A program made the position numbers and the translations under genes. Below, in pieces: positions 1 through 36,134 of a stretch of DNA of 36,134 nucleotides. The notes under the pieces were generated by a model that did no database searches, was not told where the DNA came from, and saw nothing but the letters and a program-made list of their open reading frames with translations. Each line of letters opens with the position of its first letter. Positions within the stretch are counted from its first letter, which is position 1. The stretch comes from a virus. Where the stretch lies: positions 1-36,134 of IMG/VR virus record IMGVR_UViG_3300044817_000011, one strand, 5' to 3'.

Positions 1-135
1 TTTCAATAGATTAGTTGAAAAGAATGAAGCAAAACTCCTAAAGAAACACGCAAATATATTGGCAGAGCTTCGTAAAACTTTTTCTAGTGATTTTAAAAAT
101 ATGAAAAAAAATATAAATATCGCCACTTTTGATAT
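1..135. repeat. Terminal overlap, copy 1 (same as 36000-36134)
   Basis: The first 135 bases recur as the last 135 bases of the window at an offset of 35,999. There is one difference: A at 115 against C at 36114, which changes an Ile codon ATA to ATC without changing the protein. One reading frame runs intact across the join. The simplest reading is a circular molecule, or a circularly permuted phage genome, of 35,999 bp whose ends were not trimmed. A true short direct terminal repeat cannot be excluded. Confidence 0.9.
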
Positions 136-253
136 CGAGAAATTAAAAGAACTGAAAGACATGGTAAAGGCTCTTAAAGAGGAATTTGAAACTATAAAGA
201 AAGCAATATCCTCTAATGAAATTAAAAAGGAAAGCGTCGATGTTAAAGCCTGA
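1..253 (+). CDS. C-terminal part of a 109-aa coiled-coil protein split by the window ends
   Basis: This is the 3' part of a gene that starts with ATG at 35923 and runs across the circular join to the stop at 251-253. Joined, it encodes 109 residues. The visible part is rich in Lys, Glu, Ile and Leu with heptad-like spacing, consistent with a helical or coiled-coil protein. It lies between the large terminase and portal genes, in the virion-assembly operon. I do not recognise the family. An internal TTG at 59 is not needed as a start, because the frame is open upstream through the join. Confidence 0.75.
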   Translation, partial: FNRLVEKNEAKLLKKHANILAELRKTFSSDFKNMKKNINIATFDIEKLKELKDMVKALKEEFETIKKAISSNEIKKESVDVKA

Positions 254-443
254 TTTAACAAAAATGAATGATAAAGATTTAGTGAGTATAGGATTGATGT
301 TTATCACCAAATCACTCGAGTTTTTTGCAGAAGTTAGAGATAAAGAATCTCAGATTGTTTTAGCTGAAATGGCCAAAGGCATGGAAATATCAGCTGAACA
401 TGTTATTAGCAAGCTTATCAATGATGAAACTAAGGTTGGATAA
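240..443 (+). CDS. Small hypothetical protein, 67 aa
   Basis: ATG at 240 is preceded by AAAGGAAAG at good spacing, so I prefer it to the ATG at 216, which lies deeper in the upstream gene. The start overlaps the upstream gene's end by 14 bases, implying coupled translation. The protein looks mostly helical and amphipathic, with a stretch from DLVSIG through LEFFAEVRD to VLAEMAKGME. I see no signal peptide or known motif. It sits between the terminase and portal genes, so an accessory role in packaging or virion assembly is a guess from position only. Confidence 0.7.
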   Translation: MLKPDLTKMNDKDLVSIGLMFITKSLEFFAEVRDKESQIVLAEMAKGMEISAEHVISKLINDETKVG

Positions 444-467
444 TATTTTTATAAAAGGAGCAACACC

Positions 468-725
468 ATGACAGCACCTCTCGTTAGACAATTTACAATT
501 AATTTCCCAGGTCAAAACAATATTATTCCTCGCATTGGTCATTTGTATGCACCTGAAAATACATTAGCTGAAATTGCAGCCGCTGCATTTTTAGATGGTT
601 ATATTCTAAGCCAAGGCATGAGTGTACTTGCAACTGATGCGATTCTTGCAGTCGGATCGGATGGCACGCAATGGTATAAGCCAGTCTTTACGAATGGTTC
701 ATGTCAATTAACAGTTCTACCTTAA
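468..725 (+). CDS. Small hypothetical virion-region protein, 85 aa
   Basis: A strong ribosome site AAAAGGAG precedes the ATG. The protein is neutral, rich in Ala, Ile and Leu, and beta-prone, with an Ala-rich segment (EIAAAAFLDGY) and a C-terminal part reading DGTQWYKPVF. Small beta proteins in this position, just before the portal, are often decoration or accessory virion proteins, but I do not recognise this one. It is co-oriented and closely spaced with its neighbours. Confidence 0.75.
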   Translation: MTAPLVRQFTINFPGQNNIIPRIGHLYAPENTLAEIAAAAFLDGYILSQGMSVLATDAILAVGSDGTQWYKPVFTNGSCQLTVLP

Positions 726-749
726 TTTTTACTTCACGGAGAGAGAGAA

Positions 750-992
750 ATGAAATTTTGCGAAGCTTTAGATCTAATGAAAGAAGGTAAAAATGTCGTC
801 CGCTTATCTTGGGCAGACAGCGATGGCTATTTAACGTTTATGCCAGGCATGAAGCATATTTGGAAAATCCTTCCATATCCAAATCCAAATGCTGGAAATC
901 ATATTTTATCAGTTGAAGAAATGGATGCTATAGATTGGATGGTTTATGAAGAAAAAAAGCCAGAACCTGAATTAATGGCTGATGCTGCTTAA
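750..992 (+). CDS. DUF2829 / Tad2-like protein, possible anti-Thoeris
   Basis: The 80-residue product opens with the FxEALxxMKxGKxVxRxxW signature typical of DUF2829. It ends with the SVEEMDAxDWxVYEE block that closes that fold. Known DUF2829 members include Tad2, a phage protein that sequesters the cyclic ADP-ribose signal of the Thoeris defence system; the family is named here from pattern recognition only. The 14 or so residues after VYEE are acidic and probably disordered. The start has a GGAGAGAG ribosome site. It lies in the late operon directly before the portal gene, an unusual place for an early-acting defence inhibitor, so a structural role should also be considered. Confidence 0.6.
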   Translation: MKFCEALDLMKEGKNVVRLSWADSDGYLTFMPGMKHIWKILPYPNPNAGNHILSVEEMDAIDWMVYEEKKPEPELMADAA

Positions 993-1017
993 TAGGTTTA
1001 AAATATAGCAGTTACAT

Positions 1018-1056
1018 TCTTAGAATGCGGTGACATGGAGTTGCCGCATCTAAAAC
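1018..1056 (+). other. Hairpin ahead of the portal gene
   Basis: ATGCGG and CCGCAT pair around a loop of about 13 bases, extended by TTAG and CTAA with one bulged A. No T-run follows, so it is not a standard terminator. It could be an RNA processing or stability element between the DUF2829 gene and the portal gene. Confidence 0.35.
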
Positions 1057-1071
1057 TAAAAAGAAGGTGAT

Positions 1072-3282
1072 ATGGAAATCATCGCAGAAGAAATGTCTCA
1101 AGACGAGATACAGCTTCAGAACGAGGAATTGCAAGCCAAATTGTCAGAAGCCGGGATTGATGAACGTGATGTTCTCATGAAAGCTCGTGAAGATATGACA
1201 ATTTGGGACAGTTATTTTAATGAGAACGTTGTCAGAGGCAAAGACGACATGGATTTCGTTTTACGAGATCAATGGTCTGCGCTTGAACGTTCAGAAATGA
1301 ATCGTTTGTTTAAACCTGCAATGACCTTCAATAAGATGTACGACACCGTTAAAAAGGTTGCTGGTGAGCAACGAAAGAATAAACCTGATTTATTGGTGCG
1401 TTCTTTAAATGGTAAAGCCACTCAACAGCAGATTGATTTACGTGGCGATCTAGTCAGAACAATTTCATATCAATCTCAAAATGACCTTGTCTATCAGACT
1501 GCATTTAGACAAGCACTTCTTATGGGGTCTGGTACATTTGAGATATGCCTTGATTATGAATCACCGAGATCTTTCGAGCAAATCATTAAGTTTGATATTG
1601 TTCCTGATTCAACAAGAACATCGTTTGATCCAACTGCATTAAAACCTCACAAAGGTGATGGTAACTTTTGTTCTAGACAATTTATTTATTCAAAAGAAGA
1701 ATTTTACGCAACCTATCCTTGGGTCACAAACCCAGTGAGTTACTCTGATCCTCGTACACTTCTAGATTTCCAGTGGGAAACAAGAGATACAATCGTTGTC
1801 TGCAAATATACGCGCAAAGAATGGTTCCCCTTGAAAATATTCAAGCTTAAAAATGAATATGGTCAAACCATGTCAGTCACTGAGGATGAGTGGGATGATA
1901 TGCAAGAGCAGTTTAAATTATCTCGCCAATTAGCGGATCAATCCATCGTTGTAGGCGGTATCATTCTTAAAGAAATACCTAAAGTTATTGCAGAGAGAAA
2001 TTCGCAAGACTATTTCATGCGTCAATATCTGATGACGCAGAACCAAATTATTAAATTTAGTGATTGGCCATCAAAACATTTACCTATTATTTTCGTAGAT
2101 GGCGATTCAAACTTTATTCAAGGCAAACAATATACTCGTTCCTTTATTCATGAAGCAAAAGATGCGCAGAAATTCGTGAACTATGTGGGTTCTGAAATTG
2201 CAGCTGAAATTAAGAATAGACGTAGAGAACAGTGGCTAGGTACACCTGATAACATCCAAGGTTATGAGCAAATGTGGCGTAATCCTGAACTTCAAAATGG
2301 CATACTGATTGCCAAGGCTGACCCAAAAACAGGTCAATTACCTGTTAAAATGCCGCCATGGGAATTATCACAAACATTGTTACAGCAATTCCAACGTGGT
2401 TGCCAAGATATGCGAGAAATCCTTGGATTCTCAGAGGCGGAACAGCTTCAAGGTAGAGATATATCTGGTAAGGCAAGGCGTGAGCGAAAGATGGAAGGCT
2501 CAATGTCATCTTATGTGTTTTTCGATAATCTCAATCAAGCTATTGAGCAAGCAGGTCGCGTCGTATTAAGTTTATTACCTCACATTATTGGAGAAGAAGA
2601 GCGTAATTTTGTTCTATCGAAATCAAATGGCAATAAAGAAGATATTACTTTCAATAAACGTGTTGGTGATGAAATCACAAATGCTTTAGATGGAGGAGAA
2701 TATGATGTGGAAATTGATACCGGGCCTTCATTCGCGGTTCAGAAAGAAATTGCGCTTGAGATGTTTACGCAAACTCTTCAAGCCTTCCCACAAGCCTTCC
2801 CGCTCATTGCAGACCTTTGGGCTTCACAACTTGATTTACAACAAATGCCAACCATCAAAGAGCGATTTAAATCCTTAGTCCCACCTGAGGTGTTAGCTAA
2901 AGAAGAAGGCAAGCCACCACCACCTAAACAGCCAAATCCTCAAGAAATTATGATGAAGGCTGAAATCGAAGGCAAGATGGCTGAAGTTAAGAATAAACAA
3001 GCTGAAATTCAAGTGAAGATGCAAAAGATTCAACTCGAACAAGAAGAGCTCGAGTTAAAGAAAGCGGAAATGTTCTTGAAAGCTCAAGAGATGCAGGATA
3101 AAGCCACAATGGGTGTGCTCACTCATGAGCTTGATTTAAAGAAAGCCCAGGCCATTCACGGTCATGATAGACATCAGTCTAACTTGGATTTTGATCACAA
3201 AGCGGCTCAGATCCTAGCAGACTTATATAAGCATGATACGAAACTAAATCATGAAAGGCATCTTAATAGAAATTCGGAATAA
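1072..3282 (+). CDS. Portal protein, P22 gp1-like
   Basis: At 736 residues this is the expected size for a P22-type portal (about 725). The dodecameric portal forms the DNA entry channel at one capsid vertex and docks the terminase. The N-terminal half has the usual portal features: an early segment with FKPAMTFNKMYDTVKKVAGEQRKNKPD, then a wing and clip region. From about residue 625 to 700 there is a long charged helix rich in Lys, Glu, Gln and Met, matching the C-terminal helical barrel of P22-type portals. AAGAAGGTGAT precedes the start. It follows the terminase gene on the circle and precedes scaffold and coat genes, the conserved packaging order. Confidence 0.88.
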   Translation: MEIIAEEMSQDEIQLQNEELQAKLSEAGIDERDVLMKAREDMTIWDSYFNENVVRGKDDMDFVLRDQWSALERSEMNRLFKPAMTFNKMYDTVKKVAGEQRKNKPDLLVRSLNGKATQQQIDLRGDLVRTISYQSQNDLVYQTAFRQALLMGSGTFEICLDYESPRSFEQIIKFDIVPDSTRTSFDPTALKPHKGDGNFCSRQFIYSKEEFYATYPWVTNPVSYSDPRTLLDFQWETRDTIVVCKYTRKEWFPLKIFKLKNEYGQTMSVTEDEWDDMQEQFKLSRQLADQSIVVGGIILKEIPKVIAERNSQDYFMRQYLMTQNQIIKFSDWPSKHLPIIFVDGDSNFIQGKQYTRSFIHEAKDAQKFVNYVGSEIAAEIKNRRREQWLGTPDNIQGYEQMWRNPELQNGILIAKADPKTGQLPVKMPPWELSQTLLQQFQRGCQDMREILGFSEAEQLQGRDISGKARRERKMEGSMSSYVFFDNLNQAIEQAGRVVLSLLPHIIGEEERNFVLSKSNGNKEDITFNKRVGDEITNALDGGEYDVEIDTGPSFAVQKEIALEMFTQTLQAFPQAFPLIADLWASQLDLQQMPTIKERFKSLVPPEVLAKEEGKPPPPKQPNPQEIMMKAEIEGKMAEVKNKQAEIQVKMQKIQLEQEELELKKAEMFLKAQEMQDKATMGVLTHELDLKKAQAIHGHDRHQSNLDFDHKAAQILADLYKHDTKLNHERHLNRNSE

Positions 3283-3634
3283 TCTGCAAAGTCGGATTTT
3301 AAATATCTAGTATTTCAATTTTAAACGGCACTTTTACATAAAATATGCAAAGTGTCGCTTTATTTTCTTAAAATCCATGATGAGATAAGGTTACGGTTCA
3401 AGCATAAATATTCCCGAATCGTAACCTACAAACGAACGTATAAAAAATACACGACTTATCTGACTTGTACGCCTTAGACGTCTTAATTCCTATAAAAACC
3501 CCTTAACCCCCATATGTGGGGTATTTGATTTGTACAACCCTAGTAAAATTGTAGTTACGAGAAAAGGATTTTCTCAGGGTTTCAGAGCGCCGTAGTCTCT
3601 CGGGCACTTTAATGCCGAAATGGAGTTGTGACTC
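3283..3634. promoter_or_regulatory. Gene-free 352-bp spacer with structured scaffold leader
   Basis: After the terminator there are three more inverted repeats. They are CCCCA-TATG-TGGGG at 3508-3521, GAGAAAA-GGA-TTTTCTC at 3559-3575, and a bulged GGCA/TGCC hairpin near 3600-3618. I see no convincing coding frame in the spacer and no strong consensus promoter, although TATAAA occurs near 3490. The final leader, AAATGGAG then 6 bases then CTCATGG, closely matches the leader of the coat gene. A transcript start here followed by a structured 5' UTR is the likely use. Confidence 0.5.
3326..3370 (+). terminator. Intrinsic terminator after the portal gene
   Basis: Nine base pairs (3326-3334 with 3349-3357, one G-T pair) enclose a 14-base AT-rich loop and are followed by CTTTATTTTCTT. 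It lies 44 bases after the portal stop and would separate packaging genes from the scaffold and coat genes. Confidence 0.6.
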
Positions 3635-4432
3635 ATGGATGAGTTTGAGAATGATTCGCCAGTGAATGGTGATGATGCTAGTGAAGTGATTAATGGTGGT
3701 GTTGGCGTAGGTGATGCAGAGGAACAAGGAAATTCTGATGCGGAACTTAAAGACGATCCATACGGAATAAAAAAACGTTTGGGGATGCAAGCCAAAAAAC
3801 ATCAAAGGGAAATGCGGATGATGCAGGAACAAATGCAGCAAATGCAGGCCCATATTGGTGGCAACCAACAAAATCAAGGCATACAGCATGACACCAACCC
3901 TTATCCATCACCTGGGCAGCCCAATCCGCCAGGAATGAATGAGGAGCAAAGGATACAGCAAGCAGTACGCATGGCGTTCGGAATGAAGGAACAGGAAGAA
4001 CGCAAGGCTAAAGAAGCTGAACAAATGCAGCATATTCATAAGCAATATCAGCGGTTGAATAGCGAATTTGATAAGGCTTCCGATACGTACGACGATTTTG
4101 ACGATGTGGTTAGAGGCGATGATGCGCCATTTACCCACCATGTGCGGGATGCACTGTTACTCGTCGATAATCCAGCTGAAGTAGCCTACAAGCTTGGTAA
4201 GAACCGCTCCGAACTCGAACGAATCGCAAAACTCCATCCTTTAGAACAAGCAAGAGAAGTAAACAAGTTGTCATTTGCGTTGATGGGTAATGGGAATAAA
4301 GCCCAAACCTCATCTCAAAAGGCGAACCCTATGGGGCAAGTCCGAGCAAATCCAGCCTCTTCTCAAGCGATTACTGATAGGACACCCGCCTCGGTCATAC
4401 GAGCACGGATGAAGGCAGGCACATGGAAGTGA
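3635..4432 (+). CDS. Capsid scaffolding protein
   Basis: The 265-residue product sits between the portal and coat genes, where P22-like phages encode the scaffold that guides procapsid assembly and then leaves. It has the expected composition: an acidic N-terminus, long charged and Met/Gln-rich helices (about residues 50-75 and 105-150), almost no aromatic core and no Cys. It ends with a short basic tail (RTPASVIRARMKAG), as scaffolds use to bind coat. The segment with YKLGKNRSELERIAKLHP is typical of phage scaffold proteins. It is slightly shorter than P22 gp8 (303). The GGAG start context is shared with the coat gene. Confidence 0.75.
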   Translation: MDEFENDSPVNGDDASEVINGGVGVGDAEEQGNSDAELKDDPYGIKKRLGMQAKKHQREMRMMQEQMQQMQAHIGGNQQNQGIQHDTNPYPSPGQPNPPGMNEEQRIQQAVRMAFGMKEQEERKAKEAEQMQHIHKQYQRLNSEFDKASDTYDDFDDVVRGDDAPFTHHVRDALLLVDNPAEVAYKLGKNRSELERIAKLHPLEQAREVNKLSFALMGNGNKAQTSSQKANPMGQVRANPASSQAITDRTPASVIRARMKAGTWK

Positions 4433-4442
4433 CGCCTATCTA

Positions 4443-4517
4443 GACCAACAGGATGTTGGAACATATTTAGGCTTCGACCAAGTGCCCATTTAAAGGACTA
4501 AATGGAGACTACGGCTC
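4443..4517 (+). promoter_or_regulatory. Leader between scaffold and coat genes with hairpin
   Basis: A CCAACA-GGA-TGTTGG hairpin is followed by AAATGGAG, 7 bases and CTCATGG, nearly the same start context as the scaffold gene. GAGACTACGGC at 4505-4515 is the exact reverse complement of GCCGTAGTCTC at 3589-3599, upstream of the scaffold. The leaders of the two genes could therefore base-pair with each other. Confidence 0.45.
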
Positions 4518-5729
4518 ATGGCTAACCAATTTATTACGACTGACCTCGTAAGTAACACTGCGCTTGCAATGTTTGCAAACAACGCGCCTTTTGTAATGAC
4601 GGCTTCCCGCATATATCAAGACGATTTCGTTTCATCTGGTTATAAAATCGGTGACACATTACAGGTACGCAGACAAAACCATTTTATTATTGGTGATGGC
4701 TCTGTTGCGACCCCGCAAAGTATTATCGAAACAGTAGAGACAATTGTTGTTGAGCATCAATATCACGCATTGATCGCTTATACGATTCAAGATTTGTCTT
4801 TACGTATTGAAGATTTCTCACGTTTATTTATCTCTCCAGCAATCCAAGAAATTATCACTAAGATGGAAACAGACTTAGGTGGGGCTGCTGAATTACAGTT
4901 AAATTATTTTACTGGCACTGCTGGCACCCCAATCAATAGTTTCACAACTGTTGATACCGCTGGCGCTAAACTGCTTGAACAAGGTGTAAACATTGCAAGT
5001 GATGCTTATATGGCTATGACCGTTCGTGACGGTTCAAGCTTGAAGGGCGCACTTTTAAATAACTTTACCCCAGTGTTCAATGAAGACATCGTTAGAAGTT
5101 CTGCGATTGGACATTTGTCATACTTTGACATCTTCCAATCCCAAAATATCAAACGTCACGTCGCAGGTGCTGGCCCTCGATTACATTCCGGTGATCCTTT
5201 ACTTGTTAATGGTGCGGTTGCATCAGGCAATACGATCATCATGGATGGCGCGACAATAAACATCGTTGACTACTTCTTACCAGGCGATGTAATTTCAATC
5301 GCAGGTGTTGATTCTGTTAACCCTGTTGGACGCGCTGCTACTGGTCAACCAATGCAATTTGTTGTGACTGCTAATGCAAGTTCAAATGGTACTGGCGACA
5401 TTACCGTTCAAGTAGCTCCAGCAATCATCTCAGATACATCTAATCCAAATCGTAACGTGAGCAATGCAATTCCAAACAATGCACCAGTCACAATGGTTGG
5501 TTCGCATAACGTTAACGTTGCATATCCAGCACGTGCTCTCGATATCGTTTGTCCACCGCTTTACAAGTTACAAGTTCCATATTGTTCTGTTGCGGTTGAT
5601 CCAGAAACTGGATTGTCCTTAGCTGTAACTCAAACGGGCGACATTCTTGGTTATCAAAACTACATGCGTATCGATTTACTGTGCGGCTTTAAATGGCATC
5701 CACAGTATGCCGTTCGCGTACTTTCATAA
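4518..5729 (+). CDS. Major capsid (coat) protein, P22 coat family
   Basis: The 403-residue product forms the icosahedral head shell. The N-terminus (MANQFITTDLVSNTALAMFANN, then IYQDDF and IGDTLQVRR) is the usual opening of P22-coat-family proteins. It is followed by the HQYHALIAYTIQDLSLRIEDF helix region and an insertion-rich beta domain. Length matches the family (about 400-430). Its position after the scaffold and before connector genes agrees. The leader shares a start context with the scaffold gene, and the terminator at 6137 ends this transcript. Confidence 0.85.
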   Translation: MANQFITTDLVSNTALAMFANNAPFVMTASRIYQDDFVSSGYKIGDTLQVRRQNHFIIGDGSVATPQSIIETVETIVVEHQYHALIAYTIQDLSLRIEDFSRLFISPAIQEIITKMETDLGGAAELQLNYFTGTAGTPINSFTTVDTAGAKLLEQGVNIASDAYMAMTVRDGSSLKGALLNNFTPVFNEDIVRSSAIGHLSYFDIFQSQNIKRHVAGAGPRLHSGDPLLVNGAVASGNTIIMDGATINIVDYFLPGDVISIAGVDSVNPVGRAATGQPMQFVVTANASSNGTGDITVQVAPAIISDTSNPNRNVSNAIPNNAPVTMVGSHNVNVAYPARALDIVCPPLYKLQVPYCSVAVDPETGLSLAVTQTGDILGYQNYMRIDLLCGFKWHPQYAVRVLS

Positions 5730-5739
5730 GGAATTTCAG

Positions 5740-5955
5740 ATGCTGACATGTGTGTTCCATCCATTAGATGACATGAGAGTTGTCGAAGACGATGAGGCAG
5801 AAAAAATGTTGGCGTCTGGAGTCTGGTTTGATAGTCCGAAAAAGGCTTCCGAATATCGCAACAAGGTTGAAAAAGAAATAGCTGAAGAAGCTGAGGCCAA
5901 AAAGCCGAAAGCTAAACTTAAGGAGAAGGACAATGAAAAATCCAGTAATGGCTAA
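5740..5955 (+). CDS. Small hypothetical protein downstream of coat, 71 aa
   Basis: AAGGAATTTCAG precedes the ATG at 5740, ten bases after the coat stop. The frame is open further upstream but that part lies inside the coat gene. The N-terminal half (CVFHPLDDMRVVEDDEAEKMLASGVWF) reads like small head-completion or phage accessory proteins with a DEAEKMLASG pattern. The C-terminal half is a Lys/Glu/Ala-rich charged tail, probably disordered. It overlaps the next gene by 23 bases. The function is not known. Confidence 0.7.
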   Translation: MLTCVFHPLDDMRVVEDDEAEKMLASGVWFDSPKKASEYRNKVEKEIAEEAEAKKPKAKLKEKDNEKSSNG

Positions 5956-6130
5956 CAATGCTTTTGTAAAAGCTGGCCAAGCTAAGATGAAATCGAAGAT
6001 GGGTGACAGACCAACAGTTCCTGCAGAAATGAAGCATTTCGATGCCTTCATGAGTAACAACGAGGAAACTGTTACTAAAGCCAATCACAAACTTACCAAG
6101 AATATAGAAGATGCTTTCCCTGTGAAGTAA
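5933..6130 (+). CDS. Small basic hypothetical protein, 65 aa
   Basis: The start has a strong ribosome site (TTAAGGAGAAGG) lying inside the 3' end of the preceding gene, so translation is probably coupled. The product is basic and polar, with many Lys and Met and a predicted helical pattern; there is no Cys, membrane segment or signal peptide. It is the last gene before the terminator at 6137. The family is not recognised. Position suggests a minor head protein. Confidence 0.65.
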   Translation: MKNPVMANNAFVKAGQAKMKSKMGDRPTVPAEMKHFDAFMSNNEETVTKANHKLTKNIEDAFPVK

Positions 6131-6136
6131 GCGATT

Positions 6137-6169
6137 ACCGACATATCGCAATGGTATGTCGGTCTTTTT
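6137..6169 (+). terminator. Intrinsic terminator after capsid genes
   Basis: A perfect 9-bp stem (ACCGACATA with TATGTCGGT) with a 9-base loop is followed directly by CTTTTT. It lies seven bases after a stop codon and ends the scaffold-coat transcript; readthrough would feed the tail genes. Confidence 0.85.
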
Positions 6170-6191
6170 GATTATCTAAAGGGAGGTAGTC

Positions 6192-6926
6192 ATGACTCAA
6201 GTTGTTCGCACGACTAATGACTTAATCGCTAATTCTTTATATCTCATTGGTGAGCTTGGGACTAACGAAACACCTGATGCGTTTATGTTAAAAACGGGTC
6301 TTGATATCGTTAATGAGTTAATCGATAAGTTTGCAGCTGACAGTATTTATATTCCGTATCTCACAACCTTAACCTTTAACATGGTTTCAGGTCAGGCTGA
6401 TTATACGGTATCAAATATTATTACATCTGATATCGCATCAGATCGTATTGTTGATTTATCTTTTGCAAATTATACGGTGCCAAGTTCAGGGCAAGGTATT
6501 AATTATCCATTAGTGATCATCAATAAAGCTCAATATTATGGTGTTGTCAGACTCACTCCATTGCAAACTCGACCTGGTTTTATTTTTCTAAATAAACAGC
6601 CATTCGATAGCGTTATCACTTTATATCCAGCACCAGATCAACCATATCCATGCCAGTTAGGCGTGAAGATTATGATTGATAAATTAACCGAACATGAAGA
6701 CCTAACGCAGTTACCGCCATTTTATTATGGGTTCATGAAGTATGCGGTAGGCCGAAAATTTATAGCTTATTATCCGTCAGCTAATTGGCCAAAAGAAAAT
6801 GAAGACGAATATCAGGATTATTACAACACCATTAAAAATGCAAACGAGACTGATTTAACAATTAGACCGTCAGCAATACTTTCAAGACCAGAGCCTTTCT
6901 ACTGGCAAAATATTTTGGCGTACTAA
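6192..6926 (+). CDS. P22 gp4-like connector / tail accessory factor
   Basis: The 244-residue product resembles the P22 tail accessory factor gp4 family, which forms the first ring below the portal. The N-terminus carries the typical pattern: a helix beginning with a DLI..SLYLIGEL segment, then GLDIVNELIDKFAADS, then a hydrophobic beta stretch. The C-terminal half ends with a Tyr-rich helix near YYGFMKYAVGRKFIAYYP. It is longer than P22 gp4 (166). It lies one base upstream of the gp10-like gene, as in P22-like phages, and has an AAGGGAGG ribosome site. gp4 in P22 also has murein hydrolase activity; I see nothing to confirm that here. Confidence 0.75.
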   Translation: MTQVVRTTNDLIANSLYLIGELGTNETPDAFMLKTGLDIVNELIDKFAADSIYIPYLTTLTFNMVSGQADYTVSNIITSDIASDRIVDLSFANYTVPSSGQGINYPLVIINKAQYYGVVRLTPLQTRPGFIFLNKQPFDSVITLYPAPDQPYPCQLGVKIMIDKLTEHEDLTQLPPFYYGFMKYAVGRKFIAYYPSANWPKENEDEYQDYYNTIKNANETDLTIRPSAILSRPEPFYWQNILAY

Positions 6927-6927
6927 T

Positions 6928-8805
6928 ATGCGTGAAGACTATGACATTGTAGGTAGTTACGATAATCAGCGTTACCCTTCGATAAACGCTGAACGCACTA
7001 TCAATATGTTTGAGTATTTGGACGAGAAAGCAAAGCGTCCAAAAATGTTATTGCCCACTTCTGGAATTATTGATGCGCAATTAGATTTTGATGGCGAGAC
7101 TGATGGATCTAGAGCATCTTTTGCATTTAAAGATGCATTTTATACGGTATTTGGGCCATCGGTTTTTAGAACGACTGGCACGATTGATAATCTTGTCACG
7201 ATTCAAATTGGAATTTTAGATGACCCAACAGGATATGTTGGGGTAGATGCAAATACATTCCAGGTCATATTTGTTGATGGTGTTGCCGGGTATATTTGGG
7301 ACACTAATGCAAATACATTCACAAAAATAAGTGATTCTTCTTTTCCATTAACTCCGATTGATGTTTGTCAGATCGATGGTTTTTTTATCGTTGCAAATGG
7401 CGGAACGAATCAATTCTTTATGAGTGGATTTGAGCAAGGGATGGTTTGGCATGGTGAAACATCGGTATTTACCGCCTCATCTGTGACTGATTTATTAACA
7501 CTCACTGGTAAGTCTAATGCAAATTTTCAGACGGGTGTGCCTGTTGAATTAAGCACAACTGGTGGCGGTGTTTTACCAACGGTTGCAGCAGGTGATCCAC
7601 TTAATACAACGACAATTTATTATGCAATTGCGGTAAGCCCAGTAACAACTAACCCTGGAACGATCAAGCTCGCTAGAAGTTATGCAGATGCGATTGCAGG
7701 TACTGCAATTGATCTAACTTCAAATGGTACTCCGACATTAAATATAGAAGTTTTTGGAGAACTACAAGCTGGAACAATTACGTCTCATCCTGGAAATATT
7801 GTGGCCTGTAGAACACTGCATCGCAGAGTATTTTTATTTTCCGAGAACTTCACGGAAGTTTGGGAAAATGCGGGACTCGGCACGAACCTACCTATACGCA
7901 GAACTAATTCATTATTAATGGAAGTTGGTACACCTGCAATCGGTAGTATCGCAACTGGCTTTGATCGAATGTTCTTTCTATCCCAAGACAAAGATGGTCT
8001 AGGGGCAGTAATGGAAGTGAAAGGGTCAGAATCTATCCCGGTCAGTAACCGTGCACTTGATTTCCAACTTGCTGAATATGCAGCAGACCAAACAAAGGGT
8101 GTGGATGATGCTCGCGGTATTATGATTAAAGAAAATGGCCTTATCTTTTATCGGCTCAATTTCACAGCGGCTAATCATACATTTGTTTTGAATGTCAGTA
8201 TGAGTTCAGCCCAAGATCCAAAATGGCATGAAGAAGAAGTGCTAAATGGTAACAGACATCCAGCTCAAACCCATGTGTATTACCAGGGCGTTAATTTTTA
8301 TGGTGATTATGAAGATGCTCGAATGTACATCGTCTCTTCTTCTCTACAAAATAATAATGGCGAAGTCATAAGACGTGCTCGTATCGGCAGACAAATGACG
8401 CCAAAAGGTTATAACCGCCTACGCATTGATCGATTCCATTTGGATGTTATCCAGGGAACGACAGCTATACCGATATTCATAAATTCCAACTTATTAGCAG
8501 AAAACGGTTTCGATATTTTAACTGAATCTGAAAGCACTATTTTATTAGACCAGCAACAGATCGCAGCAGTTGGTGGCCCTCAACCTCAAGTATTTTTCAG
8601 TGTCTCAAAAGATGGTGCTCAAACGTGGGGTTATACAACTATTTCGACCATGGGAAAGATCGGAGAGCGCACTTATAGAACGGTCTGGAGAAAACTTGGA
8701 ACGACTCCAAGAGGACAGGGTTTTGTACCAAAAATTGAATTTTATAACCAAGTGCCATTTGTCATATTGGGTGCCGCTTGGGATTACGAAGTGTTGCCGG
8801 AGTAG
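6928..8805 (+). CDS. P22 gp10-like packaged-DNA stabilisation / tail hub protein
   Basis: The 625-residue product matches gp10-type tail factors in size class and style. An N-terminal segment with YDNQRYPSINAERTINMFEY is characteristic of these proteins, and it is followed by a long beta-propeller-like body with repeated beta strands. In P22, gp10 binds below gp4, closes the portal channel and holds the packaged DNA. It starts just after the gp4-like stop (TACTAATATG), so the two are probably translated together. Confidence 0.75.
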   Translation: MREDYDIVGSYDNQRYPSINAERTINMFEYLDEKAKRPKMLLPTSGIIDAQLDFDGETDGSRASFAFKDAFYTVFGPSVFRTTGTIDNLVTIQIGILDDPTGYVGVDANTFQVIFVDGVAGYIWDTNANTFTKISDSSFPLTPIDVCQIDGFFIVANGGTNQFFMSGFEQGMVWHGETSVFTASSVTDLLTLTGKSNANFQTGVPVELSTTGGGVLPTVAAGDPLNTTTIYYAIAVSPVTTNPGTIKLARSYADAIAGTAIDLTSNGTPTLNIEVFGELQAGTITSHPGNIVACRTLHRRVFLFSENFTEVWENAGLGTNLPIRRTNSLLMEVGTPAIGSIATGFDRMFFLSQDKDGLGAVMEVKGSESIPVSNRALDFQLAEYAADQTKGVDDARGIMIKENGLIFYRLNFTAANHTFVLNVSMSSAQDPKWHEEEVLNGNRHPAQTHVYYQGVNFYGDYEDARMYIVSSSLQNNNGEVIRRARIGRQMTPKGYNRLRIDRFHLDVIQGTTAIPIFINSNLLAENGFDILTESESTILLDQQQIAAVGGPQPQVFFSVSKDGAQTWGYTTISTMGKIGERTYRTVWRKLGTTPRGQGFVPKIEFYNQVPFVILGAAWDYEVLPE

Positions 8806-8807
8806 TT

Positions 8808-9080
8808 ATGGCTAGAGATTTTGACAGCTTCCCGACTTATGACCCTGTTATTAAATCAGGATCACTTTATTTAAGTAGTGTTTGGTCGGATTTTGTGGCG
8901 ACTTTTGTGCAGACATTACAAGAGTATTTATCGCAATACGGAATATTTGTCCCTCGTCTCAGTGAAGAGGAAAGAGATGATATTACGACACCTGTTCTCG
9001 GACAGTTAATTTTTAATACTACAACTAGCAAATTTCAGGGGTACGAAGGTTCCCCAGGTGTTTGGACTAATTTGATATAG
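8808..9080 (+). CDS. Small tail protein with a fibre-tip-like C-terminus, 90 aa
   Basis: The start is ATG 8808, two bases after the gp10-like stop, with CCGGAG upstream. The C-terminal part (PVLGQLIFNTTTSKFQGYEG followed by VWTNL) is a common trimeric beta motif in phage fibres and needles. The N-terminal half is helical. Position after the hub gene is where P22 encodes its tail needle (gp26), but this protein is much shorter, so it may be a reduced needle or adaptor. The role is inferred. Confidence 0.65.
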   Translation: MARDFDSFPTYDPVIKSGSLYLSSVWSDFVATFVQTLQEYLSQYGIFVPRLSEEERDDITTPVLGQLIFNTTTSKFQGYEGSPGVWTNLI

Positions 9081-9097
9081 ACACAAGGAATGTGACT

Positions 9098-9772
9098 ATG
9101 GCAATGCCAGAATATGCTCAAAATGCTTTGTACAGCAGTGGCGCCGGTGGCATGGGCGGTATGGGTGGAGCTGGGGGAATGATTGGGTCAGGAATAGGCG
9201 GCCTTTTAGGCGGTCTATTTGGTGATTCCGGTGCGCCATACGGCGCTGCAATGGATGAATATGAACGATGGGCAAATAAGGCTCAAGGTGTTCAAAATCC
9301 ATTTCTGCAAGCTGGAACGGGTGCTATCCCACAATATCAAGAATGGCTAAATAAGATGAAAGATCCATCAGGGTTTATGAATAATCTGATGGGCAATTAT
9401 CAGCAATCTCCTTATGCGCGATATCTCACAAATCAATCACTTCATGCAGGACAAAATGCAGCAAGCGCGAGTGGCCTATCTGGTTCAACGCCATTTCTGC
9501 AACAGATGCAGCAAAATGCCGGAAATATATCCTCAGGTGATATGAATAACTGGTTACAAAAAGCGCTAGGTATTAATTCGCAATATGGTCAAGGTGTTGG
9601 AAATATGATGAACATGGGTCAGAACTCAGCTAATGCCTTGACGAATATGTATGGCGATATGGGTAAATCGATGGGTGAAGCGGCTTATGGTCAGAAAGCT
9701 GGACAAAATGGCGATTTCTGGAATGCGATTGGTGGCGGCGCACAATTAGCTGCCGGTTTATTGATGTTATAG
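9098..9772 (+). CDS. Ejection-type internal virion protein, P22 gp7-like
   Basis: ATG 9098 has AAGGA at proper spacing; a GTG six bases earlier is less likely. The 224-residue product starts with a Gly/Met/Ala-rich low-complexity stretch (about residues 16-45) that includes a glycine-zipper-like GIGGLLGGLFG. It then has Asn/Gln/Ala-rich helical segments and ends with a hydrophobic AALLAAGLLML-like tail. These are features of proteins ejected with the DNA to form a conduit through the envelope. It is the first of three adjacent genes of this type, as with P22 gp7, gp20 and gp16. Named by position and composition, not by catalytic motifs. Confidence 0.65.
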   Translation: MAMPEYAQNALYSSGAGGMGGMGGAGGMIGSGIGGLLGGLFGDSGAPYGAAMDEYERWANKAQGVQNPFLQAGTGAIPQYQEWLNKMKDPSGFMNNLMGNYQQSPYARYLTNQSLHAGQNAASASGLSGSTPFLQQMQQNAGNISSGDMNNWLQKALGINSQYGQGVGNMMNMGQNSANALTNMYGDMGKSMGEAAYGQKAGQNGDFWNAIGGGAQLAAGLLML

Positions 9773-9784
9773 AGGGTAGTAATC

Positions 9785-11074
9785 ATGGCATTACCATTAC
9801 CTAAAGTTGTCCCTGATGTTGGCCCAGGTGGCCCTCTTGTCACTGCAATGGGCGGCATGAATGCGCTACAAAAGAAAATACTAGAGAACCAATATTATGG
9901 GCCAAACATCGAATCTGAGATGGCCCAACGTAATGCACTCACAAATCGATATAACACGCTAACGCCATTAGAAGCACAACATTATCAATTGCAAAACCAA
10001 TATTATGCACCAAACATCGAGTCAGAAATGGCTTATAGGAATGCCCAACGTGGAGCTATTCCGTCTGAGGTAGCATTACGCCAATCACAGATGGGTTTGG
10101 CTCAACAACAAGCTAATAAACTGAAAATGTTTAATGAACATCCTGGTTTTTATGGTGGAGAAGATGCGAAAACTTTAGAGTTTCTAAGGATGCAAGGATA
10201 TATCCCGAACCCTGCTCAGCAGGGTGCTGCCAATCCTATGAATGCAACATCACCACAGCCAAATGGCCAAAGTGGTGGAAATGCCTTAAATTTTAGTGGC
10301 AATAATGCAGCCCCTTACAATGTTGGAAATCCACTCGTCAATTCCGTATTGAATAGACGTTATGCGCAACCTGCATATCAGCAACAAATGACAAATGCAT
10401 TTGATTGGGTTCATACAACGCCTGACGCTAAAAATTATGAGATTGCGGTTGGCGCTGGAATGGGTATAACCCCTGATGCTTTTGTAGCTGAAAGAACAAA
10501 AGGAAAATCAATCGCACAAATTGCACAAGATCATGGTTTTAATCCTAATCAATTACCAGAGCCAGACTTTTTACCAACGAAAGGCAACATCACTAAATTA
10601 AAGAGCCGACAAGCAGCGCTTAAAGAAGCATCTTCATTAAATAAATTTGTGACAGAAGCTTTAGCCCCTTATTCAAGTCAAATCAATGGAAGATCCTTCC
10701 AGCAAATTGCAGATGTAATAAGTGGTCAGAATAAAGAAGCGCAAAAGAAATTCTTTGCTGGGTACATGTTAACGCCAGAGGTTGCCAATATTCGTCAAAA
10801 TTTAGCTCAGGGTAATGTTGGTGTCACTGCATCTCAGGAAATTATGCAAAGAAGTTTGATGAATATTAAACCGTTCACCTCACTAATTGACCCAGAAGTA
10901 TTTAAAGGTGCTCAAGAATTAGCAGATCAAAAATTATCTGAAGCTTTTGGGGAAGCTGAAAAAGTTTACCAAGTGGCCAAGCCTTCTAAAAAATCAGGAT
11001 TAAAACCCATTAATGAAATGACACTTGAAGAATTAAAGGCAGAGAGAGATCGATTAAGGGGGAATAATGAGTAA
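9785..11074 (+). CDS. Ejection-type internal virion protein, gp20-like position
   Basis: The 429-residue product is Gln/Asn/Ala-rich and largely helical. It contains an imperfect internal repeat near residues 30-80, where the NQYYxPNIESEMAxRNA unit occurs twice. It is the second of three ejection-type genes, and its stop overlaps the next start by eight bases. The C-terminal part has charged helices. P22 gp20 is of similar size (471). No enzyme motif is evident. Confidence 0.6.
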   Translation: MALPLPKVVPDVGPGGPLVTAMGGMNALQKKILENQYYGPNIESEMAQRNALTNRYNTLTPLEAQHYQLQNQYYAPNIESEMAYRNAQRGAIPSEVALRQSQMGLAQQQANKLKMFNEHPGFYGGEDAKTLEFLRMQGYIPNPAQQGAANPMNATSPQPNGQSGGNALNFSGNNAAPYNVGNPLVNSVLNRRYAQPAYQQQMTNAFDWVHTTPDAKNYEIAVGAGMGITPDAFVAERTKGKSIAQIAQDHGFNPNQLPEPDFLPTKGNITKLKSRQAALKEASSLNKFVTEALAPYSSQINGRSFQQIADVISGQNKEAQKKFFAGYMLTPEVANIRQNLAQGNVGVTASQEIMQRSLMNIKPFTSLIDPEVFKGAQELADQKLSEAFGEAEKVYQVAKPSKKSGLKPINEMTLEELKAERDRLRGNNE

Positions 11075-12788
11075 TTCCCGTTTAGATGAAATCAATCAAG
11101 AAATAGATCGACGAGAAGCTATTGAGGCTGAGATCAGTAAAAGAGAATCTCAATCCCAACAACAACCTGAAGAGCCTTATAAAAGAAATGTCGAAGATGT
11201 TGTTAGAGATTTAGGTGCGGGGGTTGCAAGAGGTTCACAAAATCTAGCTTCAGGGTTATTGGAAGGTGGTGAATATCTAACTAGAAAAGGTGCTGAGAAA
11301 TTAGGGAATAGCTTAGGTCATCCTGTCAAAGTTCCTTATTGGAATGCTCGCGAATTTATGGGTTTGGAAGGTAAAAATCCGATTGATTTGGGGGGAATGA
11401 TTCAAGGGAAACATCCTGATGCATTGTCACAAGCTGTCGGCCAGTTCGGACTTCCTGCCGGTATTGGAGGCGCCAATATGTTGAGACAGGCTGCCACACA
11501 AGGGGCATATGCGGCTTCACAAGCATCGCCCAATGAAAAGAATGCTTTTGGGCTACTTCCTTCTGGCAGACCTGGTGCTGCAATTGAAGGTGTGGCTTTA
11601 GGTGCTTTGCCATTCGCATTTCCAAAGATATTGGGAGTTGCTAAAAATGCACTTAATGATCTTTTCGGTGCTGAAAAAACAACTAAGAATTTCCTTAAGG
11701 ATTTGTCTAGTGGAAAAAGTATTACAGATAACATGAAAGACTTATCTCAAAGGTTAAGAGAAGGTCAAAACACAGCTAAAGAAGCAGCACTTATTCCTAA
11801 GCGTGAAGTCATGGCAGAAAGTGGTGATGAAAGAATATTCCCATCACAAGTCAAAGGTAAAGAAGTAACAAATAAAACAGCTTCGATATTTTCTGATCAT
11901 CCAGACAATATTACGCCTGATAAAATTGCTCAGCATGAAAAGGCACTTAAACAATATTATAAAGATGGTGATATTGATGCTTTGATTGAAAAAGGTGAAG
12001 ACACTTTTAATCATCCAGGATTATCTGAAAAAGATATCGCAGCACTCGATCAAGCACTGATTCCAGAAAAAGCTGTTAAAGGTGAATATCTTAAAATTAA
12101 AAATGCTGAGGAACATTATTCAGACTTAATACAAGAAGCACATGATGCTTATTCTAAAAATCCAACGTTTAGAAACTCTGATGTATTACGGTCAAGGTTG
12201 TTTAAACGTATTAATGAATTAAATAAAGAGAAAAAAAGGGTGGGCGCTTTGTCTGATAATAAAGACAGAGAGCTAGCGGCACTAACTAAAAGTAGAAGTG
12301 CGATTATTAAAGATCAGGATAATTTAATTAAAACGTTTTCACCTGAAAATAAAGGTAAATACGGTAAATTTAATCAAACGTGGCGTGAAGATGTTCGTGC
12401 ATACGAAGAAGCAGGATCAACTATTAAAAACCTTAAAAATGGTTATTTGCAAACTATTACGCCAGCAAAAATAACGAATGCATTTGCATTCCCTGAGTTA
12501 AAGCCAGAACTACAAAGAATTTTAAAACACATCGGTCCAGAAGGCGTTAATAACATCGTATTTAATGAATTAGGTCGTACAACAAATGCAAAAGCTGCCA
12601 TTAGGTTGATTGAAAATTTAGAAAGGAATAAAGGATTTTCAAGCTATATAACACCTGAAATTAGGAATTTTTATAACACGGCTAAAAGACAATTACGAAA
12701 CAAAAATATGCTTAAGGTTGGATCTGGTATTGCAGGTGCTGGCGCTCTTTATGAAACAGGAAAGAATGCATTAATACCTAGAATCTAA
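11067..12788 (+). CDS. Ejection-type internal virion protein, gp16-like position
   Basis: The 573-residue product starts inside the end of the upstream gene with a GGGGG ribosome site. An N-terminal charged helix is followed by hydrophobic Gly/Ala-rich stretches (about residues 110-200) that may be membrane-active. Then come long Lys/Glu-rich helices and a short hydrophobic Gly/Ala segment near the C-terminus. P22 gp16, the largest ejection protein (609), has a similar size and position. No lytic transglycosylase motif was recognised. Confidence 0.6.
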   Translation: MSNSRLDEINQEIDRREAIEAEISKRESQSQQQPEEPYKRNVEDVVRDLGAGVARGSQNLASGLLEGGEYLTRKGAEKLGNSLGHPVKVPYWNAREFMGLEGKNPIDLGGMIQGKHPDALSQAVGQFGLPAGIGGANMLRQAATQGAYAASQASPNEKNAFGLLPSGRPGAAIEGVALGALPFAFPKILGVAKNALNDLFGAEKTTKNFLKDLSSGKSITDNMKDLSQRLREGQNTAKEAALIPKREVMAESGDERIFPSQVKGKEVTNKTASIFSDHPDNITPDKIAQHEKALKQYYKDGDIDALIEKGEDTFNHPGLSEKDIAALDQALIPEKAVKGEYLKIKNAEEHYSDLIQEAHDAYSKNPTFRNSDVLRSRLFKRINELNKEKKRVGALSDNKDRELAALTKSRSAIIKDQDNLIKTFSPENKGKYGKFNQTWREDVRAYEEAGSTIKNLKNGYLQTITPAKITNAFAFPELKPELQRILKHIGPEGVNNIVFNELGRTTNAKAAIRLIENLERNKGFSSYITPEIRNFYNTAKRQLRNKNMLKVGSGIAGAGALYETGKNALIPRI

Positions 12789-12847
12789 TTCAATAGGACA
12801 TTAATAGAGATGATTGTAAAATATCTTAGAAAACGAGGAAGTTTATA

Positions 12848-14488
12848 ATGACAATATCGCATGTAATAGCGCCCAATCCATATTGGTCTATCATAGACAA
12901 TGTCGGGCTATTAGCAGGCGGAGCAAAACTCTATACTCGTAGTAGCAGAAACCCAAGTATTGATAAAGTTGCATTTCAAGATGCAGCAGGAACAATCCCT
13001 TATACTAATCCAATTATTTTTGATTTAAATGGCACGAAGCCACCTATTTACTGGAGAATCGATAGTGATGATCCGGGTGATCTCTATTACATAGAAGCAC
13101 GTGATGCTGATGATACTTTTCTTTGGTCTATAAACTCATGGCCGCAAGGTATTGGAACTGGTGGTGGTGGCACTGATGTCACAACTTATATTTCATTACA
13201 GAATTATCTTACGAATGGTGTTTTCCAAGATCACACAGATGCAACAGCTTCACCTATTGCGCAACAACATACGAAGATTGCGCCAAGTAATCATAAAGGT
13301 TTTACACCAGCGGAATCTAATCCCATTGTTTCAAGCACGAGTGGTATTTTAGCGCCCGATATTTGGTTTACAAAAAGTAACACTAACGCGAATGATCAAA
13401 TTACTTATCCAGAATTTACGCTAGGCGACACATTCACAGATGATGTATGCCCTGTATTTTATGTAAGGTATGTTTGTACAAATTCTCCACTTGGGGAAAC
13501 TTATAAATGTTTTCAGTTCCCTATCGTACAGAAAGTCCAAAACCTTACTAATAAGCGTATGACTTTTCAAATATGGGCAAAAGCAGCATCGCCTGTAAGT
13601 CTCACACTTTACATAAAACAATATTTTGGATCATCGCCTGGGGCATCCGCAGAAGTTAGAACAACCATATCACCAACTTTAAATCTAACAACTGCCTGGC
13701 AAGAATTTACTATTCCATTCACTGTTCCATCCGTGGGCGGAAAGACATTAGGTGCTGTGGGCGTACAAACTGATGATGATGCTTTATATGTTCAGCTTGA
13801 GATGCCTTTAGGTGTTCCCTGCGATATTAATATGACAAAAGCAACGCTTCATCTTGGCGATCTAACTACTGAAGACCAAGATTTTGAGATCTATGATCAG
13901 ATCGACTCTATCACTCAAACACCACGTACTGGCGATATGCGTATTGGCTATAGCGCAAATCCACCGCAAGGATGGGTCGCATGTAACACAAGTATCGGTA
14001 ATGTTGGTTCAGGTGCGACACGTCATAATAAAGACACATTCCAGCTTTATGCGCTTCTTTACACAAATGTCATAGATACTTATGCCGCTGTTGCAGGCGG
14101 AAGAACGGGGACAACGGTTGCAGATGCAGTAACAGATTTCTTGGCTAACAAGGCAATGACTCTGATGCCAGTGATGGGTCGTGTCATTGGTGCAGCTGGT
14201 GCTGGCAGCGGTCTTAGTGTGAGAGGACTTGGTGAATTTCTAGGTACAGAAACAATCGTCGTTGCGGATATGCCATTACATGACCATCCAGGATCAACGC
14301 TTTCATATGTTAATGCTGATCCACCATTTGATCCACCGAACGCTGTCTTAACCAGAGATATTGTCACTGGAACAACTGCCACTCCGTTACATATCGCACC
14401 ACAAGGTGGCGGTACGCTCAACGTGTCTGGTCAAGCGGCCGGTAAAATGCAACCTACAGCATTCACGAATGTGTTTATTAAACTTTAA
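12848..14488 (+). CDS. Tail fibre / spike with C-terminal collar domain
   Basis: The 546-residue product begins with a segment (LLAGGAKLYTR, then DLNGTKPPIYW) resembling head-binding domains of tailspikes, which tend to carry a GGxLYTY pattern. A Gly-rich linker lies near residue 105. The middle (about 200-345) looks like a beta-sandwich carbohydrate-binding module. The C-terminus (from about 370) has phage tail-collar features: GDMRIGY, PPQGWVAC, then a long loop and VVADMPLHDHPG. It is the first fibre gene of the tail cluster and likely part of the receptor-binding apparatus. GAGGAAG precedes the start. Confidence 0.75.
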   Translation: MTISHVIAPNPYWSIIDNVGLLAGGAKLYTRSSRNPSIDKVAFQDAAGTIPYTNPIIFDLNGTKPPIYWRIDSDDPGDLYYIEARDADDTFLWSINSWPQGIGTGGGGTDVTTYISLQNYLTNGVFQDHTDATASPIAQQHTKIAPSNHKGFTPAESNPIVSSTSGILAPDIWFTKSNTNANDQITYPEFTLGDTFTDDVCPVFYVRYVCTNSPLGETYKCFQFPIVQKVQNLTNKRMTFQIWAKAASPVSLTLYIKQYFGSSPGASAEVRTTISPTLNLTTAWQEFTIPFTVPSVGGKTLGAVGVQTDDDALYVQLEMPLGVPCDINMTKATLHLGDLTTEDQDFEIYDQIDSITQTPRTGDMRIGYSANPPQGWVACNTSIGNVGSGATRHNKDTFQLYALLYTNVIDTYAAVAGGRTGTTVADAVTDFLANKAMTLMPVMGRVIGAAGAGSGLSVRGLGEFLGTETIVVADMPLHDHPGSTLSYVNADPPFDPPNAVLTRDIVTGTTATPLHIAPQGGGTLNVSGQAAGKMQPTAFTNVFIKL

Positions 14489-14500
14489 AGGAATTAGAAG

Positions 14501-14803
14501 ATGGCTGTTCAATTAGTTGACGTTCCACCTCTCGATCCTAATGCCTATACAGGCCCTACTCGAATTATGTCAGGAGTAGCAAGGACAGGTGATGTAACGC
14601 TCGATACGCTTTATGGGCCGAATGGATCAGTTGAATTTGCTCGATGGATTTATATCGGAACAACTGGCGCACTTTCATATGTTAAATGGAATGGCGCCAC
14701 GCAAGTCTTAAGTGGTATTGCTGCTGGTGTTTGGCATCCTATTTACTCAATCAAAGTAAATACGGCTGGAACAACGGCGACCAATATCGTTTGGGGAAGT
14801 TAG
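14501..14803 (+). CDS. Spike-base-like small virion protein, 100 aa
   Basis: The product carries IYIGTTGALSYVKWNG, then a GVWHPIYSIKVNTAGTTATNI block. This resembles small spike-base or decoration proteins that share the pattern YxGxxGxxxxxxxxG...GxxxP...xTxA. It starts 12 bases after the fibre stop with a weak AAGGAATTAGAAG site. It probably caps or anchors fibres at the tail base. The family assignment is from memory of the pattern. Confidence 0.6.
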   Translation: MAVQLVDVPPLDPNAYTGPTRIMSGVARTGDVTLDTLYGPNGSVEFARWIYIGTTGALSYVKWNGATQVLSGIAAGVWHPIYSIKVNTAGTTATNIVWGS

Positions 14804-14852
14804 CTAACTTCAAAACGTAATATTACTCATTATTGAAAAAAGGACTTTTCAA

Positions 14853-15845
14853 ATGACAACGACATATTCACAAACCGTATTCTCGCCTTGGTTAACTCCT
14901 GTTCGTTTAGTATCAGTTGCAAACATTGCAGGTACTTATAACAACGGTCAAGAAGGCGTTGGTGCAACTCTTACAATCGCCGCAAGCTCACTTACAATTG
15001 ATAGCGTTCTTTGTGTTGTTGGTGATCGCGTATTACTTCAAACACAAACCAATACTAATGAACAAGGTATTTATATTGTTAAGAGCATTGGTACGACTGT
15101 TGTGTTAGAACGTGCCGATGATCAGCAATGTATAGAACAGATTAAAGCTGGTCAGTATGTTTCTGTTGGTGCAGGTTCTGTACAAGCAGGTAACATTTTT
15201 ACTATCGTTGAACCAATTCCTGCAATCTTTGGTGTTGATGCCTTAGTTATTAATGCAGATCCATCTGCTGCTGGTGTCGCTTTCTCTGGAGGCCCATCTG
15301 TTGCTAATGCATTAGCCGTATTTTCTGATACTGCCGGTAATATCAAGCCAGCAACAACGACTGTAACTTTAGGTCAACCGTTCTCTGTAGCAGGCCCAAT
15401 TACCTCAACCACTGGAAATATCACATCAGGTTCATCTGCTGATGCTGGTACTTTTATTTCATTTCCAGCAACGGCTGCTAACGGCACATTCATCATGGCT
15501 GCTGCTAATGCGGGTGCAGCATTTAATACCACTATTAGTAATGGCACGATGGCTCAATCAACCGTTTATACGATTGGTGATATCGGCGCTGCAACTGGTG
15601 GCATTCCAGTCGCAACTGGCGCAGTCCGCATGAAAGTGGTTGCAGATGCAGCGGCTGCTGGTGGTAGTGCGACACAAAATATCGTCGATGCTTTCTGTAC
15701 CGCAGCAAGTGTTGTAATAGCTGTGTGGCAAACCCAAGCAAATGCCGCGGTTATTCGTCGCGTCGTACCTGGTGTTGGTTCATTCGATGTTATTTCTGAT
15801 GTTGATGCCGGTGTTGGAACACTTAACTACGTCATTTTCAAATAA
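14853..15845 (+). CDS. Tail fibre protein with beta-rich repeat domain
   Basis: The 330-residue product is Ala/Thr/Gly-rich and beta-prone. Residues 25-125 hold a domain found in many fibres: YNNGQEGVGATLTI, then VGDRVLLQTQTNTNEQGIY and a TIV..P stretch. The same domain occurs in the larger fibre at 18115, showing mosaic reuse. The C-terminus (about 190-330) is low-complexity at first and then beta-rich, ending in LNYVIFK. AAAAGGAC precedes the start. It probably contributes to receptor recognition or fibre assembly. Confidence 0.65.
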   Translation: MTTTYSQTVFSPWLTPVRLVSVANIAGTYNNGQEGVGATLTIAASSLTIDSVLCVVGDRVLLQTQTNTNEQGIYIVKSIGTTVVLERADDQQCIEQIKAGQYVSVGAGSVQAGNIFTIVEPIPAIFGVDALVINADPSAAGVAFSGGPSVANALAVFSDTAGNIKPATTTVTLGQPFSVAGPITSTTGNITSGSSADAGTFISFPATAANGTFIMAAANAGAAFNTTISNGTMAQSTVYTIGDIGAATGGIPVATGAVRMKVVADAAAAGGSATQNIVDAFCTAASVVIAVWQTQANAAVIRRVVPGVGSFDVISDVDAGVGTLNYVIFK

Positions 15846-15851
15846 CAATAT

Positions 15852-15869
15852 AGGGGTGGCAACACCCCT
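15852..15869 (+). terminator. GC-rich hairpin after a fibre gene
   Basis: AGGGGTG-GCAA-CACCCCT forms a 7-bp stem with a tetraloop. The tail is TATTAAT rather than a T-run, so termination would be weak. It may instead stabilise the upstream mRNA. Confidence 0.45.
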
Positions 15870-15886
15870 TATTAATAAGGTTGTTT

Positions 15887-16033
15887 ATGAATTGGTATGG
15901 CGGTGGTTTTATACCGATCATTATTTACCAAGGGTTCACTGAGGAAGTTTTACTCCCTCTCGAACTTATTACGCACACGAATTTAAACATCATGACTCAT
16001 TTGTCACAGAATATTCAGGTTCAACAGCCATAA
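15887..16033 (+). CDS. Microprotein between fibre genes, 48 aa
   Basis: An ATG preceded by AATAAGG opens a 48-codon frame that ends nine bases before the next fibre start. The N-terminus reads MNWYGGGFIPIIIYQGF, hydrophobic and Gly-rich, followed by a polar half (EEVLLPLELITH and onward). Packing between two fibre genes without loss of space supports a real gene. It might be a small tail or membrane-associated factor; I recognise no family. Confidence 0.5.
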   Translation: MNWYGGGFIPIIIYQGFTEEVLLPLELITHTNLNIMTHLSQNIQVQQP

Positions 16034-16042
16034 GGATATGAC

Positions 16043-17773
16043 ATGGCCGGAATTTTTATAGATGCTTTACCACCTGTAGTCACGCCTGCAATGACAGATG
16101 TTTTTGCGATGGATCAGGCATCGACCACATTTCAAGTCTCTAATACGCAAATGCTTGCTCTGTATCAAGCTAATGCGAGTGGTACTTGGGGTATTAATAT
16201 TTCAGGAAACGCAGCAACGGCGACCACAGCTATCACTGCAACGACTGCGACAACCGCAACTAATTCGAATAACTTACTAGTAACGCAAGTCGGTACAAAT
16301 GCATCCTTCTTTCCGTTGTTTGTTTCCACTTCTACAACTGGGAATAAGGCCGTTGATCTTGGCAATGGTTTAACATTTAATCCAAGCACAAATACTTTAA
16401 CGACGACTACTTTTGTTGGTGCGTTAACTGGTAATGCGACTACGGCGACGAGTGCAACGACCGCTACAACAGCCACCACTGCGACCAATGCTAATAATTT
16501 GCTAGTCACTCAGATTGCGACTAATGCGAGTTTCTTCCCATTGTTTGTACCAAGTTCAACCACTGGTAACCAGGCTGTTGATTTAGGGACAGGACTTACA
16601 TTTAATCCATCCACTAATAATTTAACAACAACGACATTTACTGGTGCTTTAAGTGGAAATGCAACGACTGCAACTAGCGCAACGACTGCTGGATCAGCAA
16701 CCACAGCAACAACTGCTACAAACGCAACTAATACTGCAATTACAGATGATACAACAACAAATGCCACGATGTACCCAACTTGGGTTACAGCAGTAACGGG
16801 TAATCTTCCTCAGAAAGTTTCAAGTTCGAAATTAACTTACAATCCATCCACGGGAAATCTTGCTAGTACAATATTTACCGGGGCTCTTGTTGGTAATGCC
16901 TCTACTGCAACAACTGCAACATCAAACTCAAACAGTCTTGCTACTGGAAGGTTAACATTAACAACAGCTGTTCCCGTTACCACGGCTGATGTGACAGGTG
17001 CCAGTGCGGTTACTATTTATTTCACGCCTTTTAAAGGTAATCAAATCTCATTGTTTGATGGTACTGCAACCTGGAACACTAGAGCTTTAACTGAAATATC
17101 AATTGCGGTTCCTTCCACTACAAACACCATGTATGACGTGTTTGTTTACGATAATGCAGGTACACCAACCCTTGAATTAACTGCTTGGACGAATGATACA
17201 ACTAGAGCTACAGGGTTAGTTTTACAGAATGGTGTTTATGTGAAGTCTGGTGTGACAACTCGTCGTTATCTAGGCTCTTTCCGTACGACAGCTGTTAGTG
17301 GCCAAACCGAAGATTCATTTGCTAAACGGTGGTTATGGAACTATTACAATCGTGTAGTTCGTCCAATGTCTAGAGTAGATACGACCAATACTTGGAATTA
17401 TTCAACAACCTCATTTCAACAGGCAAATGCCGCAGCCGCTAATCAACTTGATATGGTTATTGGCGTGGCAGAAGATGCTGTTACTGCAACTGTGAATGGA
17501 CTTGCATTTAATGCTACAAATTCAAATAACGTCTCTGTTGGCGTAGGCGTTAATTCTACGACTGTAAATTCTGCGCAAACTAGAGTGTCCTCAACAATAC
17601 CCGCTGGTGGTGCAGGTGCAGCTGTTATTGCCAATTACACTGGCATTATTGCAGCAGGTAGAAATTTCCTCGCATGGCTTGAATATGGCGGTGGCGCTGG
17701 TACGACTACATGGTTAGGTGATAACGGTGGTGCCATTTTCCAAACGGGTATCACCGGTCAATTAATGGGGTAA
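16043..17773 (+). CDS. Tail fibre with Thr/Ala repeats
   Basis: The 576-residue product has three parts. Residues 1-45 form an anchor (FIDALPPVVTPAMTDVFAMD) related to that of the fibre at 18115. Residues about 50-295 hold three imperfect repeats, each with a GNATTATSATTATTAT-type Thr/Ala run, then LLVTQ..TNASFFPLFV, then LTFNPSTN.LTTTTF.GAL. These are typical of elongated fibre shafts. Residues 296-576 form a terminal domain closely related to residues 310-585 of the other fibre. AAGGATATGAC precedes the start. It probably encodes one of two receptor-binding fibres. Confidence 0.8.
   Translation: MAGIFIDALPPVVTPAMTDVFAMDQASTTFQVSNTQMLALYQANASGTWGINISGNAATATTAITATTATTATNSNNLLVTQVGTNASFFPLFVSTSTTGNKAVDLGNGLTFNPSTNTLTTTTFVGALTGNATTATSATTATTATTATNANNLLVTQIATNASFFPLFVPSSTTGNQAVDLGTGLTFNPSTNNLTTTTFTGALSGNATTATSATTAGSATTATTATNATNTAITDDTTTNATMYPTWVTAVTGNLPQKVSSSKLTYNPSTGNLASTIFTGALVGNASTATTATSNSNSLATGRLTLTTAVPVTTADVTGASAVTIYFTPFKGNQISLFDGTATWNTRALTEISIAVPSTTNTMYDVFVYDNAGTPTLELTAWTNDTTRATGLVLQNGVYVKSGVTTRRYLGSFRTTAVSGQTEDSFAKRWLWNYYNRVVRPMSRVDTTNTWNYSTTSFQQANAAAANQLDMVIGVAEDAVTATVNGLAFNATNSNNVSVGVGVNSTTVNSAQTRVSSTIPAGGAGAAVIANYTGIIAAGRNFLAWLEYGGGAGTTTWLGDNGGAIFQTGITGQLMG
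16236..16925 (+). repeat. Coding repeats of the fibre shaft
   Basis: Three units of about 75-90 codons, each with an Ala/Thr run (GCN/ACN triplets) followed by a conserved block ending LTFNPST or LTYNPST. The protein repeats are clearer than the DNA, so the duplications are not recent. Confidence 0.7.
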
Positions 17774-17776
17774 TTT

Positions 17777-18100
17777 ATGGCACTTCAAGAATATCTAGAT
17801 CAAGAAATTAAAAAAGTTTGTCCGATTCATGGAATATCTTTTGGAAAATTAGATGATAAATCGACATGGAGAATTGATTATGCAAAAGAAGCAACAGAAA
17901 AACAAAAAACCTCAGCCCAAGAAATGTTAATTAAATTTCATTGGACTGATTCTGATAAAAAAGATGATGAGACAAAACAAAAAATAAAACTTTATAAAGA
18001 TAATCTGCCAATGAAGCAAGGTTTTATTGATTACAAACGCACAAATCCTCAAGCAGCATTTATTGATTACATCAATTATTTAGAAAATTTACAGGTATAA
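17777..18100 (+). CDS. Small fibre-associated protein, 107 aa
   Basis: The gene lies between two related fibre genes, starting three bases after the first. The product has the pattern EYLDQEIKKVCPIHGISFGK then DKSTWRIDY, followed by charged helices and a short aromatic end. Similar small proteins occur beside fibres in other phages and may act as assembly factors or caps; I do not know an established function. It is Lys-rich and soluble. Confidence 0.65.
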   Translation: MALQEYLDQEIKKVCPIHGISFGKLDDKSTWRIDYAKEATEKQKTSAQEMLIKFHWTDSDKKDDETKQKIKLYKDNLPMKQGFIDYKRTNPQAAFIDYINYLENLQV

Positions 18101-18114
18101 AAGGAATATAAGCC

Positions 18115-19872
18115 ATGGCCGGCACAAAGATTTCAGCTTTACCCGCAGTAGCATCATCTCAAATGAGCGATATTGTGCCCGCTACTCAGGCTGGTGTGAC
18201 TTATAAAGAAACCTTACAGCAAATAGCCACTCTATTTAATTCTAATATTCAGTTAGCAAGCTCAGCTCAGGTGACAGGATTAGATGCGCAGCTAGCTTCA
18301 TATTTGCCGTTAGCAGGTGGAACCATGACTGGCAATTTATTTCTTAATACAAACTCTCCCAGCACAGCATTAGAAGCTGCGAGTAAAGGGTATGTGGACA
18401 CTTTTGCATCTGGCATCTCCGTAATTTTATCTTGTGCGGCAGCAACAACAGTAAATCTTAATGCGACATCAGCAGGAGCTGGCGTTGGCGCAACACTTAC
18501 AAATGCCGGCGCGATGGCTGCATTTGCAGTGGATGGATATAGTGCTTCATTGAATGATCGTATTTTGGTTAAAAACCAAACTTTAACGCAGCATAACGGT
18601 ATTTATACAGTTACAACACTTGGGTCTGGAGCTGTTAATTGGGTTTTAACGCGTGCCACTGATTATGATCAGGCATCAGAAATCGTACCTGGCACTTTAG
18701 TTGCAGTTAACAATGGGACTGTAAATGCCACAACTTCATGGCTTGAAACAGCAACAGTTGTAACTGTAGATACAGATCCTGTTTTGTTTTCACAGTTCAC
18801 ATTCGCGCCTACTGCATTCTTGCAAGCTGCAAATAATCTTTCTGATGTCGCAAATACCGTAACTTCAAGAACAAATCTAGGTTTAGGTACCGCCGCTACA
18901 AAAGCAGCGTCTGATGCAGGTGAGGCTGTTGTTGCTTCTGTGACAGGTGCATTTACGGCAGGTCATCTTGCAGTATTTTCTGATACTTCTGGCACAATTG
19001 AAGATGGTGGATTGCCATCAGGCTCATCTTTGAACGATCTTTGTAATGGTAGGTTAACATTGTCGACTGGCATTCCTGTTACAACCACAAATGTGACTGG
19101 CGCAATAGTTATCTATTTCACTCCATACAAAGGTAACCAAATTGCTCTATATAGCGGCTCGATGTGGGAAACATTAACGTTCACTGAACTTTCTATCTCA
19201 GTTCCAGCGACGACTAATACAATTTATGATGTCTTTTGTTACAACAATGCTGGCACACCAACATTAGAGCTAACACCCTGGACGAATGATACGACGCGAT
19301 CGGTTGGGGTTGTATTGCAAAATGGTGTTTATGTTAAAAATGGAATCGCAACTAGAAGATATTTAGGTTCATTTAGAACAACCGCAGTGTCAGGGCAAAC
19401 GGAAGATAGTTTAACTAAGCGTTATTTGTGGAATTATTACAATCGTGTCATTAGACCAATGAAAGCTATTGAAACCACCAATTCATGGACTTATTCAGTT
19501 GCAGTCTATAGACAAGCAAACGGCAGTGTTGCAAATCAGATCGATATGGTGATTGGCGTTTCTGAAGACGCTGTTTATGCTGTGCTAAATAGCCAGTTAA
19601 CTAATAGCACTTTTACTGGGAGAGCTGTTTCAATTGGTATTGGATTAGATTCAACAACTGTTGATAGTTCAAGTATAAGAGTTGGTCTTCAAGTAAGCTT
19701 ATCAAATTACGGTGATTTAATGGCTTTCTATGAGAGCCTGATTGCAGCAGGTAGACATACTTTAGTATGGTTGGAAAAGGGTGCTGGGATTGATACTCAG
19801 ACGTGGATAGGTGATCAAGATATCGCTGGTGCTGCCGTACAATCTGGCATTGTAGGTTATTTAATGGGTTAG
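18115..19872 (+). CDS. Second tail fibre, paralogous to 16043-17773
   Basis: The 585-residue product starts with the anchor ISALPAVASSQMSDIVPATQ, seen in many phage fibres. A segment near residue 60-100 has LPLAGGTMTGNL and a GYVDT motif, typical fibre-shaft units. Residues about 100-230 are the beta domain shared with the fibre at 14853. Residues 310-585 match the terminal domain of the fibre at 16043, with shared blocks such as YFTPxKGNQI, NAGTPTLELT, WTNDTTR and TRRYLGSFRTTAVSGQTEDS. It ends the rightward cluster; its stop overlaps that of the leftward gene. AAGGAATATAAGCC precedes the start. Confidence 0.82.
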   Translation: MAGTKISALPAVASSQMSDIVPATQAGVTYKETLQQIATLFNSNIQLASSAQVTGLDAQLASYLPLAGGTMTGNLFLNTNSPSTALEAASKGYVDTFASGISVILSCAAATTVNLNATSAGAGVGATLTNAGAMAAFAVDGYSASLNDRILVKNQTLTQHNGIYTVTTLGSGAVNWVLTRATDYDQASEIVPGTLVAVNNGTVNATTSWLETATVVTVDTDPVLFSQFTFAPTAFLQAANNLSDVANTVTSRTNLGLGTAATKAASDAGEAVVASVTGAFTAGHLAVFSDTSGTIEDGGLPSGSSLNDLCNGRLTLSTGIPVTTTNVTGAIVIYFTPYKGNQIALYSGSMWETLTFTELSISVPATTNTIYDVFCYNNAGTPTLELTPWTNDTTRSVGVVLQNGVYVKNGIATRRYLGSFRTTAVSGQTEDSLTKRYLWNYYNRVIRPMKAIETTNSWTYSVAVYRQANGSVANQIDMVIGVSEDAVYAVLNSQLTNSTFTGRAVSIGIGLDSTTVDSSSIRVGLQVSLSNYGDLMAFYESLIAAGRHTLVWLEKGAGIDTQTWIGDQDIAGAAVQSGIVGYLMG

Positions 19873-20198
19873 AAATATTTCATTATGAAATCTACGAGAT
19901 GACTATGCAGAGTATTGTAGATGTAGCCTGCTATAAAAGATATTTCTAATGACAAGCCATATTTAAGGCCCATAATCCATGTAAATGGAACGAAGAGTAA
20001 AAACCAGATAGCCATTCTCTTGCGTCTTTTCCATCTATTTTCTTTATTTTCTTTTTTTACTAATTCTTGTACATCCTGGCTTAATAAGATGGACGATTTT
20101 TGTGCCATGCATTTTGGACAACATTTATCAGCTATATAAATATTATAATTGGATGAGCATGTACCGCAAACATCGTTATGAACTACATGAAAATCCAT
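19869..20198 (-). CDS. Zinc-ribbon membrane protein, 109 aa
   Basis: The N-terminus has CGTC near residue 11 and CCPKC near residue 26, a likely zinc ribbon. A basic patch (KENRWKRRKR) precedes two hydrophobic segments (about residues 67-82 and 86-104), so the protein probably has two membrane helices with the ribbon in the cytoplasm. It is the last gene of the leftward cluster, and its start overlaps the preceding stop by one base. A lysis, exclusion or immunity role would be speculation. Confidence 0.65.
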   Translation of the reverse strand: MDFHVVHNDVCGTCSSNYNIYIADKCCPKCMAQKSSILLSQDVQELVKKENKENRWKRRKRMAIWFLLFVPFTWIMGLKYGLSLEISFIAGYIYNTLHSHLVDFIMKYF

Positions 20199-20545
20199 TA
20201 TTCTAAATCCTTCGTATAAATTTCAATTGAACCATAACACTCAATTGCATCAATTAATATTTGAGCAGATCTAGATAGGTCTTTCTGGTTCAAAAAATCA
20301 GAAGTAGCGCGCACACCTTTCAACAACCCTAACTCTTTCATCGTTAGTAAATTATTAATTAATATATCCTGTTCCATAAGAATATATTTTAACTGATTAT
20401 CTATAGGGTCGATGTTGTCACAAATAGGTTTCCAGTAAATTCTATTTGGCATTTCATCAATTTCCGTTACATCCGAAGACGGGTCATAAGTATCTTGTTC
20501 ATATTTTGCATCGCGTGGATATTGATCTAATCTCGTAGCATGCAT
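20198..20545 (-). CDS. Hypothetical protein, 115 aa
   Basis: TTAAGGAAAATAAT precedes the ATG. The N-terminal third is acidic and polar (YDPSSDVTEIDEMP); the rest is helical, with LKYILMEQDILINNLLTM and a Leu/Ile-rich end. There is no signal peptide or Cys pattern. It overlaps the next gene by one base (TAATG), so the pair are co-translated. The family is not recognised. Confidence 0.6.
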   Translation of the reverse strand: MHATRLDQYPRDAKYEQDTYDPSSDVTEIDEMPNRIYWKPICDNIDPIDNQLKYILMEQDILINNLLTMKELGLLKGVRATSDFLNQKDLSRSAQILIDAIECYGSIEIYTKDLE

Positions 20546-20646
20546 ATTATTTTCCTTAATATGAGCCAGGTGTCTTACTGGGGAGGCCTCTGGCGGGAGT
20601 CCTTAAAGTGTGACTTATACCCGAAAAGTCAACATAAACACAAGTT
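20546..20646. other. Non-coding spacer with GC-rich segment
   Basis: A GC-rich patch around 20580-20603 stands out from the AT-rich surroundings, followed by TAAAGTGTGAC at 20605-20615. The same 11-mer lies directly upstream of the tRNA-like gene (25736-25746) in the same orientation. It may be part of a leftward promoter or binding site; no clear -35/-10 pair was found. Confidence 0.3.
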
Positions 20647-20868
20647 TTAAGTTATAACACCTGAAGAACTCGAGTCAGTTTTCGGGAAGAATTCGCGCGC
20701 TTTCGTTTCCTTGACATTTTTCAATCTATTATTCACCAACTCAATTGCTTCTAAGAATAATCGATAATCGTCAATGCGCTTATCATTAAGCATCTCCCGC
20801 ACTACTGGGCAAGTCATAGCGTTTAATAGGTCATAAGCTCTAACTACTTTTTCATATGTAAGTGACAT
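20647..20868 (-). CDS. Small helical hypothetical protein, 73 aa
   Basis: The start has AATAGGAATGAG upstream. The product is helical and amphipathic (YEKVVRAYDLLNAMTCPVVREML) with a Ser-rich C-terminus (TDSSSSGVIT). No metal-binding motif or membrane segment is seen. It is divergent from the resolvase gene, sharing the 177-bp spacer at 20869-21045. The function is not known. Confidence 0.6.
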   Translation of the reverse strand: MSLTYEKVVRAYDLLNAMTCPVVREMLNDKRIDDYRLFLEAIELVNNRLKNVKETKAREFFPKTDSSSSGVIT

Positions 20869-20998
20869 GTCTCATTCCTATTTCATTGATTACTTTGTGA
20901 TCTATATCAAACGACCGTATCTTACGCACCCTTTTCAACATCACTAAAAACAATGATTTAACCCCATATTCTTCTCGCTCTTTATCTAACAATCAAAA

Positions 20999-21004
20999 TA
21001 TAAT
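20999..21004 (+). promoter_or_regulatory. Candidate -10 box of the resolvase gene
   Basis: A perfect TATAAT lies 41 bases before the resolvase start. The region 17 bases upstream has only a poor -35, so use of this box probably needs an activator or is weak. The 20869-21045 spacer would also be the expected place of a resolution site, but I could not define subsites by eye. Confidence 0.35.
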
Positions 21005-21045
21005 GCCCTCATAAAATCACAAGCACATATAAAAAGAGTGAATAT

Positions 21046-21618
21046 ATGAAAATCGGATATGCTCGAGTTTCTACTGCTGATCAACAATTAAGCTTACAAG
21101 AAGATGCGCTCAGAGAAGCGGGGTGCATTGAAATATATACTGACATCGTTAGCGGTCTTAAAGAGATAAGACCTGGCTTTGATAAGATGATGGCATATAT
21201 AAGACCTGGTGACACAGTTGTTGTATGGAAGCTCGATAGGCTTGGTAGATCAATGAGACACTTGATTGACATCATTCAGACCTTACAGAGTAGAGAGATA
21301 GCATTTACTTCATTACAAGAAGCAATCGATACTTCAACAAGTACAGGTAAACTAATATTTCACGTGTTTAGTGCCATGGCTGAGTTTGAAACTGATCTCA
21401 TTCGTGAACGCACACATGCAGGTTTACGTGCTGCTCGTGCTCGAGGAAAAGAAGGTGGTAGACGATCAAAGCTAAAAGATCATGAAGTAAAGCGCATGAT
21501 TGAGCTTTACGACGATAAGAAAATGTCCATGAAAGAAATAACCAAATTATTTGGGATCAGCGTTCCGGGTTTTTATGTCTATAGAAATCGGTATATAGAA
21601 GCTCAAAAGCCTAGTTAA
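21046..21618 (+). CDS. Serine recombinase, resolvase/invertase family
   Basis: The 190-residue product is a full-length small serine recombinase. The catalytic region opens with YARVST, in which Ser9 is the nucleophile. Conserved arginines follow (VVWKLDRLGRS near residue 66), then FHVFSAMAEFETDLIRERT with the RER of the active site. Residues 145-185 hold the C-terminal helix-turn-helix (MKEITKLFGISVPGFYVYR). Such enzymes resolve plasmid dimers or invert segments. The two fibre genes nearby are in direct, not inverted, orientation, and the element carries plasmid maintenance genes. Dimer resolution is therefore the better guess. Confidence 0.9.
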   Translation: MKIGYARVSTADQQLSLQEDALREAGCIEIYTDIVSGLKEIRPGFDKMMAYIRPGDTVVVWKLDRLGRSMRHLIDIIQTLQSREIAFTSLQEAIDTSTSTGKLIFHVFSAMAEFETDLIRERTHAGLRAARARGKEGGRRSKLKDHEVKRMIELYDDKKMSMKEITKLFGISVPGFYVYRNRYIEAQKPS

Positions 21619-21908
21619 TGGGGGTATTGACTTATCGTGGAAATATCCTTTAAAAAATTAGCTATTTTTTTAAAATCCATAACATGGTTCATAAATTCAT
21701 GAACCATGATATTCATTTCAGGATTACTACTTGATAGCCTATCCATATGCGTAAACATCGAAGTAAGATGAGCTCTTGTTACTATGTGAACAAGATCAGA
21801 TGGATTATGTTCATCGTCTTTTTCAAACAACTCGCCTATATAAATTATACACATGTTGTTTAGTTTTTTAGACAAATCAATGCCTAGTATTTCGTAGTCA
21901 TTATCCAT
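21615..21908 (-). CDS. Hypothetical protein, 97 aa
   Basis: The stop overlaps the resolvase stop by four bases in convergent fashion. The product is acidic in the middle (LFEKDDEHNPSD) and His/Met-rich towards its end (MFTHMD, MVHEFMNHVMDF). No clear metal site or family was recognised. The start has AAGGGAATAAA upstream. It belongs to the leftward operon of small accessory genes. Confidence 0.6.
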   Translation of the reverse strand: MDNDYEILGIDLSKKLNNMCIIYIGELFEKDDEHNPSDLVHIVTRAHLTSMFTHMDRLSSSNPEMNIMVHEFMNHVMDFKKIANFLKDISTISQYPH

Positions 21909-21917
21909 TTTATTCCC

Positions 21918-22148
21918 TTAAATTTGTTTTGTAGTGGGTAAGTTCATCCAGTATGCAACTATTTTATTTCCCGATATGGAAGTAAATACTTTTTTCTTAC
22001 TATAATATTTCCTGATTATATATCCATAAGGTTCATGTTCTGGGTAAATACCCAAATCTACCATTTTGCATCCCATCGAGAAGTTAAGTGTTAAATATGT
22101 TCCATCACAATCCGGTAACTTTTCATGAACTGAAATCCATTTATCCAT
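21918..22148 (-). CDS. DUF551-like protein, 76 aa
   Basis: The product begins MDKWISVHEKLPDCDGTYL and ends VAYWMNLPTT. This is the WxSVxExLP...DGxYL...WMxLP pattern of DUF551, small proteins frequent in phage early regions and of unknown function. The start at 22148 lies one base after the upstream gene's stop; ATG 22169 gives seven extra residues and is a less likely alternative. It is one of three proteins of this type here (also 23882-24064 and 24057-24365). Confidence 0.7.
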   Translation of the reverse strand: MDKWISVHEKLPDCDGTYLTLNFSMGCKMVDLGIYPEHEPYGYIIRKYYSKKKVFTSISGNKIVAYWMNLPTTKQI

Positions 22149-22149
22149 C

Positions 22150-22323
22150 TTATTTATCCATCCATTCATCTTTTAATCGTTCATAGCAAACAGCATGTAA
22201 AAATATTGGTTTTTCCGTGCCAATTCTAAGTGTTGCATGGCATATGCTAAATATTTCTTTGCCACATGAGCTGCATGTAGGCTCCCAAGCCACACTAGAG
22301 TCAAATGTAGTGATTTCAGTCAT
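22150..22323 (-). CDS. Small zinc-finger-like protein, 57 aa
   Basis: The frame starts with ATGACTGA, overlapping the preceding gene's stop, and ends one base before the DUF551-like gene. The product has a CSSCGKEIF motif, then ICHATL and HAVCYERL. These give two Cys plus His/Cys pairs that could bind one zinc. Tight overlap at both ends supports it as a real gene despite its size. The function is unknown; similar mini zinc ribbons are common in phage early operons. Confidence 0.65.
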   Translation of the reverse strand: MTEITTFDSSVAWEPTCSSCGKEIFSICHATLRIGTEKPIFLHAVCYERLKDEWMDK

Positions 22324-22540
22324 TCTGGTGGCTCTCTTTTGTCTCTTCCATGTCTGGCATAACTGCCTTCAACCACATTTCCTCAGTTTGCTCTTTATAC
22401 ATTCTGTTACACAAAGATAGCATTGAATAAGATACGAATGACCAAGCCAATTCAATGTCAGGTTTCTTTGGCATATTTTCTTTAAATTCTTCGAGTAACT
22501 TTCTAATTTCAACTGCTATCTCAAGGCATCTATCTGTCAT
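22316..22540 (-). CDS. Hypothetical helical protein, 74 aa
   Basis: ATGA overlap with the upstream stop indicates coupled translation. The product is helical (CLEIAVEIRKLLEEF and SMLSLCNRMYKEQTEEMWL) with an acidic tail. It begins MTDR, as does the 64-residue product at 23684-23878, and both may be distant relatives, but the similarity is limited. No known domain was found. Confidence 0.6.
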   Translation of the reverse strand: MTDRCLEIAVEIRKLLEEFKENMPKKPDIELAWSFVSYSMLSLCNRMYKEQTEEMWLKAVMPDMEETKESHQND

Positions 22541-23061
22541 TCGTTTCCCTTATTTAATTGGTTCAACTTTATTAACCCATTTTCGATTAAATAAATAATC
22601 ATTTTAGCTCTAACGTTGGCTTCATTTTTATCATAAATTGCTTTAGTTAATAATGTATCAAATAACCAATTTCTAAATTGATTTGTGGTGTCGCAAATAT
22701 AATTAACTGACCAAAATTCACATGGTTTGTCTTCTTCAAATATTAAACTTCTTCCAGTTACTAATCTAAAGTTGCTAAATACTTTCTTTTCTTCTTCCTC
22801 AGTTTTTATTTGTATGGCCTTTGGAAGCATCTCGCCTAATTCTGCAACGGTGAATGCTGCGATTTCCCAATCACAACACTTATAATATTTATCTTCATGA
22901 TAATACAGACACCAGTAATCATCGGTTACTCTGCTTTCAGAGACATGATTGATTAATGGATTTTCCCAGGCACGATAATAAAATAAACTCTCTTGCTTAA
23001 TGCCAAGCTCTTTTAATCTCTTAGCAAGCTCAAGCGAACAAACTTGTTGTTCAAGATTCAT
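22537..23061 (-). CDS. Conserved phage hypothetical protein, 174 aa
   Basis: The N-terminus (LEQQVCSLELAKRLKELGIK, then QESLFYYR) and the middle (AFTVAELGEMLP) match a pattern I have seen in many phage and prophage proteins annotated only as hypothetical. The C-terminal half is rich in aromatic residues and ends in a long helix (MIIYLIENGLIKLNQL). It overlaps both neighbours by four bases. No catalytic motif is apparent. Confidence 0.7.
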   Translation of the reverse strand: MNLEQQVCSLELAKRLKELGIKQESLFYYRAWENPLINHVSESRVTDDYWCLYYHEDKYYKCCDWEIAAFTVAELGEMLPKAIQIKTEEEEKKVFSNFRLVTGRSLIFEEDKPCEFWSVNYICDTTNQFRNWLFDTLLTKAIYDKNEANVRAKMIIYLIENGLIKLNQLNKGNE

Positions 23062-23219
23062 TTGTCACCTATGGATCTACCAGTACTTATCATCAAATGA
23101 GTAGCATATGTTTGAATTACCTTTTTACAGTCATCACAGAAACAAAAATGAAAAGCAAATCCATCATAAGTTATTGGTATGTGTGCAGTATCATGACCCT
23201 CATATGTTTTATTACTCAT
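23058..23219 (-). CDS. Small zinc-ribbon-like protein, 53 aa
   Basis: ATG 23219 follows GTAGG and lies just after the upstream stop. An alternative ATG at 23249 would add ten residues inside the upstream gene and is less likely. The product has HFCFCDDCKKVI near the middle, a half zinc-ribbon, with several His. It overlaps the downstream start by four bases (ATGA). The function is unknown. Confidence 0.6.
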   Translation of the reverse strand: MSNKTYEGHDTAHIPITYDGFAFHFCFCDDCKKVIQTYATHLMISTGRSIGDK

Positions 23220-23226
23220 GTAAAAC

Positions 23227-23514
23227 CTACAAATTATCTTTAAATTCATAATCCAATAAAAATAAGGCTAAACCCATTAAATAACGATCACTTACTGGTT
23301 CTTTATTTAATAGCCTATTAAGAGTTCCTAGGCAAATCTCAGCCGTTCTATTACCCTCAATAGCGCAGCTTGATAAAGATTCAAGGTGTATGAATAGATT
23401 TTTATCTCGCAAATACTGCATAGCAATATCAGCACAAGGATGATACTCGCCTATTTTAAGTGTTCCAGGTTCACTCACACTAGGAACTCCACCATTACAA
23501 TTGAAATGTGTCAT
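23227..23514 (-). CDS. Hypothetical protein, 95 aa
   Basis: The start overlaps the upstream stop (ATGA). The product has an N-terminal His/Cys-containing part (HFNCNGG, EYHPCAD) and a helical remainder (TAEICLGTLNRLLN, then YLMGLALFLLDYEF). The Cys and His spacing is irregular, so zinc binding is uncertain. It is part of the compact operon of small proteins, and I do not recognise a family. Confidence 0.6.
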   Translation of the reverse strand: MTHFNCNGGVPSVSEPGTLKIGEYHPCADIAMQYLRDKNLFIHLESLSSCAIEGNRTAEICLGTLNRLLNKEPVSDRYLMGLALFLLDYEFKDNL

Positions 23515-23672
23515 GCGGCATTAACTTCCTTGTTAAATTCATCGTTACATTTAATACAAATAATCTCAAACACATCGCCGCTCACTCCTGTGCCGATTAC
23601 TTCGTATGTCGCGCCTTTTGAGAAATCCTTTTCCTCTACGTGCTTCCCGCACGCATCACATCGGTGTGACAT
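23511..23672 (-). CDS. Two-CxxC zinc-ribbon protein, 53 aa
   Basis: The frame starts ATG 23672, with AAGG about nine bases upstream, and ends in an ATGA overlap with the following gene. The product has CDACGK near its start and CIKC near residue 39, the arrangement of a complete zinc ribbon with a short beta-hairpin core (ATYEVIGTG...FEIICIKC). Such proteins may be transcription or translation modulators, but no function can be assigned. Confidence 0.7.
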   Translation of the reverse strand: MSHRCDACGKHVEEKDFSKGATYEVIGTGVSGDVFEIICIKCNDEFNKEVNAA

Positions 23673-23683
23673 TTAAACTTCCT

Positions 23684-23878
23684 TTATGGCTTTGGTGGTA
23701 ATGGTCTATTTAGATAAACTACATTTTCAATAGCAGAATTTAACCATTCAACTTTTACTCTATTTTCTTGGGTCATGGAATGAATCTGTATGTAATCAAG
23801 TATGGAGCTAGCATATCCAAGAAGCATGCATAATGTTTGATTCAAGCTTATGATCTTTTCAATATCTCTATCTGTCAT
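23684..23878 (-). CDS. Hypothetical helical protein, 64 aa
   Basis: The product is helical, with a Leu-rich segment (LNQTLCMLLGYASSILDYIQ) too polar at its ends to be a sure membrane helix. It ends RPLPPKP. The start lies three bases after the upstream stop. The opening MTDR is shared with the 74-residue product at 22316-22540. The family is unknown. Confidence 0.55.
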   Translation of the reverse strand: MTDRDIEKIISLNQTLCMLLGYASSILDYIQIHSMTQENRVKVEWLNSAIENVVYLNRPLPPKP

Positions 23879-23881
23879 TTT

Positions 23882-24064
23882 CTACTTCCAATCATGTTTA
23901 GAATATGGTGCTTTAGGAAGTTCCATCCAATATTTAACTTGAGTGTCAAATTTCCCTTCACGCATTGATGAAACTCCCACCCAGCTACCGAAATGATCTT
24001 CTACTACAAGATAGCGCCCATCTTTTTCTGGTAGATTATCTTTAGCATCGATCCATTCAATCAC
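23882..24064 (-). CDS. DUF551-like protein with GTG start, 60 aa
   Basis: A perfect GGAGG lies six bases before GTG 24064, which decides the start. The first in-frame ATG far upstream would overlap the neighbouring gene heavily. The product has EWIDAKDNLPEKDGRYLVV and KYWMELPKAP, the DUF551 pattern, shortened in the middle. Its first bases overlap the end of another DUF551-like gene, so a tandem duplication followed by divergence is likely. Confidence 0.7.
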   Translation of the reverse strand: MIEWIDAKDNLPEKDGRYLVVEDHFGSWVGVSSMREGKFDTQVKYWMELPKAPYSKHDWK

Positions 24065-24365
24065 TATTAACCTCCGGTGGTTCAGGTAATGACATCCAGT
24101 GCGTGGCATTGTAGGATTTATTATCGTGGCTATAAAATCTGTGAGATGAGAATTTATCACCTAAATAAATACCAAAAGTTGTTGGCACTCTATTTTCTCC
24201 TAATGAACAAAATAGTATTTCTTGTCCTGTAAATGGGACATCATTATTAACATAAATCCATCCAGATCTCTTTGCGCATGAGTAGCAATCTTCGCAAATA
24301 TGTCCATTGATATAAACCCACGGAGTCGAATCTTGATTGCATAGCTCACAAGCTTCTAGGCTCAT
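24057..24365 (-). CDS. Zinc motif fused to DUF551-like domain, 102 aa
   Basis: Residues 6-30 hold five Cys (positions 6, 9, 24, 27, 30) arranged as two CxxC-type knuckles, a probable zinc ribbon. Residues 34-100 show the DUF551 pattern (GWIYVNNDVP, then ATHWMSLPEPPEV). The fusion of a zinc module with DUF551 hints that both act in one process. It follows the secreted-protein gene by a few bases. No function is established for DUF551. Confidence 0.7.
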   Translation of the reverse strand: MSLEACELCNQDSTPWVYINGHICEDCYSCAKRSGWIYVNNDVPFTGQEILFCSLGENRVPTTFGIYLGDKFSSHRFYSHDNKSYNATHWMSLPEPPEVNSD

Positions 24366-24368
24366 TAA

Positions 24369-25019
24369 TTACGACTTATCAATCATCTTCGCGAGCTTAA
24401 TCATATTTTCCATAATACCTTTGTTTAATTTTACATTGGCGCACTCAATCTTGTGATCATAGACAGAATCTTTGTTATCTACATCCCAGCTTAAAGTATA
24501 TAAAAATCCTGCACTGTCATTGCCTTCAATGGAACTGAACGAAGGTTTGTTATTCACTATATGTTTGAGATAGCTGCTATCAGCTTTGATATAAACGTAC
24601 CTCTCAAATGAATAAGAACAAGTGCCTAATAGTTGGTCTTGGAAAAATGTTCTTATACCTGTCCAGCCTTCATTGTACGAACCAATAGGCGCATATGAAA
24701 AAATCTTATCTTTTAGAATTACTGGTTCAGTATAAGGGACAGAAAGTTTTATTTCTGATAGGTTAGATTTTAAATGTGTGTCTGCCTTATTTTTTGTAGA
24801 TGAAAAGTATTTTTTTTCATTATGTGAATTTTTTGGCAAATTTAAAAAATAATTTATATACCTATCTTGTTCTTTAGTGCTGATGTATTCATCTTCTGCT
24901 TTTAATGTCTTACTTTCAGTAACTTCAACATGAAACCCTTTTAGATTTTTGTCAAAATGACTAGGTTCAGCATTAACAATTAAAGGCATTGCTATTAAAC
25001 TCAAAAATATTTTTTTCAT
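24369..25019 (-). CDS. Secreted protein of unknown function, 216 aa
   Basis: ATG 25019 has AAGGATAATATA upstream and begins a signal peptide, MKKIFLSLIAMPLIVNA, with likely cleavage before EPS. The longer frame upstream overlaps the neighbouring gene and would hide the signal. The mature part is Lys/Ser/Tyr-rich with a beta-prone middle, and two Cys (in LLGTCSYSF and HKIECANV) may form a disulfide in the periplasm. No lipobox is present. It pairs with the next upstream gene, also secreted. A lysogenic-conversion or superinfection-exclusion role is possible but not shown. Confidence 0.7.
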   Translation of the reverse strand: MKKIFLSLIAMPLIVNAEPSHFDKNLKGFHVEVTESKTLKAEDEYISTKEQDRYINYFLNLPKNSHNEKKYFSSTKNKADTHLKSNLSEIKLSVPYTEPVILKDKIFSYAPIGSYNEGWTGIRTFFQDQLLGTCSYSFERYVYIKADSSYLKHIVNNKPSFSSIEGNDSAGFLYTLSWDVDNKDSVYDHKIECANVKLNKGIMENMIKLAKMIDKS

Positions 25020-25029
25020 TATATTATCC

Positions 25030-25410
25030 TTATCTATCCCACCAACCATCATAAATACTACAATCAACTGCTCTAGTAGTATCTGCTATAAACAACTTAC
25101 CTTTCCTATCTTTCATCCAATGTGTTCCATAAACAATCCAATTTTTAGTTCCTGCACCTTCACCCCAATGAACAGCAGCTGATCTCCATGTAGATCGCAT
25201 CTTATCTTCTACTTGATGCCTGTCTTGATCAAATCCTGTTTGTGGATCATGTCCACTAGTTACATTTAACATATGATCTCTTGTACCGTCCCAGCTAATT
25301 GATTCATTGTTGCCACAATTAGCCCTTGAATGATGTGTTAGGCCATTAAATCCGGCTAAGACCGATCCGCTAATTGTTACTCCCAGTAAAAATACACCAA
25401 TCTTTTTCAT
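25030..25410 (-). CDS. Small secreted protein, 126 aa
   Basis: AAGGGTAAGTA precedes the ATG. The N-terminus MKKIGVFLLGVTISGSVLA is a clear signal peptide, with cleavage before GFNG. The mature part holds His/Trp-rich segments (LTHHSRANCGNNESISWDG, then WRSAAVHWGEG and YGTHWMKD) and two Cys that could pair. The style reminds me of secreted proteins in Legionella-like hosts, but this is only an impression. It is transcribed with the 216-residue secreted gene, ten bases downstream, so the two may act together in the envelope. Confidence 0.7.
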   Translation of the reverse strand: MKKIGVFLLGVTISGSVLAGFNGLTHHSRANCGNNESISWDGTRDHMLNVTSGHDPQTGFDQDRHQVEDKMRSTWRSAAVHWGEGAGTKNWIVYGTHWMKDRKGKLFIADTTRAVDCSIYDGWWDR

Positions 25411-25427
25411 TACTTACCCTTATAGTT

Positions 25428-25610
25428 TTATTTTAATTGTGCTCTTTCATTCCAATCTTTTGCTGAATTACTTGGATCTTCATGCCACCCACATTGTTCT
25501 ATACATTCATTGGAACATCTCACCCAAAATAATTTTACATTTAATTTTATAGATTCCATTACTTTTGGTTGTGCTCCACAAAATGGGCAACCTTTTAATA
25601 TCTCTGACAT
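25428..25610 (-). CDS. Lar-like zinc-ribbon protein, 60 aa
   Basis: The product has KGCPFCGAQPKV at residues 6-17, a second Cys group (CSNECIEQCGW) and an AKDWNERA end. This is the CPFCG...C..C...WNxR layout and length of Lar-type proteins. The founding Lar protein of the Rac prophage modifies type I restriction, but most relatives are untested. AAAAGGATTTTAA precedes the start. It is the first gene after the tRNA-like gene in the leftward direction. Confidence 0.7.
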   Translation of the reverse strand: MSEILKGCPFCGAQPKVMESIKLNVKLFWVRCSNECIEQCGWHEDPSNSAKDWNERAQLK

Positions 25611-25627
25611 TTAAAATCCTTTTAAAT

Positions 25628-25734
25628 TGGTGGCAGCCAGTACGATTCGAACGTACGATTTAGAGCGTATAGAGCCATGTCTCACGCGCCTATCTATTCA
25701 TGGTTCAGGTTTCAGCCTCTCACCCATGGCTGCC
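25628..25734 (-). tRNA. Divergent tRNA-like gene (8-bp acceptor, encoded CCA)
   Basis: Read leftward, GGCAGCCA pairs perfectly with TGGCTGCC (8 bp) and is followed by A and an encoded CCA. A T-arm (GTACG, loop TTCGAAT, CGTAC) abuts the acceptor. A Ser/Sec-style D-arm follows it: TG, then GGT, then GAGAGGCTGAA, then ACC. The remaining 45 or so bases do not fold as a normal anticodon arm. CCATG can pair with CATGG around a 19-base loop, or GCGTGAG with CTC...ACGC as a long variable arm. I cannot assign an anticodon. Length (107) is long for a tRNA. It may be a decayed class II or Sec-like tRNA, or a tRNA mimic. Confidence 0.55.
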
Positions 25735-25746
25735 ATAAAGTGTGAC

Positions 25747-25779
25747 AAAACTATCACACAATTTTCATGTGATAGTTTT
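25747..25779. terminator. Perfect 12-bp bidirectional terminator
   Basis: AAAACTATCACA and TGTGATAGTTTT pair perfectly around nine bases, giving an A-run on one side and a T-run on the other in both directions. It lies just after the SSB-like gene and before the tRNA-like gene, so it would divide the leftward operon and process or isolate the tRNA-like RNA. Confidence 0.8.
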
Positions 25780-25787
25780 AGTACAAC

Positions 25788-26264
25788 TTAAAATGGTAGG
25801 TCACAATCAGAAAATTCATCTTTAGGCTCTGGCGTATTGCCCGAAAGATCAACCTTCCCTGCACCCGAATCTGTCATCACATAATCTTTTACAGCATTTT
25901 TGTCTGCGTACATCCCACCATTTGGGTTTGGTTGACCTGCTTGGATGATTATGTGCGCTTTGCCTGTACGTCCTTCACACTGCATAACATCGAAGCTTCC
26001 TGATTGATATTCCTTATCAAGACCAACGGTGTCACAGAAATGTTTTATCTTATAAACCATTGAGGTAATACTGACAAGATAATCGAAAACAATATGTTCC
26101 TTTCCCTGTTTATCCCAAATAACGAGTTGTAACTCAATCATTTGGTTCCCAGATTTAGATGTTTTCTGCGTAGCCTTCATCACATTAAAATCATAGATTC
26201 CATCTTCTACCATGTTAAGCGCTTGTAGTTCTGACTCTGTCATCGGTGGAAATGAAAAACTCAT
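25788..26264 (-). CDS. SSB-like protein, DUF669-type, 158 aa
   Basis: The product resembles DUF669-type phage proteins that work beside Sak4-like recombinases. It has an early GIYDFNVMKATQKTSKSGNQMI stretch (strand-turn-strand with SGNxM), then VFDYLVS and FCDTVGL, and a closing acidic tail ending DCDLPF. That tail imitates the DDDIPF tip of SSB, which recruits repair proteins. It probably binds single-stranded DNA during replication and recombination. Its start overlaps the ATPase stop by four bases, so the two are made together. Confidence 0.75.
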   Translation of the reverse strand: MSFSFPPMTESELQALNMVEDGIYDFNVMKATQKTSKSGNQMIELQLVIWDKQGKEHIVFDYLVSITSMVYKIKHFCDTVGLDKEYQSGSFDVMQCEGRTGKAHIIIQAGQPNPNGGMYADKNAVKDYVMTDSGAGKVDLSGNTPEPKDEFSDCDLPF

Positions 26265-27142
26265 GCTGCTTCTCCTTGCAATAGTCTAGATTTAAAATTG
26301 TCGATACACTTTTGTACGTTCTCACCACTCATCTCGTCTAAGCTTTGAGCTTGTCCTTTGATAAGAATCTTTTGAACGGTTTCATCCGGAATTGATAATA
26401 CCTGAATCAGCCTTTTAACTTCAGTAATTTGATCAGGTGTTGCTAGCACCTCAGCGACTGATTCATCATCAAAAATACATGAACCAAATATACTTTTTAC
26501 CGTTTCATAACCATCGTTAAAATCAATTAATTCCCCCAGCTTGATTTGTGGATAGCGAGACTTTTCTACAAAAGCCTTTTTGCTACTGCCGTGCTGTCTT
26601 AGGTTTAAAACTGTTCCTAATGAGTAGGCCATTTTTTCATTGATGTCATAAGTCTTGCCAACTTCTTTCCCATCAATGAACCGAGTTTTTTCATGCGCAG
26701 TTACTATCACGTTCATATCCAGCCTAGATAGTAAAATGCCGAGATGAAGGGTTAGGCGCTTTGCTTTGGCAAGATTCGCACCAAACTCCGTCCCTTCAGA
26801 TCCCGCCGACTTCGCAGCTAGCCGGTCAGCTTCCAGGTTGGCCAGAAGACCACAAGGAAAGCTGAGGGAATCGATAACTAATGTTTTGTATTTGTGTTTT
26901 ACGGATAGAAGTTCTTTGACTTCTTTGATAATGTCTGTCAGCTCTCTAATGAGAACGTGATCACCATCATTATCGATAATCATTTTTACGAGGTGAGGAT
27001 AATTTGTTAAATTCTCACTATCGATGTAGTACACATTTGGAAACGAACAACAAAAATGTGTTTTACCCACTCCTGTATTTGCATATACCAGCGCTTTGAA
27101 CCGCGCTTTAGTTACTTCTGGTTTTCTACCTTTTAGAGCCAT
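26261..27142 (-). CDS. Sak4-like RecA-fold ATPase
   Basis: The 293-residue product has a P-loop at residues 21-28 (ANTGVGKT), a Walker B segment (KTLVIDSLSFP) near residue 90 and a NVIVTAHEKTR strand near residue 150. This matches phage AAA ATPases related to Sak4 recombinases, which anneal or exchange single strands with an SSB partner. The partner gene follows directly. The usual first Gly of the P-loop is Ala here; the GKT core is intact, so activity is likely. TAGGAGAAAACATC precedes the start. The role would be replication-linked recombination, perhaps also genome circularisation. Confidence 0.8.
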   Translation of the reverse strand: MALKGRKPEVTKARFKALVYANTGVGKTHFCCSFPNVYYIDSENLTNYPHLVKMIIDNDGDHVLIRELTDIIKEVKELLSVKHKYKTLVIDSLSFPCGLLANLEADRLAAKSAGSEGTEFGANLAKAKRLTLHLGILLSRLDMNVIVTAHEKTRFIDGKEVGKTYDINEKMAYSLGTVLNLRQHGSSKKAFVEKSRYPQIKLGELIDFNDGYETVKSIFGSCIFDDESVAEVLATPDQITEVKRLIQVLSIPDETVQKILIKGQAQSLDEMSGENVQKCIDNFKSRLLQGEAA

Positions 27143-27173
27143 GATGTTTTCTCCTAAAAATAAAATTAATTTT

Positions 27174-27350
27174 TTATCTGGAATCTCTTAAACAATCTGA
27201 GTGGCAATAGTTACTGCCTGCATTTGTGCATACTGATTCTGGTAACTCCTCGTCGTGTGCAAGCCCACACTCTTCTTTTATGTCGCAAAAATATTGATCG
27301 CATCCAACACATACGATCTTGCAATCGTTTTCACAGTTATCACTTTTCAT
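27174..27350 (-). CDS. Cys-rich microprotein, 58 aa
   Basis: TTAGGTGATTT precedes the ATG at 27350 and the frame ends 32 bases before the ATPase start. The product carries nine Cys, among them CENDCKIVCVGC, YFCDIKEECG and NYCHSDC, consistent with one or two zinc sites. It lies in the early leftward operon between a membrane microprotein and the ATPase. I do not know its family. Confidence 0.65.
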   Translation of the reverse strand: MKSDNCENDCKIVCVGCDQYFCDIKEECGLAHDEELPESVCTNAGSNYCHSDCLRDSR

Positions 27351-27357
27351 AAATCAC

Positions 27358-27474
27358 CTAATTTGTCGCTAAAATTAAAAGTACAAAAATCAGTGTTAGT
27401 GTTATGAGTGCCATCCTTTTTGATGGCTTTGCCCATGGGTTTAATCGTTCTTCCGCCGTGATAAAGTCTTTCAT
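27358..27474 (-). CDS. Single-span membrane microprotein, 38 aa
   Basis: The frame starts at ATG 27474, just after the stop of the 147-residue gene, with a weak ribosome site. A charged N-terminal half (MKDFITAEERLNPWAKPSKR) is followed by one hydrophobic helix (MALITLTLIFVLLILA). The predicted topology is N-in. Close packing in the operon supports translation. Small single-span phage proteins may act in exclusion or holin regulation; nothing here decides that. Confidence 0.55.
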   Translation of the reverse strand: MKDFITAEERLNPWAKPSKRMALITLTLIFVLLILATN

Positions 27475-27477
27475 TGG

Positions 27478-27921
27478 TTAGTTCCTAGAAATCCAGTAAA
27501 CTTCGCCATTATCTTCGTGACGTTCTCTTTGATAACCGCAATCGAATTTGCGTTCAGTGACATAGTCTTGATAAACGTCGTCTATGACTTCGTCGATCCA
27601 GTACTGCATCTCTTTCTCATATTCTCTGTAAGCGGCTTGTAATCGTGTGGGGTTTTGGATGAAATCTTCGTAGAGTTCCATGCAGTCAACTGCATAGCAA
27701 AGTAGGATTTTCTTTTCAGCGTCTGGTAGGTCTTTAGCTCTTAGATAATAGCCTTCGTCCATTTCGTCTGCATATTCTAAGACGCATTGGCGGGCAAACT
27801 CTAAAGCGAGATTGCGTTCGATATCGAACGGTGAAACGGACGTACGAGTATTGTTCAAGCCTTCTTCCTTGAAAGCATCTTGTTTTTGCGCAAACGAATG
27901 CGCTACACTGGCGATGGCCAT
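27478..27921 (-). CDS. First gene of the early leftward operon, 147 aa, unknown
   Basis: TAAGGAGTC precedes the ATG, and a strong promoter lies about 85 bases upstream, so this is the leading gene of the leftward transcript. The product is acidic and helical, with ERNLALEFARQCVLEYADEMDEGYY and a Tyr/Glu/Asp-rich body (QYWIDEVIDDVYQDYV). Its charge resembles DNA-mimic or inhibitor proteins, but that is only a compositional remark. I recognise no family. Confidence 0.65.
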   Translation of the reverse strand: MAIASVAHSFAQKQDAFKEEGLNNTRTSVSPFDIERNLALEFARQCVLEYADEMDEGYYLRAKDLPDAEKKILLCYAVDCMELYEDFIQNPTRLQAAYREYEKEMQYWIDEVIDDVYQDYVTERKFDCGYQRERHEDNGEVYWISRN

Positions 27922-27955
27922 AAATGACTCCTTAGACGGTTTACTTTTTGGTCAC

Positions 27956-27986
27956 GCTTAGAGGGTGTATCAGCACCCTTCTAAGC
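27956..27986 (-). other. Strong hairpin in the 5' leader of the early leftward transcript
   Basis: GCTTAGA-GGGTG pairs with CACCC-TCTAAGC (12 bp, one bulged T) around TATCAG. Without a T-run it is not a plain terminator. It falls close to the 5' end of the transcript from the 28004-28031 promoter and may protect the RNA or control expression. It also lies downstream of the RHH regulator gene and may help end that message. Confidence 0.5.
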
Positions 27987-28003
27987 ACCTAATTCATGTC
28001 TGC

Positions 28004-28031
28004 ATTATACCTACCTGCAATACCATTGCAA
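28004..28031 (-). promoter_or_regulatory. Early leftward promoter
   Basis: Read leftward, TTGCAA (28031-28026), a 16-base spacer and a perfect TATAAT (28009-28004) form a good sigma70 promoter facing the 147-residue gene and the recombination operon. It lies just after the RHH regulator stop and overlaps two regulator-like repeats. Confidence 0.65.
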
Positions 28032-28034
28032 TAC
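28016..28034. promoter_or_regulatory. Operator candidate: two direct TGCAATAC repeats
   Basis: TGCAATAC occurs at 28016-28023 and 28027-28034, one helical turn (11 bp) apart, overlapping the -35 and spacer of the leftward promoter. The CAATAC core also occurs on the other side of the adjacent RHH gene. RHH proteins often bind such phased direct repeats as tandem dimers. Confidence 0.5.
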
Positions 28035-28036
28035 AT

Positions 28037-28225
28037 TTATGAGAAAAACTTAATTAATTTTATTAACTCTTTTTCTGATGTATTTCTAACGAGTGTCTCA
28101 ATGATAAGTGATTTGGTTACCTTCACACTAGATACTTCATTGAGGTTTTCAACTAATGTGTTTAGTTTATCAACAGTTTCTTTGCTAAATCTGAAAGAAA
28201 TTGCTGGTCTTCGATTATCCGCCAT
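28037..28225 (-). CDS. Ribbon-helix-helix DNA-binding regulator, 62 aa
   Basis: The product begins with a strand-forming ISFRFSKETVDKLNTLVENL segment and continues with VTKSLIIETLVRN, the strand-helix-helix layout of Arc/CopG/MetJ-type dimers. At 62 residues it is only the DNA-binding domain. It is divergent from parA across a spacer holding repeated CAATAC/GTATTG motifs, and the same motif covers the leftward promoter at its other end. It is thus a candidate autoregulator and switch protein for the early operon. It could also be an antitoxin, but no toxin gene is adjacent. Confidence 0.7.
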   Translation of the reverse strand: MADNRRPAISFRFSKETVDKLNTLVENLNEVSSVKVTKSLIIETLVRNTSEKELIKLIKFFS

Positions 28226-28249
28226 TTAGTTTGGCCTTCCAGAAATTTT

Positions 28250-28329
28250 CAATACCTTAGTATATACATTTGTCTAGCAATACAAAAGGTTACTTTGTAG
28301 TGACAGCCTATTGTATTGGTTTAGTATTG
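28250..28329. promoter_or_regulatory. Operator candidates between RHH regulator and parA
   Basis: CAATAC occurs at 28250 and 28278, and its complement GTATTG at 28313 and 28324, the last two 11 bp apart. CAATACAA (28278-28285) and TTGTATTG (28311-28318) form an inverted repeat. A leftward TTGACA overlaps this region. The set probably controls the RHH gene and possibly parA. Confidence 0.45.
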
Positions 28330-28372
28330 TCAATTTGATTTAATTATGATATTCATAACTAGACGGTAAAGT

Positions 28373-28396
28373 GCGCATTTGCGCATTTCCGCATTT
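28373..28396. repeat. Upstream 8-bp repeat array, 3 units
   Basis: Three tandem 8-mers read GCGCATTT, GCGCATTT, CCGCATTT. They lie just before the parA start, where a ParA-system operator or centromere is expected. Both this array and the downstream one are preceded by TAAAGT. Confidence 0.85.
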
Positions 28397-28417
28397 TATT
28401 ACACAAGGATTTTTGAT

Positions 28418-29056
28418 ATGCCTATAGTATCATTCTTAAACCAAAAGGGCGGCGTTGGTAAGACCACTTTATGCGTTAATATTGCTCGTGATTTTAAACT
28501 GCGTGGTAAACGAACATTATTAGTTGATACAGACCCTCAAGGGTCTGCTCTGGATTGGCATGTCAGAAGTGATGGCGATTTAATTGATATGGTCTGCCTA
28601 TCAAAGCCAACTTTGAGTAAAGATGTTCCAAAGTTTGCACCTATGTATGATTGGATTTTTATTGACGGGATTGGGAAAATTGATGAAATGGCAAGCGCTG
28701 CAATTGCCTGTTCTGATGTGGTGTTAATTCCCGTTCATCCTTCCCCTTATGATATTTGGTCTACAAAAAAGATCATAGAACTTATAAAAGAAAGACAGAT
28801 CATCGCTTTTGATCAACCCAAGGCTAGTTTTATCGTGAGTATGCAAATTAACAATACGAACCTTTCAAAAGAAGTTAAAACTCAATTAGAAGAATATGGC
28901 TTTCCAGTTATGGAAGGTCGAACCTGTACTAGGGTTGCTTATGCTGAATGTTTACAAAAAGGGTCAACGATCCATGAATGGGATGATCAAAAAGCACTCA
29001 ATGAAATAAAACAATTGGCTCTAGAGATTGAGGGTTTAGCTAATGGTACTTCTTAA
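28418..29056 (+). CDS. parA: ParA-family partition ATPase
   Basis: The start is ATG 28418 (ACAAGGA upstream), giving 212 residues without an N-terminal HTH, as in short type Ib ParA/ParF proteins. Residues 9-17 hold the deviant Walker A QKGGVGKTT with the signature Lys at 10. VDTDPQGSALDW follows at 36-47, and WIFIDG near 79 is Walker B. PVHPSPYDIW at 105-114 is a typical ParF-like segment. It moves plasmid copies apart on the nucleoid, working with the RHH protein encoded next and the flanking repeats. Its 3' end overlaps the partner gene by 14 bases. Confidence 0.92.
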   Translation: MPIVSFLNQKGGVGKTTLCVNIARDFKLRGKRTLLVDTDPQGSALDWHVRSDGDLIDMVCLSKPTLSKDVPKFAPMYDWIFIDGIGKIDEMASAAIACSDVVLIPVHPSPYDIWSTKKIIELIKERQIIAFDQPKASFIVSMQINNTNLSKEVKTQLEEYGFPVMEGRTCTRVAYAECLQKGSTIHEWDDQKALNEIKQLALEIEGLANGTS

Positions 29057-29261
29057 AGCACCCTATGATGTTGAAGAGGATAAGAAGAAAAAATTAGATA
29101 AATTGAAAAAACAGATACGTTTTTCAAACGCAATTAAGTGCTCTGTGAAGATTCCCAGGAACACTTATCTCGATTTAAAGAAGAAATTATTCGAAGACAA
29201 CAATAAAAAGTTTCAGACGCTAATGATGGAACTCATTAATAATTATATGAAAAATGAATAA
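29043..29261 (+). CDS. ParG-like centromere-binding RHH protein, 72 aa
   Basis: The gene overlaps the end of parA, with GAGGG upstream. The product has a charged flexible N-terminus (about residues 1-30, Lys-rich) and a C-terminal strand-helix-helix (SNAIKCSVKIP, then FQTLMMELINNYM). This is the size and layout of ParG-type partners of short ParA proteins. It should bind the GCGCATTT arrays on both sides of the operon and activate ATP hydrolysis by ParA through its tail. The assignment rests on architecture and context. Confidence 0.75.
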   Translation: MVLLKAPYDVEEDKKKKLDKLKKQIRFSNAIKCSVKIPRNTYLDLKKKLFEDNNKKFQTLMMELINNYMKNE

Positions 29262-29268
29262 CTAAAGT

Positions 29269-29316
29269 GCGCATTTGCGCATTTGCGCATTTCCGCATTT
29301 GCGCATTTGCGCATTC
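29269..29316. repeat. Downstream 8-bp repeat array, 6 units (candidate centromere)
   Basis: Six tandem 8-mers occur: GCGCATTT three times, CCGCATTT, GCGCATTT, GCGCATTC. The array follows the ParG-like stop by seven bases and precedes the replication leader. It could be the partition centromere, replication iterons, or both. Confidence 0.88.
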
Positions 29317-29470
29317 TTTTAATAATCAAACACTTACGATTTTTTTTAGTTGACTTTTATTTCAGGTCAGCGCAGGATTTACATACGCTTTTCTCTCGCC
29401 AGGGATAAGCGAAAAGGTTAGCGGAACTAATTCGCTTTATGAAAAATTAATTTAGCTGTCATCACGGAAG
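29317..29470. promoter_or_regulatory. Replication leader region with hairpin
   Basis: TTGACT near 29352 may be a -35 box for repA, though no good -10 follows. At 29407-29437 AAGCGAA pairs with TTCGCTT, with an inner GTT/AAC pair around AGCGG, giving a bulged stem-loop. In IncFII plasmids such a loop is the target of a counter-transcript RNA controlling RepA. I see no coding frame of note here before the leader peptide. Confidence 0.4.
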
Positions 29471-29503
29471 ATGGCTAAACAAACAAAAGAGAGATTTTTA
29501 TGA
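29471..29503 (+). CDS. 10-codon leader peptide coupled to repA
   Basis: ATG at 29471 opens a short frame, MAKQTKERFL, whose TGA stop overlaps the repA ATG (ATGA at 29500-29503). The ribosome site (GGAAG) is too close to be ideal. IncFII plasmids use a leader peptide (Tap) with translation coupled to repA; the same layout here suggests comparable control. Confidence 0.45.
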   Translation: MAKQTKERFL

Positions 29504-30480
29504 ATCAGGATAGGATATCCGCTTGCAATGTTAATGCTTTTGAAGGGGCCTTACATTTACAAGCGGAAATACACACAAAACAGAGTCAGTTTAGCGCTGA
29601 ATTAAAGCGCTCGCAATCACAATCTTCAGGGAATCGTTGTGATCACAATAAGAATTCGTTCAAAAGACCTAAAGTTTTAAGAAATGCTAAAAGACGCCCT
29701 CACTGTTTGGAGGAAGCAAAAAGACGTATTTATGAAGCCATCGACAATAATTTTAGATACCCAAAGTTCGCAGAGATTTTCTTTCATAAGAATGGATGTG
29801 GCGGTGATGGAGCACCAGTGCGACATTTGGCAAGAAAACGTCGTTCAGAGGGGGTTGAGGGAATTCTTAGCCTTACTTTACCGCTCTTGCTGCACACTCT
29901 CAACCTGCACAAAATGGCCTGCGGATTTTACGATAAAAATAACAACTTTCACTATCGCGATTATGTTTACCTCGAAACTAGCACCGATCAGAGTTCTATC
30001 AGAATCAAAAGAGAGATGGCCGTTCTCAAGCGATTAGAGATTATTAATGTTATTAATATGCGCGAGCAAAACAATGATGGTACATGGCGTCATATAGGAA
30101 CTAGAATTGAGTTTACAGATAAGATATTTGATATGCTGGAATTAATGCCAGAATTCCTTGCTGATCGTGAATATTCCTATAGACGTTTTCAAAAAGATCA
30201 AAAGATAATAGATAATAAAGAAAAAACACTATCTTCATTTAAACCTAAAAATCCATACGAAAGAAAGTCAAAAGTTGACAATAGTAGGGTAGAAAGTTGT
30301 CAATCATCGGCTAAAATATTGACAAAATCTATGCGTCCAAACCAATACAAATACAACCCATCTAGTGACAAACAAGTGATTGCTCTTGCTGGCGAGTTAT
30401 TAAAGGCCCAGCTCTGTGCGAATGTGCGGGACGCAATCACACTTGCTTGCACTAAATTAGGTAAACCACCACCTAATTAA
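29500..30480 (+). CDS. Plasmid replication initiator, IncFII RepA-like
   Basis: The 326-residue product has the marks of IncFII-type RepA: a basic segment followed by KRRPHCLEEAKRRI (residues 64-77), LPLLLHTLN (127-135), and a winged-helix region. In the last, DQSSIRIKREMAVLKRLEIINV (163-184) is the recognition part, with TRIEFTDKIFDMLEL following. A basic tail ends in KPPPN. It would open the origin downstream, which has two DnaA boxes. Its own ribosome site is weak, in line with coupling to the leader peptide. A phage-type initiator of another family is the alternative, but the pattern and the parAB neighbours favour a plasmid initiator. Confidence 0.78.
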   Translation: MNQDRISACNVNAFEGALHLQAEIHTKQSQFSAELKRSQSQSSGNRCDHNKNSFKRPKVLRNAKRRPHCLEEAKRRIYEAIDNNFRYPKFAEIFFHKNGCGGDGAPVRHLARKRRSEGVEGILSLTLPLLLHTLNLHKMACGFYDKNNNFHYRDYVYLETSTDQSSIRIKREMAVLKRLEIINVINMREQNNDGTWRHIGTRIEFTDKIFDMLELMPEFLADREYSYRRFQKDQKIIDNKEKTLSSFKPKNPYERKSKVDNSRVESCQSSAKILTKSMRPNQYKYNPSSDKQVIALAGELLKAQLCANVRDAITLACTKLGKPPPN

Positions 30481-30517
30481 AAACCTCTCTACATCATAGC
30501 TAAAATATAATTAGGTA

Positions 30518-30547
30518 ATCACTCCATCGGGGTGGTTTTTCCTTTTT
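30518..30547 (+). terminator. Terminator after repA
   Basis: Eight pairs (ATCACTCC with GGGGTGGT, two G-T) close on a three-base loop and are followed by TTTTCCTTTTT, 38 bases after the repA stop. Confidence 0.75.
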
Positions 30548-30752
30548 ACATATATGATCAAAAATTACTCTAAAAATACTCTAATAATTTCTACATTTAA
30601 TGTGGCAAATTTCTAAATTTGACATGGCAATTTAGTTATACCTGACTTATCCACAGAATTTGTGAATAAGTGTTTCTATGGCATCAATAAGTGATACCGC
30701 TAAAAGAAAAGAACAAACAAAGATAACAAAGTTTTTTTAAAAAGATTTTTAT
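30548..30752. other. Candidate replication origin, AT-rich with DnaA boxes
   Basis: TTATCCACA at 30647-30655 is a consensus DnaA box. TGTGAATAA at 30661-30669 is a second box (TTATTCACA) in the opposite direction, five bases apart. The flanks are very AT-rich. Location just after repA agrees with oriR of IncFII-type replicons, where RepA acts in cis. No gene is seen in this stretch. Confidence 0.65.
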
Positions 30753-30835
30753 GTGACGGGGAAGCAACTCAGAATTCCATTCCTGTTAACCATTGTTGGA
30801 CAGAGGATTCCCCTTTTACAAGTCCTATGTGTCAC
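30753..30835. ncRNA. Candidate structured RNA or origin-associated fold
   Basis: GTGAC-GGGGAA at 30753-30763 can pair with TTCCCC at 30808-30813 and GTCAC at 30831-30835. An inner hairpin, CTG-TTAAC-CATT-GTTGG-A-CAG, lies at 30783-30803. TTTT follows TTCCCC, so a short terminated RNA is possible; so is a single-strand initiation structure near oriR. No coding frame covers it. Confidence 0.4.
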
Positions 30836-30862
30836 ACACTCGCCAGAGAATCTGTAATTTAG

Positions 30863-30899
30863 CTCACCATGTGAGTAGAGTGTTATTAGGTGATATACT
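30863..30899 (+). promoter_or_regulatory. Rightward promoter with palindromic operator
   Basis: TGATATACT (extended -10, TATACT at 30894-30899) has a weak -35 (GTGAGT) 17 bases upstream. CTCAC-CAT-GTGAG at 30863-30875 is a perfect inverted repeat over the -35, a likely repressor or activator site. It would drive the genes from 30980 on. Confidence 0.5.
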
Positions 30900-30979
30900 A
30901 ATAATAATTAGGGTTTTTACTATAAACTATTAATGTTTCTATTAATAAGATGCCATTTAAAGCAAAGGGAATTGCTAAT

Positions 30980-31345
30980 ATGGAGCGCGACTGTAGCAAA
31001 ATACCTATCGAATGGATAGAGAGAATCTTTGAAAGAATGGAACAAATCTATGGCGATAAATGGATAAGCCATATCGGTAAACATGACAGACAAAGAATAT
31101 TGAAAAGTATTTGGTCTGTTGCTCTCACTGGCTGCAATGGTCATGAGATTAAGAGAGCAATTGATATCTGTGAAGCGTTTCCCTATTCAGGCATACCAAC
31201 ACATGTTGAATTTTATCACTACGCTAAAGGTATTAGAAAACCTGGGCATATGAGACCCCCAATTGAATCAAAGGGCAGCTATGAAGTCGCTAAAAAATAC
31301 TTAGATCAAATAAAGAACAAATTAATAATTAAAGGTTCTACGTGA
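30980..31345 (+). CDS. Small replication-type protein, possibly P-like, 121 aa
   Basis: ATG 30980 has AGGGA at nine bases; an earlier ATG at 30950 has no clear ribosome site. The product (WIERIFERMEQIYGDKWISH, then a helix, then GHEIKRAIDICEAFPYSGIPTHVEFYHYAK) resembles the C-terminal region seen in phage replication proteins of the lambda P type. Those recruit the host helicase. Here the N-terminal part would be missing, so the role may differ. It is the first gene of the rightward transcript. Confidence 0.5.
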   Translation: MERDCSKIPIEWIERIFERMEQIYGDKWISHIGKHDRQRILKSIWSVALTGCNGHEIKRAIDICEAFPYSGIPTHVEFYHYAKGIRKPGHMRPPIESKGSYEVAKKYLDQIKNKLIIKGST

Positions 31346-31405
31346 AACACAAACATGGATTGTATGTCGAGCTAGAATTAATAAGGCAATTATACGGAGA
31401 CAAGG

Positions 31406-31804
31406 ATGTCGAAGTTATTGGTACCGTTGTCTATTCCAACGGAGCAGCAAGAGCATTTATTGCTAATGCGGTGGGTGCAGACTCAGCCATTAGTGAGGGA
31501 CGTGATCATACACATCCCAAACGAGGGAAAGCGTGAGGTTCATTTTGGCAATAAGTTAAGGCGTATGGGGATGAGAGCAGGGGTAAGTGATTTTTTCTTA
31601 CCAATACCTACTCGAAAATTTCATGGCTTATGGCTTGAATTAAAGCGTCAGAAGGGATCACGTGAAGCTGAAACCCAGAAGGAGTGGTTAAATAAAATGC
31701 TAGCGCTTGATTATTATGCAACTTTCGCATATGGTTGGGAGCAAGCCAGAGAGATAATTTTAAACTACCTATCAGATCAGCCTGATAGGCCGTACGCAGC
31801 ATAA
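31406..31804 (+). CDS. VRR-NUC domain nuclease, 132 aa
   Basis: GGAG lies six bases before ATG. The product carries the stand-alone VRR-NUC fold: IHIPNEGKR at 35-43, RAGVSDFFLP with Asp62, and LWLELKRQKG with Glu78 and Lys80 (the D...ExK catalytic set). Helices ETQKEWLNKML and EQAREIILNYL close it. Phage proteins of this kind cut branched DNA such as Holliday junctions and often sit near replication or packaging genes. The 60-base gap before it has no better start. Confidence 0.85.
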   Translation: MSKLLVPLSIPTEQQEHLLLMRWVQTQPLVRDVIIHIPNEGKREVHFGNKLRRMGMRAGVSDFFLPIPTRKFHGLWLELKRQKGSREAETQKEWLNKMLALDYYATFAYGWEQAREIILNYLSDQPDRPYAA

Positions 31805-31815
31805 GGATGTGCAGA

Positions 31816-31911
31816 ATGATTTCATTCCTCACTTCATTAGCCCAGTTATGGTTTGGGTTATCCATATTTTGCATCTTATTCCTCTCAGGCATCATTATTT
31901 TAGATAAGTAA
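31816..31911 (+). CDS. Single-span membrane microprotein, 31 aa
   Basis: AAGGA eight bases ahead of ATG 31816 opens a 31-codon frame. The product is almost entirely hydrophobic, with FLTSLAQLWFGLSIFCILFL and then SGIIIL before a charged end (DK). It lies between the nuclease and a terminator. Small single-span proteins near endolysin genes can be holin regulators, but the endolysin here is beyond the terminator. Confidence 0.5.
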   Translation: MISFLTSLAQLWFGLSIFCILFLSGIIILDK

Positions 31912-31942
31912 CGATTAAACTCCCTATGGCATGGATTATGCA

Positions 31943-31966
31943 CCCCTTACCAAGAGGGGTTTTTTT
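31943..31966 (+). terminator. Strong intrinsic terminator
   Basis: CCCCT-TACCAAG-AGGGG is followed at once by TTTTTTT. It separates the nuclease transcript from the lysis and packaging genes. Confidence 0.85.
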
Positions 31967-31976
31967 GAAGGTTAAG

Positions 31977-32165
31977 ATGATTGTGTCAAGATGCTGTAAA
32001 AAACTAGTTTTAGTCAATCATGCGAACGAAGCTGTCTCGTATTATGTTTGTAATCGATGCGGACTGCCGTGTGATACCATTGCACAATTAATTATCAAGG
32101 ATGATGTCTATGACGCTCTCGCCAGAGTCTCACAGCAACAACCAAAAGCTAATTACGTTTTGTGA
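31977..32165 (+). CDS. Small zinc-ribbon protein, 62 aa
   Basis: The start is ATG 31977 with GAAGGTTAAG upstream, just after the terminator; the longer frame would run back through the terminator. The product has SRCCKKLV near its start and YVCNRCGLPC near residue 25, a zinc-ribbon arrangement, followed by a helical end (VYDALARVSQQQP). The function is unknown. Confidence 0.6.
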   Translation: MIVSRCCKKLVLVNHANEAVSYYVCNRCGLPCDTIAQLIIKDDVYDALARVSQQQPKANYVL

Positions 32166-32238
32166 AACTGTACATATATATCTTAAATAGACGGTAAATA
32201 GATTTAAACTTTTACACTATATAAAAAAGGTATAGATT
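32166..32238 (+). promoter_or_regulatory. AT-rich leader of the lysis genes
   Basis: This spacer is very AT-rich and carries TAGACGGTAAA (32188-32198), the same 11-mer found ahead of the parA-side repeat array (28360-28370). TATATA boxes occur, but I cannot define a promoter. AAAAAGG serves the endolysin. Confidence 0.35.
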
Positions 32239-32649
32239 ATGCCCAAGTTTTCGCAACAGTCATTTAGCATTTTGGCTACATGTCACATTGAATTACAGAC
32301 TCTATTCTATGAAGTCATTAAGAACTTCGATTGCAAAATTATCGAAGGCTATCGCAACCAAGCTGATCAAGACCAAGCATTTTATAGTGGTGAAAGCACA
32401 CTGAAATGGCCTAATGGTAAGCATAATTGCCAGCCAAGTATTGCAGTTGATGTCGCACCTTACCCAATTGATTGGAAGAACACCAAACGATTCTATTATT
32501 TTGGTGGCATCGTCATAGGTATTGCTCAGCGGTTAAGGGATGAAGGAAAAATGATTCATCGCATTAGATGGGGTGGTGACTGGAATGGTGATTCTAATTT
32601 AGATGACCAGAAACTAGTCGACTTGGTACACTATGAGTTAATAATATAA
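32239..32649 (+). CDS. M15 peptidase endolysin
   Basis: The 136-residue product is a compact phage endolysin of the L-alanyl-D-glutamate peptidase type. LATCHIELQ and KIIEGYRNQADQDQAF at the start are typical. The zinc ligands lie in KHNCQPSIAVDVAPYP (His62 and Asp71, with Ser67 in the HxxxxSxxxD motif) and in HYELI at the end (His131, with Glu133). It cleaves the peptide cross-link stem of the cell wall at lysis. No signal peptide is present, so it depends on the holin encoded 15 bases downstream. Confidence 0.9.
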   Translation: MPKFSQQSFSILATCHIELQTLFYEVIKNFDCKIIEGYRNQADQDQAFYSGESTLKWPNGKHNCQPSIAVDVAPYPIDWKNTKRFYYFGGIVIGIAQRLRDEGKMIHRIRWGGDWNGDSNLDDQKLVDLVHYELII

Positions 32650-32664
32650 AACGAGAGTAAAGCT

Positions 32665-32901
32665 ATGGAATGGCTTAAAAGTATCGTTAAAAATAATCCG
32701 ATTGCCTCATTAATTATACCGATATCCGTAAGTGGTATGTCATTTTTAACCAACCTCATCGCATCACTATCTGATGGGATAATCGACCCAATCGAACTAC
32801 AGCATTTGTTGTCTACAGCAGACGGGCTTCAAACCCTTTTGTTGTTGATAATTATGTACGCATTCAAAGAAAAAAAGGGAAATAAAAAACATGGAAAGTG
32901 A
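32665..32901 (+). CDS. Holin, two membrane spans, 78 aa
   Basis: The product has a short amphipathic start and two hydrophobic segments (about residues 13-34 and 53-67). The loop between them (DGIIDPIELQHLLSTADG) is acidic, and a strongly basic tail (KEKKGNKKHGK) closes it, the usual holin layout. It directly follows the endolysin gene and overlaps the small terminase by 11 bases. It would form the timed membrane lesion that frees the endolysin. Confidence 0.8.
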   Translation: MEWLKSIVKNNPIASLIIPISVSGMSFLTNLIASLSDGIIDPIELQHLLSTADGLQTLLLLIIMYAFKEKKGNKKHGK

Positions 32902-33304
32902 TGATTTCCCAATCACCTGGAATAAATGTACGCCAGTTATTCAGGACAAGTTGCTTTACGCATTAAGTAAGGGTGCGCCTTACAAGCTGTCTTGTGATTA
33001 TGCGGGCATTACCTTTGGTACTTTCAATAACTGGAGAAAGAAAGCTGATGATGGTGATCCTGCCTTCACTGAGTTCTTTGAGAGAGTAAGAAAGATTAAA
33101 GGTAAGGCTGCCATTAATTGGTTGGATAAGATCGATCAGGCTATGGAAGAAGGCCAATGGCAGGCAGCAGCATGGAAGCTTGAGCGCAGGTACTTCAGAT
33201 ATTTTGGTAAGAGTTCAGATGTGATGGAACTTGCTAAAAAGATGGATCGTATTGAGAAAGAGATCAAAGACTCTGCAAAGAGAAATGATCAAAACGACGA
33301 TTAA
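32891..33304 (+). CDS. Terminase small subunit
   Basis: The 137-residue product opens with a helix-turn-helix (residues 16-50: VIQDKLLYALSKGAPYKL, then AGITFGTFNNWRKK), the DNA-recognition part of small terminases. A region of helices follows (RVRKIKGKAAINWLDKIDQAMEEG and a Trp/Arg/Tyr block) and a Lys-rich coiled C-terminus. It binds the packaging start site and feeds DNA to the large subunit encoded 760 bases on. It overlaps the holin gene. Confidence 0.82.
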   Translation: MESDDFPITWNKCTPVIQDKLLYALSKGAPYKLSCDYAGITFGTFNNWRKKADDGDPAFTEFFERVRKIKGKAAINWLDKIDQAMEEGQWQAAAWKLERRYFRYFGKSSDVMELAKKMDRIEKEIKDSAKRNDQNDD

Positions 33305-33327
33305 TTAAAATGAGCGAGGAGAGCCAA

Positions 33328-33534
33328 ATGGAATATCACCGTAGAGTACCACCAATCAATATCCATAAAGGAAAAACATCGGAAGGTTATAGTAATTGTG
33401 AATCGACACAAGTCTGTGGAGGAAAGCAAATTAATGAAACGCTGGCTCAAAATTATAAGCAAGTTGGTGATTACCGTCTGCCTCGTAATCCTACAATGGC
33501 GGACTACTTTAAAGACAAGAAAAAGGAATACTAA
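33328..33534 (+). CDS. Small hypothetical protein in packaging cluster, 68 aa
   Basis: GAGGAG at seven bases before ATG 33328 decides the start; an ATG at 33310 has no ribosome site. The product is polar and basic with two Cys (NCESTQVCGG) and a Pro-rich first third (RRVPPINIHKG). No family is recognised. It lies between small and large terminase genes in a string of tiny genes. Confidence 0.6.
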   Translation: MEYHRRVPPINIHKGKTSEGYSNCESTQVCGGKQINETLAQNYKQVGDYRLPRNPTMADYFKDKKKEY

Positions 33535-33535
33535 T

Positions 33536-33679
33536 ATGCCTTTAGTATCAGGACAAAAAGCGAAAACTAAAAAAGGCATGTCAGAGAATATTAAACGTGA
33601 AATAAAAGCTGGAAAACCACAAAAGCAAGCGGTTGCCATTGCCTATTCAAAAGCTAAAAAATCACGGAATAAAAAATAA
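33536..33679 (+). CDS. Conserved small basic phage protein, 47 aa
   Basis: AAAAAGGAATACTAAT precedes ATG 33536. The product is Lys-rich and has SENIKREIKAGKPQKQAVAI followed by AYSKAKKSRNKK. This is a pattern I know from many short phage and prophage proteins near packaging genes, usually without a function. It is likely nucleic-acid-binding from its charge. Its stop overlaps the next start (TAATG). Confidence 0.7.
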   Translation: MPLVSGQKAKTKKGMSENIKREIKAGKPQKQAVAIAYSKAKKSRNKK

Positions 33680-33873
33680 TGATGGATGTCATTAAGAACA
33701 AGTGGATTGATAAGAAGTGGATCGATCCGAAGTTGTATCGACCTCAGGTTGTGAAAAAGGTTGAGCATGCTGAGGACTCAACGCCACTTCTTAAAAAAAA
33801 TGATGCACCAGATATTGAGATTAAATGGAATCGAGCGAATCGTATTAAGACCTTAAGAGGCATTAGAAAATAA
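33679..33873 (+). CDS. Small hypothetical protein, 64 aa
   Basis: The gene starts in TAATG at the preceding stop (ATGATG, either Met possible) and ends in TAATG with the next gene, so it is translated in a chain. The product is basic and Trp/Lys/Asp-rich (KNKWIDKKWIDPKLYRPQVV) with no known motif. Its role is unknown; it may be structural or packaging-linked from position. Confidence 0.55.
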   Translation: MMDVIKNKWIDKKWIDPKLYRPQVVKKVEHAEDSTPLLKKNDAPDIEIKWNRANRIKTLRGIRK

Positions 33874-34067
33874 TGCAATGCAAAACTTGTTCATATCCAG
33901 AATCAAGAGTAGTTGAAACTACGAAAGATGAGAACCTGAATCAAGTTTATCGTCGTCGAGAATGCATTAAGTGTGGTACGCGTTTCACGACGCAAGAACA
34001 CTTTAGGGATAATTACAAACGCAATCAATATGAAACTAAACCACCAAGGTTCATTTTAGATAAATGA
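33873..34067 (+). CDS. NrdR-like zinc-ribbon protein, 64 aa
   Basis: The product begins CKTCSYPESRVVET and continues RRRECIKCGTRFTTQE. This is very close in pattern to the N-terminal zinc ribbon of NrdR, the repressor of ribonucleotide reductase genes. The ATP-cone domain of NrdR is missing, since the protein ends about 20 residues later. It could be a DNA-binding decoy or an independent regulator. It overlaps the large terminase start by four bases (ATGA). Confidence 0.75.
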   Translation: MQCKTCSYPESRVVETTKDENLNQVYRRRECIKCGTRFTTQEHFRDNYKRNQYETKPPRFILDK

Positions 34068-35620
34068 CTTCACTTGCAGAACTTAATAAAAGAGTGAGTA
34101 TGGCTGATGATTTCCGTCGGCAAATTACATCTATTCATCTTAGCATCGAAAATAAAGGATTGACGGTATATGGCCCAGAAGGAAGGAAAATTTATATTCC
34201 AAATAAAACTGGTCAACTTGCTCACTGTGATAACGATTTTGTTAGGGGCGTATTGGGCCCATTCGGAAGTGGTAAGACTACATGGGCAATTGCTGAGATT
34301 GTCAATCGAGCTTGTGAGATGCCAATATGGTATCACGGTCGAAGAAGAAGCCGATGGGGAATCGTCAGAAACACAGCCGGAGAATTAGAGTCAACAACAC
34401 TTCAATCATGGATCACCTGGTTTGATACGCTTGGTGATATCTATAAAAGACAAAAGCCAATTTTAAAGTATGAACACACTTATAATGATGGCCATGGAAT
34501 CATAGAGCTAGAATTATTATTTATTGCACTTGATAGACCCGAGCACGTAAGGAAGATAAAATCGTTGGAGTTAACGGGTGTTTACTTCAACGAATTATCT
34601 GAAATTCCAAAAGCTGCTTTCGACCACATGAAAGGTCGCATCAATCGCTATCCCTCTAAAGCTTTATGCTCTGAACCTTATTGGTCAGGAATCATCTTTG
34701 ATACTAACCCGCCTGATGAAGATCACTGGTTATATAAGATGTTTGAAGAAAAGGATGTTCCAGGTCATAAACTATTTAAACAGCCCCCAGGATTACTTAA
34801 AGACGATGATGGGAATTGGATCAGAAATCCTAATGCTGATAATGCTGCTCACTTACCTGATGATTATTATGTAAAGCTCGCGATGGGTCAGACAGAGGAG
34901 TTCATCAAAGTATTCTGTCTTGGTAAATACGGAACAGTGGGTACGGGTAAACTTGTCTTTACAGAATTTAATAGTGATTTGCACGCAGTTGATTCACTCA
35001 CTGCAATTCAAGGTGAGCCATTAATACTCGGCTGGGATTTTGGATTAACACCCGCATGTATTGTGTTGCAGTTAACAGCTCGTGGCACATTGATGGCATT
35101 AAAAGAATATGTGGGTGATGGGATTGGGCTGAGGAGTTTTGCAGAATCTGTTGTGCTTCCAGGTTTATTACGAGATTTTCCATATTCTAAAGTTGGCATG
35201 TCTGTTGGAGATCCTGCTGGAACGCATCGTAACGAAATCATGGAAGAAATGTCATGTATCGGTGAACTCTGCCAATTAGGGATTAATACAATTCCAGCAG
35301 AATCTAATAATTTAGATCCTCGTTTAGGTGCAGTCAGATATTTTCTTAATAAAATGATTGATGGCAAGCCTGCATTTGTGATGGATAGAAAGAAATGTCC
35401 TGCTTTGTATAAAGGTTTCTTGAAAGATTATTACTACCAACGATTAGCAGTTGCTGGTGAAGAACGTTACAAAGAAAAACCTCATAAGAACATGGCATCT
35501 CATCCTATGGATGCTCTGCAATACCCCTGCTTACATTTAGCGTCAGATCGTATTGCTGTTGAAAAAATAAGTTCAAATAAAGTTGTTGATATGTGGAACC
35601 CCGTCGCCAGAATCTTCTAG
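34064..35620 (+). CDS. Terminase large subunit
   Basis: The 518-residue product is the packaging motor and headful nuclease. Walker A is GPFGSGKT at residues 65-72 and Walker B is GVYFNE at 172-177, followed by LSEIP. The nuclease domain shows ILGWDFGLTP (Asp325), SVGDPAG (Asp383) and SHPMDALQY (Asp483), the three acidic sites of RNase-H-like terminase nucleases. Length and order are those of P22-like TerL. It starts in an ATGA overlap. Confidence 0.93.
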   Translation: MTSLAELNKRVSMADDFRRQITSIHLSIENKGLTVYGPEGRKIYIPNKTGQLAHCDNDFVRGVLGPFGSGKTTWAIAEIVNRACEMPIWYHGRRRSRWGIVRNTAGELESTTLQSWITWFDTLGDIYKRQKPILKYEHTYNDGHGIIELELLFIALDRPEHVRKIKSLELTGVYFNELSEIPKAAFDHMKGRINRYPSKALCSEPYWSGIIFDTNPPDEDHWLYKMFEEKDVPGHKLFKQPPGLLKDDDGNWIRNPNADNAAHLPDDYYVKLAMGQTEEFIKVFCLGKYGTVGTGKLVFTEFNSDLHAVDSLTAIQGEPLILGWDFGLTPACIVLQLTARGTLMALKEYVGDGIGLRSFAESVVLPGLLRDFPYSKVGMSVGDPAGTHRNEIMEEMSCIGELCQLGINTIPAESNNLDPRLGAVRYFLNKMIDGKPAFVMDRKKCPALYKGFLKDYYYQRLAVAGEERYKEKPHKNMASHPMDALQYPCLHLASDRIAVEKISSNKVVDMWNPVARIF

Positions 35621-35628
35621 GAGAAAAT

Positions 35629-35919
35629 ATGGATAAAAGGATTGTTAACAGTAAAGAGTACAAGAATTTTTTAAAAATATCTCAGGATATGGTGAAGTTT
35701 TTTAAATTGAAGTCTGCACCACCACCTGATGAACATGATCACTATCTCAAGGTGTTAGCCAAATATGGAAAGTTACTCGATAAGCTTAATATTGCTAATG
35801 CAATACCTTTGTATCGTTATAAACATGATGATAAGAGCACATGGCGATATTTAAATGTAATCATTAAGGGTAAGCGATTTATTCGCTGGATAGAAAACCC
35901 AGAATTTAAGGCGGTATAA
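35629..35919 (+). CDS. Small hypothetical protein after terminase, 96 aa
   Basis: TAGGAG at six bases before ATG 35629 sets the start, eight bases after the TerL stop. The product is basic, helical in its first half (NFLKISQDMVKFFKL) and beta-like at the end (STWRYLNVIIKGKRFIRWIEN). The DKSTWR segment also occurs in the 107-residue fibre-associated protein, probably by chance. The family is unknown. Confidence 0.65.
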   Translation: MDKRIVNSKEYKNFLKISQDMVKFFKLKSAPPPDEHDHYLKVLAKYGKLLDKLNIANAIPLYRYKHDDKSTWRYLNVIIKGKRFIRWIENPEFKAV

Positions 35920-35922
35920 CAC

Positions 35923-36134
35923 ATGGATTGCAGTTACTACGGTACAAATGAAGGTGTTCGTGAGGGTTTGCCTGTGACGCATATAATTATGGATGAATTT
36001 TTCAATAGATTAGTTGAAAAGAATGAAGCAAAACTCCTAAAGAAACACGCAAATATATTGGCAGAGCTTCGTAAAACTTTTTCTAGTGATTTTAAAAATA
36101 TGAAAAAAAATATCAATATCGCCACTTTTGATAT
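35923..36134 (+). CDS. N-terminal part of the 109-aa protein that crosses the circular join
   Basis: ATG 35923 starts three bases after the previous stop, and the frame continues across the join to position 253. A second Met (in HIIMDEFFNRL) lies 22 codons on and is a possible alternative start. The N-terminal segment (MDCSYYGTNEGVREGLPVTH) precedes the helical part described at 1-253. The gene would be truncated only because the circle is cut here. Confidence 0.75.
   Translation, partial: MDCSYYGTNEGVREGLPVTHIIMDEFFNRLVEKNEAKLLKKHANILAELRKTFSSDFKNMKKNINIATFD
36000..36134. repeat. Terminal overlap, copy 2 (same as 1-135)
   Basis: The last 135 bases repeat the first 135 with a single mismatch (C at 36114 against A at 115). 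This marks the circular join; see the entry at 1-135. Confidence 0.9.

Follow-up and report, generated by a model that had tools for sequence, protein, structure and literature searches.

A ribbon-helix-helix (RHH) autorepressor that recognises CAATAC hexads, blocks the promoter of a Sak4/SSB early operon (P2), probably blocks the parAB promoter as well and acts at its own promoter (P1) is the most likely identity of a 62-residue protein encoded in an uncultivated virus, with a probability that we put at about 0.7. The window, meaning the whole stretch of DNA that was analysed, is the virus record IMGVR_UViG_3300044817_000011 (36,134 bases). Its first 135 bases recur as a direct repeat at its end (1-135 and 36000-36134, 135 bp, one mismatch), and the record is a complete genome, which either closes circularly or bears a short terminal repeat. 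Since the record is complete, statements about missing genes carry weight for the families that were searched. By its appearance, the virus looks like a plasmid-carried bacterial phage.

According to the proposed mechanism, RHH dimers would bind tandem CAATAC hexads one helical turn apart and the bound dimers would stop RNA polymerase at P2 and probably at the parAB promoter, and single hexads would serve P1. Expression would be expected to surge early, upon entry, and then to be shut off and settle at a low steady level. A one-protein repressor of early genes is favored because related phages share the same layout with different operator words.

CAATAC sites and promoters around the 62-residue gene

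The sites, promoters and repeats of the region are the following.

28004-28031, minus strand: promoter P2, TTGCAA-16-TATAAT, 10/12 consensus, start of the Sak4/SSB operon proper
28018-28023, plus strand: CAATAC site 1, inside the P2 spacer
28029-28034, plus strand: CAATAC site 2, 11 bp from site 1, overlapping the P2 -35
28037-28225, minus strand: open reading frame of the 62-residue RHH-like putative regulator (MADNRRPAISFRFSKETVDKLNTLVENLNEVSSVKVTKSLIIETLVRN...)
28250-28255, plus strand: CAATAC site 3, just downstream of the candidate P1 -10
28252-28263, plus strand: ATACCTTAGTAT, a match to the relatives' dyad ATAC-N4-GTAT, between the regulator and parA
28259-28264, minus strand: candidate -10 (TATACT) of P1, the regulator's own promoter, read from the sequence, with CAATAC on either side
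28278-28283, plus strand: CAATAC site 4, upstream of the candidate P1 -10
28300-28344, plus strand: candidate parA promoter PA, either GTGACA-16-TAGTAT (28300-28327) or TTGGTT-17-TTTAAT (28316-28344)
28313-28318, minus strand (GTATTG on the plus strand): CAATAC site 5, parA side
28324-28329, minus strand: CAATAC site 6, 11 bp from site 5, parA side
28371-28399, plus strand: 8-bp iterons GCGCATTT/CCGCATTT, just before parA, with arrays again at 29263-29321

The original prediction had placed six copies of CAATAC or its complement at 28018, 28029, 28250 and 28278 (plus strand) and at 28313 and 28324 (minus strand), and these positions are exact. It had also described them as clustered on both sides of the gene: all six fall in the flanking spacers (27922-28036 and 28226-28417) and none within the gene itself. 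A copy at 27848 was left out of this count, as it falls within the neighboring 147-residue gene; the copy at 35801, which is accompanied by a matching dyad, is part of a coding ORF and was put down to chance. Within the window, the two predicted pairs with 11-bp spacing are the sole same-strand pairs of this kind; of 300 shuffled windows, 3 have any.

The comparison with shuffled sequence proposed with the prediction was run as well. The window-wide count is in mild excess only (38 CAATAC, 23 ± 5.5 expected), and the six sites within 312 bp compare with a best cluster of five within 330 bp across 300 shuffled windows. When the two spacers were searched for every hexamer with at least two G/C, so as to account for the look-elsewhere effect, the observed six exceeded all 1,000 shuffles, whose maximum of five was reached three times. 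One may still suppose that the clustering is due to chance or composition, since the motif was picked after the fact and 15.5% of whole-window shuffles contain some hexamer with at least two G/C that occurs six times in 312 bp (the real window has seven such hexamers). Because of this rate, the density of the sites by itself counts for less than their intergenic confinement and 11-bp phasing; together with the spacer shuffles, the paired spacing, the overlap with a promoter and the repetition of the layout in relatives make a chance origin hardly credible.

One of the pairs had been said to overlap the TTGCAA/TATAAT promoter of the recombination operon, and this is the case: in P2, site 2 lies on the -35 and site 1 in the 16-bp spacer. 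The window thus has a promoter with a putative operator beside the stop codon of the putative regulator gene. Since the sites overlap the -35 and spacer of P2, the protein would be expected to repress rather than activate. For P1, there is no good -35 and the promoter scan gave no match. Sites 3-6 are all within 28226-28417, the spacer towards parA to which they had been assigned. Here the scan preferred GTGACA-16-TAGTAT (9/12) and sequence inspection suggested TTGGTT-17-TTTAAT; sites 5 and 6 overlap both choices, and PA is weaker than P2. The parA-side pair reads GTATTG-N5-GTATTG on the plus strand, followed by TTTAAT, and its geometry equals that of P2 (GTATTGCAATGGTATTGCAGGTAGGTATAAT and GTATTGGTTTAGTATTGTCAATTTGATTTAAT). 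This second pair is the one reason for including parAB among the probable targets.

The 62-residue protein and its gene neighborhood

The original prediction that a single RHH protein acts on several promoters is well supported by the layout and by the relatives described below; its other part, the RHH (Arc/MetJ/CopG-type) identity of the protein, is suggested by sequence pattern and position. The pattern is RHH-like (an alternating strand and a helix, then T-K-S-x-x-I), the best RHH_7 match is below threshold (E 0.049, 14.5 bits against a cut-off of 27), and hhalign against the RHH set of the relatives gives E 0.015 and a probability of 3%, with the strand and helix A in the right register (KAFSIRIPKDT against PAISFRFSKET). 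A monomer model from the single sequence (pLDDT 76) has helices at residues 15-31, 38-48 and 51-61, with residues 1-14 in neither strand nor helix; an alignment-based model gave one long helix, worse than the plausible single-sequence model. Foldseek found no significant fold match to the model in the PDB, and the sequence matches no solved structure, those of Arc and Mnt included. No homologues were found in plasmids or in IMG/VR, none at useful scores in phages, and none in 369 genomes of the class of a Methylococcaceae MAG or in 10 genomes of the order of a Legionellales MAG. The leave-one-out HMM of the relatives' RHH proteins does not find the protein either, and an HMM E of 1e-13 was discounted as circular, the protein itself being in the seed.

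The genes on both sides, and a recombinase gene further away, are listed below.

21046-21618: serine recombinase of the resolvase/invertase type, possibly for multimer resolution
25788-26264, minus strand: SSB-like protein of the Sak4 operon (DUF669 and phrog_378)
26261-27142, minus strand: Sak4-like recombination ATPase (AAA_24 2.2e-15, phrog_124 1.4e-18), with relatives 51-68% identical
27478-27921, minus strand: 147-residue gene, first after P2, with homologues downstream of RHH genes in the sak4 operon of relatives
28418-29056, plus strand: parA, partition ATPase (AAA_31 3.4e-21, phrog_164 ParA 9.6e-46)
29043-29261, plus strand: small parB-like gene of 72 residues, overlapping parA, assigned by position and a weak match to the gene after parA in relative L001
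29500-30480: protein of 326 residues without family match, replication-gene candidate

The Sak4-like AAA_24 protein and the SSB-like protein bear out the label of recombination operon that the minus-strand genes had been given. A Lar-like restriction alleviation protein is encoded at 25428-25610, within the early operon. The 147-residue gene matches no Pfam or PHROGs family, toxin or other, and IMG/VR searches with the 326- and 147-residue proteins returned nothing.

Small RHH autoregulators are often antitoxins, and some of the relatives' proteins score weakly with antitoxin models, so that the 62-residue protein might be the antitoxin of a toxin-antitoxin pair that regulates itself through the CAATAC sites. 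Yet the next gene has no toxin-family match, is set apart by its own promoter P2 and has homologues that follow RHH genes as a gene of the early operon; the window thus shows no recognisable toxin gene beside it on the same transcript, as a type II antitoxin would have. A function as antitoxin therefore seems very improbable.

The sites could instead belong to another protein, either ParB, which is small and RHH-like, or the 326-residue replication candidate, and serve as centromere or origin iterons. They adjoin parA, and homologues of the 326-residue protein are encoded after parAB in L001 (42%) and divergently from the RHH gene in relative L085. However, ParB probably has 8-bp iteron arrays of its own on both sides of parAB, two of the CAATAC sites are on P2, past the RHH gene, and relatives with the same layout lack ParA. 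We consider such a binder improbable. The separate GCGCATTT iterons on either side of parAB are probably those that ParB uses, and the GCGCATTT/CCGCATTT repeats are likely to be the centromere and ParB operator, not sites of the 62-residue regulator.

RHH-led sak4 operons in relatives

A search with Sak4 retrieved loci with 51-68% identity and many more distant ones, nearly all metagenomic; the phage and plasmid collections held no Sak4 relatives. AAA_24 matches in the parA relatives were not taken as Sak4, being below the cut-off and in parA-sized reading frames. In many relatives, most of the closest included, one or two RHH genes of about 50-75 residues head the sak4 operon, and this RHH set matches solved RHH proteins such as AvtR, Mnt, ParG, Arc and CopG. 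In several relatives, homologues of the 147-residue gene separate sak4 from the RHH genes, just as the window has a small RHH-like gene first in the operon and the 147-residue gene between it and sak4. Since these homologues follow the relatives' RHH genes, the 62-residue gene occupies the same slot, although its sequence has diverged or been replaced.

Promoters recur at the end of the RHH genes: of 26 loci, 15 have a promoter match that spans or adjoins the RHH stop codon (17% of random stretches have any match), and in seven of them the consensus is perfect (12/12). The spacers of many of these promoters hold a dyad, for example TTGACAATGATTGATACCTTGGTATAAT in L088. The operators at P1 and P2 of the same genome are more alike than pairs taken across genomes, as in L084 (GGTACATAGGTACAATA/GGTACAGTGGTACAATA) and L088 (TGATACATTGGTATA/TGATACCTTGGTATA); the permutation P value of 0.0004 refers to the relatives only and is, like the other operator P values, approximate because the loci are mutually related and the motif was picked after looking. 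In the window, CAATAC stands on both sides of the putative regulator gene, in the spacers only. The pairing score does not single out the window: it is unremarkable, 29 of 52 cross pairs being equally good, because the sites are short and outside any longer shared stretch.

Conservation of the motif in related genomes had been proposed as a check; CAATAC itself is not enriched near the relatives' RHH genes. The most enriched hexamer in the 100 bp before 35 RHH genes is TGATAC (12 of 35, 2.0 expected). The dyad ATAC-N4-GTAT occurs eight times in 5.5 kb of RHH-flanking DNA versus five times in the remaining 226 kb, an enrichment of about 60-fold; shuffles have a mean of 0.22 and a maximum of three, and none of the other spacings from 0 to 10 is found there. 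The comparison with relatives thus supports a common regulator. Inspection by eye of three relatives (L084:3146-3250, L087:3262-3410, L089:1577-1690) showed, in the interval from the divergent gene to the RHH gene, what resembles a strong promoter and, after it, a G+C-rich hairpin, with no obvious conserved reading frame; the element looks like a small RNA.

Completeness and gene content were also compared. Eight of the ten relatives whose contig ends were compared have terminal overlaps (40-136 bp). Among 14 relatives, profile matches were found for ParA in none, for tyrosine integrase in two and for HTH_3 over the cut-off in three. One of these three, the genome of L094, also has an integrase, and its sak4 locus yielded no RHH gene. 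Since the relatives with the RHH module lack ParA, control of parAB would be an addition in the lineage of the window, where a module of ParAB and the 326-residue gene like that of L001 adjoins the RHH-led operon.

If this is right, an uncultivated phage group controls its early genes through RHH proteins instead of CI/Cro, and the operator, being repeated at the two promoters on either side of the regulator gene, could be recognised in the genome sequence itself. The RHH protein/operator pairs across the relatives would then be a natural data set on how RHH specificity changes, and in the window one regulator would join early phage genes to plasmid partition.

Known RHH repressors and the question of lysogeny

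Arc and Mnt of phage P22 are small RHH repressors at a regulatory region, and P22 also has a CI-type repressor (C2) and an integrase. The protein proposed here would likewise be a small phage RHH repressor, and the window also encodes a P22-like portal, but the 62-residue sequence matches neither structure. Reg-p576, from the Bacillus plasmid p576 (clade II pLS20-family plasmids), is an RHH repressor of establishment genes that acts on several promoters, its own included, through paired short motifs (heptamers) at the promoters, with transient early expression; its motif TTATCCC-N2-TTATCCC, a 9-bp repeat, flanks the promoter, and the setting is that of Gram-positive conjugative plasmids (PMC8708921). 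The proposed repressor would resemble it in reaching several promoters, including its own, by paired short motifs, whereas the window has CAATAC hexads 11 bp apart over the -35 and spacer, in a phage. The RelB protein of E. coli relBE binds 6-bp repeats as RHH dimers on one face of the helix, works with the toxin as co-repressor and tolerates no spacing between half-sites, and its 12-bp palindromic half-sites resemble the 12-bp ATAC-N4-GTAT dyad of the relatives (PMC2812701). In contrast, no toxin was recognised in the window and its hexads are in direct repeat. ParG and omega, type Ib centromere-binding proteins, are small RHH repressors on short repeats upstream of par operons (PMC5016525), an arrangement similar to the one proposed here; nevertheless, the 62-residue gene lies on the other side, at the head of a different operon, and the par module comes with a small gene and iterons of its own. 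The protein is best seen as an autoregulated early-gene repressor akin to Arc, RelB and Reg-p576 that may also reach parAB.

The original prediction went further and saw in the RHH protein a lysogeny switch in place of a CI/Cro pair, that is, a protein that silences the early operon and allows or tunes parAB in a plasmid prophage. A whole-genome profile search found neither HTH_3 nor a tyrosine integrase (the controls were positive), and the window, without HTH_3, shows no CI/Cro-type pair of helix-turn-helix repressors. Such a complete genome with ParAB and a resolvase-type serine recombinase fits a plasmid prophage, and the operators are placed at the early promoter as well as on the side of parA. 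However, complete relatives carry the RHH-led operon without ParA and mostly without an integrase or a clear CI, so the module is not tied to lysogeny. Besides, the analysis identified neither an antirepressor nor an induction input nor an opposing regulator, and a repressor over the parA promoter would lower the partition genes in the prophage state. We accordingly regard the lysogeny switch as doubtful; the module has the appearance of an autorepressor of early genes and not of a dedicated lysogeny device, and the shut-off of early genes would account for it more economically. An equally speculative extension, which we also think unlikely, is a phage-plasmid in which one 62-residue RHH protein makes the whole lysis-lysogeny decision through a single hexad at the early recombination genes, at its own gene and at the partition operon, without CI, Cro or integrase; in the wider group, RHH genes and operators that co-diverge by genome would then amount to many independent immunity specificities.

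Elsewhere in the genome, an 80-residue protein (750-992) has a Tad2-like match (Thoeris anti-defence domain), and three minus-strand reading frames match DUF551: 21918-22169, just under the cut-off, and 23882-24160 and 24057-24365, which overlap each other.
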